Source: Erysipelotrichaceae bacterium (GTDB taxonomy: Bacteria > Bacillota_I > Bacilli_A > Erysipelotrichales > Erysipelotrichaceae). From it: a stretch of 64,000 nt of DNA. The number at the start of each line of letters is the position of its first letter. Within the stretch, counting starts at the first letter, position 1. The position numbers and the translations under genes are program-made. The notes below the pieces were generated by a model. The model was not told the DNA's origin. It saw only the letters and a list, made by a program, of their open reading frames with translations, and did no database searches. Shown here piece by piece: positions 1 through 64,000 of this stretch. The DNA is taken from the NCBI GenBank assembly GCA_030694975.1, contig JAUYTU010000010.1, positions 1 through 64,000 on the forward strand. Reading direction: 5' to 3'.

Positions 1-50
1 AACTGATATACAAACGCTCTTTCAGATATGGTAAGATGATAATACCTCAT
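1..50 (-). CDS. IS30-like transposase, N-terminal fragment running off the window
   Basis: Only the first 16 codons are inside the window. A strong ribosome site (CAGGAGG) stands 5 bases before the ATG. The start of the protein, YYHLTISER, resembles the opening of IS30-family transposases, whose N-terminal helix-turn-helix begins with a similar HLT..ER stretch. A TATAAT box lies about 40 bases upstream. The catalytic DDE domain would be outside the window, so the assignment rests on a very short match. Confidence 0.45.
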   Translation of the reverse strand, partial: MRYYHLTISERAFVYQ

Positions 51-140
51 AAATCCTCCTGTTTTTGTCTGTTTGGTCACTGACATTATAACATTGGATT
101 TATGAGCCTTTTTAATGTTGCACTTGTTATGTTAATTCAT
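1..140 (-). mobile_element. Probable terminal segment of an IS30-like insertion sequence
   Basis: The transposase start and its promoter lie here. The stretch near 114-133 carries TGTTGCACTTG, similar to the terminal repeats I associate with Firmicutes IS30-like elements. The exact boundary and the other inverted repeat cannot be seen because the element leaves the window on the left. The neighbouring lipoprotein gene is broken, which fits an insertion-disturbed junction, but no target duplication could be tested. Confidence 0.35.
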
Positions 141-241
141 CATCATAAAAAAGCGCAAAAAGTTGCTCTTAACTGGGGTTTTATCACAAAGTCGACAAAC
201 TCTCTGATGCGTGATATATTTGAGAAAAGAAAAGAACCAAC

Positions 242-504
242 ATGAAAAAAATCATATTCATCCAAGCGCTTATGATTCTGCTGGTTTTAATTTCGGGTTG
301 CTCCACCGCTAAAGGCGTCGAAACAAAAAGCACCATTGTAAACAAGGAAGAAAATATGGCAACCCGTATTACTTTTATGTAACCTACAAGATTGAAGGCA
401 TGGTGGAAGACTTTGAGGCCACAATCAAAATCGACAAGTAATCTTCTTATGACAGTTATGACATTGGGGATGAGTATATCTTCGATCGCCCTTCAACAAA
501 ATAG
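242..504 (+). pseudogene. Broken small lipoprotein gene
   Basis: An ATG opens a typical lipoprotein signal: MKK, a hydrophobic run, then LISGC with the lipobox Cys at residue 20. The frame stops after 46 codons (382). Shifting one base near 358-362 continues with a tyrosine-rich stretch (NPYYFYVTYKIEG) to a stop at 439-441, and the same frame resumes after that stop with YDIGDEYIFDRP to 504. One frameshift and one internal stop therefore interrupt what looks like an 80-90 residue lipoprotein. A hairpin terminator follows directly. Function unknown. If expressed, only the 46-residue lipopeptide would be made. Confidence 0.5.
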
Positions 505-510
505 ACTTTA

Positions 511-548
511 AAAAAGAAAGTGAGTTTGATATTCACTTTCTTTCATGT
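511..548. terminator. Bidirectional terminator
   Basis: An 11-bp perfect stem (AAAGAAAGTGA / TCACTTTCTTT, 513-523 with 533-543) is flanked by A- and T-rich tracts. It lies between the broken lipoprotein gene and the convergent luxS gene and can serve both. Confidence 0.7.
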
Positions 549-579
549 TATTTTTTGATAATTATTAATTATTTCATGC

Positions 580-1056
580 TTAGCCGGGGTATTGTAAGTC
601 TCTTGTTTGAATCACACGTAGTTTACTCAAAAAATCATTTGCGGAAAGATTGGCACTCTTTAAATCATGATCTAAATAATTCCCACACTCAATTGCGGTA
701 GAACCAGGGATTTCACCTTCAAAAGCAGCGATAAACTCCATCGTATCCTCAACAAGTTTAAGCAAGGACTCCGTACTGTGATTGCCATGTATGAGTAAAT
801 AAAAACCCGTTCTGCAACCCATGGGTCCAAAATATACGACATCCGAAGCTAAAGATAAATGATTTCTTAAAAATGTCGCCCCTAGATGCTCCATCGTATG
901 AATTTCAGACATTTCCAAAGGATTTTCGATATTCGGACGCTTAAGTCGTATGTCTAAAGTTATGATGGGTACACTTTGGAAATAATCCAACCGAGACATA
1001 TAAACACCCGGTTGCAAAATATTATGATTAATGGTAAAACTCTTAATTTTTTGCAT
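580..1056 (-). CDS. luxS: S-ribosylhomocysteine lyase (autoinducer-2 synthase)
   Basis: LuxS cleaves S-ribosylhomocysteine to homocysteine and the AI-2 precursor DPD in the cytosol. The 158-residue product has the family length and the metal-binding signature HTMEH in the first half (both His are ligands), the FGPMGCRTGFYL segment, and the third ligand Cys in ECGNYLDHD. The chosen ATG follows an AAAGGAGAA ribosome site; upstream in-frame codons lie in the preceding intergenic bases. It is the last gene of the methyltransferase-mccB-mccA-luxS operon, 13 bases after mccA. The homocysteine it releases is the substrate for the two enzymes before it. No mtnN/pfs nucleosidase gene, needed to make its substrate, is present in this operon. 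Confidence 0.93.
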   Translation of the reverse strand: MQKIKSFTINHNILQPGVYMSRLDYFQSVPIITLDIRLKRPNIENPLEMSEIHTMEHLGATFLRNHLSLASDVVYFGPMGCRTGFYLLIHGNHSTESLLKLVEDTMEFIAAFEGEIPGSTAIECGNYLDHDLKSANLSANDFLSKLRVIQTRDLQYPG

Positions 1057-1069
1057 AATAATTTCTCCT

Positions 1070-1975
1070 TTATTGATAGATGGATTGACTGAGATAACGT
1101 TCACCTCGATCAAAGAAAACAGTCACAATGACACCCTCTTTTATTTGCTTGGCAATTTCTACGGATGCAAACAGATTCGCACCCGAAGATACTCCGACAA
1201 AAAGTCCAAGTTCCTTTGCAATTTGACGCGTCATCATTTTAGCTTGTTCATCACTAATTTTAAATACTTCATCTACGTGATCCCTATCCAGTATGGCGGG
1301 AACAAAGAAGTTGCCTAAACCTTCGATATGAAACGGATGTGGATCTCCATATCCAAGCACAGAACCCAAGGGATCTACCAGTATCGATTTCAGATGTTCA
1401 AACTTCTCTTTTAAACCGGAAGAAATTCCCATAAAAGTGCCACAAGATCCCCCTCCACAGACAAAATAGTCCAAACGATTAAGATCCTCTTTGATCTCCT
1501 TCGCAGTTATCTCTCTGTGCGCCTCAGCATTCAACGGATTTTCAAACTGCTTGATCGAAATTGCATTTTCCATGCTCGCCCTAATCTTATCTGCAACACC
1601 AATGGCATGTGACATACCTAAATTCCCCGGAGTAACCATAACTTTTGCACCTAACGCCTCAAGAAGGACTCTTTTTTCCACAGCGAACTTATCCGGTATT
1701 ACAAATATCGTTTTAATACCATACTTAATTGCCGCAAAAGCCACAGCAAGAGCCGTATTGCCGGCGCTTGCCTCAACGATGGTCATCGAAGGTGTTAAGA
1801 TACCTTTTGAAACATAATCATCCAAAATATACAGTCCGATCCGATCCTTTATTCCGCCGCACGGATTCATCATTTCTAACTTAGCATATAATTCTACTTG
1901 ATCAGGTATACCAAAACCGCGAATTCGCAAAAGCGGTGTATTTGCGACAAGTTGAAACGTGTTTTCAATGATCAT
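1070..1975 (-). CDS. mccA: PLP-dependent cystathionine beta-synthase / cysteine synthase family enzyme
   Basis: Fold-type II PLP enzyme of 301 residues. Visible motifs are the lysine segment NPCGGIKDR near residue 38-46, the substrate loop EASAGNTA, the phosphate-binding GGGSCGTFMG and the C-terminal SSGAN. In Bacillus subtilis the MccA (YrhA) enzyme condenses activated serine with homocysteine to make cystathionine, which MccB then splits to cysteine. The adjacency to mccB and luxS favours that role over plain O-acetylserine sulfhydrylase. The ATG overlaps the mccB stop by 4 bases, suggesting translational coupling. NPCGG where many relatives have NPGGS is a mild variation. Confidence 0.85.
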   Translation of the reverse strand: MIIENTFQLVANTPLLRIRGFGIPDQVELYAKLEMMNPCGGIKDRIGLYILDDYVSKGILTPSMTIVEASAGNTALAVAFAAIKYGIKTIFVIPDKFAVEKRVLLEALGAKVMVTPGNLGMSHAIGVADKIRASMENAISIKQFENPLNAEAHREITAKEIKEDLNRLDYFVCGGGSCGTFMGISSGLKEKFEHLKSILVDPLGSVLGYGDPHPFHIEGLGNFFVPAILDRDHVDEVFKISDEQAKMMTRQIAKELGLFVGVSSGANLFASVEIAKQIKEGVIVTVFFDRGERYLSQSIYQ

Positions 1976-3117
1976 CGAAAAGCCTCTTGGATTGCTCCAT
2001 TAAGATCACTCCACAAATCATCCATGTCTTCGATACCTACGGACAACCGAATCAGATGATCCGTAATACCGACTGAATCTCGGATTTCCTTTGGATAGCT
2101 GGCATGAGTCATGCTTGCCGGATGGCAAATCAATGACTCAACACCACCTAAACTTTCAGCTAAGGCAATAATGTTCAAACTTCTGAAAAATTTATTAAGA
2201 TTTGCTTCTGGCTGTAATTCGAAGGATATAAGTGAAACATGACCCGAAGCCTGACTTAGAGCCAATGAATGATTCTTGTGATTCGGCAACGAAGGATGAT
2301 AGACTCGTTGAACTTGTGGCAACGACGAGAGTTTCTCAACCAGTGCTAAAGCATTTTGTTGATGACGTTCCATACGCAAAGCAAGTGTCTTAATTCCACG
2401 TACCAAAAGAAAGCTGTCCATCGGACCTAACACGGCTCCGATCGCATTTTGCAGAAAGGCAATTCGACGAGCAAGTTCTTCATCGTTTACCACAACCAAC
2501 CCAGCAATCAAATCACTATGCCCCCCCAAATACTTGGTAGCACTGTGAATAACGATATCGGCTTTGAGTTTCAAAGGTTTCTGGAAAAACGGTGTCATAA
2601 ATGTGTTGTCTACAATAGATATAATGTTTTCATTCCTTGCCAATGTCGATATGGCTTCAATATCGCTGATGGCGAGCAGCGGATTGGTTGGGGACTCAAT
2701 GATGATTGCCACCACAGAACGATCCAAAGCCATTTCGACCAAAGTTACATCCGTCGTATCGACCATCGTATATCCAATTCCAAAGTTCGCAAAGACCTTA
2801 TCAAGTACCCGAAAGGTTCCGCCATATAAATTATCTGAAATTAAGACGTGATCTCCTTGTTTAAACAATGCCAACACCGTACTGATCGCTGCCATCCCTG
2901 AGGCAAAGGCAAACCCTTCAACTCCACCCTCCAACTCAGCAATCAAGGTTTCGACGGCTGTTCTGGTCGGATTCTTCGTCCTTGAATACTCATACTCAAC
3001 ATTTTGAAATAATTCACTTTGCTTATAGGTTGAAGTTTGATAAATCGGAACATTAACAGCTTTGGTAAGAGGGTCCGTCGTCTTCCCTCCATGAATCAAC
3101 GTAGTCTCAAACTTCAC
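1972..3117 (-). CDS. mccB: Cystathionine gamma-lyase/gamma-synthase family PLP enzyme
   Basis: Fold-type I Cys/Met-metabolism PLP enzyme of 381 residues. The PLP lysine is in HSATKYLGGHSD, with YSRTKNPTR near residue 45 and ASGMAAI and NLYGGTFRV further on. MccB (YrhB) releases cysteine from cystathionine. I chose the GTG start at 3117: it follows AAAGGG, gives the usual KFETTLIHGG opening, and overlaps the end of the methyltransferase gene by 11 bases. A longer reading to an ATG at 3171 would add 18 residues unlike the family. A gamma-synthase activity cannot be excluded by sequence alone, but the mccA/luxS context supports the lyase. Confidence 0.85.
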   Translation of the reverse strand: MKFETTLIHGGKTTDPLTKAVNVPIYQTSTYKQSELFQNVEYEYSRTKNPTRTAVETLIAELEGGVEGFAFASGMAAISTVLALFKQGDHVLISDNLYGGTFRVLDKVFANFGIGYTMVDTTDVTLVEMALDRSVVAIIIESPTNPLLAISDIEAISTLARNENIISIVDNTFMTPFFQKPLKLKADIVIHSATKYLGGHSDLIAGLVVVNDEELARRIAFLQNAIGAVLGPMDSFLLVRGIKTLALRMERHQQNALALVEKLSSLPQVQRVYHPSLPNHKNHSLALSQASGHVSLISFELQPEANLNKFFRSLNIIALAESLGGVESLICHPASMTHASYPKEIRDSVGITDHLIRLSVGIEDMDDLWSDLNGAIQEAFR

Positions 3118-3748
3118 CAGACACACCCTTTCGTGCGATCGCAATAAAGATATTGGGATCCACCCTTTCATTTACAGAACTGTATGCAACAGCCTTGATT
3201 TTCGTATCGAAAATTTCGATTTGTTCAAAACCAGCATCCAACAGCCATTTTCTCAGCACATCCGGATGAAAACCTAACCATTCATCGTGCATTTCCGCTC
3301 TAGCCCACTCCCCACAATGTTCCATGACATCCGATATCACCAACTCCCCGCCATCATCAAGCAAGCGATACAGCTGCAATATAAACTCGTCCGGATGTGG
3401 GATATGATGCAAAGACATATTCATGGTAATAGCTTGTAAGGTCTTATCAAGAAGAAATGACTGCTTCATATCGTGGTGAATAGCCATCACATTTCCAATC
3501 TGTTCATCTGCCATCTTTTTTTGTAACAGATGCAACATTTGAATCGATTGGTCAATAGCAAATACAAATTTAGCCTTTTTTGCCATGCTTAACGCTAAAA
3601 AGCCTGTTCCCGATCCAATATCCGCAATAACTTTATGACTAGGATCAAATCTCTGAAAAATCCATGGTCGAACATCTTGTTGAAAGTATGTTTGACGCAT
3701 TTGGTTCCACTGCATCGCAATGGAATTAAAGTACTCTTGTGAACTCAT
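3107..3748 (-). CDS. Class I SAM-dependent methyltransferase (YrrT-like)
   Basis: A 213-residue cytosolic methyltransferase. SAM motif I is ADIGSGTGFLAL near residue 42, followed by an acidic strand end (AIDQS) and a later LLDDGGELVISDV strand. B. subtilis has a methyltransferase gene (yrrT) at the head of its mtnN-mccA-mccB operon, and this gene holds the same position. The natural substrate of YrrT is not known to me; releasing S-adenosylhomocysteine into the luxS pathway is a plausible link. It is the first gene after the T-box leader and has a good AAGGAGG ribosome site. Confidence 0.8.
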   Translation of the reverse strand: MSSQEYFNSIAMQWNQMRQTYFQQDVRPWIFQRFDPSHKVIADIGSGTGFLALSMAKKAKFVFAIDQSIQMLHLLQKKMADEQIGNVMAIHHDMKQSFLLDKTLQAITMNMSLHHIPHPDEFILQLYRLLDDGGELVISDVMEHCGEWARAEMHDEWLGFHPDVLRKWLLDAGFEQIEIFDTKIKAVAYSSVNERVDPNIFIAIARKGVSGEV

Positions 3749-3780
3749 GTTAATTCCTCCTTAGGCTATGAAGAAACAAA

Positions 3781-4030
3781 AAAAACTATCCCTCAAAAAG
3801 AGGCGATAGTCTCGCGGTTCCACTCTTGTTTTAACCAAGTCAAACTTGGTTCTCTTTAGGTACAATCATACCTTAACGCTATAACAGGCGTACCTGAATC
3901 AGTCTACATATCGACCGATTTGCTCCAAGATGCATTCGCAATGCTTTCACCAAAGACTTTTTCACCATGTAAGTCTCTCTCTGATAGTTTCCGCAATGTT
4001 ACTATTTCTTATCATAGCATTACATTCACA
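3781..4030 (-). promoter_or_regulatory. T-box riboswitch with cysteine (UGC) specifier
   Basis: The leader carries the T-box sequence GAGTGGAACCGCGA (about 3825-3811), a Stem I with AGAGAGA, and a terminator hairpin ACTATCGCCTC/GAGGGATAGT with a U-run (3810-3781). The specifier is read from GAA-TGC-ATCTTGGAG, which aligns with CAA-CTC-GCCTTGGAG in the leuS leader of this window. UGC is a cysteine codon. Uncharged tRNA-Cys would stabilise the antiterminator and switch on the methionine-to-cysteine operon. Confidence 0.88.
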
Positions 4031-4036
4031 TGCACT

Positions 4037-4065
4037 ATAATAACCAATACTGCATATGATGTCAA
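4037..4065 (-). promoter_or_regulatory. Sigma-A promoter of the mcc operon
   Basis: TTGACA (4065-4060), a 17-base spacer and TATTAT (4042-4037) lie just upstream of the T-box leader, so transcription should start near 4030. Confidence 0.8.
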
Positions 4066-4112
4066 CCAAAACGTTCATGAACGAATTAAATGACAATTGC
4101 ATATCTTTGGCA

Positions 4113-4439
4113 TTAATTATTTATAAACTGATACTCATATTTCAGTTGATTCTGATCGCAAAAACGCTTGAATCGATCCAAAACAGCTGCACCGTCAAAA
4201 TGTTGCTTCAACCGATACGCCAAACTGTCATCATCCGCATCCAATAGCAACATCAGTGATTGAGTATCACTTTTATTCAATGTATACCGCGCCTCAATGT
4301 ACGGACTTTGATAGCGTTCTTCCACCATTTCTCCGACATTGACCGATCGCAAAATCAAACAACCTTCATCCATCCAAAAACCGTCATTACGTAGTAAGTG
4401 CACGGTTTCAACTTTATAACATTCCCAAATTTCTTTCAT
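4113..4439 (-). CDS. Uncharacterised 108-residue protein
   Basis: Short soluble protein without signal peptide or membrane segment that I do not recognise. It is rich in acidic residues (LLLDADDDS) and ends in a basic/aromatic stretch. It stands alone between the mcc promoter region and ptb on the same strand. Upstream bases show a usable GATCGT-poor site only, so the start is uncertain. It has no recognisable catalytic motif. Confidence 0.55.
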   Translation of the reverse strand: MKEIWECYKVETVHLLRNDGFWMDEGCLILRSVNVGEMVEERYQSPYIEARYTLNKSDTQSLMLLLDADDDSLAYRLKQHFDGAAVLDRFKRFCDQNQLKYEYQFINN

Positions 4440-4490
4440 ACGATCACCGAAAACGATTGTATCACAAAATTCAAGAAAAATCTTCTGACT

Positions 4491-5396
4491 TTATCCGCCA
4501 AAACCCGCCACGACCACACTTAAGGCAATTGAAACTAATTTGTTGGTATCGCTATCTGCTCTTGAAGTCAATACGATCGGCGCTTTCGCTCCTACGATCA
4601 TCCCGGCAGCCGTCCCATCCGCAAAAAAGGTGACTGACTTATACAGCATGTTACCCGATTCGATATTGGGAACAAGTAAAATATCCGCCATCCCGGCATT
4701 GGGCGTTGTGATCCCTTTGTGCTTTGCCGCCAATACCGAAACCGCATTATCCAAGGCAAATGGACCATCCACTTCACAACCCAAAATTTCCCCTCGTTTG
4801 GCCATATCGGAAAGTTCCTTAGCATCTACGGTACACGGCATTTTCGGATTTACTTTCTCCACCGCACAAACCGCCGCCACGTTGGGTACTTCTATTCCTA
4901 ATGCATGAGCCACAAAAACCGCATTATCAATGATCTGCTTCTTCGCCGTTAAATCAGGATACAGATTCATCGCCGCATCCGTAATCAAGAAGAAGCGGTC
5001 CATCGCCGGTACTTGAGCAACGGTGACATGGGATAATATCCGATCGGTACGCAGACCCTCTTCTTTATTTAATACCGCTTTTAAAATAATGGAAGTATCG
5101 ACCAACCCCTTCATCAAAAGACCACATTCCTTCTGAGCCACTAATTGTACCGCTTGTGCACACGCCAAGGTCACATCGGTTTCATTCACAATTCGCATCG
5201 CTGAAATATCAAAATCATGCTCAGCAGCGATGCTGCGGATTTTTGTTTCATCCCCAACCAAGACCGCATCCACAAATCCATGGGCAACCGCCTTACTTAC
5301 TGCGGATAATACATCTTCATCTTGTGCAACGGCGACTGCCATCTTCATTTTCGGCAAAGAAGCCGCTTTTTCCAGTAAAAAATCGAACAAGTTCAT
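4491..5396 (-). CDS. ptb: Phosphate butyryltransferase / phosphate acyltransferase
   Basis: Converts butyryl-CoA (or a related acyl-CoA) and phosphate to acyl-phosphate, the step before a butyrate kinase. The 301-residue length equals that of clostridial Ptb. Features seen are LLMKGLVDTS near residue 95, FLITDAAMN near 150, VNPKMP near 190 and the C-terminal SRADS segment shared with phosphotransacetylases. The start follows AGGAGGGTTTTGT; an upstream in-frame ATG lacks this spacing. No kinase (buk) gene is adjacent, so the partner must be elsewhere. Bifunctional or branched-chain acyl specificity is possible. Confidence 0.82.
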   Translation of the reverse strand: MNLFDFLLEKAASLPKMKMAVAVAQDEDVLSAVSKAVAHGFVDAVLVGDETKIRSIAAEHDFDISAMRIVNETDVTLACAQAVQLVAQKECGLLMKGLVDTSIILKAVLNKEEGLRTDRILSHVTVAQVPAMDRFFLITDAAMNLYPDLTAKKQIIDNAVFVAHALGIEVPNVAAVCAVEKVNPKMPCTVDAKELSDMAKRGEILGCEVDGPFALDNAVSVLAAKHKGITTPNAGMADILLVPNIESGNMLYKSVTFFADGTAAGMIVGAKAPIVLTSRADSDTNKLVSIALSVVVAGFGG

Positions 5397-5453
5397 ACAA
5401 AACCCTCCTGAATATATTCTATCATATTTGTAAGAATGAGGAAGATTCATCCC

Positions 5454-5483
5454 ACTTACCTTTTGTTAGTTGTATGGTATAAT
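5454..5483 (+). promoter_or_regulatory. hxlR promoter and shared 12-mer
   Basis: A TATAAT box (5478-5483) with a weak TTACCT 16 bases upstream precedes the HxlR gene. The spacer holds CTTTTGTTAGTT (5460-5471), repeated exactly at 5910-5921 before wrbA. A shared site before both genes suggests autoregulation together with control of wrbA. Confidence 0.5.
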
Positions 5484-5503
5484 AGACCAAAGGATGTGAT
5501 GAA

Positions 5504-5821
5504 ATGAGCAGTGAAATTAAGCTTTGCCCCAAATTTGAACATGCATTTGAAATCCTTGGAAAGCGTTGGAACGGATTAATCATTCATTCCCTTATGGAAA
5601 GCAATCTGCGATTCTCCCAATTGGAACAAATCATCCCGCAATTAAGCGCTCGGATGCTGACTTTTCGACTGAAAGAACTTGAAGAAGAAGGCTTAATCAA
5701 TCGGTTGGTCAGTGACAGTCAGCCGGTCCGCGTTGAATATCAACTCACTGAGAAAGGTCGCGATTTAAAGGCCTCCATGGACCAAATCGGTCAATGGGCT
5801 ACAAAATGGCACACTCAATAG
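5504..5821 (+). CDS. HxlR-family winged-helix regulator with N-terminal cysteine
   Basis: DNA-binding regulator of 105 residues. The family pattern CPKFEHAFEILGKRWNGLII is at the N terminus with Cys8 in the position used for thiol redox sensing in YodB of B. subtilis. The recognition region LSARMLTFRLKELEEEGLI and the wing before YQLTEKGRDL follow. The neighbour wrbA encodes a quinone reductase, the kind of gene YodB-type repressors control, so an electrophile or quinone sensor is likely (inference). The protein is divergent from ptb and precedes wrbA by 131 bases. Confidence 0.85.
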   Translation: MSSEIKLCPKFEHAFEILGKRWNGLIIHSLMESNLRFSQLEQIIPQLSARMLTFRLKELEEEGLINRLVSDSQPVRVEYQLTEKGRDLKASMDQIGQWATKWHTQ

Positions 5822-5882
5822 AATTAAAAAAAGAGCAAACGAAGTTGCTTGAACTACTGGAAAAAAATCATGAGCAAAACAA

Positions 5883-5938
5883 GTGACATTCGTTGTCACT
5901 TTTAATATACTTTTGTTAGTTACTTACTTTATGTAAGT
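5883..5938 (+). promoter_or_regulatory. wrbA promoter with 17-bp palindromic operator
   Basis: GTGACA (5883-5888), a 17-base spacer and TATACT (5906-5911) form a candidate promoter. It is followed by the 12-mer at 5910-5921 and a perfect palindrome ACTTAC-TTTAT-GTAAGT at 5922-5938, directly before the AGGAGG ribosome site. The hairpin AGTGACA/TGTCACT at 5882-5900 could also end hxlR transcription. HxlR binding is inferred from position. Confidence 0.55.
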
Positions 5939-5952
5939 TATAGGAGGACAAT

Positions 5953-6549
5953 ATGTCAACAAAACTAGCAATCGTATATTACAGTACGTATGGTACAAAC
6001 GTAAAAATGGCTCAATGGGCGAAGGAAGCTGCCGAGAAATCCGGCGCAGAAGTCCGTTTAGTGAAAGTTCAGGAAATAGCTCCACAATCCGTCATTGATT
6101 CTCAACCGGGCTGGAAAGCTGTTCAAGAAGCAACCAAAGAAATTCCCATCGCAACTTCCGCAGATCTGGACTGGGCCGATGCCATTCTGTTCAGCGCACC
6201 GACTCGTTTCGGAAATTTGCCAGCCCAAATGAAACAGTTCTTGGACATTCAAGGCGGACTTTGGGGTCAAGGCAAATTAGCCAATAAAGCAGTCAGTGCG
6301 ATGACTTCCGCTCAAAACCCACACGGCGGTCAAGAAGCTACGATTCTTTCCCTTTATACGACAATGTATCATTGGGGTGCAATTGTCGTTGCTCCGGGGT
6401 ATACGGATGCATCGCTATTTGTAGCCGGAGGCAATCCATACGGAACTAGCGTCAGCGTCAATCAACAAGGTGAAATGGTCGAAGATGTGCGTGGCGCAAT
6501 AGAACATCAAACCAACCGCCTCTTACAAATCGCCGCAAAACTAAAATAA
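5953..6549 (+). CDS. wrbA: WrbA-type NAD(P)H:quinone oxidoreductase
   Basis: Flavodoxin-fold enzyme of 198 residues expected to bind FMN and reduce quinones by two electrons. Family features are the phosphate-binding start [12 protein letters not shown], the [17 protein letters not shown] loop and the [12 protein letters not shown] segment near residue 118. Cytosolic, no signal peptide. AGGAGG precedes the ATG. The palindrome in front and the HxlR gene before it indicate inducible detoxification of quinones or other electrophiles. Two hairpins follow the stop. Confidence 0.88.
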
Positions 6550-6559
6550 AATACAGATA

Positions 6560-6610
6560 AACCGAGTGGTAACATTCGGTTTTTAAATTAAAAAGCACTC
6601 CGAAGAGTGC
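6560..6610. terminator. Back-to-back terminators of wrbA and the DUF5692-like gene
   Basis: AACCGA/TCGGTT with a T-run (6560-6586) ends wrbA on the plus strand. GCACTC-CGAA-GAGTGC (6595-6610) with a U-run on the minus strand ends the convergent operon. Confidence 0.7.
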
Positions 6611-6614
6611 GATA

Positions 6615-7538
6615 TCATAACTGATTGGAATCCAGAATGGTTTGGGTATAAGTAAGGTCTGAATAAAGTGGGGACTTTAACGGATTTCTACCCGTTTTCT
6701 TCATCATATACAACTGAAACACCAGAACACCAATGTTAGCCGCCAACGAACATATACTCAAGATCCATAATGGCAGTGTATTTAGGGTTGAAGTAATGGA
6801 GAAATACGGAGTGGTAGAGTAAATCGGAAAGGTTAAGGAGAACATCGCAAACAAAGCCAAAATCTGCGCACGATGTTGTAACCACACACCTTTAGAAGTA
6901 ATTAACCCGGCAATCAATGACAGTGATAACAGAATCACACCGGCATAGAACGACCGATTGGGAATACAGTTGTAGACATAGGACAAATTCCAGATACAGT
7001 AAGCCACGATGTAAAACCATTGCATATCCGGCCAAACCATATCCTTGAACTTATTGTTAGAAATTCGGATTCCGACCCAGCCGGTAATGGTAATTATAGA
7101 TAAAATTCCCGCGATCCCATTGAGAATATTCCACGGACCGCCTTGAAGGTATAAACCGTTTTCAACGACCCCAGCCATACCATACACCTGAAAATCCCTC
7201 AGGACCGCCTCAAATATATTGGCACCTAAGATCAATGCCGGAAAGAACAGCATGAAACGGTTTTTTTGTAATCTTGGAAGGTAGCGCAACAACATAAAAC
7301 CAATGACTCCCGCAAGGGCGGAATAGGTCTTAATCCAAGCAAACCAATTCCCGGAAACTGCCTCGTTATTACCGGTCTGCGGCCACACAAACAACGTGAA
7401 CACAACCGGAATCAATACATAGAAAATGATGGAAAGTACTTTGGATCTTCGGGTCGCTTCATTGATCACAAACAAGCCAATCATCAAAGCGATTGCTGAA
7501 ATTAGGTTAATTAACGTGTAATTTTCGAAGAAAAACAT
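6615..7538 (-). CDS. Polytopic membrane protein, DUF5692-like
   Basis: A 307-residue integral membrane protein with about nine hydrophobic segments and no signal peptide. Conserved-looking loops are AVLRDFQVYGM, GPWNILNGIAGI and IWNLSYVYNCIPNRSFYA. It resembles the uncharacterised family I know as DUF5692, and more loosely the 275-residue membrane protein at the other end of the operon (shared N..EA..D pattern and a W..N..FVY/YVY segment). It is the last gene, 18 bases after hypA, with a GGGGGAG ribosome site. Function unknown; a membrane partner of the Fe-S flavoprotein is a reasonable guess. Confidence 0.65.
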   Translation of the reverse strand: MFFFENYTLINLISAIALMIGLFVINEATRRSKVLSIIFYVLIPVVFTLFVWPQTGNNEAVSGNWFAWIKTYSALAGVIGFMLLRYLPRLQKNRFMLFFPALILGANIFEAVLRDFQVYGMAGVVENGLYLQGGPWNILNGIAGILSIITITGWVGIRISNNKFKDMVWPDMQWFYIVAYCIWNLSYVYNCIPNRSFYAGVILLSLSLIAGLITSKGVWLQHRAQILALFAMFSLTFPIYSTTPYFSITSTLNTLPLWILSICSLAANIGVLVFQLYMMKKTGRNPLKSPLYSDLTYTQTILDSNQL

Positions 7539-7556
7539 AGTTATCTCCCCCTCTTG

Positions 7557-7901
7557 CTAATCAAACACAACAATTTGCTTAATCATAAATTCCCTGCCGG
7601 TAATCACTGAAAATGCATTTGACATACATCGCGGACACTGATTTTGGTTTTCAACCAAGTTATAAACAAACGAACACGCTTGACACTTACCGATACCCGG
7701 AAGGATATCAATTTGCAGTTTAGTGTCTTTTAACCGCGTTTTCTCAACCGCAATCGGATAAACATCTTCAATGTACTTTGGAAATACACTGGATAACTCA
7801 CCGATTTCAAGGACCACGGTATCAATACGCTGAATATCATGTTCACTCATATACGCTTCCAGTTGCCTTACGATTTGAATAACGATACCAAGTTCATGCA
7901 T
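7557..7901 (-). CDS. hypA: Nickel metallochaperone HypA
   Basis: A 114-residue protein beginning MHELGIV, where the N-terminal amine and His2 bind nickel in the family. A zinc ribbon with CQAC near residue 73 and CPRC near 90 follows. HypA passes nickel to NiFe hydrogenase, or to urease in Helicobacter, working with HypB. It begins one base after the flavoprotein stop with no clear ribosome site, so its translation is probably coupled. No hydrogenase, urease or other hyp gene is in the window, which leaves its client unknown. Confidence 0.9.
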   Translation of the reverse strand: MHELGIVIQIVRQLEAYMSEHDIQRIDTVVLEIGELSSVFPKYIEDVYPIAVEKTRLKDTKLQIDILPGIGKCQACSFVYNLVENQNQCPRCMSNAFSVITGREFMIKQIVVFD

Positions 7902-10589
7902 TTATTGATTACCGAAAATACGCGTCTTAACTTTTTTAACCGCAATTCTGACTTTTCGTTTCAACACATGACGGACGACCACAGGTTTTAAGTCCGGAAA
8001 ATCAACGCCGACCGCATCAAATTTACGTTCAAGTTTGATAGCTTCAAACTTGCAGCGAGTCGTACAGGCACCACAGCCGACACACATAAATTCATCGACG
8101 ACCGAAATACCGCAAGATAAACAGCGTTCGGTTTCTTTTTTGATTTGTTCTTCCGACAAGACACCGCGCGGATCAGCAAATGAATTTTTCAAATCGGAGA
8201 TATGTAAGGTATACAGACGTTCTCTGCTGACTTTGTCATAACCGCTGTAATCAATATTATTTACATCCAAAGATACAAACGTTTTGTTGTTTCGACCAAA
8301 AACCAGACTCTGACCGCGATTGACAAAACGATGAATAGAAATCGCTGCTTCCTTGCCTTGAGCAATGGCATGGATCGCATACTTCGGACCCGTCGCCACA
8401 TCCCCGCCGGCAAAGATATCCTTTTCACTGGACTGCAATGTCTGTGCATGCACTTTAATCGTCTGATTCGGATTCAATTCAACATTGAGACCCTCAAACA
8501 TTTTTCCCCATTGAATTGACTGCCCGACAGATACTAAAATATGATCGGCTTCAACCGATATGCAATCCTCTTCATCGAAGACCGGACTGAACCGCTTGCT
8601 TTCATCAAACACACGTAAACACTTTTTAAACTCGATGGCATAAGCCTTTCCGTCTTTGGTAAGGATGCGTTTCGGTCCATAACTGTTATGGATGACCACA
8701 CCTTCCTGAAGCGCTTCATGAATTTCATCTTCTAAAGCAGGCATCGTTTCTTTGGTTTCCAAACAGAACATACTGACACCGGCATTCTCAAGTCGCAGAG
8801 CTGTGCGAGCAACATCAATAGCAACATTTCCACCGCCGATAACAATGGTTTTACCCAAATTGTACGACTTAGAATTCAATGAAGATTCTTTTAAGAACTC
8901 AACCCCCGTCAGCACATTTGGCGCATCCTCACCTTCAATGCTCAGATTTCTTCCGCCTTGTGCACCAATCGCAAGATAGAACGCTTTGAATCCATCGTCT
9001 CTTAACGTTGAGATCGTAACATCCTTGCCCACTTCGACACCGGTAACAAAATTCACACCGAGTTTACCCAAAATATCGATTTCGGCTTGAATGACATCTT
9101 TTTGTAATCGAAAGGCCGGAATCCCAAACCTCAACATGCCGCCAAGAGCTTTTTCTTTTTCAAATACCGTAACTTTATATCCTTCGATCGCCAAATAATA
9201 CGCACAGGTAAGGCCGGATGGACCTGCACCGATAATCGCGATTTTCTTATCGAAATTCTTCTTAATCTCAGGAACAAAGCGATCTTCTTCCCTCAAGTCC
9301 AACTCAGCAATAAATTTCTTAATCTCATCAATCGCCACCGCTGCGTCAAGTCCTTTGCGCGAACAAGCCGTTTCACAAAGCGCTGGACATATGCGACCGC
9401 AAACCGCCGGAAACGGATTTTCCTTTTTGATCATTTCTAATGCTTCCTTATAACGACCTTGGGAAGCCAACTTTATGTAACCGGGAATGGAAATGTGGGC
9501 CGGACATTCGCTTTTACAAGGCGAAGAGCCGGTATCCAGTGTTTCCTTACGGTTGATTCGATAATCAAGGTTCCACTTATCCGGTCCCCATTCCGTATCG
9601 TTTGGAAACTCCGTCCGAACCGGGTTTTTAACTTCGTTGATCGTACATAGTTTCTGACCAAGTTTAATCGCGTTGGTCGGACATACTTCAACACATTCAC
9701 CACAACCGACACATTTTTCCGGATCGATCGTACTTACATAATTTGAGCGAACCATATCCGGATTCAGATACATGCCGGCTGCCCGCATTGCATAACATCC
9801 GCAACCGCAACAGTTACAGATGGCATGGGTATGCCCTTCACCCTCCGTGTTAGGAACTTGATGCATCAAGCCATCACGCTCCGCCTTTCGAATGATCTCA
9901 TACGCTTCTTCTTTGGTGATTTCACGACCGCGACCGGTACGGATATAGTACTCTGCCGCATCACCCAACTGTATGCACATATCCTCTTTTAAATGACCGC
10001 ACCCTTGATTCAGTTCTTCACGTGATGTACGGCAAGAGCAGTCAGACACCGACAGTACGCGGGATTCATCAATGTATTTCGATACTTCTTCATACGATGC
10101 ACGACGCGTCTCGCCATCGATCGCCGATTGAATCGGAATGACTCGCATCAACCCGTTACCCATCGGAATATTTCCGGCCGCAATCGGATTTCTCAGTAAG
10201 CCGTAATCGTCAAACGCCTGACCGATTTCCGGATACTTAGCCGTGTTTTCTTTATTATTGACCACCATCTCAAAAATCCCGGGCACCCAAGTTTCATACC
10301 AATATGTATCCTCACCATTTTCACGTTTAACCGTCGCAGCCCCTGCCATCGCCAACTCCCACAGCAGTTCTTTGGTTCGTTCCAACGGTTTGTTGCACTT
10401 TTTCGAAATTTCTTCCGGAGTTAAGTGTTTTCGATATTCCAAAGCCAAGGCAACTTCAGCCATTTCTTCGGTAACGATTCTTTTCAAAAGCATGAATCGC
10501 GGATCATTTTCGCCGATTCCACCCTTAGACCCCATTTTTGTCATGGAAACTTTATTCACAAATTCTAATAGCTTGATTTGGTCGGTCAT
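7902..10589 (-). CDS. Large FAD-dependent oxidoreductase with multiple Fe-S clusters
   Basis: An 895-residue protein in several parts. Residues ~1-110 contain a winged-helix-like segment (LTPEEISKKCNKP). About 170-270 hold unusual cysteines: DCSCR, GCGH, then CNCCGCGC. About 285-310 is a ferredoxin motif CVGCGECVEVCP. About 355-430 is a GltD-like Fe-S segment (CKSECPAH, VCGRICPALCETAC). Then come an FAD Rossmann motif IIGAGPSGLTCAYYL, an NAD(P) motif IGGGNVAIDVARTAL and FAGGDVATGPKYAIHAI. The C terminus adds CLSCG and CVGCGACTTRC. It should move electrons between NAD(P)H, flavin and ferredoxin-type centres. The substrate is unknown. It overlaps hypB by 4 bases and abuts hypA, tying it to the nickel chaperones. 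Confidence 0.8.
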   Translation of the reverse strand: MTDQIKLLEFVNKVSMTKMGSKGGIGENDPRFMLLKRIVTEEMAEVALALEYRKHLTPEEISKKCNKPLERTKELLWELAMAGAATVKRENGEDTYWYETWVPGIFEMVVNNKENTAKYPEIGQAFDDYGLLRNPIAAGNIPMGNGLMRVIPIQSAIDGETRRASYEEVSKYIDESRVLSVSDCSCRTSREELNQGCGHLKEDMCIQLGDAAEYYIRTGRGREITKEEAYEIIRKAERDGLMHQVPNTEGEGHTHAICNCCGCGCYAMRAAGMYLNPDMVRSNYVSTIDPEKCVGCGECVEVCPTNAIKLGQKLCTINEVKNPVRTEFPNDTEWGPDKWNLDYRINRKETLDTGSSPCKSECPAHISIPGYIKLASQGRYKEALEMIKKENPFPAVCGRICPALCETACSRKGLDAAVAIDEIKKFIAELDLREEDRFVPEIKKNFDKKIAIIGAGPSGLTCAYYLAIEGYKVTVFEKEKALGGMLRFGIPAFRLQKDVIQAEIDILGKLGVNFVTGVEVGKDVTISTLRDDGFKAFYLAIGAQGGRNLSIEGEDAPNVLTGVEFLKESSLNSKSYNLGKTIVIGGGNVAIDVARTALRLENAGVSMFCLETKETMPALEDEIHEALQEGVVIHNSYGPKRILTKDGKAYAIEFKKCLRVFDESKRFSPVFDEEDCISVEADHILVSVGQSIQWGKMFEGLNVELNPNQTIKVHAQTLQSSEKDIFAGGDVATGPKYAIHAIAQGKEAAISIHRFVNRGQSLVFGRNNKTFVSLDVNNIDYSGYDKVSRERLYTLHISDLKNSFADPRGVLSEEQIKKETERCLSCGISVVDEFMCVGCGACTTRCKFEAIKLERKFDAVGVDFPDLKPVVVRHVLKRKVRIAVKKVKTRIFGNQ

Positions 10590-11272
10590 TGTTTGACTTC
10601 CTCACTTTCGTTCCACTTCATTACTTCTTCACTTAAAAACGAGCACCACTCATCCATACCTTCCCCGGTACGAGCCGAGGTTAAGAAAATCTTGATTTCG
10701 GGATTCAGTGATTTCACTCGTTCTTCAACGGCTTTGAAATCAAAATGAAAGATGCTGGTTGCGTCGATTTTGCTAATAATCAACACATCGACATGACTGA
10801 ACATTTTCGGATATTTGAGCGGTTTATCATCTCCCTCAGGCACACTGAGAATCATGATACTTAACGCTTCACCCAAGTCATACCCCGCCGGACAAATCAG
10901 ATTACCGATGTTCTCAACGATGACCAAATCCAAATCCTTATCATCCAAGCCCTCCCAACCGATTCTTGACATACCTGCATCGATATGACACATGCCGCCA
11001 TTATGCAACTGCGTTACCTTTGCTCCGGTCTTCGCGATGGTGGTCGCATCGACATCGGAGTCGATGTCTGCCTCGATAACCCCAATCTTCAGCTGCGATT
11101 TTAATCGTTGAATGGTTTCGACCAAGAAAGAAGTCTTACCCGATCCCGGTGATGACATAACATTCAATAAAAACGTACGATTCTGCTTAAGCTCATTTCT
11201 GAAAATTTCGGCATTTAGGTTGTTATTCTCATACACTCTTTTCTGAATTTCGATAACTCTGAAAGTATCCAT
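10586..11272 (-). CDS. hypB: GTPase HypB for nickel insertion
   Basis: A 228-residue SIMIBI GTPase. Walker A is SSPGSGKTSF near residue 40. IEADIDSDVDA follows, then the LHNGGMCHID metal/nucleotide loop, VENIGNLICP, and the guanine-specificity ISKIDA. HypB hydrolyses GTP to drive nickel transfer with HypA. I start at the ATG 9 bases after GGAGG; an ATG three codons earlier touches the ribosome site. There is no His-rich nickel-storage tail. The gene lies 15 bases after the upstream membrane protein gene. Confidence 0.9.
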   Translation of the reverse strand: MDTFRVIEIQKRVYENNNLNAEIFRNELKQNRTFLLNVMSSPGSGKTSFLVETIQRLKSQLKIGVIEADIDSDVDATTIAKTGAKVTQLHNGGMCHIDAGMSRIGWEGLDDKDLDLVIVENIGNLICPAGYDLGEALSIMILSVPEGDDKPLKYPKMFSHVDVLIISKIDATSIFHFDFKAVEERVKSLNPEIKIFLTSARTGEGMDEWCSFLSEEVMKWNESEEVKQ

Positions 11273-11287
11273 TTTTTTCATCCTCCT

Positions 11288-12115
11288 TTAATAACCATAG
11301 GACTGTTCGGAATAGGGAATGACATAATCTTTATTGCGTAATTTGAAGAACCAGAAAACCAGATAGCCGATGTGTAAAATCACATTTAACAAACCCCAAT
11401 AGTACAAGAATTGTTCATTATACCACGCACTTGAATCCATAATCGGGGTGAAAATATCATACGATGCCCGAATCAGCAGATGTACTGCGAGGGTATACAC
11501 CCTTCCCATCAGCCATAAGTCTGTTCTTTTTTTGAAGTACATCCAAATTTGCGGTACGATGAGAATGCACAGACTTGAAGCAAAGAACGTAATATTTTCC
11601 GCATAGACAAAGGCCGCATTCCAGGTTACATACAACAAGCACCATGCCAAAGGCAAATCAGCAATCAGCTCCGCAAATGAATTCTTGCCGTCATGACTGC
11701 CAATGCGCCAATGTTTGGTGGGCAGTGGAATCGTAATGCACAGAATAATTCCGCAGATGGCATTAAAGTAATTACCTAAGGTCACATCCTTGATGGTTGC
11801 TTCAACGATATTCAACATCAGAATGAAGTACAAAATCCACATCGGCCATTTTTGGCGCAATGAAGGCAAGATGTCATTGTGCTTCCCGTCATTGGCAATG
11901 CGAATATAGGAGACAAAACAAAGCGGAATCAGGATGCTGATCGTTTTCACCCATCGAAACCAAGAGTCAAGATTGAGAAACCATAATGGAAATGAAAGGA
12001 TCGCAATGATTGAAAACCACTTATAAAATCCTTGTTTTTCTCTGGAGTATTCCAGAAACAGAAAAAGAAACAACATGTATACTGCCATTGATACAAAAAT
12101 ACTTAAATAAGACAT
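11288..12115 (-). CDS. Polytopic membrane protein, DUF5692-like, first gene of the HypAB operon
   Basis: A 275-residue membrane protein with about eight hydrophobic segments and a strong AGGAGGAAGAATTT start. Segments such as LNIVEATIKDVTLGNYFNA and WCLLYVTWNAAFVYAENI match in spacing those of the 307-residue protein at the end of the operon, so the pair look like diverged paralogues. I do not know a function. Being first and last in an operon with HypA, HypB and a large Fe-S flavoprotein suggests a membrane complex or transport of a substrate or metal. Confidence 0.62.
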   Translation of the reverse strand: MSYLSIFVSMAVYMLFLFLFLEYSREKQGFYKWFSIIAILSFPLWFLNLDSWFRWVKTISILIPLCFVSYIRIANDGKHNDILPSLRQKWPMWILYFILMLNIVEATIKDVTLGNYFNAICGIILCITIPLPTKHWRIGSHDGKNSFAELIADLPLAWCLLYVTWNAAFVYAENITFFASSLCILIVPQIWMYFKKRTDLWLMGRVYTLAVHLLIRASYDIFTPIMDSSAWYNEQFLYYWGLLNVILHIGYLVFWFFKLRNKDYVIPYSEQSYGY

Positions 12116-12255
12116 AAATTCTTCCTCCTAAGTGAACCATTTCACAAAAATGATACTCGATATTGACCTATTCCTACAATAGTTATAACGATTGTTTACT
12201 TAGCAACAATGTCATATTTTCTAAAACTATGTTAGAATAATAACAGGTGATGACA
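12116..12255. promoter_or_regulatory. Divergent control region between AraC gene and HypAB operon
   Basis: This AT-rich interval separates the divergent transcription units. It contains an inverted repeat ATTGTTTACTTAGCAACAAT (12191-12210), a candidate site for the AraC-family protein, and a TAGAAT box (12232-12237) before the araC-like gene. No close-to-consensus -35 was found for either direction, consistent with activator dependence. Confidence 0.4.
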
Positions 12256-13236
12256 ATGAGAGAACAATGTGTGGATGAATTCAAAGAATATGACCTCCCC
12301 TTCGAAACCTATTTCAATGCTTGTATTGACCATGATGAGACAAAGCATGAAGACATGGAATTTATTTGGCTGTTGGAAGGAAACATCCGGATCATTTGTG
12401 AAGGTGTCTCCTTCGATCTGACCTCTGATAATGTTTTTATGATCTACATGAACCAGGTTCACTCAATCGTTTCCGATGGTCAGTCGATTTCAATTTCTTT
12501 CAGACTGAAAAAATCTTACACCGATGCTTTGAATTTGTCTTTTAATAAAATTCCCTTTAAAAATCGGATTTACTCATTTGAAGAGTTGGCGAACAAATAT
12601 CACGAAGTTCCTTTAATCATGTCTTCGCTTATTATTTTGATGAAGTCTCAATCTCCTTCCTTAAATGTCCGTTATAAGATCATCGGTTATTACAACATGT
12701 ATATTTATGATCTTTACAGCGTCCGTCTGAAAGATAGATATTTGGACATAAAAAAGAAGAACTACGATGAATATCTTATTCGATTCTATACGATTGTTGA
12801 TTATATTAACAAAAATTACAGCCAAAAACTCACGTTGGATACCTTATCAGAACTTGTTGAAATCAGCTCCTTCCGGTTGTCTCACTTTATTAAAGAGATT
12901 TTGGGAATATCCTTTCAAGACTACTTACGAAATGTCCGATTTGATCACGCGTTGGACTATTTGAGAAATACGAATATGCCGATTGATGAAGTCGTCCGAA
13001 AGTGTGGGTTCAGTGATCCTAAATATCTTAGTCAGATGATGAATGAGAGATTTCATTTAACCGCTCTAAAATATCGGAAAATTATGCGTGACAATAAACA
13101 TTTCGGGATTCAGGGGTATAGTTATCCGAAAATGGTATCGGAGTTGTCGAGTCGGTTGAATAAAATCCCTCAGTATGCGGATATGACGGATACCTTTGGT
13201 CTTAAGCAAAACGTCTTCGATGCTCAGGGGGAATGA
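12256..13236 (+). CDS. AraC-family transcriptional regulator
   Basis: A 326-residue regulator. An N-terminal cupin-like half (FIWLLEGNIRII, VHSIVSDG) probably senses a ligand. The C-terminal double helix-turn-helix runs from YINKNYSQKLTLDTLSEL to FSDPKYLSQMMNERFHLTA, with a further ~45 residues beyond the usual end. The ATG at 12256 has AGGTGA at good spacing; an in-frame GTG and ATG lie 6-9 bases upstream. It is divergent from the HypAB operon and is the obvious candidate activator. The C-terminal extension (YSYPKMVSEL onwards) is unusual for the family. Confidence 0.82.
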   Translation: MREQCVDEFKEYDLPFETYFNACIDHDETKHEDMEFIWLLEGNIRIICEGVSFDLTSDNVFMIYMNQVHSIVSDGQSISISFRLKKSYTDALNLSFNKIPFKNRIYSFEELANKYHEVPLIMSSLIILMKSQSPSLNVRYKIIGYYNMYIYDLYSVRLKDRYLDIKKKNYDEYLIRFYTIVDYINKNYSQKLTLDTLSELVEISSFRLSHFIKEILGISFQDYLRNVRFDHALDYLRNTNMPIDEVVRKCGFSDPKYLSQMMNERFHLTALKYRKIMRDNKHFGIQGYSYPKMVSELSSRLNKIPQYADMTDTFGLKQNVFDAQGE

Positions 13237-13258
13237 ATCTATCGATTTTCACACTTTT

Positions 13259-13287
13259 TTGGCAATTTTTGAAATTTGTGCTATAAT
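13259..13287 (+). promoter_or_regulatory. Promoter of the CNNM leader transcript
   Basis: TTGGCA (13259-13264), a 17-base spacer and a perfect TATAAT (13282-13287). Transcription would start near 13294, giving a leader of about 190 bases before the transporter ATG. Confidence 0.75.
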
Positions 13288-13320
13288 TTGACTGTTAAAA
13301 ACAAAGAGGTAATTTGAACC

Positions 13321-13479
13321 ATGAATGATGACCCCGGGGACGAGGATAGTAACAAAAAAGTAATCAACGATTTTTTCATATCCAGCCATACCGAGTTCCA
13401 TATCAAAAACAAATATCCAAGCATGAATCAAGGGCATCATCTGCCCTTTTTGTCATTGAATAAAAGGCAGGGAGAATAG
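13321..13479 (+). CDS. Candidate 52-residue leader ORF with acidic, proline-containing start
   Basis: Preceded by AAAGAGGT, 10 bases before the ATG, this frame begins MNDDPGDEDSNKK. It runs through the intrinsic terminator and stops 2 bases before the ATG of the CNNM transporter. Acidic and proline-rich N termini destabilise ribosomes at low Mg2+ (known for the MgtL leader peptide), and the downstream gene belongs to a Mg2+ transporter family. The body has no recognised domain. A second frame from the ATG at 13325 gives a 12-codon peptide (MMTPGTRIVTKK), but its distance from the ribosome site is longer. Translation of either is inferred. Confidence 0.5.
   Translation: MNDDPGDEDSNKKVINDFFISSHTEFHIKNKYPSMNQGHHLPFLSLNKRQGE
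13430..13451 (+). terminator. Intrinsic terminator inside the CNNM leader
   Basis: AAGGGCA-TCATC-TGCCCTT followed by TTT lies inside the leader ORF and 30 bases before the transporter start. The upstream GATGACCC (13327-13334) can pair with GGG..TCATC of the ascending arm, an alternative fold that would open the hairpin. This is the arrangement of an attenuator. Confidence 0.65.
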
Positions 13480-13481
13480 TA

Positions 13482-14801
13482 ATGGAAATCTTATTTTTAG
13501 TAATTCTGACATCGGTGAATGCGTTCTTGTCAGCAGCAGAAATCGCTCTGATATCACTCAACGATAACAAAATCAAAGTCATGGCAGAGGACGGACACAA
13601 AAAGGCCCGTCAACTGTTGAAACTGCTGGGCGAGCCCAGCCGTTTTCTGGCAACCATCCAAATCGGCATCACGTTGGCCGGCTTTTTAGCCAGTGCCTTT
13701 GCGGCCGATACCTTCGCAGAACCTCTGGTTGCCTTAATCAAACAAACCAATGTTCAACTATCGGACAGTTTCCTTCGAATTGTAACCGTATTTATGATTA
13801 CCTTGGTTTTATCTTACTTTACGCTGGTCTTCGGTGAGTTGGTGCCAAAGCGCATCGCCATGACCAAGGCAGAGCCGGTCGCTTTTGCGGTGGTACCCGC
13901 CTTGTTGGTTCTTTCAACCATTACCTACCCTTTTGTAAAGTTGCTTACCTTTTCAACCAATGTTATTGTAAGTATGTTTGGTATTGACCCCCATGCTTCC
14001 CAAGGCAATGTCACAGAGGAAGAAATTCGGATGATGGTGGATGTCGGTGAGGAAAAAGGAACGATTCAGCAACGCGAGAAAATGATGATCAACAACATCT
14101 TTGAGTTCAATAACAAAGAAGCGGAAGACATCATGACCCATCGCATGGAGCTGTTCAGTTTACCGGTATCCGCAAGTCTGGATGACATCGTTGAAATGAT
14201 TCATCAGGAAAAATTCACGCGAATCCCCGTATTTGAGGATAATATCGATGATATTATCGGTATCTTGCACGTAAAAGACCTGATACCGCTGATCAACACC
14301 AAAAGCGTTGAAAGTTTCTCACTGAAGGACAACATCCGAAAACCTTACTTCGTACCGACGTCTAAGAAAATTGATGAATTGTTTGTTGATTTACAGTTGG
14401 CTAAAACGCATATTGCCATCGTTATTGATGAATACGGCGGTACTGCCGGGATTGTAACTATCGAAGATTTGGTTGAGGAAATCGTTGGTAACATCTTTGA
14501 TGAATATGATGAAGAGTTAGTCGATTTCAAAAAGCTGACCGATGATACCTATGAGGTCAGCGGTATGATGAATCTTGAAGAATTGGAGGAGCGCTTTGAA
14601 GTTGGCTTTCCAACGGATGAATATGAAACGTTAAGCGGATTTATGATTAGTCTTATCGGAAAAATTCCTGAATCGGATGATGTCAGTGAAGTCATCTTCA
14701 GAAATCTGCATTTCAAAATCGCGCAAGTTACGGAAAAGCGCATCGAAAAAGTCATACTTACAGTCTTGCCTACCCTTGAAAATGAGGATGACGAGGACTA
14801 G
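13482..14801 (+). CDS. CNNM/CorC/HlyC-family membrane ion transporter
   Basis: A 439-residue protein: an N-terminal CNNM transmembrane domain (SAAEIALISL, VFGELVPKRIAM), two CBS domains from about residue 200 (IMTHRMELFSLPV, FTRIPVFEDNIDDIIG) and a C-terminal CorC_HlyC domain. Relatives include Mg2+ exporters such as MpfA of Staphylococcus aureus and YhdP of B. subtilis, and proteins linked to Mg2+/Co2+ handling. GGGAGA precedes the ATG. Its expression probably depends on the structured leader with a small ORF and terminator. It has a paralogue at 16.7-18.0 kb on the opposite strand. Confidence 0.87.
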   Translation: MEILFLVILTSVNAFLSAAEIALISLNDNKIKVMAEDGHKKARQLLKLLGEPSRFLATIQIGITLAGFLASAFAADTFAEPLVALIKQTNVQLSDSFLRIVTVFMITLVLSYFTLVFGELVPKRIAMTKAEPVAFAVVPALLVLSTITYPFVKLLTFSTNVIVSMFGIDPHASQGNVTEEEIRMMVDVGEEKGTIQQREKMMINNIFEFNNKEAEDIMTHRMELFSLPVSASLDDIVEMIHQEKFTRIPVFEDNIDDIIGILHVKDLIPLINTKSVESFSLKDNIRKPYFVPTSKKIDELFVDLQLAKTHIAIVIDEYGGTAGIVTIEDLVEEIVGNIFDEYDEELVDFKKLTDDTYEVSGMMNLEELEERFEVGFPTDEYETLSGFMISLIGKIPESDDVSEVIFRNLHFKIAQVTEKRIEKVILTVLPTLENEDDED

Positions 14802-14809
14802 CAATTTAA

Positions 14810-14845
14810 AAAGTCGGAATCACTGATAGATTCCGACTTTATTTT
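14810..14845. terminator. Bidirectional terminator
   Basis: A 12-bp perfect stem AAAGTCGGAATC / GATTCCGACTTT (14810-14821, 14829-14840) with A and T tracts serves the CNNM gene and the convergent nuclease gene, whose stop codon lies inside the hairpin. Confidence 0.8.
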
Positions 14846-15284
14846 TCTGTGCTTCCTTCATAGCCTGAAGGATTCTTTGCTCATAACGGTAATCGCCATA
14901 ATCATACAATCGTCCGACAAATCCCAATTGTGCCAACTCTTCTTGTAACAGTCGTTGATCGACCCAAATCCAAACCAACTGACGGCCATAATCATCTTCC
15001 CGACGTCCGTCGTACTCGATTTGAATCACCTTGGCATCACTCAAAGCCTCACAGGTATAATCCGCGGCTTGTTGGCCGTATGACTGCATTTCAGGGTATA
15101 TTTCCGGTGTGTCAATATACAGAAAGCGTGCTTTACCTATCGGATAAAACCAGGCGGTATCGCCATCGATGCAACGGTCCAGTGTCACTACGGTGCGAGT
15201 ACCGGTTTCTTGGGTGGGTTGTTCAACTGCTGGAACACATCCGAAAAGTAGGAAGATAATGATTAAAACGGCTACTCTTTTCAA
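14820..15284 (-). CDS. Staphylococcal-nuclease-like lipoprotein (thermonuclease family)
   Basis: A 154-residue protein with a lipoprotein signal (FLLFGC, Cys about residue 16), so probably anchored outside the membrane. The SNase fold motifs are RCIDGDTAWF, the catalytic Arg in ARFLYIDTPE and a second catalytic Arg in DDYGRQLVWIWV. It would cut DNA or RNA with Ca2+. The start is TTG, overlapping the preceding stop as TTGA, which implies translational coupling. Confidence 0.85.
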   Translation of the reverse strand: MKRVAVLIIIFLLFGCVPAVEQPTQETGTRTVVTLDRCIDGDTAWFYPIGKARFLYIDTPEIYPEMQSYGQQAADYTCEALSDAKVIQIEYDGRREDDYGRQLVWIWVDQRLLQEELAQLGFVGRLYDYGDYRYEQRILQAMKEAQKNKVGIYQ

Positions 15285-15592
15285 TGCAAAACACCCCAGT
15301 TAATCAACAGCTCATCTTCATCATCCAACTCCGTAACCGTAACCTTTGCGCCTAAAACGCGCATCGTACGCAACATATCCATAAACTCATCCCAGTGGGA
15401 ATCATCCAATTGTAACATCGCTTTAACGGATGAAACGGTCGTATAATTGCGCCCTTCATCCAGACAAGCGGCCAGACAGTGATCTTCGATCATATCCAAC
15501 ATATCTTCCAAGCGGTCATTTTGGGCGAGATCGGTATCTTCCAAACCATCGTCCATCAAATCCCACAACACATCTTCTTTGCTCATTGGCAT
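15281..15592 (-). CDS. Small acidic protein of unknown function
   Basis: A 103-residue, strongly acidic soluble protein (many Asp/Glu, e.g. DLMDDGLEDTD). I do not recognise a domain. It has a good GGAGG site 5 bases before the ATG and is placed between the WYL regulator and the nuclease, overlapping the latter by 4 bases, so the three form an operon. The central HCLAACLDEG segment carries two Cys. Confidence 0.6.
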   Translation of the reverse strand: MPMSKEDVLWDLMDDGLEDTDLAQNDRLEDMLDMIEDHCLAACLDEGRNYTTVSSVKAMLQLDDSHWDEFMDMLRTMRVLGAKVTVTELDDEDELLINWGVLH

Positions 15593-15601
15593 AAGATCCT
15601 C

Positions 15602-16606
15602 CTACGGACGGTATTGTTGTAAAACCGCCTCACAATACTCCACGTATTGTTTTTGAGCTGAAACCGGTGACACGATGTGAACTTTTTTACCAAATTGGAA
15701 TAACCAGGCAAAGAAAGTCGGTGACACCTGAACCTCAACTTCAGCAATAAAGGTATGTTCATCATTGCGCTTCATCTGAGCATGATGCCCAAAGCGGTCA
15801 ATGGCTGTATTCAGTAAGTCATTGTCAAACTTTAGTGAAATCCATTGCACATCCCCGGAGAACATTGAGAAAATGTTCTGACTGTATCGCGAGATGGAAA
15901 AATCACTTTTACCCATGACTTTTGCCAGTGTTTCTCGCGGTTGATTGATCACTTGAATCAAATCCATACGATCGACGCGGAAATTGGTTAATCCGGTGTG
16001 TTCCGGATAATGCGAAATGGCATAATAATTGTCCTCTGCCCAAACCAGTGAATAAGGTGAAATTACATATTCCTTGCCCTGCTTTCGATAATGTTTTTTC
16101 TTGGTATGATTGACATCCAACGTGTAATCAAAGTATCGAAAGGAGATTTTCTTGTTGTTAATAATCGCATCATGTATAACATCAACGTTTTTATAAATAT
16201 TCTTATTGACCGTCTTACTGCGCTCACTCATATACAGCTTACGCTTCAAATCGGCGGCTTGATACAGACTCATCAGTTTTCCGATCTTTTTAATCAGTTC
16301 CTCACTTTTTTCCTTCGTGATAAAACGTGCCGACTGAACAGCATCGATTAACAGTTTAGTCTCCGCAAAATCAAATTGGCGGCGATTGATGAAGTAATAG
16401 TACTTATCGGTTTTCTTTGAGGCAACATCGATTCCGGCTGACTTCAATTCTTCGATATACGTATAGAACGTCTTACGGTTCATTTCAATATCGTTTTTCT
16501 TGAGCAGTTCCTCGATCTCTTCGCGTGTCTTGGGATGTTCATCATCCGTTAAATCATAAAGCACTTGCATAAAAGCAAATAATCGGGCAATTCCGCTTTT
16601 TTTCAT
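15602..16606 (-). CDS. WYL-domain transcriptional regulator
   Basis: A 334-residue cytosolic protein. Residues 1-75 form an HTH_11-type winged helix (ELLKKNDIEMNRKTFYTYIEEL). A helical linker follows, then a WYL-type ligand domain (KKISFRYFDY, YVISPYSLVWAEDNYYAI, NFRVDRMD) and a WCX-like tail. WYL proteins often sense nucleic-acid or nucleotide ligands. The gene is first in a three-gene run with a small acidic protein and a secreted nuclease. The target genes are unknown. Confidence 0.8.
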   Translation of the reverse strand: MKKSGIARLFAFMQVLYDLTDDEHPKTREEIEELLKKNDIEMNRKTFYTYIEELKSAGIDVASKKTDKYYYFINRRQFDFAETKLLIDAVQSARFITKEKSEELIKKIGKLMSLYQAADLKRKLYMSERSKTVNKNIYKNVDVIHDAIINNKKISFRYFDYTLDVNHTKKKHYRKQGKEYVISPYSLVWAEDNYYAISHYPEHTGLTNFRVDRMDLIQVINQPRETLAKVMGKSDFSISRYSQNIFSMFSGDVQWISLKFDNDLLNTAIDRFGHHAQMKRNDEHTFIAEVEVQVSPTFFAWLFQFGKKVHIVSPVSAQKQYVEYCEAVLQQYRP

Positions 16607-16721
16607 ACACCCTCCACCTACAAATTATCTATCTATAGATTACGGTATTTAACCGGATGTTTCAAGTGCCCCTCACGAAATCCACACGAAATGTGTGAAA
16701 ATACGAGATGTTTTCAGGGTT

Positions 16722-17969
16722 TTAAAACGAATTGTCTCGGGTCAGCTCATTGACGGTCACTTGGATTTTTTTAGCCATCCAATCTTCGACTTCAATAATT
16801 TCAACCGTCAGATTCTCAAATTCGAACACATCGCCAGCCATCGGCCAACGACCCAATTGTCTGATTACCCAGCCATTGACCGTTGCTACATCTGAATCTT
16901 GGTCCTTATCTAAGAGTCTGAAAAATTTCTCAATGCTGGCACTGCCATACGTAAGAAATACATTCTCCTTGATTTTCTCAAATTCCTGAATGATTTCGTC
17001 ATGCTCATCCCAGATCTCACCGACGATTTCTTCGACGATATCCTCCAACGTTACGATACCCATCGTACCGCCATGCTCATCCGTTACCACCGCAAGATGA
17101 CATTTATTTTCTTGTAAAAGATGGAGCAATCGCGAAATTCTTTGCTTATCACTTGTATGCAAGACTGGCTTAACGAAGGTGGATGGTTGGTCCGAGGTTC
17201 GAAGGAAAAAATCTTTAAGATGAATCACACCGATGATGTTATCAAAAGAATCCCGATACACCGGAAGTCTTGAATAGCCGCTCTCAACAAACAGTTTATG
17301 TATACTTTCAATCGATTCATCCTCCGATACCGCAGATAAATCGATTCGAGGAGTCAATACATCCGCCACATTTAAATCATTGAACTCGATGGCATTGCGA
17401 ATCAGTTCTCCTTCATGTTTCTCAAGTTCACCATCTCTGGCTGCCTCATTGACCATCGTGATGAGCTCTTCTTCGGTAATTCCCCTGCTCTTTTTGAATT
17501 TAACGACCTTGGTAAGAACTATTTTCCAGAGCGAGAAAAAATAATTCAGAGGTGTCAAAAGAATAGTAAAGAATTTCAATAGTGATGCGGATGACATCGC
17601 AAAGCTTTCAGGCGCTTCTTTTGCCAAACTTTTCGGTGTTATCTCACCAAAAATCAACACCAAAACTGTCATTACAATCGCCGATATAGTTACCCCGGCA
17701 TTGCCGAAATATCGAACGAAAATGACGGTGGATAAAGATGCGGATGCAATGTTTACAATGTTATTACCAATCAATATGGTAGAGAGAACTTTGTCATAAT
17801 TGCCCACGAGTTCTAATACGAGTGCTGCTTTTTTGTTGCCATTGCTCGCCATACTTTTCAGTCGGATTCTGTTGATTGCCGAAAAGGCTGTTTCAGTTGC
17901 TGAAAAGTAGGCAGACATCATAATTAAAACGCCCAGGATTAATATTAATTTGAAACTATCCGCGTTCAT
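16722..17969 (-). CDS. Second CNNM/CorC/HlyC-family membrane protein
   Basis: A 415-residue protein with the same architecture as the CNNM protein at 13.5 kb: N-terminal CNNM domain (SATETAFSAIN, FGEITPKSLAKEAPE), CBS pair (VLTPRIDLSAVSED, SRLPVYRDSFDNIIGVIHL) and CorC_HlyC domain. The two diverge clearly and are probably functional specialists rather than a recent duplication. AAAGGGG precedes the ATG. Unlike the first copy, no leader ORF or terminator stands in front of it. The 3' flank (16607-16721) shows no gene. Confidence 0.85.
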   Translation of the reverse strand: MNADSFKLILILGVLIMMSAYFSATETAFSAINRIRLKSMASNGNKKAALVLELVGNYDKVLSTILIGNNIVNIASASLSTVIFVRYFGNAGVTISAIVMTVLVLIFGEITPKSLAKEAPESFAMSSASLLKFFTILLTPLNYFFSLWKIVLTKVVKFKKSRGITEEELITMVNEAARDGELEKHEGELIRNAIEFNDLNVADVLTPRIDLSAVSEDESIESIHKLFVESGYSRLPVYRDSFDNIIGVIHLKDFFLRTSDQPSTFVKPVLHTSDKQRISRLLHLLQENKCHLAVVTDEHGGTMGIVTLEDIVEEIVGEIWDEHDEIIQEFEKIKENVFLTYGSASIEKFFRLLDKDQDSDVATVNGWVIRQLGRWPMAGDVFEFENLTVEIIEVEDWMAKKIQVTVNELTRDNSF

Positions 17970-18135
17970 AAGAGTTAAACCCCTTTCAAATTCGTAAGCT
18001 TACGATAACATGTATATATATAACAATAGCACAAATCGACTAAATAAGGCATACCCGATGTATTTCAAGTAAGTAGACACCCGGTTGCTTGTTATGAATA
18101 TTTGTATAATTACGATATCACAACCGAAAAAACCA

Positions 18136-18164
18136 TTGAAATTCACGGATGAAATCGGGATAAT
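18136..18164 (+). promoter_or_regulatory. Promoter of the GNAT gene
   Basis: TTGAAA (18136-18141), a 17-base spacer and GATAAT (18159-18164) precede the acetyltransferase gene by 23 bases. Confidence 0.55.
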
Positions 18165-18187
18165 AGAATAGAAAACGAGGTATCCCC

Positions 18188-18643
18188 ATGATTCAACTGA
18201 GAGAAATCAAAGAAGAAAATTTCCGTGACTGTATTCGACTGAATGTCAGTGAACATCAGAAGAATTTTGTTGCATCCAATGTTTATTCCATTGCTCAAGC
18301 CTATATTCATTACGGCTCCGCCTTCCCTTATGGCATCTATCAAGAGGATCAAATGGTTGGCTTTGTGATGTTGGGACACAACCAAGTAAATCAGGAATTC
18401 TGGCTGTGGCGGTTGTTGATTGATGAGAAATTTCAGAATCAAGGATTTGGTACCGAAGCCGTCAAGCTTGTACTAAAGAAATTTCAGGAGATGAACGCTC
18501 CTGAGGTATATCTTTCCTACGAACCGGAAAATCACATTGCGGACGCTTTGTATCGTACGTTTGGCTGGCTGCCGACCGGTAAAATTGAGGATGGCGAAAT
18601 CGTCATGTTGCTCAAGTTCGATAAGGTGGAGAGTCATGTTTGA
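18188..18643 (+). CDS. GNAT-family N-acetyltransferase
   Basis: A 151-residue GNAT protein. The acetyl-CoA binding region is FWLWRLLIDEKFQNQGFGTEAVKLV (motif A with Q/GxxG near residue 85), and a C-terminal LYRTFGWLPTGK matches the N-acetyltransferase end region. The pattern MIQLREIKEENFRDCIRL and the length resemble spermine/spermidine acetyltransferases of the BltD type, but the substrate is not certain. It overlaps the next gene by 8 bases. Confidence 0.78.
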   Translation: MIQLREIKEENFRDCIRLNVSEHQKNFVASNVYSIAQAYIHYGSAFPYGIYQEDQMVGFVMLGHNQVNQEFWLWRLLIDEKFQNQGFGTEAVKLVLKKFQEMNAPEVYLSYEPENHIADALYRTFGWLPTGKIEDGEIVMLLKFDKVESHV

Positions 18644-18848
18644 ATATGGTAAAGTGTGTCCAAAATGCAATAGCAATCAGTTGGGCGAAGGTACATTAAC
18701 GGGGCATGCAGCATTGATGCCCAAAGGTAAGATATTTGTGATGGGTTCCCCCATCACAGCAACGGTTTGCACGCGATGCGGACACATCATTGAAATGAAA
18801 GTCAAAGATCCAGAAAAGTTCATTAATAAGAAAAAGAACATGTTATAA
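18636..18848 (+). CDS. Small zinc-ribbon protein
   Basis: A 70-residue protein with CPKC near the start and CTRC near residue 46, a single zinc ribbon. The middle segment HAALMPKGKIFVMGSP recurs in small zinc-ribbon proteins of Firmicutes whose role is unknown. The ATG overlaps the end of the GNAT gene, so the two are cotranslated. A terminator begins at its stop codon. Confidence 0.72.
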   Translation: MFEYGKVCPKCNSNQLGEGTLTGHAALMPKGKIFVMGSPITATVCTRCGHIIEMKVKDPEKFINKKKNML

Positions 18849-18872
18849 GCCCAATTGCTTGGGCTTATTTTT
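18845..18872. terminator. Bidirectional terminator
   Basis: A perfect 10-bp stem ATAAGCCCAA-TTGC-TTGGGCTTAT ends in TTTT on the plus strand and can also serve the convergent LUD gene. Confidence 0.8.
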
Positions 18873-19503
18873 AATATCCGAGATTTTCGTTAACCAGAAT
18901 GACACAGATTCGGTCTCTGATTTGCGAACGCGCCATGCGCACAAACACCGAGCAGATCCGACTTTCACTGATACATTCTGTACATTCACCCACCAAGCGA
19001 CACGGATTGTTGGTATTGAGCCGCTCATTGTTCATCGGCCGAGCGGTACGCTTAATCATTAACTCAGCCTCCGCCATGTTTTTAACAAGTTTGTTAATTC
19101 CAGCAATAACCAATACTTTCTTCGGACCAAAAATCATGGCTGCCGTCCGATTGCCACCGGCATCAACATTGAGTAATTCGCCTTCCAACGTGACCGCATT
19201 GGTCGATGTTACAAAGACATCACTAATGAACGCCTTGCGAAACATTTCCTGAACATCGTTGTCCGGATTGTAGCGATCGTAAAATGTTACCGGTTGTTGA
19301 CGCACCCAGTCAATGATACCTGTCTCAAACAAGGTCATCGAACCCCCGACCGCAACACTGACCCCCTCAGGAATCATGGTCGCAATCAGCTCTTTCATCT
19401 GAGCGACCGACTCAACAAAATGCGCATCAAACTTATTCTTTTTCAGGTTTTCAACCGCACGCACAGCTCGCACACGATTCATTTGTTGGGTATTTTTATC
19501 CAT
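18871..19503 (-). CDS. LUD-domain protein (LutC-like, DUF162)
   Basis: A 210-residue protein of the lactate-utilisation LUD fold: VAVGGSMTLFETGI, then TSTNAVTLEGELLNVD and NRTAAMIFGPKKVLVIAGINK. The C terminus adds a cysteine group NPCRLVGECTEC...C typical of stand-alone LUD proteins rather than of LutB/LutC complexes. The start follows AGAGGTGAGGAT. No lutA/lutB is nearby, so participation in lactate oxidation is doubtful and the role is unknown. Confidence 0.8.
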   Translation of the reverse strand: MDKNTQQMNRVRAVRAVENLKKNKFDAHFVESVAQMKELIATMIPEGVSVAVGGSMTLFETGIIDWVRQQPVTFYDRYNPDNDVQEMFRKAFISDVFVTSTNAVTLEGELLNVDAGGNRTAAMIFGPKKVLVIAGINKLVKNMAEAELMIKRTARPMNNERLNTNNPCRLVGECTECISESRICSVFVRMARSQIRDRICVILVNENLGY

Positions 19504-19583
19504 ATCCTCACCTCTTGAAATCAACGTATCAAAAAGTACGACAAAATACAAGTTTGAGCGTGTGAAATGTCAAATTTTTTGTA

Positions 19584-19608
19584 TGAAAAACGTGCCTTAC
19601 GACACGTT
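19584..19608 (-). terminator. clpB terminator
   Basis: AACGTG/CACGTT hairpin followed by a U-run on the minus strand, overlapping the last codons of clpB. Confidence 0.6.
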
Positions 19609-22170
19609 TGACTGAACATTTACAATTTTTACGATGTAATCGCCTTCCTTGGCATCCACGATCAATGTTACATCGCGTTCGATATTATTCGCCACAATAG
19701 CATAGGCAATTTTGGTTTCCACCGCCCGCTGAATATGACGTTTAAGCGGTCGAGCTCCGTACTGTAAATCACTTCCCAATACCAGCATCTGATTCAATGC
19801 CGCATCCGTTACCTGAAGTTCAATATCACGGGATACCAAACGCTTGCGCAGATCGCTGATGAATTTTAAGGCAATCTTCTTCAAGGTGACGTCACTCAGC
19901 GAGTTAAACACAATGATTTCGTCCACCCGATTAACAAACTCCGGCTTAAACAACCGACGAACCTCCGACAGATACAATTCTTCCCGACGGAACGGATCTT
20001 TCTCAGAAGCGTATTGTGATCCCAGATTACTTGTCATGATAATCAATGTGTTCTTAAAGTCGACCACGACCCCTTTGTTATCCGTAATGCGACCATCATC
20101 CAAAATCTGTAACAGAATGTTAAACACATCCGGATGAGCTTTTTCAATTTCATCCAACAACACAATCGAATACGGTTTGCGTCGGATTGCCTCGCTCAAT
20201 TGACCGCCTTCGTCATATCCGATGTACCCCGGAGGTGCTCCGATCAACCGTGAAACACTGTGCTTTTCCATGTACTCCGACATATCGATGCGCACGATTT
20301 TATTTTCGTCATCAAACAACTGCTCCGCCAATGCGCGAGCCACTTCGGTCTTACCGACGCCGGTAGGACCTAAAAACATAAACGAACCAATCGGACGATG
20401 TTCATCTTGAATCTGCGCTTTTGAACGCATGATCGCCTGAGAAACCAAATCCAACGCTTCATCCTGACCCATGACTCTCAACGCAAGGGTATCTTTTAAA
20501 TGTAACAACTTCTGACGCTGGGTGGACATTAGTTTACTAACCTCGATATGTGTCCATTTCGAAACGATCTTAGCAATCAGCTCTTCATCAACGGTTTCCT
20601 GAATCAAAGCATTCTCATCCCGCTTACCCGACAGACTTTTGATCTGCTTTTCCAGACTCGGAATCGTATCATACTGTAACTTCGCCGCAACTTCATAGCG
20701 CGCCTCATTTTGCGCTTGTTCTAAGTCCAATTTGGCTTTTTCGAGGTTTTCTTTTGCCCCCTTGGAAGCATCAAGTTTCTGCTTCTCCAACTCCCACTGT
20801 GCATACAAAATATTCTTCTTCTCCTTCAGACTCGCCAATTCAACCCGCAATTCCGAAAGCCGATCAAGCGCACGCTCATCCGTTTCTTTCTTCAGTGCGG
20901 TCTCCTCAATTTCCAATTGCATGATCTTACGGATCATTTCATCAAGTTGTGATGGCATGGAATCCATATCCACCCGGATGGAAGCACATGCCTCATCGAT
21001 TAAGTCAATCGCCTTATCCGGCAAAAACCGATCCGTTATATAACGGTTGGAAAGCGTTGCGGCCGCGATGATTGCTTCATCCAAAATCTGAACGCCATGG
21101 TGACTTTCGAAACGGTCTTTTAAGCCGCGTAATATGGATATCGTATCTTCCACGGACGGTTGTTCCACCATGATTCTTTGAAAACGTCGTTCCAACGCCG
21201 CATCTTTTTCAATGTGCTTACGATACTCATCAAACGTCGTTGCACCAATGCAACGCAGTTCGCCACGAGCCAACATCGGCTTCAATAGATTCGCCGCATC
21301 CATCGAACCTTCGGCTTTACCGGCCCCAACCAAATTGTGCAGTTCATCGATAAACAAGATAATTCCGCCATTGGATTCTTTGATTTCATTCAACACCGCT
21401 TTTAACCGTTCCTCAAATTCACCGCGATACTTCGCTCCGGCAATCAGAGATCCCATATCCAATTCGATCAGTTTCTTTTCTTTTAAGCCAAACGGTACAT
21501 CACCTTTCATGATCCGCCAGGCAATCCCTTCGACGATCGCGGTTTTACCGACACCAGGCTCACCAATGAGCACCGGATTGTTCTTGGTTTTGCGCGACAG
21601 AATCTGTATGATTCGACGAATCTCTTCGTCCCGACCGATGACCGGATCGATTTTCCCGTTTTTAACATCCTCAACCAAGTCCCGACCATATTTACTTAGG
21701 GCTTCCATTTGATTTTCACTGTGAGCATCATTCATAACTTTACCGCCGCGACGCGAAAGTTCAGCATCGACCACAACACTTTTAACTAAATTAAACCTGC
21801 GCTTCAACTCATCTTTCAAGCGCGAAGAAGCTGATAGAGTACCGATGAACAGTGCGGAAGAACTGACTAAGGTATCCCCCACACTTTTCGCCCAATTGGA
21901 TGCATCAATCACGATTTGATTGGCTTGGGCAGAAAAGGTCGGTTGGGCACCGCTGACTTTTGCTACACTTTCCAACTGCTCACCGACATAGGCCAACACA
22001 TTCTTCTTATCAACGTTGATACGTCGAAACAGCCCGTCTAACGCATCATCTTGCAATAATGATGCCATAAGGTGTTCGGGCAGAATACTTCCGTGCTCGT
22101 ATTGTACGGCCAGTGATACGCCATTTGAAATGGCTTGTTGTGCTTTTTCGGTAAACTGATCAAAGTTCAT
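19597..22170 (-). CDS. clpB: ATP-dependent disaggregase ClpB
   Basis: An 857-residue AAA+ chaperone that pulls proteins out of aggregates together with DnaK. In order: a Clp N domain ([12 protein letters not shown]), AAA-1 with Walker [10 protein letters not shown] near residue 205 and Walker [14 protein letters not shown], a coiled-coil middle domain at about 400-520 (which separates ClpB from ClpA/C), and AAA-2 with GPTGVGKTE near 605, ending in the ClpB C-terminal domain. The ATG is chosen after AGGAGGAACCTT; the upstream codons fall in the CIRCE operator. Follows dnaJ on the same strand but has its own operator. Confidence 0.95.
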
Positions 22171-22181
22171 AAGGTTCCTCC

Positions 22182-22208
22182 TTAGCACTCTCTAGTATCG
22201 AGTGCCAA
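22182..22208 (-). promoter_or_regulatory. CIRCE operator of clpB (HrcA site)
   Basis: TTAGCACTC-N9-GAGTGCCAA, one mismatch from the CIRCE consensus. It ends directly at the AGGAGG of clpB. A possible promoter (TAGACA, 17 bases, TACTAG) overlaps it. HrcA encoded in this window should repress clpB here. Confidence 0.85.
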
Positions 22209-22224
22209 ACAATATGTCTAAGAA

Positions 22225-22244
22225 AAGTAACATTGCTGTTACTT
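22225..22244 (-). terminator. dnaJ terminator
   Basis: AAGTAACA-TTGC-TGTTACTT followed by TTCTT on the minus strand, spanning the dnaJ stop codon. It separates the dnaK operon from clpB. Confidence 0.6.
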
Positions 22245-23348
22245 AAAAGATTTTTTAAATTTTTCGAATACAGATTCTTTATTCCCTGCACTCTTTAGTT
22301 TTTCATACAACTCTTTTTGTTCGCGGTTAAGCTTCGTATCGATTTCCAGACGTACTTCAACATACTCATCACCCGGCTCTTGGGTACGTATGTCTTTGAT
22401 ACCTTTACCCTTTAAGCGAAACTGAGTCCCATGTTGCGTACCTGCCGGAATCGTTAATTCAACATCTCCATACACCGTCGGAACATCGATAACCGTTCCT
22501 AAGGTAGCATCAACGACCGAAATCGGCACACTGATGTGAATATGACGTCCGTCGCGTTCAAAGAATTTATGTTTGAGAACAAACACTTCAATAAATAAAT
22601 CCCCGTTCGGTCCACCGCTGGTACCGCGTTCCCCTTTACCGGAAACACGCAGTTGTTGACCGGATTGGATACCTGCCGGAATTTTCACATCGACCGTCAT
22701 ACGTTTACGGTTATAACCTTTTCCATTACATTTCGAACATTTATTGACGATCCGTTTGCCCGTTCCCTGACAGTCCGGACATACTGAAGCGGATTGAAAG
22801 ACACCAAACGGTGTGCGTTGCTGCGTCATGACCTGACCCTGACCCTTACAGGTCGGACACACTTTGACATCGTCCTTGCTGCGGGCACCCGATCCCATAC
22901 ACTCATTGCACTGTTCATCGACATCGAGCGAGATACTTTCTTCTTTACCAAAGACCGCATCCATAAAGTCAATTTTCATTTGCATGAAACGATCTTGACC
23001 TTTGCGCGGTCCGGTGCTGCGCTGACGGCTTGAACCACCACCGAAGAACGATCCGAAAATATCATTTAAATCCTCAAAACCGCCAAATCCACCGCTCTGG
23101 CCAAAGCCGCCAAAATTCGCGCCTTCCATGCCCGCATGGCCAAACTGATCATACGAAGCTTTCTTTTGCGGGTCACTTAAAATTTCGTAAGCCTCTTGGA
23201 CTTCCTTAAATTTCAAATCGGCTCCCGCCTCTTTATTGACATCCGGGTGAAACTTCTTAGCTAAGGTACGGTAGGCCTTCTTTACATCGGCTTCCGTCGC
23301 TTCTTTACTAATACCCAGCACCTCATAATAATCACGTTTCTCTGCCAT
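22239..23348 (-). CDS. dnaJ: Chaperone DnaJ (Hsp40)
   Basis: A 369-residue type I J-protein that stimulates DnaK. The J domain (RDYYEVLGISKEA) has the HPD tripeptide in KKFHPDVNKE. A Gly/Phe-rich linker follows (FGGFGQSGGFGGF), then the four zinc repeats CNECMGSG, CPTCKGQG, CPDCQGTG and CSKCNGKG, and the substrate domain. The start MAEKRDYY follows a GGAGGTATT site. It lies 75 bases after dnaK with an intercistronic stem-loop between. Confidence 0.95.
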   Translation of the reverse strand: MAEKRDYYEVLGISKEATEADVKKAYRTLAKKFHPDVNKEAGADLKFKEVQEAYEILSDPQKKASYDQFGHAGMEGANFGGFGQSGGFGGFEDLNDIFGSFFGGGSSRQRSTGPRKGQDRFMQMKIDFMDAVFGKEESISLDVDEQCNECMGSGARSKDDVKVCPTCKGQGQVMTQQRTPFGVFQSASVCPDCQGTGKRIVNKCSKCNGKGYNRKRMTVDVKIPAGIQSGQQLRVSGKGERGTSGGPNGDLFIEVFVLKHKFFERDGRHIHISVPISVVDATLGTVIDVPTVYGDVELTIPAGTQHGTQFRLKGKGIKDIRTQEPGDEYVEVRLEIDTKLNREQKELYEKLKSAGNKESVFEKFKKSFK

Positions 23349-23362
23349 AATACCTCCGCAGG

Positions 23363-23386
23363 TCAAGCCCGGCGAACCAGGCTTGA
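23363..23386 (-). other. Intercistronic stem-loop between dnaK and dnaJ
   Basis: TCAAGCC / GGCTTGA stem with a 10-base loop and no following U-run. It is placed just before the dnaJ ribosome site. It may be an RNA processing or stability element or a partial attenuator lowering dnaJ relative to dnaK. Confidence 0.4.
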
Positions 23387-23423
23387 ATCAATCATCAGTC
23401 GTTCATTCTTCTAATCGTCTTAA

Positions 23424-25804
<2,381 letters not shown>

Positions 25805-25815
<11 letters not shown>

Positions 25816-26830
25816 GACTGCCTCCTTTACCATAGATCTTTTCAATTGCACTAGCAATCGTTTCGATCATTGACAAGATCCGGTTATATTCCATCCGGCT
25901 GGGTCCGACAACCATTAACTGACCTTCCTCATCGCCCGGTAAGCGGAACTTCGAGGAAACCACAGCCATATCGTCCATCCAAACCAATTGCGAGTGTTCG
26001 CCCTTCTTCAATAAGAAGTCACCTTTTCCTCGACCGATGCTGCGCCACAACTGACTGTTCTCTAACATCCCCATCATTTGCTTCAGTTTTTCAATATCCG
26101 CAAACTCCGGCTGGTAGAGCAGATTGCTCTGCCCCGAGAAATAAACATCATCCGTCGCAAACCGCAGAAAAGCATTAATAAACGCTTCAAACAACATTTC
26201 ATAACGTTTCACAGTGATTGCCAATATCGGCTTGATCAATAACATCTTGTCGACGACCTCACTTAGCGGAGTGCCTTTAAGGCGCTCGTTGAGGACGGTC
26301 GTACACGATTGAATGTCTTCTAGGGATAAGTCATTATCAAAGCTGAATATCCGGCTTTCCGTGTGACCCTGATTGGTCACAAAGATGGCAACGGCACTGC
26401 GATCATTAAGTGGTAGCAGCTGCACGGATTCCAGGCATTGCATCATGGCATCCGGTCCCAGCACAATGGTCGTCAGTTTGGTCATCTGCGATAAGATATC
26501 ACAGCTGCGCCGAATGACTTCTTCCATGTTGAGGCGTCGATCGGAAAATACTTGCGCAAGCGCATATTCAATACCGTCATCTTCGCGATCTTCCATCAGA
26601 TGTTCGACATAAAAGCGATAGCCTTGGGTCGAAGGAACACGTCCGCTGGATGTATGGGTTTTCTCCAATAATCCTGACGACTCTAACTCCAACATTTCAT
26701 TGCGGATGGTCGCCGAGGAATAATCCAGGTTGTACTTCTCCAACAAGGCTTTTGAGCCTACAGGTTCGGCAGTCGCGATAAACTCTTCGACAATGGCTTT
26801 GAATATTTCAATCTTGCGTTTTGTTAACAC
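25805..26830 (-). CDS. hrcA: Heat-inducible repressor HrcA
   Basis: A 341-residue repressor of CIRCE-bearing heat-shock genes. The N-terminal winged helix contains YSSATIRNEMLELESSGLLEKTHTSSGRVPS, the strongest family signature, followed by the GAF-like core and a C-terminal MVVGPSRMEYNRIL segment. It is the first gene of the dnaK operon and two CIRCE-like elements stand in front, so it represses itself. Confidence 0.95.
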
Positions 26831-26842
26831 GACAACACCTCC

Positions 26843-26869
26843 TTAGCACTCACACTCTGTGTCTGCTAA
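26843..26869 (-). promoter_or_regulatory. Proximal, degenerate CIRCE of the hrcA operon
   Basis: TTAGCACTC-N9-GTCTGCTAA. One half-site is perfect, the other has three mismatches. It lies between the -10 box and the hrcA ribosome site, in the expected operator position. Confidence 0.6.
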
Positions 26870-26870
26870 T

Positions 26871-26899
26871 ATTATAAATCAAAGGGTTAGCACTGTCAA
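26871..26899 (-). promoter_or_regulatory. Promoter of hrcA-grpE-dnaK-dnaJ
   Basis: TTGACA (26899-26894), a 17-base spacer and TATAAT (26876-26871). The -35 box lies within the distal CIRCE, so HrcA binding would block polymerase. Confidence 0.85.
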
Positions 26900-26913
26900 C
26901 ATTCAAGTGCTAA
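26887..26913 (-). promoter_or_regulatory. Distal CIRCE of the hrcA operon
   Basis: TTAGCACTG-N9-AAGTGCTAA, a good CIRCE with one changed base per arm, covering the -35 box of the operon. It also sits just upstream of an extended -10 (TGCTATAAT, 26933-26941) of the divergent pgeF gene and could affect that gene too. Confidence 0.8.
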
Positions 26914-26956
26914 ACCGTTTCACAACCAAATATGCTATAATGAGTTCGGTGATAGC

Positions 26957-27730
26957 ATGATTAAAGTAGAGTGGAAGATTCATCCAAATATCAATGCGGG
27001 AACCACAGATCGTACCGGTGGTTTTAGTAAAGAGCCCTTTGACACATTGAATATGGCACTCTATCTGAATGACGATGAAAACAGTGTCATAAGAAACCGC
27101 GAAAAACTTGCGCTTCAAGTGGATATTCCTTTAAGTCAATGGGTATTCCCCAAACTCACTCACAGCGACCGATGGATCAAAGTAACCGCTGCGGATGCCG
27201 GCAAAGGTGCTTTTGATGAGCAAAACAGCCTTTATGGATATGATGCTGTTTATACAAGTGAAACCAATCTTGCACTAGCTGTAGGTCACGCCGACTGTAT
27301 CCCGATTCTGTTCAACTGCCCTTCCCGCCATTTGATCGGCGCATTACATACCGGTTGGCAAGGCACGGTCAAACAAATCACAGACAAGTTTGTAAAACAT
27401 TGGATCGATGAAGAACAATGCGATCCTGCGGATATCTATGTTTACATCGGCCCTGCGATCCGTAAGCATAACTTCATCGTCAAGCAGGATGTAATCAATC
27501 AAACAAAACTGATAAATTTCGATGTTACATCTTATCTTACGGTCATCGATAATGAACATACCCAAATGGATTTGGTCGGAATAAATATCGCAATGATGTT
27601 AAAACTTGGGATACCTAGGGAGAATATCACCGATACCCAGTTGTGTACGTATGATCATCCGGATGACTTCTTCAGTTACCGAAGATCTAAAGTTACCGGA
27701 CGTCAGTTAAGTTTTATTGTACAAACGTAA
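26957..27730 (+). CDS. pgeF: Laccase-domain peptidoglycan editing factor (YfiH family)
   Basis: A 257-residue member of the Cu-oxidase_4/YfiH family. PgeF of E. coli prevents L-Ser incorporation into the muropeptide stem; relatives were called polyphenol oxidases and some show purine nucleoside activity. The metal-site motifs are LTHSDRW, VGHADCIPI with a Cys-His pair, and HTGWQGT near residue 134. No signal peptide, so cytosolic. It starts divergently from hrcA with an extended -10 box 16 bases before the ATG and ends in a strong terminator. Confidence 0.85.
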   Translation: MIKVEWKIHPNINAGTTDRTGGFSKEPFDTLNMALYLNDDENSVIRNREKLALQVDIPLSQWVFPKLTHSDRWIKVTAADAGKGAFDEQNSLYGYDAVYTSETNLALAVGHADCIPILFNCPSRHLIGALHTGWQGTVKQITDKFVKHWIDEEQCDPADIYVYIGPAIRKHNFIVKQDVINQTKLINFDVTSYLTVIDNEHTQMDLVGINIAMMLKLGIPRENITDTQLCTYDHPDDFFSYRRSKVTGRQLSFIVQT

Positions 27731-27752
27731 AAGCGCAATGCGCTTTTTTTTA
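27729..27752 (+). terminator. pgeF terminator
   Basis: AAGCGC-AAT-GCGCTT followed by a run of eight T immediately after the pgeF stop. Confidence 0.8.
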
Positions 27753-27756
27753 TTTT

Positions 27757-27775
27757 ATTATTGTAAAACAATAAT
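27757..27775 (+). promoter_or_regulatory. Upstream copy of a 19-bp palindromic operator
   Basis: ATTATTGT-AAA-ACAATAAT, repeated base for base at 27799-27817. The -35 box TTGTAA (27761-27766) of the following operon lies inside it. The likely binder is the small HTH protein encoded as second gene. Confidence 0.6.
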
Positions 27776-27782
27776 TTTATGT

Positions 27783-27788
27783 TATTAT
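27783..27788 (+). promoter_or_regulatory. -10 box between twin operators
   Basis: TATTAT, 16 bases from TTGTAA in the upstream palindrome. Transcription would start at or next to the second palindrome, so occupancy of both sites should close the promoter. Confidence 0.5.
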
Positions 27789-27798
27789 AAGTATATAA

Positions 27799-27817
27799 AT
27801 TATTGTAAAACAATAAT
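27799..27817 (+). promoter_or_regulatory. Downstream copy of the 19-bp palindromic operator
   Basis: Identical to the copy at 27757-27775 and located just before the GGAGG of the membrane-protein gene. Confidence 0.6.
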
Positions 27818-27828
27818 TCGGAGGTTTT

Positions 27829-28764
27829 ATGAAATGGATTTCTAAGCATGTTATCATTTTACTTGTCTGTACAATGGCAGGTACAGCCATATTGACTATG
27901 TGGTTGTCATCTATAATACAGATAACCGATGTGTCCTCATTTTTAACTGTACCTGTGACGGCTTGGATCGAATGGCTGAAGAATTTGTCATTGTCTTCTC
28001 AGATGGGAAATATCAGCGCATGGCTGTTGTTGCTATTGACATCTTCATTGCCCCTTTTCCTAATGCTGATCAAAAGATTTCGTACGAAGAGTATGAAACT
28101 GACATTGGTGATGTTCAGTATCTTTATAGCCATCAGTCAGTATTTGTTAATCAATCCTTGGCTTCTGTTCAACAACGAAAAGCTATACACCCCTGAATTC
28201 CAATCCGTCCTGATCTTGATTTTCACTTTAATCATTCTTTCAATGGCATTAACTATCGCACTATTCGCAATCATCCGTCAAGATGATTCGGAGTCTATGC
28301 TAATCATACGTTTCCAATGGTTTCTATGGATTACATTGATTGTTTATGTAGCGATATTTACAATGACTCGGGTTAGTCAATGGCAACAGCTCATTACCGA
28401 TCAGAGTCCTTGGATACGATTCATAAATCTATTGATTGAAGGATTACCCTCCGTTTTACTTTTATTTGTTGTGGCTACTGTCATTCAACTATTACAACAG
28501 CTAAAAGTCGGAATGTTTATTCCTTCAAATCTAGTCTTATTAAAAAAACTAAAGAAGCTAACTTCATTTACATTAACCATTTCGGTGGTCAGCATATTTT
28601 TATTTAATCTGATCCAACTGCTTTCATTCCGGTTAACCAACAGTATTCACTTCAGCATACATTTCCCAGCATTGGAATTGTCAATACTGTTCGTTGTTTT
28701 GTTTATAGCCACGATTCTAGAAAAGTCGATTCCTGTACATCAGGAAAATCAGACCTTTATATAA
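27829..28764 (+). CDS. Polytopic membrane protein of unknown function
   Basis: A 311-residue protein with about eight hydrophobic segments and short loops (e.g. LLLLLTSSLPLFLMLI, IILSMALTIALFAII). I do not recognise a family with certainty. Its position before a YozG-like HTH gene recalls DUF2975 membrane protein/HTH pairs, but it is about twice the usual DUF2975 length. GGAGGTTTT precedes the ATG. Followed 2 bases later by the HTH gene. Confidence 0.7.
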   Translation: MKWISKHVIILLVCTMAGTAILTMWLSSIIQITDVSSFLTVPVTAWIEWLKNLSLSSQMGNISAWLLLLLTSSLPLFLMLIKRFRTKSMKLTLVMFSIFIAISQYLLINPWLLFNNEKLYTPEFQSVLILIFTLIILSMALTIALFAIIRQDDSESMLIIRFQWFLWITLIVYVAIFTMTRVSQWQQLITDQSPWIRFINLLIEGLPSVLLLFVVATVIQLLQQLKVGMFIPSNLVLLKKLKKLTSFTLTISVVSIFLFNLIQLLSFRLTNSIHFSIHFPALELSILFVVLFIATILEKSIPVHQENQTFI

Positions 28765-28766
28765 TT

Positions 28767-28997
28767 ATGGCAATTAAAGTCCATTTAGATGTTTTGCTTA
28801 AACGCAACAACATGACAAGTAAAGAGCTCTGCGAAAAAGTCGGAATCACCGAAGCTAACATGTCATTACTTCGCACTGGCGCAGTTAAGGGCATTCGATT
28901 TTCAACATTAAATAAAATATGCTACTACCTCAACTGTGATGTCCAGGACATTTTACAGTTTGACGGTCAACAGGAGGAACACGATGAAAACGATTAA
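28767..28997 (+). CDS. Small YozG-like XRE/Cro HTH regulator
   Basis: A 76-residue helix-turn-helix protein: the MTSKELCEKVGITEANMSLLRTG recognition region followed by IRFSTLNKICYYLNCDVQDIL, the pattern of small YozG-type regulators usually found with membrane proteins. The acidic tail (EEHDEND) overlaps the lipoprotein start by 14 bases. It is the likely ligand of the twin 19-bp palindromes in front of the operon (inference). Confidence 0.82.
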   Translation: MAIKVHLDVLLKRNNMTSKELCEKVGITEANMSLLRTGAVKGIRFSTLNKICYYLNCDVQDILQFDGQQEEHDEND

Positions 28998-29787
28998 AAA
29001 GATTACCATGTTAGTTCTAGTACTGCTTCTAAGCGGTTGTACGCTAGCGTTAACGCCACCTACAGATAATGATGATGATCAACCAGATCCCCAGGTAAAT
29101 GTTATAGGAGTTTGGGTTCAGACCAATGAAAACCAGACCTTCAATTTAGCAAATGCCCAATCACTTACATATGTAGCATTTCAAACAAAGCTTGTTGATG
29201 GAGTCCCTACCTCACAATCCGTGGGTTCGGGAATCTTCTATGATTCCAATATGAACATAAACGCTACAGACGAAGGCACTATTGCTACCATTACATCAAC
29301 CATACCTTTAAAATCTGGCGAAGGTCAACTCCTGTCTTTTTATGCATTGATTGAAGATGAGAATGGCAATATCATCTTGGGAGATCGTATAAACGGGTAT
29401 CATTCTTCAAACGATATGTTGGCACATGTTAATTACTCATTTACTCAGCAATCAACCATTAATGGTGAGACAGAAAAAGATGAATTGTACTTCAATTTCA
29501 AATTCAGTTATCATTCACCTTTAGAAAACATCCGAATCATAGAAATGGACACAGACTATAATGTCATTAGAACTTATAATTTTAAAGATGAGTCTGAATA
29601 TGTACTGGATGCCCAAACTCAGTTCACTATCATTGAACAGACACAAATCAACGATGAAGGTCAGCGCTCCATCAGCATCGATTCATATAGTGTGGATGAT
29701 TTAAAGGACAATTCTCTACAATACCGATATTTCACGATTGATGAAAAAGATGAAGTCAAAATCAAAACGATACAAATTCGAAAATAG
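28984..29787 (+). CDS. Lipoprotein of unknown function
   Basis: A 267-residue protein with signal MKTIKKITML, a hydrophobic run and lipobox LLSGC at residue 19. An acidic Asp/Pro linker follows (DNDDDQPDPQ), then a beta-rich exported domain without a family I recognise. Strong AGGAGG site. Third gene of the twin-palindrome operon, so its level is tied to the HTH protein. The combination membrane protein, HTH and lipoprotein suggests an envelope function or response. Confidence 0.72.
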   Translation: MKTIKKITMLVLVLLLSGCTLALTPPTDNDDDQPDPQVNVIGVWVQTNENQTFNLANAQSLTYVAFQTKLVDGVPTSQSVGSGIFYDSNMNINATDEGTIATITSTIPLKSGEGQLLSFYALIEDENGNIILGDRINGYHSSNDMLAHVNYSFTQQSTINGETEKDELYFNFKFSYHSPLENIRIIEMDTDYNVIRTYNFKDESEYVLDAQTQFTIIEQTQINDEGQRSISIDSYSVDDLKDNSLQYRYFTIDEKDEVKIKTIQIRK

Positions 29788-29849
29788 TCAAAGAGCATGG
29801 TCACATCAGTAACCATAAAAGTTACTGGCAGACAGCTCAGCTGACAATA

Positions 29850-29876
29850 AAATCCTGACTTTGCCAGGATTTTTTG
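29850..29876. terminator. Bidirectional terminator
   Basis: AAATCCTG / CAGGATTT stem with a 7-base loop and T-run, between the lipoprotein gene and the convergent DUF6671-like gene. Confidence 0.75.
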
Positions 29877-29887
29877 TTGAATATTTG

Positions 29888-30730
29888 TCAGGGATTGCAG
29901 TAATGACAGTATTGGGCTGAAGCTGTTGTTCCTTTGGGATGCAACTGCTCAACCGTATGTTTACACTTATAACAACGATAAATATACTTTAAGGTTAGAT
30001 CGCTTGGAATCCCACACATCTCACACGGCAAACCTTTGATAACATCCGTGATCATAAAACCATAGGATCCGCAGGTGGGACAAAAATTGTGCAACTTCTC
30101 AATCAGGTTTTGCGTAGCTGCGCCGATGTTCTTCATTCGTGTCGGGTTAGCGTGCGCTCTCATGTCAGTTTCAATAAACACGTTTCCTGATGATGACTTC
30201 TTTGCGCAACTCAGAAAAGCTTCTTCAAATCGTGTGCTATCGAAAATATCTTTGTACACTGGTTTACCCTTTTCATTTTCCGGACGTAAAATCAGCCAAT
30301 GATCGGGAAACCCGACTTTTCGAGCAAAATCAAGTGCTTCCTGCCAATCTTGTGTGACAAGATGATCAAAATTGGTGTCGGCACCTTCATAAATACCGAA
30401 AATCTCAAAATCTTCTTTTTTATCATAAAGCAAAACGATTTCCAGATTCCAAGGAATAGGTGCAAGGGGGTGAGATCCGAAACTACCCTCACTGGCAATA
30501 GCCAGTTGTGCTTTTGAAAGCTTTATCCCCATCTTTATTTTTTGTCTTGCTGTTTCCAATTGAGATTTCTTTCTTTGGGTTTCTCTTGTAAAAGTACCTA
30601 GCTTATCTGTGTCAAATCGTTTTTCTACAACAAATTGACATCCGGTCTGTGATTCCAGAAGCGGTTTTATGACCGCTTCCTTATTATGCTTTGATAACAG
30701 TACCATAGAACGACCTTCAAAAACTTTCAT
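29888..30730 (-). CDS. DUF6671-like protein with C-terminal zinc ribbons
   Basis: A 280-residue cytosolic protein. The central FGSHPLAPIPWNLEIVLLYD and ETDMRAHANPTRM segments fit the uncharacterised DUF6671 family. The C-terminal 75 residues carry four CxxC pairs (CPTC, CEMC, CYKC, CHYC), enough for two zinc ribbons. Function unknown. It overlaps the MFS transporter gene by 4 bases (ATGA) and is cotranslated with it. Confidence 0.7.
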   Translation of the reverse strand: MKVFEGRSMVLLSKHNKEAVIKPLLESQTGCQFVVEKRFDTDKLGTFTRETQRKKSQLETARQKIKMGIKLSKAQLAIASEGSFGSHPLAPIPWNLEIVLLYDKKEDFEIFGIYEGADTNFDHLVTQDWQEALDFARKVGFPDHWLILRPENEKGKPVYKDIFDSTRFEEAFLSCAKKSSSGNVFIETDMRAHANPTRMKNIGAATQNLIEKLHNFCPTCGSYGFMITDVIKGLPCEMCGIPSDLTLKYIYRCYKCKHTVEQLHPKGTTASAQYCHYCNP

Positions 30731-31935
30731 TCTGCGTTCCTCCCATTGTCTTTCAGCATCGTCGTCGAAACAAAAATCCCAATCAGACTCAAAAGGAAAA
30801 TGTAGTAGAAGAGAATCGTATAGTCTTTAACGATGTCTATAAATGCCCCCGATGTCAAAACTCCTAAGATTGCTCCTATCCCATAGGCCGTAAATACGAC
30901 CGAGTAATTTTGTGAATAATTCTTCGCACCAAACATTAAAATAGTCGTAGTAGGTGCAATTGCGAGCCAACTGCCCAGATTGAACCAAAATAAGGCGAAT
31001 GCAACAAAATACAAAACAGGCATTCTACCCTGTGATATGATCATAATCACGGATGCAATCATGATTAGTCCATAGGATATCAACATCGACTTTAACGGTG
31101 ATAGCTTCTCTGTAAGCCACCCTGAGAAAGGTCTGCCCATTCCATTGAAAATAGCGAAGGCTGAAATCATGGTGGTAACGGTTGTTTGATTCAAACCGAC
31201 ATAATCGATACCTATGCCAAAGGTCAAGCCGATCAACATTAATCCGATCGTCGTTCCAATAATAAAGTTGATGTACAAACCTTTGAATTGTTTTGATTTT
31301 ACCATTTCACTTGTTGTAAAACTCTTTAAACTTCCATTTACGTTTTGAGTCTTGTTAAAACCATCCGTCTCATTTTGTGTTGGATATCGAAACGGTATGG
31401 CTAATACGGGAATCAAAACGGCATATGCCAACCCTAAGTACAAGAACGTATTCATAACACCAAAATTACTAATCAGATTCCTGACGATTGGCGCAACGAT
31501 TAAGGGTGACATTCCAAATCCGATCAGAACCAACCCAACCGCGAATCCTCTTTTATCATAAAACCATTTAGCCACGACATTGATAATCACTCCGTAAGCA
31601 ATACCGACACCCGCTCCGATAATCATTCCATAAGACACAACTAAGTGTGTCACCCCTGTAGCAAAATAAGACAAGATCCATCCCAAAGAAACTAAGAATC
31701 CTCCAAATAGCAACATGATTCGAGGATGAAACCGTTCAATCATTTTTCCACTCAAAAACATAAACAATGCATAGAATCCCAAGGCGGTCATGTATGGCAG
31801 TCCACTTTCAGCAGAGCCAATCCTAAACAACTCTTCTAACGATTTTCGAAAAATACTATAGGAATATACTGTGCCTAAAAGCATCATGATGATGATTCCA
31901 TTAAGTATATACATCCATCGTGCATGTTTTCTCAT
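30727..31935 (-). CDS. OFA-type major facilitator transporter
   Basis: A 402-residue, 12-segment MFS protein. The start VYSYSIFRKSLEELF, the conserved loop KWFYDKRGFAVGLVLIGFGM and GRPFSGWLTEKLS are features of the oxalate/formate antiporter (OFA) family. The substrate is probably a small carboxylate but cannot be read from the sequence. Its downstream partner is a zinc-ribbon protein of unknown role. Confidence 0.78.
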   Translation of the reverse strand: MRKHARWMYILNGIIIMMLLGTVYSYSIFRKSLEELFRIGSAESGLPYMTALGFYALFMFLSGKMIERFHPRIMLLFGGFLVSLGWILSYFATGVTHLVVSYGMIIGAGVGIAYGVIINVVAKWFYDKRGFAVGLVLIGFGMSPLIVAPIVRNLISNFGVMNTFLYLGLAYAVLIPVLAIPFRYPTQNETDGFNKTQNVNGSLKSFTTSEMVKSKQFKGLYINFIIGTTIGLMLIGLTFGIGIDYVGLNQTTVTTMISAFAIFNGMGRPFSGWLTEKLSPLKSMLISYGLIMIASVIMIISQGRMPVLYFVAFALFWFNLGSWLAIAPTTTILMFGAKNYSQNYSVVFTAYGIGAILGVLTSGAFIDIVKDYTILFYYIFLLSLIGIFVSTTMLKDNGRNAE

Positions 31936-32122
31936 ACATTTCCACCTTACAAGTTAATGTATCTATTATACATGAAATTGATGTTTTCATCAACGAGCAT
32001 TATCAGATTTTTCTTTTCTTGAATGGAACTAAGCATCAGAAATTTTGGCATATCCGATTTCTTGAAGACTTTCTATCAATATTGACAATACTTTATGTAA
32101 TAATCTAATCTCATAAAAAAAC

Positions 32123-32152
32123 ATGGTCATAACAGTGGCCATGCTTTTCATA
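32123..32152 (-). terminator. Terminator remaining from the relic PTS operon
   Basis: GCATGG..CCATG hairpin followed by a U-run on the minus strand. The intact PTS operon ends in a similar hairpin at 41358-41391. Confidence 0.5.
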
Positions 32153-32172
32153 TGCAAAATTCTATTGATTAA

Positions 32173-32655
32173 TTACGGAATCAATCATGCAATTGAACCT
32201 TGAATGATTGCCCACAGGGAGAAGTCATTACCACCAAAGATAACGATCCAGTCAGCAACGGTCGTTCTTAAGAATGGAATTGAGAAACCAAGCAACATCA
32301 CAACACCGGCAACAGCCGATCCAATGATAGCACCACGACGTCCACCGGTAGCATTACCGATGATCGCTGCCGTACCTACTTCAAAGAAACAGGTAATGGT
32401 TAACGGCGCTAAAACATATGGGAAGAATCCCGTGATTGCAAACAATACGATAGCAATCGTTGATGTGATCATTGAAACTACGAAACCAATGATCAATGCA
32501 TTAGGTGCATATGGGGACAGTAACGGGCAGTCCAATGCAGGAATTGCATCCGGAATCAAACGCTCTTGAATACCGGTGAACGCCGGAACGATTTCAGCGA
32601 TCATCATACGGACACCAACTAACATAACAGTCAAACCAGCGCCGAATGTAATACC
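32173..32655 (-). pseudogene. C-terminal fragment of a PTS EIIC gene (ascorbate type)
   Basis: The bases match the 3' third of the intact EIIC gene at 41.4-42.7 kb, with roughly 3 mismatches per 60 bases where I compared them and one 6-base deletion. Homology stops abruptly at about 32655, inside the coding sequence, so the N-terminal two thirds are missing. Near the end an Arg codon has become a stop, three codons short of the paralogue's end. The reading frame otherwise remains open, so decay is recent or the duplication was partial. Confidence 0.85.
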
Positions 32656-32711
32656 ACATTGAGTGGATCAACAATTTGAATACATCTAGAAGATACAGTA
32701 GACCGTTTAAG

Positions 32712-32863
32712 TTATTCTGCTTTTAAAGCAAATGAAAAATCTTTCAAACAATAGCGGATTGTTCACTTACTAACATGCAATGCTAAAGTAAGCCTTGAAT
32801 CGTAATCGTTTGACCGGACTTGTAATGAATTCTCAGTAATTCCTTTTGTCTAGTTGTCACCAT
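32712..32863 (-). pseudogene. Remnant of a BglG/MtlR-type PTS regulator, N terminus only
   Basis: An ATG opens TTRQKELLRIHYKSGQTI, close to THRQKEILRILIKSAQMV of the intact regulator at 44.2-46.1 kb. After a stop, the next frame reads LALHVSK, an internal TGA, then TIRYCLKDFSFALKAE and a stop, matching LAVQVSNRTIRYDLKDLSYALK. A frameshift and stops thus break the first HTH. The rest of the regulator and the genes between it and EIIC have been deleted. Confidence 0.75.
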
Positions 32864-32989
32864 TATATTTCCTATGCAAGATCATTTAACTAGTTCTCAA
32901 GAGCACAGTTCAGATAATTATGCAACATGTTATGGCAGAAAATGCCGCATAAGATTGACTCTTATTTCGAAGTTTGCATGAGGTGTCCT

Positions 32990-33030
32990 GAAAAAAACAA
33001 AAAGCTGAAACCCAAAGCAGGTTTTCAGCT
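32990..33030 (-). terminator. Terminator after the GntR gene
   Basis: AGCTGAAA / TTTCAGCT stem (33003-33010 with 33023-33030), followed on the minus strand by TTTTTG and a further T-run. Confidence 0.7.
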
Positions 33031-33052
33031 ATCAAATCCACATAATCACACT

Positions 33053-33775
33053 TCACTTGTGCTTCTCAAAGTACTCAGGTTTAAGTTGTTTTAATTTATT
33101 CAAATAAGATGCCACTAGCAGATTACTTTTTGCTTTGCGCTTTACCAATTTATCAAAATCCTTGTGCTTGATATTCTCAATGATTTCGCGATGATCGTTA
33201 ATGAAATTAACCTCGCTCTCGCGCAAATCTATATACAAATACAAAAATCGGTTGTACTGAACATTACTGTCTCGCAACAATTCCCACATAACACGATAGC
33301 CGACATATTCAAAGATTTTGGCATGGAATCTATTATCAATATCACTTTTATATATCCATCCATCATCGCGTGAATCAATAGAAATTCTTTCGGCTTCAGC
33401 GAGTAATGCTTCCAAGTCTTCGACTAAATCATCATTATTCTCTTTGTTGCATATTAAACTAAAAGCTTCTTGCTCGCATAACGCCCGAATGATATTGCTT
33501 TGAATAATACAATCGGCGTCAATATTGACAATTCGTGTATGTTTTTGTGGTGTTACATTAATCAACCTCTCGTTTGCTAAAACCGAAATCGCTTCTCTTA
33601 GCGGACTTCTGCTCACATCAAAATACTGATGTAATTGAGTTTCACTAATTATCTGTCCCGGCTCAAGGTAACACTTAATTATGCTGTCCTTAAGCACCCG
33701 ATAAATATAATCACGATTGTTCTCATATTTCAATTTTTCACTACTGACTAATTTCACATTACCACTCCTATTCAA
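33053..33775 (-). CDS. GntR-family (FCD) transcriptional regulator
   Basis: A 240-residue repressor. The winged helix has the GntR signature ISETQLHQYFDVSRSPLREAISVLANERLI. The C-terminal FCD helical domain carries Asp and His residues that bind carboxylate ligands via a metal in relatives (DIDNRFHAKIFE, NDHREIIENI). It is the last gene on the strand of the catabolic operon, 61 bases after the gamma subunit. A FadR-type palindrome in the operon promoter (40683-40694) is the likely target. Confidence 0.85.
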   Translation of the reverse strand: MNRSGNVKLVSSEKLKYENNRDYIYRVLKDSIIKCYLEPGQIISETQLHQYFDVSRSPLREAISVLANERLINVTPQKHTRIVNIDADCIIQSNIIRALCEQEAFSLICNKENNDDLVEDLEALLAEAERISIDSRDDGWIYKSDIDNRFHAKIFEYVGYRVMWELLRDSNVQYNRFLYLYIDLRESEVNFINDHREIIENIKHKDFDKLVKRKAKSNLLVASYLNKLKQLKPEYFEKHK

Positions 33776-33836
33776 ATATTATTATAACCCTAATTTCATT
33801 AAAAGTAATTAATCTTGATTACTATTTAAACATTTA

Positions 33837-34370
33837 CTAAATACTTTGAAATCCTTCGAAAAGAGCCAACTCATTTAATTTTAGAAGTTCACATTTCTTC
33901 ACAAACTTCTTAGCGACAATTCGCTTAGCCAAGCTCAAATCCAACTCGTTTACTATCTTACACAACGCGCCAAGAACAACGATATTTGCGCAACGGATAT
34001 CACCAATGCGCAAAGCAATATCTGTTGCATTAACTTCATAAATAAATTTATCCGCATTATCGAAAATGCTGTTTATAATCGATTTATTTACAATAACAGA
34101 TCCTCCCGTTTGGACAAGACCGACAAACTTCTGTAACGAAGGTGCATTCATCGCAATCAGAATATCAATTTTGTCATTCACAATCGGCGAACCAATTTTC
34201 TTATCAGAAATGATTACAGCACAATTTGCGGTTCCGCCTCTCATTTCAGCTCCGTATGAAGGTATCCACGTAACATTTAAATCAACCTCCATCGCCATCA
34301 AGGAAACAATTTGTCCTAATGTTAAGACACCCTGACCGCCAAAACCCGCGATTACAATTCTTCTCTCCAT
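33837..34370 (-). CDS. 2-oxoacid:ferredoxin oxidoreductase, gamma subunit
   Basis: A 177-residue subunit with VIAGFGGQGVLTLGQI at the N terminus and SYGAEMRGGTANCAV near residue 40, both typical of KorC/PorC-type gamma subunits. Works with the alpha, beta and ferredoxin subunits encoded just upstream. Its ATG touches the beta stop codon. Substrate not decided by sequence. Confidence 0.88.
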   Translation of the reverse strand: MERRIVIAGFGGQGVLTLGQIVSLMAMEVDLNVTWIPSYGAEMRGGTANCAVIISDKKIGSPIVNDKIDILIAMNAPSLQKFVGLVQTGGSVIVNKSIINSIFDNADKFIYEVNATDIALRIGDIRCANIVVLGALCKIVNELDLSLAKRIVAKKFVKKCELLKLNELALFEGFQSI

Positions 34371-35119
34371 TATTCAAGGTCCTTCCCGTCTTTATATACA
34401 CCTAATGGATAATACGATATCATCCGACTTTCAATCCACTTCAGAGCCTCCACCGGTGGTAAACCCCAACCGATGTTACATGAAGATAAAATCTCAACAA
34501 AACTAAAACCACGATTGGCCCTTTGATTTTCAAATGCTTTCTTAATCGCAACTTTAGCCTGTCTTATTGCAAGTGGACTGTGTGTTGATACTCGTGAAAC
34601 ATACTCAACTGAAGGGATTTGTGACATAATCTCACACATTTTTAACGGCATTCCTGCAAGCAATGGATTTCTTCCCAAAGGTGATGTTGATGTTTTCTGA
34701 CCCACCAAAGATGTTGGTGCCATCTGACCACCAGTCATTCCATATATCGCATTATTAACAAATATAACCGTAATATTCTCTCCTCTGCCAGCAGCAGCGA
34801 TAATTTCAGCCAAGCCGATACTTGCCAAATCTCCATCGCCTTGATATGTAAAAACAATTTGATTCGGAAAAACCCTTTTAATTCCGGTCGCAACTGCAGG
34901 CGCCCGACCATGAGATGCTTGAATTGAATCAGTGTTAAAGTACTCATAAGAAAGAACTGAACAGCCAACCGAGGCTATTGCAATAGTTTCTTCCACAACA
35001 TTCAAATCCTCTAGAACTTCTGCCACCAAACGATGGATGATACCGTGGGTGCATCCGGGACAGTAGTGCGTTTGCTTATCCGTTAAACCGTTCGTTTTTT
35101 GAAATAGGAAGTCAGTCAT
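34370..35119 (-). CDS. 2-oxoacid:ferredoxin oxidoreductase, beta subunit (TPP binding)
   Basis: A 249-residue thiamine diphosphate subunit. CPGCTHG near residue 20 gives Fe-S ligands, and the TPP/Mg2+ motif runs GDGDLASIG to NNAIYGMTGGQ. The family includes pyruvate, 2-oxoglutarate and branched-chain 2-oxoacid (VOR) enzymes. Overlaps alpha by 8 bases. TPP decarboxylation here feeds electrons to the 4Fe-4S subunit and ferredoxin. Confidence 0.9.
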   Translation of the reverse strand: MTDFLFQKTNGLTDKQTHYCPGCTHGIIHRLVAEVLEDLNVVEETIAIASVGCSVLSYEYFNTDSIQASHGRAPAVATGIKRVFPNQIVFTYQGDGDLASIGLAEIIAAAGRGENITVIFVNNAIYGMTGGQMAPTSLVGQKTSTSPLGRNPLLAGMPLKMCEIMSQIPSVEYVSRVSTHSPLAIRQAKVAIKKAFENQRANRGFSFVEILSSCNIGWGLPPVEALKWIESRMISYYPLGVYKDGKDLE

Positions 35120-36179
35120 TGGTAGCTACCTCACTCATTCTTGTCAATATCTCTGACTCAAGCTCACTATTGGTGAACATGTTGCCACCGACTCTGCCAA
35201 AATGAGTTACCGGATATTTAAATTTACTGGCAAGAATCACATCCGAAACCATTTGTCCCATGCTTAATTCCACTGAAAGGCAATATTTACAGCATGGCAG
35301 ATTTTCAAAAGCCGAAAAAGGAAAAGGCCACAAAGAAATGGGACGAATCATACCGACACGCACACCTTTCTCTCTTAAGTTATCTATAGATGTTCTAGCG
35401 ATTCTGCTCGAAGTGCCATAGGCTACTACCACGATCTCAGCATCTTCACATTGATAGATTTCTGCTTTTTCCTCCAAATTGACAATCTGTTCATATTTCT
35501 TAGACAACCAATGATTATGCTGTTCTAACTCATCCGCAACCAGATAAATTGAAGAAATTATATGATTATTTTTTCGGTCCTTTCGCCCCGTCACACTCCA
35601 CTGCATATGATCGATTTCGGGGTAAGTTATCTTAATCAACTCGACCGGCTCCATCATCTGAGCTAAAGTGCCATCGATTAGTACCATAACCGGATTTCGA
35701 TATTTATCTGCAACGTAAAATGCATGTTGAACAAGTTCACTCAACTCTTGTAAATCTGCTGGAGCATACACCGGCACATTATAATCACCATTCCCTCCTC
35801 CTCGTGTTGCTTGATTGTAATCAGCTTGAGATGTCAAAATCCCACCCAACCCTGGACCTGCTCTAGAAACACTAACAATAACACATGGAAGTTGTGCTCC
35901 GGCACAATACGATATACCTTCTTGCTTCAGTGCAATCCCTGGTGAAGAAGATGATGTCATAACTCTTCTACCACTGCTTGCAGCTCCATATACCATATTA
36001 ATCGCAGCCGTTTCACTCTCCGCTTGTACGAATACACCATTATTTAGGGGAAGTTCACGTGCCATAAACTCAGGGATCTCGTTTTGTGGGGTAATCGGAT
36101 AGCCAAAAAAGTAATTGCATCCCGCCAATATTGCGGAAGCCCCTACAACTTCAGAACCCTTCATTAGTTCTTTACCCAT
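35112..36179 (-). CDS. 2-oxoacid:ferredoxin oxidoreductase, alpha subunit (VorB/KorA-like)
   Basis: A 355-residue subunit with GNxA-type opening KGSEVVGASAILAGCNYFFGYPITPQNEI, the substrate-facing SSSSPGIALKQEGI loop and a C-terminal VVVAYGTSSRIARTS domain. The best resemblance is to 3-methyl-2-oxobutanoate (VorB) and KorA subunits. Overlaps the ferredoxin gene by 8 bases, placing the four subunits in the order delta-alpha-beta-gamma. Confidence 0.88.
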   Translation of the reverse strand: MGKELMKGSEVVGASAILAGCNYFFGYPITPQNEIPEFMARELPLNNGVFVQAESETAAINMVYGAASSGRRVMTSSSSPGIALKQEGISYCAGAQLPCVIVSVSRAGPGLGGILTSQADYNQATRGGGNGDYNVPVYAPADLQELSELVQHAFYVADKYRNPVMVLIDGTLAQMMEPVELIKITYPEIDHMQWSVTGRKDRKNNHIISSIYLVADELEQHNHWLSKKYEQIVNLEEKAEIYQCEDAEIVVVAYGTSSRIARTSIDNLREKGVRVGMIRPISLWPFPFSAFENLPCCKYCLSVELSMGQMVSDVILASKFKYPVTHFGRVGGNMFTNSELESEILTRMSEVATND

Positions 36180-36402
36180 GATTAGTATCTCCCTTCATAA
36201 TCTCGATAACTTGGTCCGGACATATCACTGCACAATTACAGCAGCCGATACATTTTTCAGGACTCAAGATTTTCATTGGCTGATAACCTTTTATATTTGC
36301 ATTTTCATAATCGAGCGAAAGAATCTTAACCGGACAAACAGATATACACAATTCACAACCCTTACAACGATTTCTGTCGATAATTAATACGCCTCTAGCC
36401 AT
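36172..36402 (-). CDS. 2-oxoacid:ferredoxin oxidoreductase, ferredoxin-like delta subunit
   Basis: A 76-residue 2[4Fe-4S] protein with CKGCELCISVCP near the start and CIGCCNCAVICP near residue 50. It passes electrons from the TPP site to free ferredoxin. The preceding P-loop NTPase gene ends 20 bases upstream. Confidence 0.88.
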   Translation of the reverse strand: MARGVLIIDRNRCKGCELCISVCPVKILSLDYENANIKGYQPMKILSPEKCIGCCNCAVICPDQVIEIMKGDTNHG

Positions 36403-36421
36403 TTTCGAAACTACCTTTCTT

Positions 36422-37096
36422 CTACCACGAATGTCTATTCATTATTCTATTTATAACAAACCATTCCGAATCGTCTCTATCCTCAATCTTCGGAGCATAT
36501 TCTTTACCAACTGTTGACACAATTAGTTTTGCTCCAAGCTGATTACAACATGTTTGAATGAGTTTCTTCTTATCTTGAAGATCTATCCACTCGGTATCAT
36601 GAAGTAAATGTGAATTATTCAAAACAAAACTTACTTTGTGATTTAGTATTCTCTCAAAAGACTGAATGCTATCAACCATTTTTTCTATTGTATTTGTGAG
36701 GTTTCGATAAGAATTCAACACATAAACAACACTAAAACTCTCGTATTCAATGTTCATCGCATTTACAATTTTTAACCCAGCAATTGAACCGGCGAGATCA
36801 ACGATGATTGCTTCATCATCCGCAACCTTGAAACTTCCGGTGTTTATCATCGGTAAATCACTGTTTAACGCTTCAATATTGTACGAACCCGTAACCTTTA
36901 TGCCATCAGCATTAAGCTGATGAACATACTCCCTGCTCCTGTAATAAGGATTGATCACATCCAAATCAATGATTGTCACATGATCATTAATGGCTCTGTA
37001 AAAATAAGCCAGTTGTAAAGTTAGTTCACTTTTCCCACATCCGGCTTCTCCAACCAAAATTATCTTGTTTCCAAGTAAATCGAGAAATGAATGCAT
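36422..37096 (-). CDS. P-loop NTPase of unknown function in the oxidoreductase operon
   Basis: A 224-residue cytosolic protein with Walker A GEAGCGKSE near residue 17, TIIDLDVINPYYRSRE near 42 (Walker A'/switch-like region reminiscent of MinD/CooC-type SIMIBI proteins) and IIVDLAGSIAG as a Walker B-like strand near 95. It overlaps the HMG-CoA-lyase-like gene by one base and precedes the ferredoxin subunit. It might help assemble or activate a metalloenzyme or load a cofactor, by analogy with CooC; that is speculation. Confidence 0.7.
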   Translation of the reverse strand: MHSFLDLLGNKIILVGEAGCGKSELTLQLAYFYRAINDHVTIIDLDVINPYYRSREYVHQLNADGIKVTGSYNIEALNSDLPMINTGSFKVADDEAIIVDLAGSIAGLKIVNAMNIEYESFSVVYVLNSYRNLTNTIEKMVDSIQSFERILNHKVSFVLNNSHLLHDTEWIDLQDKKKLIQTCCNQLGAKLIVSTVGKEYAPKIEDRDDSEWFVINRIMNRHSW

Positions 37097-37992
37097 TATC
37101 CTAATTTACAAACTGCTGCCATATGACTATTGATTGGAGCTTTGACATATTCTCTAATATATTCAACTGCCTTCATTAATTCTGACTCATCGATATTATG
37201 TTGAACACCAATGGAATTGCACAAATTTACCAGATCTTCGGTTGCGACATTACCGGCAGCTCCTGGAGCAAACGGACAACCACCCAAACCACCAGCGCTT
37301 GTTTCAAATTTATAGAAACCTAGTTCCATGGCGGTATAAATGTTAAGCAATCCCATTCCGCGAGTATCGTGAATATGAATCGAAATAAACTCTAGCGGTA
37401 TTTCCTTTGCTACCTCACCCAAAACTGATTTAACTAAAACCGGATTCGCACTTCCTATAGTATCTGCTATCGAAATCTCAATACAACCTAAGGCAATTGC
37501 TCTTTTTATCATGTTAATGATTTTAAGCACTTTAATTTCTTCATTAAATGGACACCCGAAACTTGTTGCCAACGCCAATCTAAATTGGACATTTTTTACC
37601 TTGTACATAATTTCTTCAAGATCTTGAAATGATTCTTCCGTAGTTCTATTAACATTCGCCTTGTTATGCGCCTCACTAACAGAAATAACATAGGTAACTT
37701 GATCAATGCCTGCTAATGCACCTTCCAAAACTCCCTGCGAATTGGGAACTAATCCGACCAATAAAGCCTCTGGATTCGTTTGTCGGATTTTTTTCGTCAC
37801 TTCAACAGCATCTGTCATTTGTGGTATCCATTTTGGATTTACAAATGAAGTCATTTCAATTTTGCGACTACCAGCAATAATTAACTGTTGAATAATTGCA
37901 ATTTTGTGATCAAATTCAATATAGTCCTTAACATTTTGAAACCCATCCCTTGGGCATACATCCATAATTTCGATTACTTTAGGCAAACTCAT
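37096..37992 (-). CDS. HMG-CoA-lyase-like enzyme (DRE-TIM family)
   Basis: A 298-residue TIM-barrel lyase. CPRDGFQNVKDYI near residue 13 is the family's metal-binding start, HIHDTRGMG near 205 gives the metal His pair, and GGLGGCPFAPGAAGNVATED near 235 carries the catalytic Cys of HMG-CoA lyases. Such enzymes split a 3-hydroxy-acyl-CoA to acetyl-CoA and a keto acid. Neighbouring a CoA-transferase and a 2-oxoacid oxidoreductase, the substrate may be HMG-CoA or a related branched thioester such as citramalyl-CoA. Confidence 0.83.
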   Translation of the reverse strand: MSLPKVIEIMDVCPRDGFQNVKDYIEFDHKIAIIQQLIIAGSRKIEMTSFVNPKWIPQMTDAVEVTKKIRQTNPEALLVGLVPNSQGVLEGALAGIDQVTYVISVSEAHNKANVNRTTEESFQDLEEIMYKVKNVQFRLALATSFGCPFNEEIKVLKIINMIKRAIALGCIEISIADTIGSANPVLVKSVLGEVAKEIPLEFISIHIHDTRGMGLLNIYTAMELGFYKFETSAGGLGGCPFAPGAAGNVATEDLVNLCNSIGVQHNIDESELMKAVEYIREYVKAPINSHMAAVCKLG

Positions 37993-38013
37993 ACTTCATC
38001 CTCCTTTTGAAGG

Positions 38014-38051
38014 AACAGTCCGCAAAGAATATAAATGTTTTGCGGACTGTT
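38014..38051 (-). other. Perfect 13-bp intercistronic stem-loop
   Basis: AACAGTCCGCAAA / TTTGCGGACTGTT around a 12-base loop, between the CoA-transferase and lyase genes. No U-run follows, so it is probably a processing or stability element rather than a full terminator. Confidence 0.55.
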
Positions 38052-38060
38052 AATTCATTA

Positions 38061-39260
38061 CTAAATTGCTCCTCTTTCCTTAAGCTTCTCAATTTCTTCT
38101 TTTGATAAATTTAAATAATCGCCATATACTTCCTCATTGTGCTCGCCTAGGCATGGAGCAGCATCACGAATGGTCGGATTTGTCTCTGACATCTTCACAT
38201 GACAGCCGGTCAATTTGGTTTTTCCGGCTACCTTATGATCAATATCTACAAACATTTCGCGGGCATTGGCAATGTGATCGTCTTCTACAACCTGTTTAAG
38301 ATTGTAAATCGGAGCACTTGGCACACCTTTTTCAAGAAGGCAACTTACGATTTCATCGGCACTTAACTGCGATGACCACTTTTCGATTTCAGACTTGAGC
38401 TGAACATGATTTTCTTTTCGACATTTAACATCCTGATATAACGGATGATTGATTAAATCTTCCCTATCCATTACTTGAGCAAGAATCCTGTACAACTTTT
38501 CATTCGCAGCCCCGATTACTACTTCACCTTCAAGAGTTTTGAAAGTGTCATATGGATACGTCGATTCATAGCGATTTCCGATACGTTCAGGAATTTTCCC
38601 TTCAGTAATATAGATTTGAGTGATTATTTCCATACTAGCCACAACTGAATCTACCAAAGCAACATCCACCTTCTGACCGATACCGGTATTTTTTTGATGG
38701 TGTAAGGCGGAGAGAATTCCAATAGTGAGCGATAATCCACCTAATACATCTCCCATAGCCGTCCCTGTTCGTGTTGGTCCCGTTTCCGGAAATCCAGTCG
38801 TTGACATTAGTCCACCCATTGCTTGAGCGATGATATCATAACCAGGCCGTTGAGAATACGGTCCATAATGACCAAATCCGGAAACACAGGCGTAAATAAT
38901 TTTAGGATTAACTTCTTTTAAAACATCATAACCTAACCCAAGCTTTTCCATGGTTCCCGGCCGATAATTTTCAACTACAACATCGGCTTTTCGAACTAGC
39001 TCAAGAAACATTTCCTTAGCATCTGGATTTTTTAAGTTCATCGTAACACCTTTTTTGTTACGATTCATATTCATGTAGTACATGCTTTCGCCATTTTTAT
39101 ACGGCCCATAGGATCGGGTATCATCTCCGCCATCTGGGTTTTCGATTTTTATAACACTTGCTCCCATATCGGCAAGCATCATCGTAGAAAATGGCCCGGC
39201 AAGCACTCTAGTCAAGTCTAAAACTAGCACATCACTAAGGGCACCTTTATATTGTTCCAT
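38061..39260 (-). CDS. Class III CoA-transferase (CaiB/BaiF family)
   Basis: A 399-residue enzyme. The start LVLDLTRVLAGPFSTMMLADMGA and IKIENPDGGDDTRSYGP are family hallmarks, and the catalytic Asp is in TAMGDVLGGLS near residue 170. It moves CoA between carboxylic acids, here probably onto the acid imported by the adjacent CitMHS transporter. The ATG after AGGAGGTTATT is chosen over an ATG 9 codons upstream. The gene begins 20 bases after the transporter stop. Confidence 0.87.
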   Translation of the reverse strand: MEQYKGALSDVLVLDLTRVLAGPFSTMMLADMGASVIKIENPDGGDDTRSYGPYKNGESMYYMNMNRNKKGVTMNLKNPDAKEMFLELVRKADVVVENYRPGTMEKLGLGYDVLKEVNPKIIYACVSGFGHYGPYSQRPGYDIIAQAMGGLMSTTGFPETGPTRTGTAMGDVLGGLSLTIGILSALHHQKNTGIGQKVDVALVDSVVASMEIITQIYITEGKIPERIGNRYESTYPYDTFKTLEGEVVIGAANEKLYRILAQVMDREDLINHPLYQDVKCRKENHVQLKSEIEKWSSQLSADEIVSCLLEKGVPSAPIYNLKQVVEDDHIANAREMFVDIDHKVAGKTKLTGCHVKMSETNPTIRDAAPCLGEHNEEVYGDYLNLSKEEIEKLKERGAI

Positions 39261-39279
39261 AATAACCTCCTTTAAATGT

Positions 39280-40599
39280 CTATGCAATTCCCATCAATAT
39301 AGCAACAGACAGTAGGACAGCCGTTACTAATAAGAAATATTTAAGCGAGAATTTAATGTGATCCTTTAATTCAACACCAGCCAAGCCGATTGCCAAGAAA
39401 GTTGTCGGAATTACCGGACTAATAATAACCCCCACGTTTTCACCAATCAACATAGCAATACCAACATTTGGCAAGTGAACACCGAGCGAATTGGAAACTT
39501 CTCCAATTACAGGCAATAATGAGTAGTAGTATAAGTCAGGACTAATTACAATACCGACTGCAGATCCAAACAAACCAATCATTCTATGAACTTGCGGTAA
39601 TAAGAAATTTGGTAATCCCGAAATAACAAGATCTGCCAATGCCTTTGTCATTCCAGCTTCTTTAAAAACTCCCAAGAAAATCCCGGCAGCTAGAAATGTT
39701 GCGGCAGTACCGATAGCGGTAGCAGCATGAGCAGATATACGTGCAGATTGCTCTTTCAAGCCTGGATAGTTAATAACTAACGCTAACGCTGTACCAACCA
39801 TAAAGACTAAATGTTGAGGAAATTTCGTCTTAATTAAAACAAAGATGATAAGTGCTGTTAACAGCATATTAACGATAAGCAATCTTGGACGTTTTAGCGA
39901 GTCAACATCCAAATTATTCTCTGTTTTCTCAGTAACAATTTCATTGAAAAAATTCGCACCAAACTCTTTTGTAATACGTTTTTTATCTCTTAAACCAAAG
40001 AATACAGCTAGACCGATTGCCAAGCCAAGACCGACGATTTGAAGCGGAATTATCTTTAACCAAATATCTTGAGCTGTAATTTCAAACCCTAAATTTGTAA
40101 GTGAAGTTGCTGTTCTAACAACTGTACCACCCCATGGAACCATATTAAATACACCAGTAGTTACACCGATTACTGCCAACATCGCCAAGATGTTTAACTT
40201 CAACCTCTTGAAAATTGGCAACATTGCTGGAATAGTTATAAGATAGGTCGTTGCTGTTGCACCATCCAGTTGTGCAACCAATGCGATAAGAACAGTTGCA
40301 ACGTAAATCAAAACCGGACTTTTACCAGCTATTTTTACAAGCTGATTTACAAGTTTATCAAACAAGCCGGCATCACTCATGACACCAAAATAGATAATCG
40401 AGAAAATAAATAGCACAGCGTTGGTAGTAGTTGTGCCTACTCCAGCTTTGAGCCACTCCATAAGCGTTTCAATAGGTGTACCTAACAATAATGCTGCAAT
40501 AATTGGTAGAATTGCAAAAGCTGCAACTGGAGCTAGTTTATTCTTCAATAATAAATATATCATCGAGAATATGAGTAATAACGAAATGATTACTAACAC
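39280..40599 (-). CDS. CitMHS-family carboxylate transporter
   Basis: A 439-residue membrane protein with about 12 segments. Features such as LVAQLDGATATTYLITIPAMLPI, VFNMVPWGGTVVRTATSL and a C-terminal SPDLYYYSLLPVI match CitMHS citrate-metal:proton symporters. It is the first gene of the catabolic operon, so its substrate is probably the carboxylate degraded by the downstream enzymes. AGGAGGAAAG precedes the ATG. Confidence 0.82.
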   Translation of the reverse strand: MLVIISLLLIFSMIYLLLKNKLAPVAAFAILPIIAALLLGTPIETLMEWLKAGVGTTTTNAVLFIFSIIYFGVMSDAGLFDKLVNQLVKIAGKSPVLIYVATVLIALVAQLDGATATTYLITIPAMLPIFKRLKLNILAMLAVIGVTTGVFNMVPWGGTVVRTATSLTNLGFEITAQDIWLKIIPLQIVGLGLAIGLAVFFGLRDKKRITKEFGANFFNEIVTEKTENNLDVDSLKRPRLLIVNMLLTALIIFVLIKTKFPQHLVFMVGTALALVINYPGLKEQSARISAHAATAIGTAATFLAAGIFLGVFKEAGMTKALADLVISGLPNFLLPQVHRMIGLFGSAVGIVISPDLYYYSLLPVIGEVSNSLGVHLPNVGIAMLIGENVGVIISPVIPTTFLAIGLAGVELKDHIKFSLKYFLLVTAVLLSVAILMGIA

Positions 40600-40682
40600 G
40601 GTCTTTCCTCCTATTTAAATTTTATGTTGTAACTTGTTCTGACTGCGCACATCAAATCAAGAAGAAACACAGACCTTGTCGT

Positions 40683-40694
40683 CTTGTCGACAAG
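40683..40694. promoter_or_regulatory. FadR/FCD-type palindromic operator
   Basis: CTTGTCGACAAG is a perfect 12-bp palindrome that fits the FCD-GntR pattern T.GT...AC.A. It lies about 13 bases downstream of the -10 box, near the expected transcript start, where a repressor would block initiation. Confidence 0.65.
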
Positions 40695-40707
40695 TAGCCT
40701 TAAGATT

Positions 40708-40735
40708 ATTATATACGATTTATTAGCACTGTCAA
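40708..40735 (-). promoter_or_regulatory. Promoter of the CitMHS-CoA-transferase-oxidoreductase operon
   Basis: TTGACA (40735-40730), a 16-base spacer and TATAAT (40713-40708), both boxes matching the consensus. Confidence 0.8.
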
Positions 40736-40741
40736 CAAGAA

Positions 40742-40948
40742 ATGTAAGCGGTTAACTTTCTCTTCAATACTGTAGTTGATTGTTTCGCTTTAATAAATCT
40801 AAATTGCAAACTTCAAACAAAAGGAAGTCACTGTCAAAACTGAAAAGTGCTTCCTATGAATGAATTTTAACATATACTGAACAACCTTCCCTCTTGAATT
40901 TTGACAATAAAAAAGAACGTTGAAGCTCAATTTGTATGTACTATTTCT
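40742..40948. other. Intergenic AT-rich stretch
   Basis: Between the catabolic operon promoter and the small membrane protein gene I see no supported gene and no strong hairpin with a U-run; only AT-rich sequence. Confidence 0.4.
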
Positions 40949-41224
40949 TTAATTAGCAAAATATACAGTCAACCACATCAGCAAGTAAGTAGCTAAAATA
41001 ACTCCAGTAAAAATTGACATGATGATCATTGCCAAACCGATCCATCCGGATGTATCTTGGGAAGCAATTACCCAGAAAAATACCAAAAACAGTAAAATAA
41101 GTGCTAAAGCAAGAAAGAACCCAAAACGATACCCGAAACGTGTATATTTTTTTAGTAATGTGATGATAGCGAAGTAAGCGACACCGATTAATACCGGCCA
41201 AATATAGATATATAAGCTTTCCAT
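40949..41224 (-). CDS. Small membrane protein, paralogue of the one at 46.2 kb
   Basis: A 91-residue protein with three hydrophobic segments, beginning MESLYIYIWPVLIGVAYF. It shares YIWPV.IG.AYFAIITLLKKYTR with the 98-residue protein upstream of the PTS operon. The family is unknown to me. The ATG follows GGGAGG. The 5' region carries an AGAAGAA/TTCTTCT hairpin also present before the paralogue. Confidence 0.68.
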   Translation of the reverse strand: MESLYIYIWPVLIGVAYFAIITLLKKYTRFGYRFGFFLALALILLFLVFFWVIASQDTSGWIGLAMIIMSIFTGVILATYLLMWLTVYFAN

Positions 41225-41357
41225 AAAACCTCCCACGAGAAGAATTTTCTTCTGATGAAAATATATCATATTCACAAATTCGGCTCAATTATATTAATCT
41301 AAAAATTGGCTTTTTTCACAAATAATGACTTAATCTATACTTTAAGTATCGAATGTT

Positions 41358-41391
41358 CATAAATAAAAAGCATGGTAATGAACCATGCTTT
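41358..41391 (-). terminator. PTS operon terminator
   Basis: AAAGCATGGT / ACCATGCTTT, a 10-bp perfect stem with a 5-base loop and a U-rich tail on the minus strand. Confidence 0.8.
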
Positions 41392-41416
41392 GAATATACG
41401 AAATTCTATTGATTTA

Positions 41417-42703
41417 TTACGGAATCAATCTTGCGATTGAACCTTGAATGATTGCCCACAAGGAGAAGTCATTTCCACCGAAGATAACGATCCAATCAGC
41501 AACGGTCGTTCTTAAGAATGGAATTGAGAATCCAAGCAACAGAACCATCACAACACCGGCAACCGCCGATCCAATGATAGCACCACGACGTCCACCGGTA
41601 GCATTACCGATGATCGCTGCCGTACCTACTTCAAAGAAACAGGTAATGGTTAACGGCGCTAATACATATGGGAAGAATCCAGTGATCGCAAACAATACGA
41701 TAGCAATGGTTGATGTAATCATCGAAACGACGAAACCAATGATCAATGCATTGGGAGCGTACGGGAACAATAATGGGCAATCCAGTGCCGGTATAGCATC
41801 CGGAATCAAGCGCTCTTGAATACCGGTGAAAGCAGGAACGATTTCAGCGATCATCATACGGACACCCACTAGCATAACAGTCAAACCAGCCCCGAAGGTA
41901 ATACCTTGAATCAATAAGTAGTTAAACACTTTCGATGGTCCGGCAATATTAAATATTTCAAATGCATTTTGACCGGAAACGGTAACAACAATCATCATAA
42001 CCGTATAAACCAAAACGATAACGATTGAAGATGTTATGGAAATTTCTTTTAAGAATGACAGTGATTTCGGGAAAGGAAGATCTTCTGTCGATTTTGATTT
42101 ATCCCCAAACCATTTGCCCAAATATCCAGAAATCAATGATAGTCCGATTGTCGGATGTCCTAGTGTGAATGAATCATCACCGGTAACTTGCTTAACAAAC
42201 GGCCGGATAAGATTTGGAAAAACGATCATATACAACGCTGTAAATATAGTTGCTACGACAACAAGCGTGACTCCGGATAACCCAGCATCTACACCGGCTG
42301 CAACGAAGATAAACGGGAACCAGTACAACATGTGACCGGTCAAGAAGACAGATTTCCATTTGGTAAAGCGTGCTACCAACAAGTTAATGGCAAACGCAGA
42401 TACCATGGCGATACCGATCGCAGATCCATATTCGACCATAAAAGCGCTAGCGCCCATGGATTGAATCGGTTCACCGCTTGGTGCATTGAAGATACCGAAT
42501 GCTCCCATCAGTGGCAAAATCGAACCAATGATGATATCGACACCTTTTTGAAGAATAACGACACCGACCGTTGTTTTCAACGTACCGGAGAGTACTTCAC
42601 TGAAGCGTTTCTTTTGCAAAACTAAGCCAAAGAAAGCAATCAATGATAAGAAGATGGGTGCACTACCGAAGATTTCATTAATAATAAAATCTAGAACTGC
42701 CAT
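41417..42703 (-). CDS. PTS EIIC permease, ascorbate (SgaT/UlaA) type
   Basis: A 428-residue membrane permease with about 10-11 segments. Family-like stretches are LSGTLKTTVGVVILQKGVDIIIGSI near residue 35 and the C-terminal FFEVGTAAIIGNATGGRRGA. It is the sugar channel for the EIIA and EIIB proteins encoded upstream. The actual sugar may differ from ascorbate because no ula catabolic genes follow; a SIS-domain isomerase is present instead. The last 500 bases recur as a relic at 32.2-32.7 kb. Confidence 0.85.
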   Translation of the reverse strand: MAVLDFIINEIFGSAPIFLSLIAFFGLVLQKKRFSEVLSGTLKTTVGVVILQKGVDIIIGSILPLMGAFGIFNAPSGEPIQSMGASAFMVEYGSAIGIAMVSAFAINLLVARFTKWKSVFLTGHMLYWFPFIFVAAGVDAGLSGVTLVVVATIFTALYMIVFPNLIRPFVKQVTGDDSFTLGHPTIGLSLISGYLGKWFGDKSKSTEDLPFPKSLSFLKEISITSSIVIVLVYTVMMIVVTVSGQNAFEIFNIAGPSKVFNYLLIQGITFGAGLTVMLVGVRMMIAEIVPAFTGIQERLIPDAIPALDCPLLFPYAPNALIIGFVVSMITSTIAIVLFAITGFFPYVLAPLTITCFFEVGTAAIIGNATGGRRGAIIGSAVAGVVMVLLLGFSIPFLRTTVADWIVIFGGNDFSLWAIIQGSIARLIP

Positions 42704-42751
42704 ATTTTTTCCTCCTTTTGAATATCAGCAGGGATTACCCTGATGTTTCCT

Positions 42752-43483
42752 TTACAAACTGCTAATTCTGTTTTTGTACAACTCGAAATAATCCGCATTC
42801 AGCCGATCCCCTTCCGGCTTATTTGAACTTGTCCAAATCGGCGGTTCAATCCCATGTTGCCATAAGATTTCAACAACTCTTGCTACGATTGACTGTAAGA
42901 TGGTCAGACCCAATACAGTGGAAGTAGCCGCAAATTTCTGCTCTAGTCCCTCAATGGACATACAGGCATCTCCATAGTGAACTTTTAAATCAATAACAAC
43001 ATCCGCAACATCTTTCAAAAACTTACCACTGCTATGACGTGACGAAACATGTTGATTAAAGTCGGTGTCTGTCAAAGCGATAACAGTCATACCCAAAGCT
43101 TTCGCCGCTAAGGCCATATCGACCACTGAGCCATTTCGGCCAGAAACCGAAACAATAATCATGGCATCATTGTTTGATACATTCTCAAGTTCCAAATAAG
43201 TTTTAGCAAAACCTTCCATCCGTTCAAACACTGAAGATAGTTTGGCGATGGGAGTAATGGATAAATGTGGAAGCAATAACGGATTCACCGGGACCAACCC
43301 ACCGGAACGGTAGAACATTTCCATCGCAAACATCTGACAGTGACCACTGCCAAAGACATGGATAAGACCCTGATTTTCGATTGCCTTGGCTAAGATCTCC
43401 GCTGCCTGATTCATCGAAATTTCCTCTTGCTCCAAGGTCAAATCGAGCTGACGTTGTACTTCGCCAAAATAGTTTCGGATCAT
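42752..43483 (-). CDS. SIS-domain phosphosugar-binding protein
   Basis: A 243-residue protein with the sugar isomerase fold: LIHVFGSGHCQMFAMEMFYRSGG near residue 40 and IIVSVSGRNGSVVDMA near 105, where Ser/Gly residues hold the phosphate. It may isomerise or deaminate the PTS product, or act in its hydrolysis. It lies between EIIB (adjacent, one shared base) and EIIC, an uncommon place for a catabolic enzyme, and so probably acts on the phosphorylated import. Confidence 0.8.
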   Translation of the reverse strand: MIRNYFGEVQRQLDLTLEQEEISMNQAAEILAKAIENQGLIHVFGSGHCQMFAMEMFYRSGGLVPVNPLLLPHLSITPIAKLSSVFERMEGFAKTYLELENVSNNDAMIIVSVSGRNGSVVDMALAAKALGMTVIALTDTDFNQHVSSRHSSGKFLKDVADVVIDLKVHYGDACMSIEGLEQKFAATSTVLGLTILQSIVARVVEILWQHGIEPPIWTSSNKPEGDRLNADYFELYKNRISSL

Positions 43484-43779
43484 TACTTTTGTCCCTGATG
43501 ATCCGCCATGTACTGAAGAACTTTGGCTTCAATTTCGACTTTATCCACAAAACTGTTAATTACGATCACCGGACACTTAGCTCTTGAACCGATCGTTTCT
43601 GCCAACTCCCGTGAAGTAAAGATGACATCACAAGCCGTAGACGTCGACGTTGCTACATCACCGGCAAAAACCGTGGCTTCAATGTTGTTTTTTCGAAAGG
43701 CTTGATCCAACTTCATTTTCAATAAGGTAGAGGAACCGACCCCAAATCCACATACCGCCTGGACTCTCAATTCTTTCAT
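43483..43779 (-). CDS. PTS EIIB component
   Basis: A 98-residue phosphocarrier. The phosphorylated Cys is in VCGFGVGSSTLLKM at residue 10. The length and motif match the lactose/ascorbate-type EIIB fold. The start MKELRVQAV follows AAAGGGTGATG; an ATG 9 codons earlier falls in the EIIA end region. Passes phosphate from EIIA to the sugar at EIIC. Confidence 0.87.
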   Translation of the reverse strand: MKELRVQAVCGFGVGSSTLLKMKLDQAFRKNNIEATVFAGDVATSTSTACDVIFTSRELAETIGSRAKCPVIVINSFVDKVEIEAKVLQYMADHQGQK

Positions 43780-43792
43780 ATCATCACCCTTT

Positions 43793-44239
43793 CTATGTTT
43801 TATCACTTAAACTGTTCAATAGTTCAAACAGTTCTTGTTCATTGCTCACATGCATGATTTGCTTTTGCGCTTCGGTGTCTGATAATAAATTGGCTACTTG
43901 CATTAATACTTCCATATGTTGATGTGATCCGGTAGCACACAAGCCAAACAACATCGAAACCGGATCATTATGACTGTTAAACACGACCGGATGATGACAA
44001 ATCATTAAGGCTATATCATCCCTAATGACCGACTCATCGGGTTTCGCGTGGGCGATAGCGACTCCAGGAGCAATGACGAAGTAAGGACCAAATTCTTTAT
44101 AACTGGCGATCATATTTTCAACATACTCCGGTTTAACGCTTTTCGATTCAACCATAATGCGCCCAATCGCCCGCAATGCCGTGTCTGCATCCATTCTTTC
44201 TTTACTGATCTTTAAGTTCTCTATTTTAATGAATGCCAT
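43793..44239 (-). CDS. PTS EIIA component (fructose/mannitol/ascorbate type)
   Basis: A 148-residue EIIA_2 domain protein. The phosphorylated His is in VAIAHAKPDE near residue 68. Accepts phosphate from HPr and hands it to EIIB. The chosen ATG (MAFIKIENL) follows GGAGGGGTAAT; a longer start would overlap the regulator's last codons. A related EIIA domain is fused to the upstream regulator. Confidence 0.87.
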   Translation of the reverse strand: MAFIKIENLKISKERMDADTALRAIGRIMVESKSVKPEYVENMIASYKEFGPYFVIAPGVAIAHAKPDESVIRDDIALMICHHPVVFNSHNDPVSMLFGLCATGSHQHMEVLMQVANLLSDTEAQKQIMHVSNEQELFELLNSLSDKT

Positions 44240-44240
44240 A

Positions 44241-46103
44241 TTACCCCTCCAATGCCAGAATGGCTTTAATATCATTGGCGTTGATCAATCGATCATAATT
44301 GTCCATATTCTCAATGATGCGAACTAACCTCAGTAAACCCATATCTTCCTTTGCTTTGGAAGCTATCACGAAGATTACTTGAACATCGGTTGCCTTTTGA
44401 CTGCCAAATGACAACGGTTGTGCCATTCTCAAACAACTGATACCATTTCTAATTACTCCATCTTCATTACCGGCATGAACAAATGCAATCTTTGGCAATA
44501 TGACCATATATGGGCCCAGCGACTCGACAGCCCAAATCATTTTTGTGATATACCTTTGTTGAATAATGCCATCATCAAGTAGAGGTTTAGCCGCAAATTC
44601 TATCGCTTTCTGCCAGTCGTCGAACCGATCTGAAAGTTGAATATGCTTCTCCTTAATCAACTCTTGCATCGCAATCAGCTTTTGATGAGAAACGGTGAAA
44701 TTCTTTATGAGCAGATCACATTGTTTTTGATACAGTAGATTCCACAACCTTCGCTCAATCATTTCTATGTCTTTACCGCTCAATAATGGATTTACAACGA
44801 GTACATTTGCATCAACTAATCCGATGGTAGATATAATTAAATCAAAAGATGTAATATTTCGGTGTTTATGAAATTCACTAACAGAAAATGGACCTAACAA
44901 ATTCTGATTCGGCATCAACAATTTCAATCGTGAATGAAGCAGATTGGAAGTCGCTGCACCATGTTGGCAGACAACCGCGACATTGATATTGGATTGTAAA
45001 TGTGACTGTGACTGAATGGTTGATGCGACATGCATTACGATAAAGGCTACTTCGTTTTCACTGAAGGATAAATCATGCTTCTCTTCGAATTCTTTCAACA
45101 CTGCAAAGACTGCTTCATATAAAATACTGTAAGACAAACGGACATCATCTTTTAAAGGATTATCAACTTGTTGGTTATGTTTTGACCGATGCGTCGCAGC
45201 CAGTAGATGCAATTTCAAACTTTGATAAGCATCGTCCGTGGGCTGTATTGGCAATCTGAGCGTCTTGACTAATTTCACTATCAGTTCTTCAACGAAATCC
45301 GGCGACGTTTCTACCGGTAATGTACCTTTTGTCAATCTTGAACTCATTATGGCCTTTTCAATACGTTTGATACCATCCTTATCCCAATATAGTCCAAACT
45401 CATCCGAGTGTAAAAAACTTGAAAGCACTCCATCTACAGAATTAATCTCAACTATTTTAATACTTAGATAATTTGCCACTGAACGCAGATATTTTTTCGA
45501 CATCACTTCAAATTCTGCACCATAACTTAATTCGACATGCTCAATCCAATGACTTACTTTGTTGTTTACTTCATGAAAATGCTTCTCTATTTCAGTTAAT
45601 GCAATTTGAATATAATCCGTTTTTTGCATCAATTTACAATACATATTTCTTTGTTGTTCTACATTTTGATTCAGAGATATCCCATGAGTTGAGCGATTTA
45701 TGTCATTATGATCTAACAGATCCGTAGTAATCAAGTTACTAATATCCCGGGTAATCGTTTGTCGACTCACTTGAAATCGCTCGGACATCGCATTGATCGA
45801 AATCTTAGGATACAGAAGTAAGCTCAACATTAATGTCATCGAACGCACCTGACTACCAATTTCAATACTCTGATCAAGAATCTTATGCCATGCCGGGTTA
45901 GAGGGATTTTCCAAACTTACACCTCTGGATGGTACAATGGAAACATTTAAATTAAGTGGCTTCAGCGCATACGAAAGGTCTTTCAAATCATATCGAATCG
46001 TTCTATTGCTAACCTGAACGGCTAATGCTAATTCACGAATCGAAACCATCTGAGCCGACTTAATTAAAATCCGCAGTATTTCTTTTTGTCTATGTGTGAG
46101 CAT
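44241..46103 (-). CDS. BglG/MtlR-type PTS transcriptional regulator (HTH-PRD-EIIB-EIIA)
   Basis: A 620-residue multidomain activator. Two N-terminal HTH units (RQKEILRILIKSAQMVSIREL and ISINAMSERFQVSRQTITRDI) are followed by two PRD domains (His in LHLLAATHRSKHN and EVAFIVMHVAST), an EIIB-like domain with Cys in VAVVCQHGAATSNLL, and an EIIA_2 domain with His in AFVHAGNEDGVIR. Its activity should be set by PTS phosphorylation. First gene of the operon; its ATG is about 12 bases from a TATAAT in the 5' region. Confidence 0.88.
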   Translation of the reverse strand: MLTHRQKEILRILIKSAQMVSIRELALAVQVSNRTIRYDLKDLSYALKPLNLNVSIVPSRGVSLENPSNPAWHKILDQSIEIGSQVRSMTLMLSLLLYPKISINAMSERFQVSRQTITRDISNLITTDLLDHNDINRSTHGISLNQNVEQQRNMYCKLMQKTDYIQIALTEIEKHFHEVNNKVSHWIEHVELSYGAEFEVMSKKYLRSVANYLSIKIVEINSVDGVLSSFLHSDEFGLYWDKDGIKRIEKAIMSSRLTKGTLPVETSPDFVEELIVKLVKTLRLPIQPTDDAYQSLKLHLLAATHRSKHNQQVDNPLKDDVRLSYSILYEAVFAVLKEFEEKHDLSFSENEVAFIVMHVASTIQSQSHLQSNINVAVVCQHGAATSNLLHSRLKLLMPNQNLLGPFSVSEFHKHRNITSFDLIISTIGLVDANVLVVNPLLSGKDIEMIERRLWNLLYQKQCDLLIKNFTVSHQKLIAMQELIKEKHIQLSDRFDDWQKAIEFAAKPLLDDGIIQQRYITKMIWAVESLGPYMVILPKIAFVHAGNEDGVIRNGISCLRMAQPLSFGSQKATDVQVIFVIASKAKEDMGLLRLVRIIENMDNYDRLINANDIKAILALEG

Positions 46104-46187
46104 GGCAACCCTCTACATTTACATTATATCGAAAAAGTCCCTATATGGTTAAATCAATTGTGAAAGTTGTTTAGGCAAAAAATGTCA

Positions 46188-46211
46188 CAAAAAAAGAACC
46201 GTTTCCGGTTC
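46188..46211 (-). terminator. Terminator after the small membrane protein gene
   Basis: GAACCG-TTTC-CGGTTC followed by a run of U on the minus strand, just after the stop of the 98-residue protein and before the PTS regulator. Confidence 0.75.
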
Positions 46212-46225
46212 AATTTTATGTGTAA

Positions 46226-46522
46226 CTAACGAACAGTTTGTTTGTTTTTGTTGATCAGTGAAACAATAAACCATGCCAATACGTAAGTGATAAAGACCAC
46301 AGATGACAACACCAACATGATGATGTAACCCAATCCAGCCCAACCGGTCGTATCTTGCGGAGCTACAAGGAGCAACATGGCCGAGAAGAACAGAACCAAT
46401 CCAACCGGCAGAATCAATCCGTGTTGATAACCGATACGCGTATATTTTTTCAGTAAAGTGATAATTGCGAAATAAGCGGCGCCGATCACGACCGGCCAGA
46501 TGTAAACATATAAACCTTCCAT
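46226..46522 (-). CDS. Small membrane protein, paralogue of the one at 40.9 kb
   Basis: A 98-residue protein with three hydrophobic segments starting MEGLYVYIWPVVIGAAYFAI. The first 35 residues are nearly the same as in the 91-residue paralogue after the PTS operon, and a QDT.GW..L motif in the middle is also shared. The chosen ATG follows GGAGGTATTT. Function unknown. Confidence 0.68.
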   Translation of the reverse strand: MEGLYVYIWPVVIGAAYFAIITLLKKYTRIGYQHGLILPVGLVLFFSAMLLLVAPQDTTGWAGLGYIIMLVLSSVVFITYVLAWFIVSLINKNKQTVR

Positions 46523-46631
46523 AAATACCTCCATTGAGAAGAAATTTTCTTCTGAGACAACTGTATCATATATATTAGTACAGTTCAATCAATTTTATCT
46601 AAAAATCAGTCTTTTTTCACAAAATCTCACT

Positions 46632-46925
46632 TTATTCAATGTTTTCTGTGTGCGGTTGAGATATTTGGTCATGAATTATCCAAAAAAGCATATAGACAAT
46701 CACGGTTAAACCGCTTAAACGCCAAGTAATCAACGGATCCACCGGAGTAAACGTGAAAAACGGAGTTTCATTGCGAAGATTAGACAAAGCAATTAAGCAA
46801 TACCAAATCAGTACCATGCCACCATGCCATATTCTCAACTTCGAGTCTTTCCCTAGTTCATGAACGATCAGAAAATGCCCGCCTCCGACCACCATCGGAA
46901 TAATTAAATACCAGAACCATGACAT
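46632..46925 (-). CDS. Small membrane protein of unknown function
   Basis: A 97-residue protein with three hydrophobic segments (WYLIIPMVVGGGHFLIVHEL, MVLIWYCLIALSN, LTVIVYMLFWII). Its size and layout resemble the paralogous pair nearby but the sequence differs. The ATG lies 6 bases after the stop of the SRPBCC gene, so it may be cotranscribed with it. Confidence 0.6.
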   Translation of the reverse strand: MSWFWYLIIPMVVGGGHFLIVHELGKDSKLRIWHGGMVLIWYCLIALSNLRNETPFFTFTPVDPLITWRLSGLTVIVYMLFWIIHDQISQPHTENIE

Positions 46926-46931
46926 AACTCA

Positions 46932-47363
46932 TCACCCCGAACTTTCCAACGATTCTAATAAGAAAGCACGAAACTGATCCATGCTTTTTTGGGTTGCCTG
47001 TTTAAACAGCTCACCATGAACCGTCATATCTTCCTTAAAACGAAACTCAACATCCATCAGCCAATGCGTTTTACCATCCACTTCTTCAAAGGTATCAACA
47101 CACCGATTCCACACATCCGCAACCTGATATACACAACTCAACAGATCAGGTAAGTGATTTTTCTCAACAAACATTTCCATACGGACTTTATTATCCCCAT
47201 GAAAATTCAATACTCCATGAAATCCCGGTTGAAAATCTTCCCCCGCAAAGCGCTCAACCGAAGCAAAATTCGGTTGCCAACGTGCATACTGGGAAAAATC
47301 CGTATACAGTTTCGTCACTGTATCACGATCACAATCAATCCAACTCTCACAGATATATTTCAT
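46932..47363 (-). CDS. SRPBCC (START-like) family protein
   Basis: A 143-residue soluble protein with the helix-grip pattern of polyketide cyclase/START-like proteins: ESWIDCDRDTVTKLYTDFSQYARWQP at the N terminus and a long amphipathic C-terminal helix (FKQATQKSMDQFRAFLLESL). Such proteins bind hydrophobic ligands. Ligand unknown. GGAGG precedes the start. Placed after msrB by 18 bases and so likely in one operon with it. Confidence 0.72.
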   Translation of the reverse strand: MKYICESWIDCDRDTVTKLYTDFSQYARWQPNFASVERFAGEDFQPGFHGVLNFHGDNKVRMEMFVEKNHLPDLLSCVYQVADVWNRCVDTFEEVDGKTHWLMDVEFRFKEDMTVHGELFKQATQKSMDQFRAFLLESLESSG

Positions 47364-47381
47364 TGATCCGACCTCCTTTGA

Positions 47382-47819
47382 TCAAAACAGCTTTAAATAC
47401 GCTTCATATCCTTCTTTCAATAAATCTTCCTTACGGATAAACCGAAGTGCAGCCCCATTGATACAATAGCGCAACCCTCCCTTATCTTTCGGACCATCGT
47501 CAAACACATGACCCAAATGCGAATCGGCCAGCGAACTGCGAACTTCCACCCGCAACATCCCATGACTGAAATCTTTCTTCTCAACTACCTTTTCAATGGG
47601 TTTGGTAAAGCTAGGCCAACCGCAACCCGAATCAAATTTATCCTTCGAGTGAAACAAAGGCTCACCTGAAACGATATCGACATAAATGCCCTCATCTTCT
47701 AACGTTTCAAAAGGCGATGTGTACGGACGCTCCGTACCGTTTTGTTGTGTTACAACATAGGACAAAGGATCCAACGTGCGTTTTAGCTCCTCTTGGTCAG
47801 GTTTTTTATAGTTATTCAT
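47382..47819 (-). CDS. msrB: Peptide-methionine (R)-S-oxide reductase
   Basis: A 145-residue MsrB repairing methionine-R-sulfoxide. Motifs are [21 protein letters not shown] near residue 52, [15 protein letters not shown] and the catalytic Cys in [13 protein letters not shown] near 118. The CxxC zinc pairs found in many MsrB proteins are absent, as in other short Gram-positive forms. It is followed by the SRPBCC gene. GGTAGAG precedes the ATG. Confidence 0.92.
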
Positions 47820-47883
47820 ATTCTCTACCTCTTTTGAAATACTTTACCATAATCAATAATTCCTTTCAATTAAAGTACTTTTC

Positions 47884-47920
47884 GCCAAAATAAAAGCAAG
47901 ACCTTACTTCAGTCTTGCTT
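47884..47920 (-). terminator. coaD terminator
   Basis: AAGCAAGAC / GTCTTGCTT, a 9-bp perfect stem with a U-rich tail on the minus strand. It overlaps the last codons of coaD. Confidence 0.75.
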
Positions 47921-48391
47921 GAACTCCGCCAATATGATCGGCAATATTTCCTTCGGCACAAACTTCGTCAAATCCCCATGATTCAACGCGATCTGCTTGA
48001 CCGCCGAGGAGGACATAAATGAATGCTCCGGACGCGTTAACAGAAATACGGTCTCAATGGTCGGGGCTAAAATCATATTCGCCGTTGCCTGTTGTAATTC
48101 ATGTTCATAATCCATGACCGCTCGAATTCCCCGCAGTAAGATGTCCGCGCCGCGCTTCTTAGCAAAATCGACCGAAAGCCCATCACCGACAAACACACTG
48201 ACATTCGGTAATTCCCTAATTACCAATTCAATCATCTTAATGCGCTTAGCCACACTGAACGTCGCCGGATCATTCGGTGCATCCATGATCACGACTTCCA
48301 ATTCTCTGAAAATTTTACTTGCTCTGCGAATGATATCCACATGACCGACTGTCAACGGATCAAACTTACCCGGATAAATTGCCTTTGTCAT
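47909..48391 (-). CDS. coaD: Phosphopantetheine adenylyltransferase
   Basis: A 160-residue enzyme converting 4'-phosphopantetheine and ATP to dephospho-CoA. Opens with AIYPGKFDPLTVGHVDIIRRA (the T/HxGH nucleotide motif) and has LLRGIRAVMDYEHELQ near residue 88 and LTRPEHSFMSSSAVKQIA near 118. It overlaps rsmD by 4 bases, the common Firmicutes rsmD-coaD order. Confidence 0.95.
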   Translation of the reverse strand: MTKAIYPGKFDPLTVGHVDIIRRASKIFRELEVVIMDAPNDPATFSVAKRIKMIELVIRELPNVSVFVGDGLSVDFAKKRGADILLRGIRAVMDYEHELQQATANMILAPTIETVFLLTRPEHSFMSSSAVKQIALNHGDLTKFVPKEILPIILAEFKQD

Positions 48392-48945
48392 ACATTGGAC
48401 TCCTTTTTATACCACACGGTCTTACCCAGGCCGTATTTGCTTTCTTTTATTCTAACACAATCCGCCAGTCGCTCGCTACATTTCCGGTTGGAAATCATTT
48501 CTAAAATAAGCCAACCGTCATCTTTAAGAATATTGGCGCTTAACACTTCAATTGCAATTATATCAATATCCATGTCATAGGGCGGATCAAGAAAGATGAC
48601 ATCAAACGTAAACTCAAATTGAACGCAACTATCAATGGCATGTCGGTAATCCGACTTAAACAGTTCACAATGCGCTTCCACTTTTAACATTGCCATGTTT
48701 TTCTCGATGATCTGCTGGGCATTTCGATTATGATCGCAGAAAATCACCTTTTCCACCCCTCGGGAAATAGCTTCCAAACCGATAGCTCCACAACCCGCAA
48801 ACAGATCGAGCCACATACCGCCATCAAAAAAACCGCCCAGACGCGAAAACATCGCTTCTTTTAATCGGTCGCTGCTTGGACGGGTTTGCTCCCCTTCCAT
48901 CATCCATAATTTACGGGAACGGTGCTTCCCGGCAATGATCCTCAT
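48388..48945 (-). CDS. rsmD: 16S rRNA (guanine966-N2)-methyltransferase
   Basis: A 185-residue methyltransferase. MRIIAGKHRSRKL is the standard RsmD start, followed by RPSSDRLKEAMFSRL, SAM motif I LDLFAGCGAIGLEA near residue 45 and the catalytic FLDPPYD near 125. Methylates G966 of 16S rRNA during 30S assembly. Begins 2 bases after the stop of the upstream ftsW-like gene. Confidence 0.93.
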   Translation of the reverse strand: MRIIAGKHRSRKLWMMEGEQTRPSSDRLKEAMFSRLGGFFDGGMWLDLFAGCGAIGLEAISRGVEKVIFCDHNRNAQQIIEKNMAMLKVEAHCELFKSDYRHAIDSCVQFEFTFDVIFLDPPYDMDIDIIAIEVLSANILKDDGWLILEMISNRKCSERLADCVRIKESKYGLGKTVWYKKESNV

Positions 48946-48947
48946 CG

Positions 48948-50129
48948 CTATTCACGGATGCGAACCGGAAATTTTTCCGTCGCAATAATGTTCTGACAAA
49001 TTCCCAAGGCCATCATGATGGCCATCTGACTCGAACCGCCGGCCGAAATCAATAACAACGGAACCCCGGTTAGAGGTATTAACGATGTGACACCACCGAC
49101 ATTAAGAATGAAATGCAACAATAGATAAAGAGCTGTACCAAATAAAACCATCTTACCGCGCTCACTTCGCACGGTCAGCGATTGAATGATCAAATGACTG
49201 ATTAACACCGTGTACCCGACAAATACCAACAGAAACCCGAAAAACCCCATTTCCTCGACGATGATCGCTAAAATATAATCTGATTGAGCGACCGGTAAGT
49301 AACCAAACTTTTGAATCGAATTACCAAAACCGACACCCATCCAATGGCCCTTAACAAAAGCAACCAAACTGTTATACAGCTGATAGCCGATATTGCGCGT
49401 ATCCGCAAAAGGATCGGCCATCGCCCGAAACCGATTGACCATGTATTCCGGCAATCCGAGGGATTCAATGAAAATTATACCCGGTTTACTTATCAGAAAT
49501 AACAAAAGCAACACACCGAGGATAAAAACAATCATCATCGCCCACTGCGACTTTTGTAACTGCGGTGCAGATGGAATCAACACCAGGATCCAAGCCAACG
49601 CAAACAGAATGACACCGCTTCCCAAATCCCGTTGAAAAACGATGACGATAAGAATTGCGGATAATGCGAATATGAGCGGAGTTGTCGTCATTTCTGCCAA
49701 CGTAACCCGTTTACTGCGAATATCACCCAGAAAAACCGCGAGAATCGCTATCATCGTAATTTTCGCAAACTCTGAAGGCTGGATGGTCGCGTTGATGCCC
49801 GGAATCTCAATCCAAGCCCATGCGCCGGAGCGACTGGGAAAAAAAAGCGGCGTGATTAATAAAACAATCGTAAAAATTGCGATTGAAGTCATATGCTTTT
49901 TTATAAATTCCCAAGACCAATAACGAGCCAAAATTACCATGGACACATAGCCCAACGCAAAGAAAAAAAGTTGACGAGTGGCCACGATCGCCAATGACAT
50001 GGGTGTGCTGTTATGATTGATGTTCGCCGAAATAACCATGAGCGTACCAAAAAAACTCAGTAAAATCATGGCTGAGTGAATGTATTTGTTATAACCTTTC
50101 GGCATGTTCATTGAAAATTTTCGTTTCAT
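48948..50129 (-). CDS. FtsW/RodA/SpoVE-family cell-wall glycosyltransferase
   Basis: A 393-residue SEDS protein with about ten membrane segments. SEDS proteins polymerise lipid II into glycan strands with a partner penicillin-binding protein. Family stretches seen are GAWAWIEIPGINATIQPSEFAKI near residue 110, FQRDLGSGVILFALAW, YLPVAQSDYILAIIVEEMGF and PLTGVPLLLISAGGSSQM near the end. The ATG after CAGGGGGATGT is preferred. FtsW rather than RodA is suggested by the ISAGGSS ending, but it is not certain. Confidence 0.87.
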   Translation of the reverse strand: MKRKFSMNMPKGYNKYIHSAMILLSFFGTLMVISANINHNSTPMSLAIVATRQLFFFALGYVSMVILARYWSWEFIKKHMTSIAIFTIVLLITPLFFPSRSGAWAWIEIPGINATIQPSEFAKITMIAILAVFLGDIRSKRVTLAEMTTTPLIFALSAILIVIVFQRDLGSGVILFALAWILVLIPSAPQLQKSQWAMMIVFILGVLLLLFLISKPGIIFIESLGLPEYMVNRFRAMADPFADTRNIGYQLYNSLVAFVKGHWMGVGFGNSIQKFGYLPVAQSDYILAIIVEEMGFFGFLLVFVGYTVLISHLIIQSLTVRSERGKMVLFGTALYLLLHFILNVGGVTSLIPLTGVPLLLISAGGSSQMAIMMALGICQNIIATEKFPVRIRE

Positions 50130-50296
50130 ACATCCCCCTGACTTCCTAATTGTACCAAACTTACCCCATTTTAGCACATTCAATAAAAAAGATATTTATT
50201 TTACTATACATTTTCATTTTTTTTGGTTAAAATACATGTTGTGATATTAGAGGTACAAAAATCGATCGCATTCGATAGACCCGGAACTGAGGTTTT

Positions 50297-50869
50297 ATGT
50301 TGACATTAAACAATTCTCACCTTGTAAAAGATACGGATCCACGCTTGCGCAACAAGTCCGAACCGGTCCCTTTGCCATTGTCAAAAGCCGACCGCAACGT
50401 ACTTGAAGCCATGCTTAACTATGTCCGCCGATCCACCAATCCTGAGTGGGCAGAAAAAGAAAATCTATCGCCCGCCGTTGGTTTGGCTGCTGCGCAAGTC
50501 GGTGTTTTCAAACGGATGCTGGTGGTTATTGTGGAAGAAGAAATTGGCGAAGACCAATATGAAATGCGTGAATTTGCTTTGGTTAATCCAAAAATCGTTT
50601 CCCATTCGGAACAGCGATGTATGCTTGCCAATGGCGAAGCCTGCCTTTCGGTCGATGAAATTCATGAGGGCTTTGTCCCACGGTATGCCCGTCTGAAAAT
50701 CAAAGCCTATGACATGCTTACAGACAAGGAAGTCGAATTTAAAGTAACCGGATATACCGGCATCGTACTGCAACATGAAATCGATCACCTCAATGGTGTA
50801 TTATATTATGATCACATCAATAAAACGGATCCTTGGACCAAAAAAGAAAAGGATATCGTTATTGAATAA
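50297..50869 (+). CDS. def: Peptide deformylase
   Basis: A 190-residue Fe/Zn hydrolase removing the formyl group from new proteins. The three motifs are GLAAAQVG near residue 57, ANGEACLSV near 112 (with the metal Cys) and QHEIDHLNG near 156 (two metal His and the catalytic Glu). Length and insertions match type 2 (Gram-positive) deformylases. The second motif is usually EGCLS; here the Gly is Ala. Confidence 0.93.
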   Translation: MLTLNNSHLVKDTDPRLRNKSEPVPLPLSKADRNVLEAMLNYVRRSTNPEWAEKENLSPAVGLAAAQVGVFKRMLVVIVEEEIGEDQYEMREFALVNPKIVSHSEQRCMLANGEACLSVDEIHEGFVPRYARLKIKAYDMLTDKEVEFKVTGYTGIVLQHEIDHLNGVLYYDHINKTDPWTKKEKDIVIE

Positions 50870-50887
50870 AAGCAGCATCTGCTATGT

Positions 50888-50893
50888 TATAAT
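50888..50893 (+). promoter_or_regulatory. Extended -10 box before the RNase J gene
   Basis: TGTTATAAT (TG at 50885-50886, TATAAT 50888-50893) with no good -35 at 17 bases. The RNase J ATG is 40 bases downstream. Confidence 0.45.
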
Positions 50894-50932
50894 AGAAGTA
50901 ACAATTTAAGCGCAGTGCAAAAGGAGATTCAT

Positions 50933-52708
50933 ATGAATAATTATGAACGCAAACCTGCACAACGCAAGGGTTCCTCAAAACCCGCAATCGTCGAAAATCA
51001 TTCATCATTTAAAGAGACAGACACTTTGGTATACGCTTTGGGCGGCCTGGGCGAAGTCGGTAAGAACATGTATTGTATCGAACATCATGATGAAATCATT
51101 ATCATTGACGCAGGCGTCCGTTTTCCTGAGGAAAACTTGTTAGGTGTAGACTATGTTATACCCGACTATACGTATCTGATACGTAACCAACAAAAGATCA
51201 AAGCTTTAATCATTACCCACGGACACGAAGACCATATCGGCGGAATTCCGTTTTTAATGCAAGTGTTAAAGTTAGAGAAAATATACGCCCCTCGCTTTGC
51301 GAAGGGTTTAATCAATCGAAAACTCGAAGAACGACGGATGCAAAATCAAGTCAAAATCGAGGAAATCACCAATATTTCACGGGTAGAAACCAAATATTTC
51401 AAAGTTGGCTTCTTTAATACCGTTCACTCCATCCCAGATACCTTAGGACTGTTAGTCAATACACCCAACGGACGGATCGTCCATACCGGTGACTTTAAGT
51501 TTGACTTAACCCCGGTAGGAACCAATTCCGATTATCAGCTGATGGCCTACATGGGCCAGATTGGCGTCGATTTGCTGTTGAGCGACTCCACCAATGCCGG
51601 AGTCAAAGGATTTTCAATCAGTGAAAAGAAAGTCGCAGCCGCGATTTTAGATATAACGCGCAGAGCGCAAGGTCGTTTGATCGTTGCCTCCTTTGCCTCC
51701 AATGTTTACCGAGTCCGTCAGATCATTGAAGCGGCCATCGCCTGCGGACGCAAAATCAGTGTGTTCGGACGTTCGATGGAAAATGTCGTCGACATCGCCC
51801 GTAAACTCGGTCATATTTCTGTGGGTGAAGAGCATTTCTTACGCCCGGAACAGTTAAACCATACACCGGCCAACAAAGTAACCATTATTTGTACCGGATC
51901 TCAGGGTGAACCTTTGGCAGCGTTATCACGCATTGCCAACGGAACGCACCGCTACATCAAGATCATTCCGGGCGATACGGTCGTCTTCTCATCTTCGCCG
52001 ATTCCAGGCAATGCCAACTCGGTCAACCGCGTCGTTAACAGCCTGACCCGCGCCGGAGCCAATGTTTTGACCAACTCCCCACTCAATTCGATCCACACCA
52101 CCGGTCATGCTTCAGAAGAAGAACAGAAGCTGATGCTTCAGTTGATCAAACCGAAATATTTTATGCCGATTCATGGTGAGTACAAGATGTTAAAACAACA
52201 CGCGGATACCGGCATTGAAACCGGTGTTTTGCCGGAAAACGTATTCATCTGTGCTAATGGCGATGCTGTTGTGTTGCGTGATGGCGTATGTTCATTAAGT
52301 GATACACGCATCCAAGCCGATGACATTTACGTGGATGGCAGTGATACCTCCGGATTATCGACATCGGTTATTAAGGATCGCCGCATCCTATCGGATAACG
52401 GTATGGTCGCAGTCATCGTTTCGATCGATTCAAGATTTAATAAAATTCTTTGCAGACCTTCGATTGTCAGTCGTGGCTTTGTTTACATCAAAGAAAGTCA
52501 GACCCTGCTCAAAGAAGCTGAACTGCTAGTTTATGAAGCTTTAAAGAAAAAGATGGTCGGAAAGACCACCTTCGGTGAACTGAAGAACACGATTCGCGGA
52601 TCGTTGGAACCCTTCCTTTATCAGAAGACCCATCGTAATCCGATTGTTATTCCGGTTATTCTTAATCAAAAAGCCGCAATGCAACCCAAAGCGACCGAGA
52701 CACGTTAG
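50933..52708 (+). CDS. rnjA: Ribonuclease J
   Basis: A 591-residue metallo-beta-lactamase/beta-CASP RNase with 5'-exo and endonuclease activities in mRNA decay and rRNA maturation. YALGGLGEVGKNMYCIE opens the core after a basic N-terminal tail (KPAQRKGSSK). The zinc motif is THGHEDHIGG near residue 90, with LSDSTNAG, PIHGEYKML near 410 and a C-terminal dimer domain. The ATG after AAGGAGATTCAT is chosen. The RNase J1 versus J2 assignment is inferred from overall similarity only. Confidence 0.92.
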   Translation: MNNYERKPAQRKGSSKPAIVENHSSFKETDTLVYALGGLGEVGKNMYCIEHHDEIIIIDAGVRFPEENLLGVDYVIPDYTYLIRNQQKIKALIITHGHEDHIGGIPFLMQVLKLEKIYAPRFAKGLINRKLEERRMQNQVKIEEITNISRVETKYFKVGFFNTVHSIPDTLGLLVNTPNGRIVHTGDFKFDLTPVGTNSDYQLMAYMGQIGVDLLLSDSTNAGVKGFSISEKKVAAAILDITRRAQGRLIVASFASNVYRVRQIIEAAIACGRKISVFGRSMENVVDIARKLGHISVGEEHFLRPEQLNHTPANKVTIICTGSQGEPLAALSRIANGTHRYIKIIPGDTVVFSSSPIPGNANSVNRVVNSLTRAGANVLTNSPLNSIHTTGHASEEEQKLMLQLIKPKYFMPIHGEYKMLKQHADTGIETGVLPENVFICANGDAVVLRDGVCSLSDTRIQADDIYVDGSDTSGLSTSVIKDRRILSDNGMVAVIVSIDSRFNKILCRPSIVSRGFVYIKESQTLLKEAELLVYEALKKKMVGKTTFGELKNTIRGSLEPFLYQKTHRNPIVIPVILNQKAAMQPKATETR

Positions 52709-52720
52709 TCTCGGTTTTTT
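52694..52720 (+). terminator. rnjA terminator
   Basis: ACCGAGAC / GTCTCGGT stem with a run of T straight after the RNase J gene. Confidence 0.85.
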
Positions 52721-53379
52721 TAATCTCTGATTTCAATGGCACCAAACACGACGCTGTAATTGACCTCAATGACTTTCCCCGCAACTTTCGCATCCATCGA
52801 GGATGTCTTGTCCTCAAAACCGCCAAAGACCGGTCCGCCGCCAATGACCTTTACCGCATACTTTCGCGGTAGTCGCACATCCGCTCCGCCAAACACGGCA
52901 TTGATCGTAACGATCCCTTTATCACCTTTTAATTCGATATCGCTTAAATCGACATCGGCACTGCCAAACACCGCCGAAACTTCATACTTTTCAAATTGCT
53001 TATTGTTGGACTTGTGTTTAGAACCGCCAAACACGGCGACAATGTCGCTTTTATCCGATACATTTACCGAAAACCCGCGATGACCAAAAACCAGGGACAG
53101 TCCAAACAAAATGACGATACCCGGCACAATCATATTCACAATGGCTTCTCTTTCAATTAAATTAAAACGAATGGCCAGAAATATAATGCCGACGGTGGTA
53201 ATGATCAGATGAAACAAATTGATACGCCGTTGCTCGATCATCGAGAATACTCCGATTAAAATGAGTGCGGACGGCCATAGGTAATCAAATAAGTCCCGGA
53301 TCGGGTATATGTTTAAATTATCAAGCAATAACAATACACCAGCCAGAATGATCAATAAACCGAAAACTCGTTTTCCCAT
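52720..53379 (-). CDS. LiaF-like membrane protein
   Basis: A 219-residue protein. The first ~110 residues hold four hydrophobic segments (FGLLIILAGVLLLLDNL onwards). The C-terminal half is a LiaF/DUF2154-type repeat domain with five spaced VFGG/VFGS units (VAVFGGSKH, SAVFGSADVDL, NAVFGGADVRLP, PVFGGFED, VVFGAIEI). LiaF inhibits the LiaRS two-component system for cell-wall stress. No liaR or liaS gene is adjacent, so the partner is unknown. Confidence 0.78.
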   Translation of the reverse strand: MGKRVFGLLIILAGVLLLLDNLNIYPIRDLFDYLWPSALILIGVFSMIEQRRINLFHLIITTVGIIFLAIRFNLIEREAIVNMIVPGIVILFGLSLVFGHRGFSVNVSDKSDIVAVFGGSKHKSNNKQFEKYEVSAVFGSADVDLSDIELKGDKGIVTINAVFGGADVRLPRKYAVKVIGGGPVFGGFEDKTSSMDAKVAGKVIEVNYSVVFGAIEIRD

Positions 53380-53467
53380 GCTTACTTCCTCTCTTTCAGT
53401 ACCATTATAAACCAATTTTCATAATTTCAATCACAATTGTGGTAAAATATCCGTGTAAGGTGAAGAT

Positions 53468-54325
53468 ATGAAACTTAAAATCGTACGTTGGCTTTCGGTA
53501 ATTTTGGTCACAATTACATTGTTGACCGGTTTGATATATGAAATGACGGTTTGGGGTCCGCGACGATTGTCCGTAGAAACCGAGATACTGAGTAACCCGT
53601 TGATCCCCACTAATTTTGAAGGGATCAATGTCTTGTTTTTCTCAGATGCCCACTATAGCAAATTTATGGATAAAGACCGGTTTTCAACCGTTGTTTCACG
53701 CATCAACCAACTTGGCCCCGATATTGTAATTTTCGGCGGCGATTTGTTTGATCATCCTTCCGTCGTGTATCCCTCCACAGAAATACAAAATGAACTGATT
53801 ACCCTCTTATCCGCAATTCAGGCACCCTTGGGTAAATACGCAGTGGTTGGCAACCACGACTTGGAATCCCCCCGCACCAAACAGATGACAATCAATGTTC
53901 TTCAAGCCGGTGGATTTGAAGTTCTCATCAATCAGAACATTCCCATTTATAACAAAGATGAAAGTTTCATCCGTTTGATTGGTTTGGATAGTCAGCTGCA
54001 TGGAAATCCGGATATCGAAAGTGCTTATCAAGGCATCGGTGAAAATGAATTTATCTTGACGATTTCTCATACCCCGGATATCATCGACGATTTGCCCACT
54101 TCCACAAGCTGGGTGTTTGCCGGTCACAGTCACGGCGGTCAAATCCGCTTACCGATTTTCAATGAAATATACACGGTTCCTTATGCTCGTAATTATGTAT
54201 CGGGAAAGCACGTGGTCAATAACATCCACATGAACATTTCCAATGGGATCGGAACGACTCGTTGGGACATCCGGCTATTGGCCGATGCACAGATTCATTT
54301 ATATACTTTATCGTCAGGAAGGTGA
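53468..54325 (+). CDS. Membrane-anchored calcineurin-like metallophosphoesterase (YkuE-like)
   Basis: A 285-residue protein. An N-terminal membrane segment (WLSVILVTITLLTGLIYE) puts the domain outside. Metal motifs are FSDAHYSKF near residue 60, GGDLFDH near 95, GNHDLES near 127, and SHTPD and GHSHGGQIRLP near 210. The set matches the YkuE group, where the substrate may be UDP-sugars or lipid-linked pyrophosphates. The next gene begins 5 bases after its stop. Confidence 0.83.
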   Translation: MKLKIVRWLSVILVTITLLTGLIYEMTVWGPRRLSVETEILSNPLIPTNFEGINVLFFSDAHYSKFMDKDRFSTVVSRINQLGPDIVIFGGDLFDHPSVVYPSTEIQNELITLLSAIQAPLGKYAVVGNHDLESPRTKQMTINVLQAGGFEVLINQNIPIYNKDESFIRLIGLDSQLHGNPDIESAYQGIGENEFILTISHTPDIIDDLPTSTSWVFAGHSHGGQIRLPIFNEIYTVPYARNYVSGKHVVNNIHMNISNGIGTTRWDIRLLADAQIHLYTLSSGR

Positions 54326-54329
54326 TCCC

Positions 54330-55190
54330 TTGGACATTCTTAAAGAGTTGTTTCGTCGTTATCAACGACATCGCATCGGACTGATCGGCGGCACGCTGGC
54401 CTTCTTTTTCTTGCTAGCCATTTTTCCTTTACTTATATTTTTGAATGCTCTTTTGGGAACGTTTAACCTGCCCCTGCTCGATTTGATTCAGTCCTTGAGA
54501 GATTTGATCCCTGAAGCGGCACTGGAAATATTGGTCGGATATGTCAGTTCAATTTCATCCACGTCCACAAGTTTGATATCTTTCAGTTTACTGGCATCCC
54601 TGTACTCATCTTCCATCGCCGTAACCTCATTGATTCACTCGATCCATACAGCCTACAATCAACACAGTCACCGGAATTTCTTAAGAACCAAACTTTGGTC
54701 GATATTTTTCACCTTTCTGATCGGACTGGCCTTGGTGACATCCCTGATTTTACCGGTGCTCGGACGCAATTTTCTGTTGTTTGTTTCCAAATACATCCCG
54801 CTGACCGATGGCGTCATCGAGTTGTGGACCAATTTACGTTGGGTACTGACCGCCACAATCATAACCGCCACCCTGGCCTTGCTTTACAAAGTCATCCCCT
54901 ATAAACCCTATAAAAAACAGAGCATTTGGCCCGGTGCCGTCTTTTCACTGATCGGCTGGATGGTCATATCTCTGTTATTCTCAATCTATGTGAACAGTTA
55001 TGCGAATTACAGTATCGTCTATGGCCCTTTAGGAGCTGTGATTGCCTTAATGATGTGGTTGTTTTTTACCGGGGTGATTATCATTCTTGGAGCGGAACTC
55101 AATAGCATCCTCGATACCCGCCGAAACAAAAAACTGAGCATCTATGTTAAGGTCGACGATACGGATTTGGATGAAGAATTAGAAGACTGA
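54330..55190 (+). CDS. YihY/BrkB-family membrane protein
   Basis: A 286-residue membrane protein with about six hydrophobic segments. RHRIGLIGGTLAFFFLLAIFPLLIF and YGPLGAVIALMMWLFFTGVIIILGAELN are YihY hallmarks. The family was once called RNase BN in error; its role is unclear. I choose TTG at 54330 with GGAAGG 8 bases upstream. Upstream ATG codons in the same frame are inside the phosphoesterase gene. Confidence 0.82.
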   Translation: MDILKELFRRYQRHRIGLIGGTLAFFFLLAIFPLLIFLNALLGTFNLPLLDLIQSLRDLIPEAALEILVGYVSSISSTSTSLISFSLLASLYSSSIAVTSLIHSIHTAYNQHSHRNFLRTKLWSIFFTFLIGLALVTSLILPVLGRNFLLFVSKYIPLTDGVIELWTNLRWVLTATIITATLALLYKVIPYKPYKKQSIWPGAVFSLIGWMVISLLFSIYVNSYANYSIVYGPLGAVIALMMWLFFTGVIIILGAELNSILDTRRNKKLSIYVKVDDTDLDEELED

Positions 55191-56250
55191 TCAAAGCGGC
55201 ATTACGATTTCATACTGACGATCATCGAAAGCATAGTTTCCATTTCTAAACAGATTCAGACATGCCTTTGAAACTTCAACATCGTAAAGAATCCCAGCAT
55301 GATCTTCGATTTCCGCCAACGCGATATCCAGTCCTAGCGAAGGACGGTACGGACGGTGAGATGTCATCGCTTCAACAACATCGGCGACCATCAGAATATG
55401 AGCTTGCAAGGAGATTTGATCTCCTTTTAATTTGCGCGGATACCCGCTGCCGTCGATACGTTCGTGATGCTGATAAATCGCCTCTGCAATGATGGGCGGA
55501 AGATGGGCATCACTAAGCATTTCAAACCCTGCCTGCGAGTGCGATTGCAACAATAAAAACTCAGGTTGCGAGAGTCTGCCGGGCTTCGAAAGAATTTCAC
55601 TGGGCACAACGATTTTACCGATATCATGAATATACCCCATGATGCGCACACTTTCAACGATTTCCGTAGACAAACCCATCGACTGAGCAATCTGTGCGGA
55701 GCAATTTCCCACCCGTCGCTGATGTCCGGCTGTATAAGGATCGCGATATTCCACGACTTGAGATAGCAATGTAATCGTTGAACTCATTGATTTTTGTAAG
55801 GCATGCGTACGTTGAGTGACCATTTCTTCCAAATGACGTGAATAACGCTCATTATCCAGAATTAATCGCTTACGTTCATCCGCAAGTTGCTTGACTTGAA
55901 GATTACGGCGGACAATACGTAAAAGGTCGTACGCTCGTTACTGGTTTAGCCATGTAATCATTGGCCTGATATTGCACCGCACGAACAGCGGTATCAATGG
56001 TCGGCTCGCCGGTCAGGATGATGATTTTACAATCTTGATTGACTTCGCGCACTTTTTCCATTAACTCGATACCCGTCATTCTGGGCATGACGACATCGGT
56101 AATTAATAAATCATAGTCCTTTAAAACAAACATATCCAATGCCTGATGGGCATTTTCCGCAACATCGCATTCAATTCCGTCCCTGCGCAAAAATTCGCTG
56201 ATCGTCATGCGCATGCTTAATTCATCATCAACGACCAATGCTCTACTCAT
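55191..56250 (-). pseudogene. Response regulator with HD-GYP phosphodiesterase domain, interrupted by a frameshift
   Basis: The first part (56250 to about 55930) is a receiver domain: LVVDDE, the phosphorylated Asp in LLITDVVMPRMTG, and YMAKPV with the conserved Lys. A one-base shift near 55920-55930 leads to a stop after TSVRPFTYCPP. The next frame continues smoothly (LLRIVRRNLQVKQLADERKR) into a coiled coil and an HD-GYP domain (YIHDIGKIVVP, HHERIDGSGYP) to 55191. The intact protein would be about 350 residues and hydrolyse c-di-GMP on command from the upstream kinase. The shift may be real decay, a phase-variable site or a sequence error. Confidence 0.8.
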
Positions 56251-57955
56251 ATTCGACCTCCTGCGGATCGACCGGCAATTTTACATAAAAACAGGTATAT
56301 TCTCCCGGATCACTTTCAACTTCGAGTTTTCCATGGTGGTCTTTAACGATGCCAAAACTGATGGACAATCCCAAGCCGGTGCCCTTGTCCTTTGGTTTGG
56401 TTGAGAAAAACGGCTCATAGATGCGACCGATCACGGATGGATGGATGCCGTTGCCATAATCTTTGACACGCAGCACGATCCAGTCTTTATCATCGATCAA
56501 CATCGAATCAACATTCACTTCAATTTTCTTATTTTCATCATATTCAGGATATTTGTCATTCAAGGCATCACGTGCATTGGTCAACAGATTCATAAATACC
56601 TGTTGAATCTGTTGGCTGCGACAGCGGATTTTCGGGATGTCATCCGCCATGTTCAAATGGATGGCGATTTGATCTTTTTTAAAGGTCACATTGACCAATG
56701 ACAGGGTTTTGTGGATGATATCGTAAATATCCGAATAACTGTGAACGACTTTTTCATAGCGCGAGAACTGAAGCAGATTTCTGATGATGTTGGAAATTCG
56801 ATCCGACTCACGGATGATCATCTCGCTGTATAAATAGTTATCACTTTCCTCAACACTGTCTTCTTTGATTAATTGAGCAAAGTTCATGATGCCATTGATC
56901 GGATTATTGATTTCATGCGCCACACCTCCGGCAAGAGTACCGATGGATTCAAGACGCTGTTGCTGATGAATCTTCTGTTCCATGACCATCGCTGCTTCCG
57001 CAAGTCTTTTCTTCTCTGATACATCCGCAATGATTGAATATAAGTACGGTTGTCCGTCGATTTGAATCGGACCGCTGAATATTTCCACCGCTATTACGGA
57101 TCCATCCGCTTTTTGATGATTCAGTTCAAAGCGATTGCTTTGATTATCTTTTGCCATCTTCATTCGGCTTAGAATCTCACTTTGACTGAGATTATTGATT
57201 TCCATCATGTTCATCCTTAGCATTTGCTCATGGGTCCAACCGTAAAATTTCACAGCCGCAGGATTAGCGTCAATGATGTTCCCATTTGACGGATCAATGA
57301 TTAGCATGATGGTATGGTAGTTATTAAATAAATTGCGATACTTCTCTTCGGTGAACAAAAGTTTCGCCCGATCCTCATCCCGGTCTTTTTGTAAAAACAG
57401 TAAACTGCACAACAGCAAGGTCGATGCCGGATACAATGTCAAAATAATAACTCCGAGTTGACGGACGGCATTTATGGCGACTGGCCATGGCATCGCAAAG
57501 AAACACAAGATCATCACGATGTGAATCGTGATACCAAAAAACAAGAGGTTGACCCATCTTGGCCATTGTTTATTGGGCAGTATATATTTTTTCCAATAGA
57601 TTCCAACGATCATTACTGAAATGATCATCAAAATCCCGGCCCACATACCGATACCTCCAATGAAAATGCGATAGATTATTAAAATGGTTGAAGCCAACAG
57701 GGCGGTTGGAATTGAGAAAGTCAACGCTGCCGATCCAATCAGAATTGAGCGCGTATCGAAGATGACGCCACTTTCCATAATAAAAGGAAAGGACATGATG
57801 ATGACACCAATGAAGCCGATCATCACACCCTGTATATAGTAATTTAGCGATTTAAATCGCTTAAGATTTCTTACAATGTTCAGTTCATAAATTATCGAGA
57901 GCAAAAAAAGCATTGCCACACTTTCCAATAAACTGTGAAATATTTTAACATTCAT
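56243..57955 (-). CDS. Sensor histidine kinase with LytS-type membrane domain and PAS
   Basis: A 570-residue kinase. Residues 1-185 are a 5TM-LYT-like membrane sensor (IMESGVIFDTRSILIGSAALTFS, IIYRIFIGGIGMWAGILMII). A PAS domain follows at about 210-320 (IIDPSNGNIIDANPAAVKFYGW). Then HisKA with the phospho-His in GGVAHEINNPINGIMNFA near 350, and a HATPase domain with N box (LLTNARDAL), DYGNGI and GTGLGLSI. It overlaps the receiver/HD-GYP gene by 8 bases and is certainly its partner. Confidence 0.85.
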   Translation of the reverse strand: MNVKIFHSLLESVAMLFLLSIIYELNIVRNLKRFKSLNYYIQGVMIGFIGVIIMSFPFIMESGVIFDTRSILIGSAALTFSIPTALLASTILIIYRIFIGGIGMWAGILMIISVMIVGIYWKKYILPNKQWPRWVNLLFFGITIHIVMILCFFAMPWPVAINAVRQLGVIILTLYPASTLLLCSLLFLQKDRDEDRAKLLFTEEKYRNLFNNYHTIMLIIDPSNGNIIDANPAAVKFYGWTHEQMLRMNMMEINNLSQSEILSRMKMAKDNQSNRFELNHQKADGSVIAVEIFSGPIQIDGQPYLYSIIADVSEKKRLAEAAMVMEQKIHQQQRLESIGTLAGGVAHEINNPINGIMNFAQLIKEDSVEESDNYLYSEMIIRESDRISNIIRNLLQFSRYEKVVHSYSDIYDIIHKTLSLVNVTFKKDQIAIHLNMADDIPKIRCRSQQIQQVFMNLLTNARDALNDKYPEYDENKKIEVNVDSMLIDDKDWIVLRVKDYGNGIHPSVIGRIYEPFFSTKPKDKGTGLGLSISFGIVKDHHGKLEVESDPGEYTCFYVKLPVDPQEVEYE

Positions 57956-58027
57956 ATTTCTACCTCTACGCCCACACTGGCATTATCTCAGTTTATGCGT
58001 GTAATTACAATAATCATAGTTAAAACA

Positions 58028-58057
58028 ATTATTAAAAAAGTACCCTTAAAGGGTACT
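58028..58057 (-). terminator. leuS terminator
   Basis: AGTACCC / GGGTACT stem (58039-58045 with 58051-58057) followed by a U-run on the minus strand, directly at the leuS stop. Confidence 0.75.
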
Positions 58058-60449
58058 AAATCACGATATTTACAATCTTATTTTTGATAGCGATCAGCTT
58101 ACGAATGGATTTTCCCTCAAGATGCGGGATGACCGTGTCAACCGCAATCGCCATTGCCTTCAGTTGTTCTTCATCCGTATCAAGATCGACCCACATTTTA
58201 CCGCGGATTTTCCCATTGACCTGAATAACGATCTCAACCTCATCATCAATTAATTTGCTCTCATCAACCGTTGGCCATGCCTGATAAGCTACTGATCCCA
58301 ACATGGTTAACTGTTGCCACAATTCTTCACCTAAATGCGGCGCAAAACAGGCAAACAGCTTCACAAAACCTTTCGCATACGGACGATACACCTTCTCTAC
58401 ACGGTAGCATTCATTAATGAAAATCATCATCTGCGAAATCGCTGTATTCATTTTCAATGCATCGATATCATGACTGACCTTCTTAACCGTTTGATTATAA
58501 ACTTTATCTAAGGACTCATCGTTTTCATCACTAAGCTTATCCAGTTCAGTAAACAGACGCCAGACCCGATCCAACCAACGACGCGTACCGTCCATACCGG
58601 TATCACTCCAAGGCAAAGCCGCTTCCAACGGACCCATAAACATTTCATAGACGCGCAACGTGTCGGCACCGTGACTCTCAATGTAGTCATCCGGATTCAA
58701 GACATTGCCACGGGATTTGCTCATTTTCTCCCCGTTTTCACCCAGGATCATTCCCTGATGAAACAGACGTTTAAACGGCTCCGGCGTACTCACAGCACCG
58801 ATATCATACAAAACTTTGTGCCAGAAGCGGGCGTATAACAAGTGCAAGACCGCATGCTCTGCCCCACCGACATATAAATCGACCGGTAACCAGTGATCAA
58901 GTAGTTCTTTCGCTCCGATGGCATCCGGATTTTTTGGATCAATAAACCTCAGGTAGTACCAACAGGAACCCGCCCATTGCGGCATCGTGTTGGTTTCACG
59001 ACGTCCCTTAACTCCGTCAACTTCCACTTCAAGCCATTGCGTGGCATGGGATAATGGTGATTCACCACTGTCCGATGGACGGTAATTATCAGTTTCCGGC
59101 AATTCCAACGGCAGATCAGCGATATCGACGGTGCGTTGGGTACCATCATCCATCAGAATGATCGGAATCGGTTCGCCCCAGTAGCGTTGACGCGAAAACA
59201 GCCAATCACGAAGTTTATACGTCGTCTTCGGTTCGCCTAGACCGTTTTCCAACAACCAGGCATTCATCGTTGCAATCGCATCTTCTTTGTTCATTCCGTT
59301 AATAAATCCGGAATTGATGTGAATACCATCTCCGACATAAGCGGCTTCCTTGATGTCACCGCCTTCCAAAACCGGGATGATGTCCAAGTCAAACTTCTTC
59401 GCAAATTCCCAGTCACGGACATCGTGACCCGGTACGGCCATGATCGCTCCGGTTCCATAGGCTGCCAAAACATAATCAGCGATCCAAATCGGAACTTTCT
59501 TTTGATTGACCGGATTGATCGCATAAGAACCTGTAAATACACCGGATTTGTCTTTATTCAGTTCGGTCCGCTCCAAATCAGATTTAGTCTTGATGGATTC
59601 AATGTAAGATGATACCTTTTCCTTATTTTCTTCGGTCGTAATATCATTGACAAACGGATGCTCCGGCGCCAACACACAATAGGTCGCCCCAAACAAAGTA
59701 TCACTGCGCGTTGTGAAAACCGTGAACTCTTTATCGTGTCCTTCAACCTTGAAAACAACATGGGCACCGACCGATTTACCAATCCAGTTAATCTGCATTT
59801 CTTTGGTTGAGGAAGGCCATTCGACCAAGTCCAAATCATCCAACAAGCGCTCCGCATATTGGGTAATCCGTAAGACCCATTGGCGCATCGGTACTCGAAA
59901 GACCGGAAAGTTACCGCGCTCCGATTTTCCGTCAATGACTTCCTCATTGGCCAATACCGTTCCTAACTCCGGACACCAGTTGACCGGGATTTCATCGACG
60001 TATGCCAAGCCTTTGTTATAGAGTTGTAAAAAGATCCATTGGGTCCACTTGTAATAATCCGGATCGGTCGTCGAAATTTCGCGATCCCAATCATAGGATA
60101 AGCCCAAGGCCTGAATTTGCTTTTTGAATGTTTCAATATTTTTCTTAGTAAACCCCGCCGGGTGGTTTCCGGTGTTCAGGGCAAACTGCTCGGCCGGCAA
60201 GCCGAAAGCATCCCATCCCATCGGATGTAACACATTGTAACCTTCCATGCGTTTTTTACGGGCGACAATATCGGTCGCCGTATACCCTTCGGGATGTCCG
60301 ACATGAAGTCCGTTACCCGAGGGATAGGGAAACATGTCCAACACATAGTACTTCGGACGGGAAAAATCCCATGTATCCGTTTTGAAGGTGTTGTTCTCTG
60401 CCCAGAAATCCTGCCATTTTTTTTCAATGGTCTTGTGATCAAATGCCAT
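58056..60449 (-). CDS. leuS: Leucyl-tRNA synthetase
   Basis: A 797-residue class I synthetase. The HIGH region is [18 protein letters not shown] near residue 40, and KMSKS is in [13 protein letters not shown] near 570. The CP1 editing domain carries [12 protein letters not shown] near 245. C-terminal anticodon-binding and leucine-specific parts are present. Length matches B. subtilis LeuS. AAGGAAGAAACCACG precedes the ATG. Controlled by the upstream Leu T-box. Confidence 0.96.
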
Positions 60450-60471
60450 CGTGGTTTCTTCCTTTCAATAA

Positions 60472-60660
60472 AAAAACGCCCTCTAAGGGCGTAATAACGC
60501 GGTACCACCTTAGTTACTGCTGTGCAGCACTCAAACCGTTAACGCCGAACTACGGAATATGTTTTGCATATTCAACTCCAAGGCGAGTTGGGATGGGCGA
60601 CCTGTCGTTTTGCACCGGACAACGACTCTCTGGTTGGCAAACCATCTTACTATTCCTTTT
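60472..60660 (-). promoter_or_regulatory. T-box riboswitch with leucine (CUC) specifier
   Basis: The T-box sequence AAGGTGGTACCGCG (about 60511-60498) is followed by the terminator hairpin ACGCCC/GGGCGT with a U-run (60493-60472). Stem I has AGAGAG. The specifier is CTC in CAA-CTC-GCCTTGGAG, in the same sequence frame as the UGC of the mcc leader in this window. Uncharged tRNA-Leu should raise leuS expression. Confidence 0.9.
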
Positions 60661-60676
60661 CAAAGCTTATGGGAAT

Positions 60677-60705
60677 ATGATACCGAAAAGAAGTGGAATT
60701 GTCAA
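60677..60705 (-). promoter_or_regulatory. Promoter of leuS
   Basis: TTGACA (60705-60700), a 17-base spacer and TATCAT (60682-60677), just upstream of the T-box leader. Confidence 0.8.
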
Positions 60706-60812
60706 TGTGAAAGGCACTCAAACCAGCGGTTTAAGAGGACTTGTTCCCGTTGATTTGTCGGTTCTTTTCACAAAAAAGGACATTGTATGTTAAAATGATG
60801 ACGAGGTATGTT

Positions 60813-61979
60813 ATGAAATACGGACACAATGCAATATGTATCAATCCCAATACCATGATGATGCCTGTGGGCTACATGGAACGTCAAAATCCGGTCTCCA
60901 CAACCAAAGGAGATCTTTATGCGCGAGCGTTATATATTGAAGAAAACGAGAAAATATGTTTTGTGACTTTGGACAGTCTGGGTGTTTCAAACCAAGTACA
61001 AAAACTGTTTGAAGGCACGGTCAAAGAAGTCCTTGGCGCAGATGTCACGCTCATACTCAGTTGTACCCACACACACTATGCCCCTTCACTGACCCAGGCG
61101 TTTGGCTACATTAAAACCAATGACAGTTACGTTAAATTTGTTCAATCGCGTTTGCGCGCCTTGATGATGAATATGAAAATCCGCGATGCAACCCTCAACA
61201 TCGATTCTAATCAGATGAATCAGACCCTGATCGGCAGAAACCGGATCAGCGGAACCAGTGATGACCATGTCATCTTGCATGTTTTACGCTTGTACGAGCG
61301 AAATCAACGCATTGGTAATCTAATCATCTATAATTGCCATCCGACGATATCCGATGTTCAGGTCGGACATTTTACCGCTGATTACGTCGGCGTCATGTTG
61401 GAAGTTCTCACTAAAATGCATCCGGGTGAGTTCTTTATGTTTTTCCAAGGTCCTGCCGGCGATATCAGCACGCGTTTTACCCGCAAAAACAAAACGTATG
61501 AAGAAGTCATTCGAATGGGTCGGCTGTTGGCAGATTCTGTCAGCGAGTTGATGAAGCGCAATCCCAAACCAAAAGAATTGAAAATGTCGAGAAAGCGATT
61601 TGAATATACGGTTGAAGGAAAACTTAAAGACCCTCAACAGTTTACAGTAGCTGTTGAGGCAAGTGATCGTGAGAAAAGTGAATTTGAAAATGCTAGGAAC
61701 ATCATTGAGGAATGGTCGGTCCATGCCTCCCCGCTTCATCAGGAAATAACGATTGATGTCATTAATATGGGTTTATCAACGCTATACTTTAATCCCTTTG
61801 AACTGTTCTCAACCTATTCAAAATATTTGCCTGTTAACGGCATTTTAATCGGCTACTCCCAAGGATATGCAGGATATATGAGTGATCGTACCACCGATAA
61901 GGCATCCTATGAAACCTTGTTGGAGATTTATGATGATCAACATAAGCAGCAGCTGATTGACATTATCAGCGGTAAGTGA
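60813..61979 (+). CDS. Neutral/alkaline ceramidase-like protein
   Basis: A 388-residue protein. The opening PNTMMMPVGYMERQNPVS, TLDSLGV, SCTHTHYAPS and IYNCHPTISDV give a metal-His pattern like the N-terminal domain of neutral ceramidases, and FFQGPAGDISTRF resembles their nucleophile region. There is no signal peptide, so it is cytosolic, unlike secreted ceramidases. The substrate is unknown. The ATG after GAGGTATGTT is preferred over ATG codons 12-18 bases upstream. It overlaps the radical SAM gene region by a TGA/GTG junction. Confidence 0.7.
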   Translation: MKYGHNAICINPNTMMMPVGYMERQNPVSTTKGDLYARALYIEENEKICFVTLDSLGVSNQVQKLFEGTVKEVLGADVTLILSCTHTHYAPSLTQAFGYIKTNDSYVKFVQSRLRALMMNMKIRDATLNIDSNQMNQTLIGRNRISGTSDDHVILHVLRLYERNQRIGNLIIYNCHPTISDVQVGHFTADYVGVMLEVLTKMHPGEFFMFFQGPAGDISTRFTRKNKTYEEVIRMGRLLADSVSELMKRNPKPKELKMSRKRFEYTVEGKLKDPQQFTVAVEASDREKSEFENARNIIEEWSVHASPLHQEITIDVINMGLSTLYFNPFELFSTYSKYLPVNGILIGYSQGYAGYMSDRTTDKASYETLLEIYDDQHKQQLIDIISGK

Positions 61980-61984
61980 ATTTC

Positions 61985-62920
61985 ATGAATCCCTTCCCCT
62001 ATTCACACGATAATAAGCGATATTATACGTGGAACCATTATCTCAAATCCACCTTTGATTCAAAGGTTTTTAAAGTACCGCTGGATGCGGGATTTTCATG
62101 TCCGAACCGTGACATCCATGGATATGGCGGTTGTACTTTCTGCTCGATTGCGGGCAGCGGTGATTACGCAGGCAACCGAAGCGATTCCTTGAGACAACAG
62201 TATGATGAGGGCTTTGCGAGGATGGCGCGCAAATGGCCACAGGCCAAGGGAATTGCCTACTTCCAGGCATATACCAACACCTATGCGCCATTGTCTCGAT
62301 TAAAAGAGATTTATGATCCCTTTTTTGATGATCACTCGGCTTTGGGTGTTGCGATTGCGACCAGAGCCGACTGTCTGGATGAAGAAATCATCGAATATCT
62401 GGCAGAGAAAAGTCGAATCAAACCGCTGTTTCTGGAAATCGGCGTTCAGACGATTCATGATGAAACCGCAAGAAGATTGAACCGTGGCGAAAGTATCCGT
62501 GATATCGAAAAGAAACTTACGATGTTAACATCTGCAGGTCTCAAGGTGGTTTTGCATATCATTAATGGTTTACCCGCAGAGACAGAAGATATGATGGTGG
62601 ATACCGCGCGTTGGGTCGCAAAAATGGCTCCCTTCGGTATCAAAATTCATATGTTGCATATCATCAAAGATACAGTGTTAGCAAAGCAATTTGAAGAAGA
62701 ACCGTTTAACATCCTTACAAAAGAAGGATATGTGAACATTGTCGTTCAACAACTTCAACTGTTACCGCCTACGACTGTGATTCAACGGCTGACCGGTGAT
62801 GCGGTTAGGGAAGATTTGGTTGAGCCGTTGTGGACATTGAAGAAGGTCTCGGTTCTCAATGATATCGATAAAGCCATGGCCCAGTTAAACACGTGGCAAG
62901 GACAAATGTATGAAGGCTAG
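61985..62920 (+). CDS. mnmL: YtqA-like radical SAM protein (TIGR01212; MnmL)
   Basis: A 311-residue radical SAM enzyme. The cluster motif is CPNRDIHGYGGCTFC, with FQAYTNTYAPL and the SAM-binding LEIGVQTIHDETARRLNRG after it. B. subtilis YtqA (MnmL) acts in forming 5-methylaminomethyl-uridine in tRNA, paired with YtqB (MnmM), and the same pair is present here. An in-frame GTG lies 9 bases upstream and may be the start. Overlaps mnmM by 11 bases. Confidence 0.82.
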   Translation: MNPFPYSHDNKRYYTWNHYLKSTFDSKVFKVPLDAGFSCPNRDIHGYGGCTFCSIAGSGDYAGNRSDSLRQQYDEGFARMARKWPQAKGIAYFQAYTNTYAPLSRLKEIYDPFFDDHSALGVAIATRADCLDEEIIEYLAEKSRIKPLFLEIGVQTIHDETARRLNRGESIRDIEKKLTMLTSAGLKVVLHIINGLPAETEDMMVDTARWVAKMAPFGIKIHMLHIIKDTVLAKQFEEEPFNILTKEGYVNIVVQQLQLLPPTTVIQRLTGDAVREDLVEPLWTLKKVSVLNDIDKAMAQLNTWQGQMYEG

Positions 62921-63437
62921 AAACATCAACGGAGTCGTTCATGAGTGGTTATTGGAAATTTGTGACAGTAATACCATTGCCATCGATGCTACTGCCGGAA
63001 ATGGGGTTGATACCGTTTTTCTTGCCAACATCTGCAGAGAGGTCATTGCTTTTGATATTTCAAAGCAAGCCATTGAAAATACCAAAAAGGCATGTGCCCA
63101 ACATAGCAATGTTATCATCCTTCACCAAAGCCATGATCAAATGATTAATTTCATCCGAACGGCTGATGTAGCGGTATTTAATTTGGGCTACTTGCCCAAA
63201 GGTGATAAAAGCATTGTAACCTTACCGGAATCGACCCTTCGAGCACTCAATCAAGCACAAATGATTCTGGGATCCGGTTATATCTGTATTACCTGTTACC
63301 TGGGTCATCCCGGCGGAAAAGATGAGCATCGTGCGGTGTTGGATTGGTTATCGCAACATACGGAAATCGTAAAGTCGTATACATATCCGATTGAGGAAGC
63401 TCCTATCGCTTATTTGGCCAAAATAAAGGACCGTTAG
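62910..63437 (+). CDS. mnmM: YtqB-like tRNA methyltransferase (MnmM)
   Basis: A 175-residue class I methyltransferase of the rRNA_methylase (PF06962) type. SAM motif I is AIDATAGNGVDTVFLA near residue 28, and AVFNLGYLPKGDKSIVT near 90 replaces a classical NPPY. In B. subtilis MnmM methylates the 5-aminomethyl group of wobble U34. Cotranslated with the radical SAM gene in front. It meets the ankyrin gene tail to tail, overlapping by 4 bases. Confidence 0.85.
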   Translation: MKARNINGVVHEWLLEICDSNTIAIDATAGNGVDTVFLANICREVIAFDISKQAIENTKKACAQHSNVIILHQSHDQMINFIRTADVAVFNLGYLPKGDKSIVTLPESTLRALNQAQMILGSGYICITCYLGHPGGKDEHRAVLDWLSQHTEIVKSYTYPIEEAPIAYLAKIKDR

Positions 63438-63925
63438 CGATCCTTAAGTATGTTGATTATTTTCTGACTGTTGCGCTTGTTGGCAATGTCCATCACCGAT
63501 TCATCTTTAAATGACAATGCATAGGTGTCTGCCCCGGCATCGATCAGAATTTGGGCAATCGTGGCCGAATCATCAAAAGCGGCCATATGCAACGGTGTAT
63601 ACCCATTGGAATCCGCAACATCTACGCTATCCATGGCATCAATTAACATCCGGATGATTTCCGGATTTTTCTTTCCGGCAATCGCCGCATGTAAGGCGGT
63701 GTTGGATGGAATGCTGGGGATTTGCGAGTGTGATACCGCATTGGCATCGGCCCCTTTTTCAAGCAATGTGGCCACCATGTCCACTCGGCCATAGTGAGCC
63801 GCCAATCCCAAAGGAGTAAGTCCGCTGCCGTTTTCATGATTGACTAAATGAGGTTGATTATTCAATATCAAAGCAAACGCGGTTTCGTCACCGATTTCTA
63901 TCGCAGACGTGAGTCGATCGATCAT
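63434..63925 (-). CDS. Ankyrin-repeat protein
   Basis: A 163-residue protein with four to five ankyrin repeats, the clearest being GLTPLGLAAHYGRVDMVATLLEKGAD, NTALHAAIAGKKNPEIIRMLI and GYTPLHMAAFDDSATIAQILIDAGAD. No signal peptide, so a cytosolic protein-binding scaffold is expected. The chosen ATG follows GGAGGGCTATTT. Partner unknown. Confidence 0.82.
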   Translation of the reverse strand: MIDRLTSAIEIGDETAFALILNNQPHLVNHENGSGLTPLGLAAHYGRVDMVATLLEKGADANAVSHSQIPSIPSNTALHAAIAGKKNPEIIRMLIDAMDSVDVADSNGYTPLHMAAFDDSATIAQILIDAGADTYALSFKDESVMDIANKRNSQKIINILKDR

Positions 63926-63967
63926 AAATAGCCCTCCTATACCCATATTATGCATGAAAATGGTCGA

Positions 63968-64000
63968 TTATTCACTCGTTTCGACTGTTTCTTCTCTTTT
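63968..64000 (-). CDS. Possible C-terminal end of a gene beyond the window
   Basis: Ten codons (KREETVETSE) end in TAA 42 bases before the ankyrin start on the same strand. The acidic tail is plausible as a protein end but too short to identify. Confidence 0.25.
   Translation of the reverse strand, partial: KREETVETSE

Follow-up and report, generated by a model that had tools for sequence, protein, structure and literature searches.

One branch of the CNNM transporters in Bacillota is preceded by a short leader open reading frame with an acidic, proline-containing start, which suggests that ribosome drop-off at low Mg2+ serves as the sensor that holds an exporter off. The case from which we start lies in a 64,000-nucleotide stretch of DNA from an Erysipelotrichaceae bacterium ("the window"), and for it we think it probable that the leader is a cis-acting leader-peptide switch, the CNNM gene being expressed only if ribosomes pass the acidic/proline start and finish the leader. 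With a little less confidence we regard such leaders as a family widespread in Bacillota, in which the acidic/proline head and a stop codon within an intrinsic terminator would together turn a Mg2+ exporter ON at high Mg2+, with the ribosome as sensor and with a polarity opposite to that of MgtL; the type from Clostridia and Paenibacillus adds a conserved [FY]YxRP-stop end, at whose stop codon the ribosome may be held. The drop-off principle is already known from MgtL and MgtQ, and what we hold on balance to be new is a CNNM leader with the opposite polarity.

Mg2+ riboswitches govern uptake. By what means Gram-positive bacteria detect an excess of Mg2+ and switch on its efflux is, to our knowledge, poorly understood. 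If our reading is true, the ribosome would be the Mg2+ sensor and its failure would keep the exporter off, a compact and testable answer. Control by ribosome destabilisation would then be widened from enterobacterial importers to exporters of Bacillota, and terminator-arm stop, hairpin read-through, start-codon overlap and perhaps fusion to the transporter would form a natural design series with one logic.

The leader and the gene behind it

The features of the window that are needed in the following are:

13259..13287, + strand: sigma-70-type promoter, TTGGCA-17-TATAAT, with an extended -10 (TG); the genus relatives have the same promoter core ahead of the leader
13294..13481, + strand: 188-nt RNA leader ahead of the CNNM gene, its start (~13294) placed from the promoter
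13303..13310, + strand: Shine-Dalgarno-like AAAGAGGT, serving the leader ORF
13321..13479, + strand: leader ORF of 52 codons, MNDDPGDEDSNKKVINDFF...NKRQGE-stop, with ATG at 13321 and TAG at 13477-13479
13321..13347, + strand: acidic/proline head (MNDDPGDED), presumed to sense by ribosome drop-off, conserved in the genus and with heads of the same type across Bacillota
13430..13451, + strand: terminator-like GGGCA...TGCCC hairpin with T-run, within the leader ORF; stem invariant and loop variable in five genomes
13477..13484, + strand: junction of leader TAG, 2 nt and CNNM ATG, the presumed coupling site; stop and start overlap in relatives
13482..14801, + strand: the regulated gene, a CNNM/CorB-type cation transporter of 439 amino acids (CNNM-CBS-CBS-CorC_HlyC by domain search)

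The promoter is near-consensus and is the top-scoring site in the region: the -35 element TTGGCA (13259-13264) and the -10 element TATAAT (13282-13287), separated by 17 nt and supplemented by the extended TG, together give 11 of 12 matches. Translated in full, the leader ORF reads MNDDPGDEDSNKKVINDFFISSHTEFHIKNKYPSMNQGHHLPFLSLNKRQGE. No other short ORF preceded by a Shine-Dalgarno sequence in the 64-kb window matches its N terminus in acidity and proline, and the motif ATGRAYGAYGAYCCNGG occurs only once in the window's own genome, at the leader. As is characteristic of leaders that act by intrinsic ribosome destabilisation, the frame has its own ribosome site and its first ~10 codons include acidic and proline codons (MNDDPGDED with its Shine-Dalgarno sequence). 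Within the head (13321-13347) the stretch CCCCGGGG is self-complementary.

The hairpin AAGGGCATCATCTGCCCTT occupies 13430-13448 and is followed by T-rich sequence; with its T-run it can be written GGGCATCATCTGCCC-TTTTT, part of 13430-13451. The calculated dG of its core is -6.7 kcal/mol, and judged by its sequence it is a modest or weak terminator. In the genus of the window the stem is short and the T-run is interrupted, and the hairpin may therefore be a poor terminator or may act chiefly on translation. The layout described in the earlier note, consisting of promoter, Shine-Dalgarno sequence, 52-codon frame, hairpin and stop/ATG, proved correct in all coordinates that were checked.

The leader does not resemble a known riboswitch. 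None of the Rfam families matched it at gathering score, the matches below threshold being at chance level, and a covariance-model search found the Mg2+ riboswitch M-box (ykoK) neither in the leader nor in the window's genome. The known Mg2+/Mn2+ riboswitches (M-box and yybP-ykoY) were therefore rejected as the identity of the leader, since no Rfam covariance model for them matched; likewise, 18 loci from relatives, including those suspected of carrying yybP-ykoY, showed no riboswitch at the Rfam gathering score. Elsewhere in the window two T-box leaders exceed the gathering score, at 3796-4024 and 60482-60672, both on the minus strand.

The protein has the CNNM transmembrane domain, the CBS pair and the CorC_HlyC domain and thus belongs to the CNNM/CorB family. 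A second CNNM-CBS-CorC gene of the window (16722-17969, minus strand) is 34% identical to the first, and no acidic leader was found ahead of it.

Conservation in the genus and distribution in Bacillota

Among 60 related genomes that were searched, four from the genus of the window have orthologs that are 85-90% identical; all four are MAGs labelled Erysipelotrichaceae or 'Firmicutes HGW'. All four relatives with an ortholog keep the leader, with zero indels, and in all four the promoter, the Shine-Dalgarno sequence, the leader frame, the hairpin and the stop/ATG junction recur. The distance from the leader ATG to the gene ATG is 161 nt in all five members, and in every one the end of the leader meets the start of the gene, by overlap of stop and start or, in the window, by TAG plus 2 nt.

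Within the leader, the head and the body have evolved differently. In the first 27 nt 96% of the nucleotides are invariant among the five genomes and there is no synonymous change, whereas the synonymous sites of the CNNM gene differ at 62% in the same comparison. It may be added that conservation of the synonymous sites in the head (13321-13347) goes beyond what sensing by the protein alone would need. The body shows dN/dS of ~1.2-2 in the genus and hence no constraint at the protein level, which counters the idea of a small functional protein (dN/dS ~1 or more), and beyond codon 9 the ORF looks like a passive open frame. Nevertheless, this frame stays open in five of five members despite the drift. 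A simple model, in which the four relatives count as independent and undergo an equal amount of random substitution, gives a chance of ~1% that the frame would be open in all of them. A conserved head with a drifting but open body is as expected if the head is the sensor and the body merely needs a ribosome reading it. That the leader is translated we infer from its Shine-Dalgarno sequence, its head, the lack of indels and the fact that the frame is open.

The earlier note had predicted that the acidic/proline start, the terminator and their spacing would be conserved ahead of orthologous CNNM genes; this is strongly borne out, and well beyond the genus. With a strict rule (Shine-Dalgarno match of at least 4, net acidity of at least 3 in residues 2-9, position within 300 nt of the gene) an acidic leader was found ahead of 25 of 80 CNNM relatives in public genomes versus 1.1 expected from dinucleotide shuffles; control gene starts of the same loci gave 12 of 344 by the same rule, several of these lying inside the 3' end of the upstream gene. 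In the Acetivibrio order 12 of 29 CNNM genes have such a leader, and with seven further MDD-type leaders just below the cut-off, recognised by eye (L142-L145, L152-L154), the count becomes 19 of 29. In Paenibacillaceae, seven of 12 close homologs have the leader and none of 18 distant paralogs. After pooling and de-duplication, a leader precedes 42 of the 111 CNNM genes with at least 50% identity versus 1.15 expected from shuffles, the pooled loci being phylogenetically non-independent, and none of the 37 genes below 50% identity (0/18 at 40-50%, 0/19 below 40%).

On the CNNM tree the leader label needs 15 changes as compared to 43 in a shuffle, a clustering to which near-copies contribute. 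Judged from this distribution, the leader appears to be mostly inherited, with losses especially in Bacillaceae, most of whose orthologs are without one. Heads can be near-identical between families, for example MNDDPGDEDSN in the window and MDDDPGDEDSN in L148. The Bacillus leaders MENTEEL... (L102, L105) met the strict rule and yet look like chance.

When 18 whole genomes were searched for a Shine-Dalgarno sequence, a start codon and D-D-x-P, 25 matches in 12 genomes were obtained, nine of which are short leaders immediately ahead of CNNM. In one case, in L127, a second CNNM protein begins in this way (MDDNPLLW...), and the others are within longer frames or are short frames due to chance, with no sensible gene behind them. 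When MDDxP leaders were sought with a strict degenerate DNA pattern in 392 genomes of the window's phylum, there were zero matches; these genomes are mostly small-genome Bacilli and thus little informative. In the open-access papers searched, a leader of CNNM genes in Bacillota is nowhere described, and a survey of premature terminators mentions neither magnesium nor hemolysin in its text (PMC2965389).

Short ORFs are common, and the whole leader of the window folds no better than shuffled sequences (z = 0.76), so that a random frame lying across a terminator has to be thought of. Such a chance origin is highly improbable: it is refuted for the family by the count of 42 in 111 and by the position of the stop codon in the hairpin in 27 of 27 leaders (see below), and for the window by the conservation in the genus.

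Two further observations concern the sequences upstream of CNNM. In L012, L013, L017 and L021 there is a conserved stretch with AAAAGGGAGTAGTTAGCATC at its start and ~ATATGAAATAACGAGACTTTTATTG at its end, which has no Rfam match at the gathering threshold and may be another cis element. The leaders of L007, L008 and L023, from the window's bacterial family, have in common a D-[PL]-x-x-R-x-C(C)-like core (MTETSDPLSRLCNRR, MSDSSDLSRSCCW, MSSTEDPGRSCCG).

Leader geometry and the direction of the proposed switch

The consensus of the family is M-D-D-x-P-[GED]-[DE] ... [FY]-Y-x-R-[PL]-stop, as derived from 41 leaders whose stop codon comes ahead of the gene; their selection made use of the acidity of the head, and neither of the tail nor of the geometry. 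In the head, the two aspartates are present in 34 and 36, the proline in 32 and the final [DE] in 32 of the 41. In the tail, an aromatic residue [FY] is found at -5 in 32/41, arginine at -2 in 33/41 and a final proline in 21/41. Twenty-seven leaders have a terminator of -8 kcal/mol or better, so that the family has one feature of transcription attenuators, a conserved terminator between the leader start and the gene. In all 27 the stop codon is within the terminator hairpin, in 22 of them 5-9 nt into the 5' arm, from which it follows that a ribosome reaching the stop must cover the arm.

Unlike this terminator-arm stop type, the leader frame in the genus of the window runs through the hairpin to the start of the gene. 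A third layout (L006/L058, L007, L008, L041/L068, L049 and L062) is without a hairpin, the end of the leader overlapping or adjoining the start of the gene. All layouts imply one rule, namely that a finished leader would turn the transporter on and early drop-off would turn it off.

For the window the proposed sequence of events is as follows. Ribosomes would initiate at 13321 and synthesise MNDDPGDED, a nascent chain of the type that causes dissociation at low Mg2+ (intrinsic ribosome destabilisation as in MgtL and MgtQ). At low Mg2+, drop-off would allow the hairpin at 13430-13451 to form, transcription would stop and the CNNM start would not be reached. At sufficient or high Mg2+, ribosomes would read through the hairpin, keeping it open, and would terminate at a distance of 2 nt from the ATG of CNNM, at which they could re-start. 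The gene would then be ON at high Mg2+, fitting an exporter of the MpfA/CorB type. Whereas the parts, their conservation, their specificity and their geometry can be read from the sequences, leader translation, drop-off, the Mg2+ signal, the efficiency of termination and Mg2+ export are what we infer. The polarity results from the analogy with drop-off at low Mg2+ taken together with the geometry, and it has the correct sign for an exporter.

The earlier note had left open two branches. The one for an exporter, in which full translation opens the terminator and turns the gene on, is favoured by every architecture seen. The one for an importer, in which drop-off exposes GATGACCC to pair with the terminator arm, fails because the pairing is not conserved: in L034, the most divergent member of the genus, it is broken (GGGCAGA versus GGGCATC) with the hairpin kept, and this antiterminator was therefore rejected. 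A second hairpin sequestering the ribosome site of CNNM (TGCCC/GGCAGGG) is feasible in four members of the genus and not in L034, and it is therefore not claimed.

The unconstrained body, and the leaders that just overlap the gene start without a hairpin, would also be compatible with plain translational coupling or attenuation without any sensing, the acidic start having another cause. This we consider improbable, because the acidic/proline head is the one part kept across families of Bacillota and random starts would not yield D-D-x-P. Also rather improbable, if slightly less so, is that the leader end is the main switch and the acidic head secondary, a [FY]-Y-x-R-P-stop chain holding the ribosome at the stop in the terminator arm as in TnaC. 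The counts for Arg, Pro and the aromatic residue in the separate-type leaders and the location of the stop 5-9 nt into the hairpin agree with this, as does the stalling of TnaC at its final proline codon with UGA in the A site (PMC8092293). However, the 5' terminator arm (AGGCC...) extends over the final codons, and this by itself favours Arg-Pro; moreover, the leaders of the window's genus and those of the overlap type are without such an end and yet have kept the head.

Some more distant CNNM proteins (L009, L014, L016, L018, L019, L181, L182) themselves begin with an acidic/proline stretch (MDDPQGSS, MDAGPESS, MDIDPDLF, MDVDPEPS, MDADPESS, MDDGSSVI and MEDGSSVL). These starts fused to the transporter are possibly the same control built into the gene. 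Membrane topology, with the acidic N terminus outside, could explain them as well, and they are not counted as evidence.

The signal, and comparison with known systems

The signal need not be Mg2+. With the same leader and the same on/off logic, drop-off could be set by polyamines or by the general state of translation (bL31, ABC-F or EF-P factors, temperature, salt), and the CNNM protein could export polyamines like PaeA, or another cation. Foremost among the rival signals are polyamines, since they also support ribosomes and since PaeA has an identical CNNM-CBS-CorC architecture. PaeA exports cadaverine and putrescine (PMC12421838). The NCBIfam score for the polyamine exporter PaeA is 223 bits versus 149 for CorC, all scores being under the curated cut-offs, and the same kind of drop-off is modulated by EttA and L31 (PMC11282234, PMC8092293). 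On the other hand, the closest solved structure by sequence is that of archaeal CorB (7m1u/7m1t), and CorB homologs and MpfA have been tied to Mg2+ efflux or tolerance (PMC12421838). We regard a signal other than Mg2+ as unlikely, though the least unlikely of the alternatives.

MgtL, the leader of mgtA in Salmonella and E. coli, is like the CNNM leader short with an acidic/proline start, and it precedes a Mg2+ transport gene; at its EPDP motif ribosomes drop off at low Mg2+ (PMC11282234). MgtL, however, serves an importer, involves Rho and turns the gene ON upon drop-off, whereas the CNNM leader is predicted to work by an intrinsic terminator or translational coupling and to turn the gene OFF. 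That drop-off raises expression, the hallmark of the MgtL type, is the opposite of what the geometry predicts (stop in the arm, or read-through). The drop-off mechanism may be the same; no sequence relation between the two is apparent, and we do not file the CNNM leader as an MgtL homolog. MgtQ, which precedes mgtB in Salmonella, is likewise an acidic short ORF, whose acidic codons destabilise ribosomes as those of MgtL do and which is associated with alternative structures (PMC8092293). It differs from the CNNM leader in having only 8 amino acids, in being purely translational and in controlling an importer that is ON at low Mg2+.

TnaC of the tna operon resembles the CNNM leaders in its Pro-stop end and in antitermination for as long as the ribosome stays, but it responds to tryptophan and involves Rho, whereas the CNNM leaders have an intrinsic terminator with the stop inside its arm. 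The M-box (ykoK) is an example of cis control of Mg2+ transport in Bacillota; it is an RNA aptamer rather than a leader peptide.

CorC (YbeX) and YoaL/mgpA (yoaE) represent efflux-side genes with CorC domains that are thought to be raised at high Mg2+ (PMC12421838). E. coli CorC has a destabilising sequence at its own N terminus and has been proposed to rise with Mg2+, and the start of the YoaL leader is required for translation of MgpA (PMC12421838). Both differ from the CNNM leader in being enterobacterial and in having no terminator described, and CorC in addition by the location of the destabilising sequence within its coding region. It is this CorC case that some Erysipelotrichales CNNM proteins, those starting with MDDPQGSS or MDADPESS, resemble.
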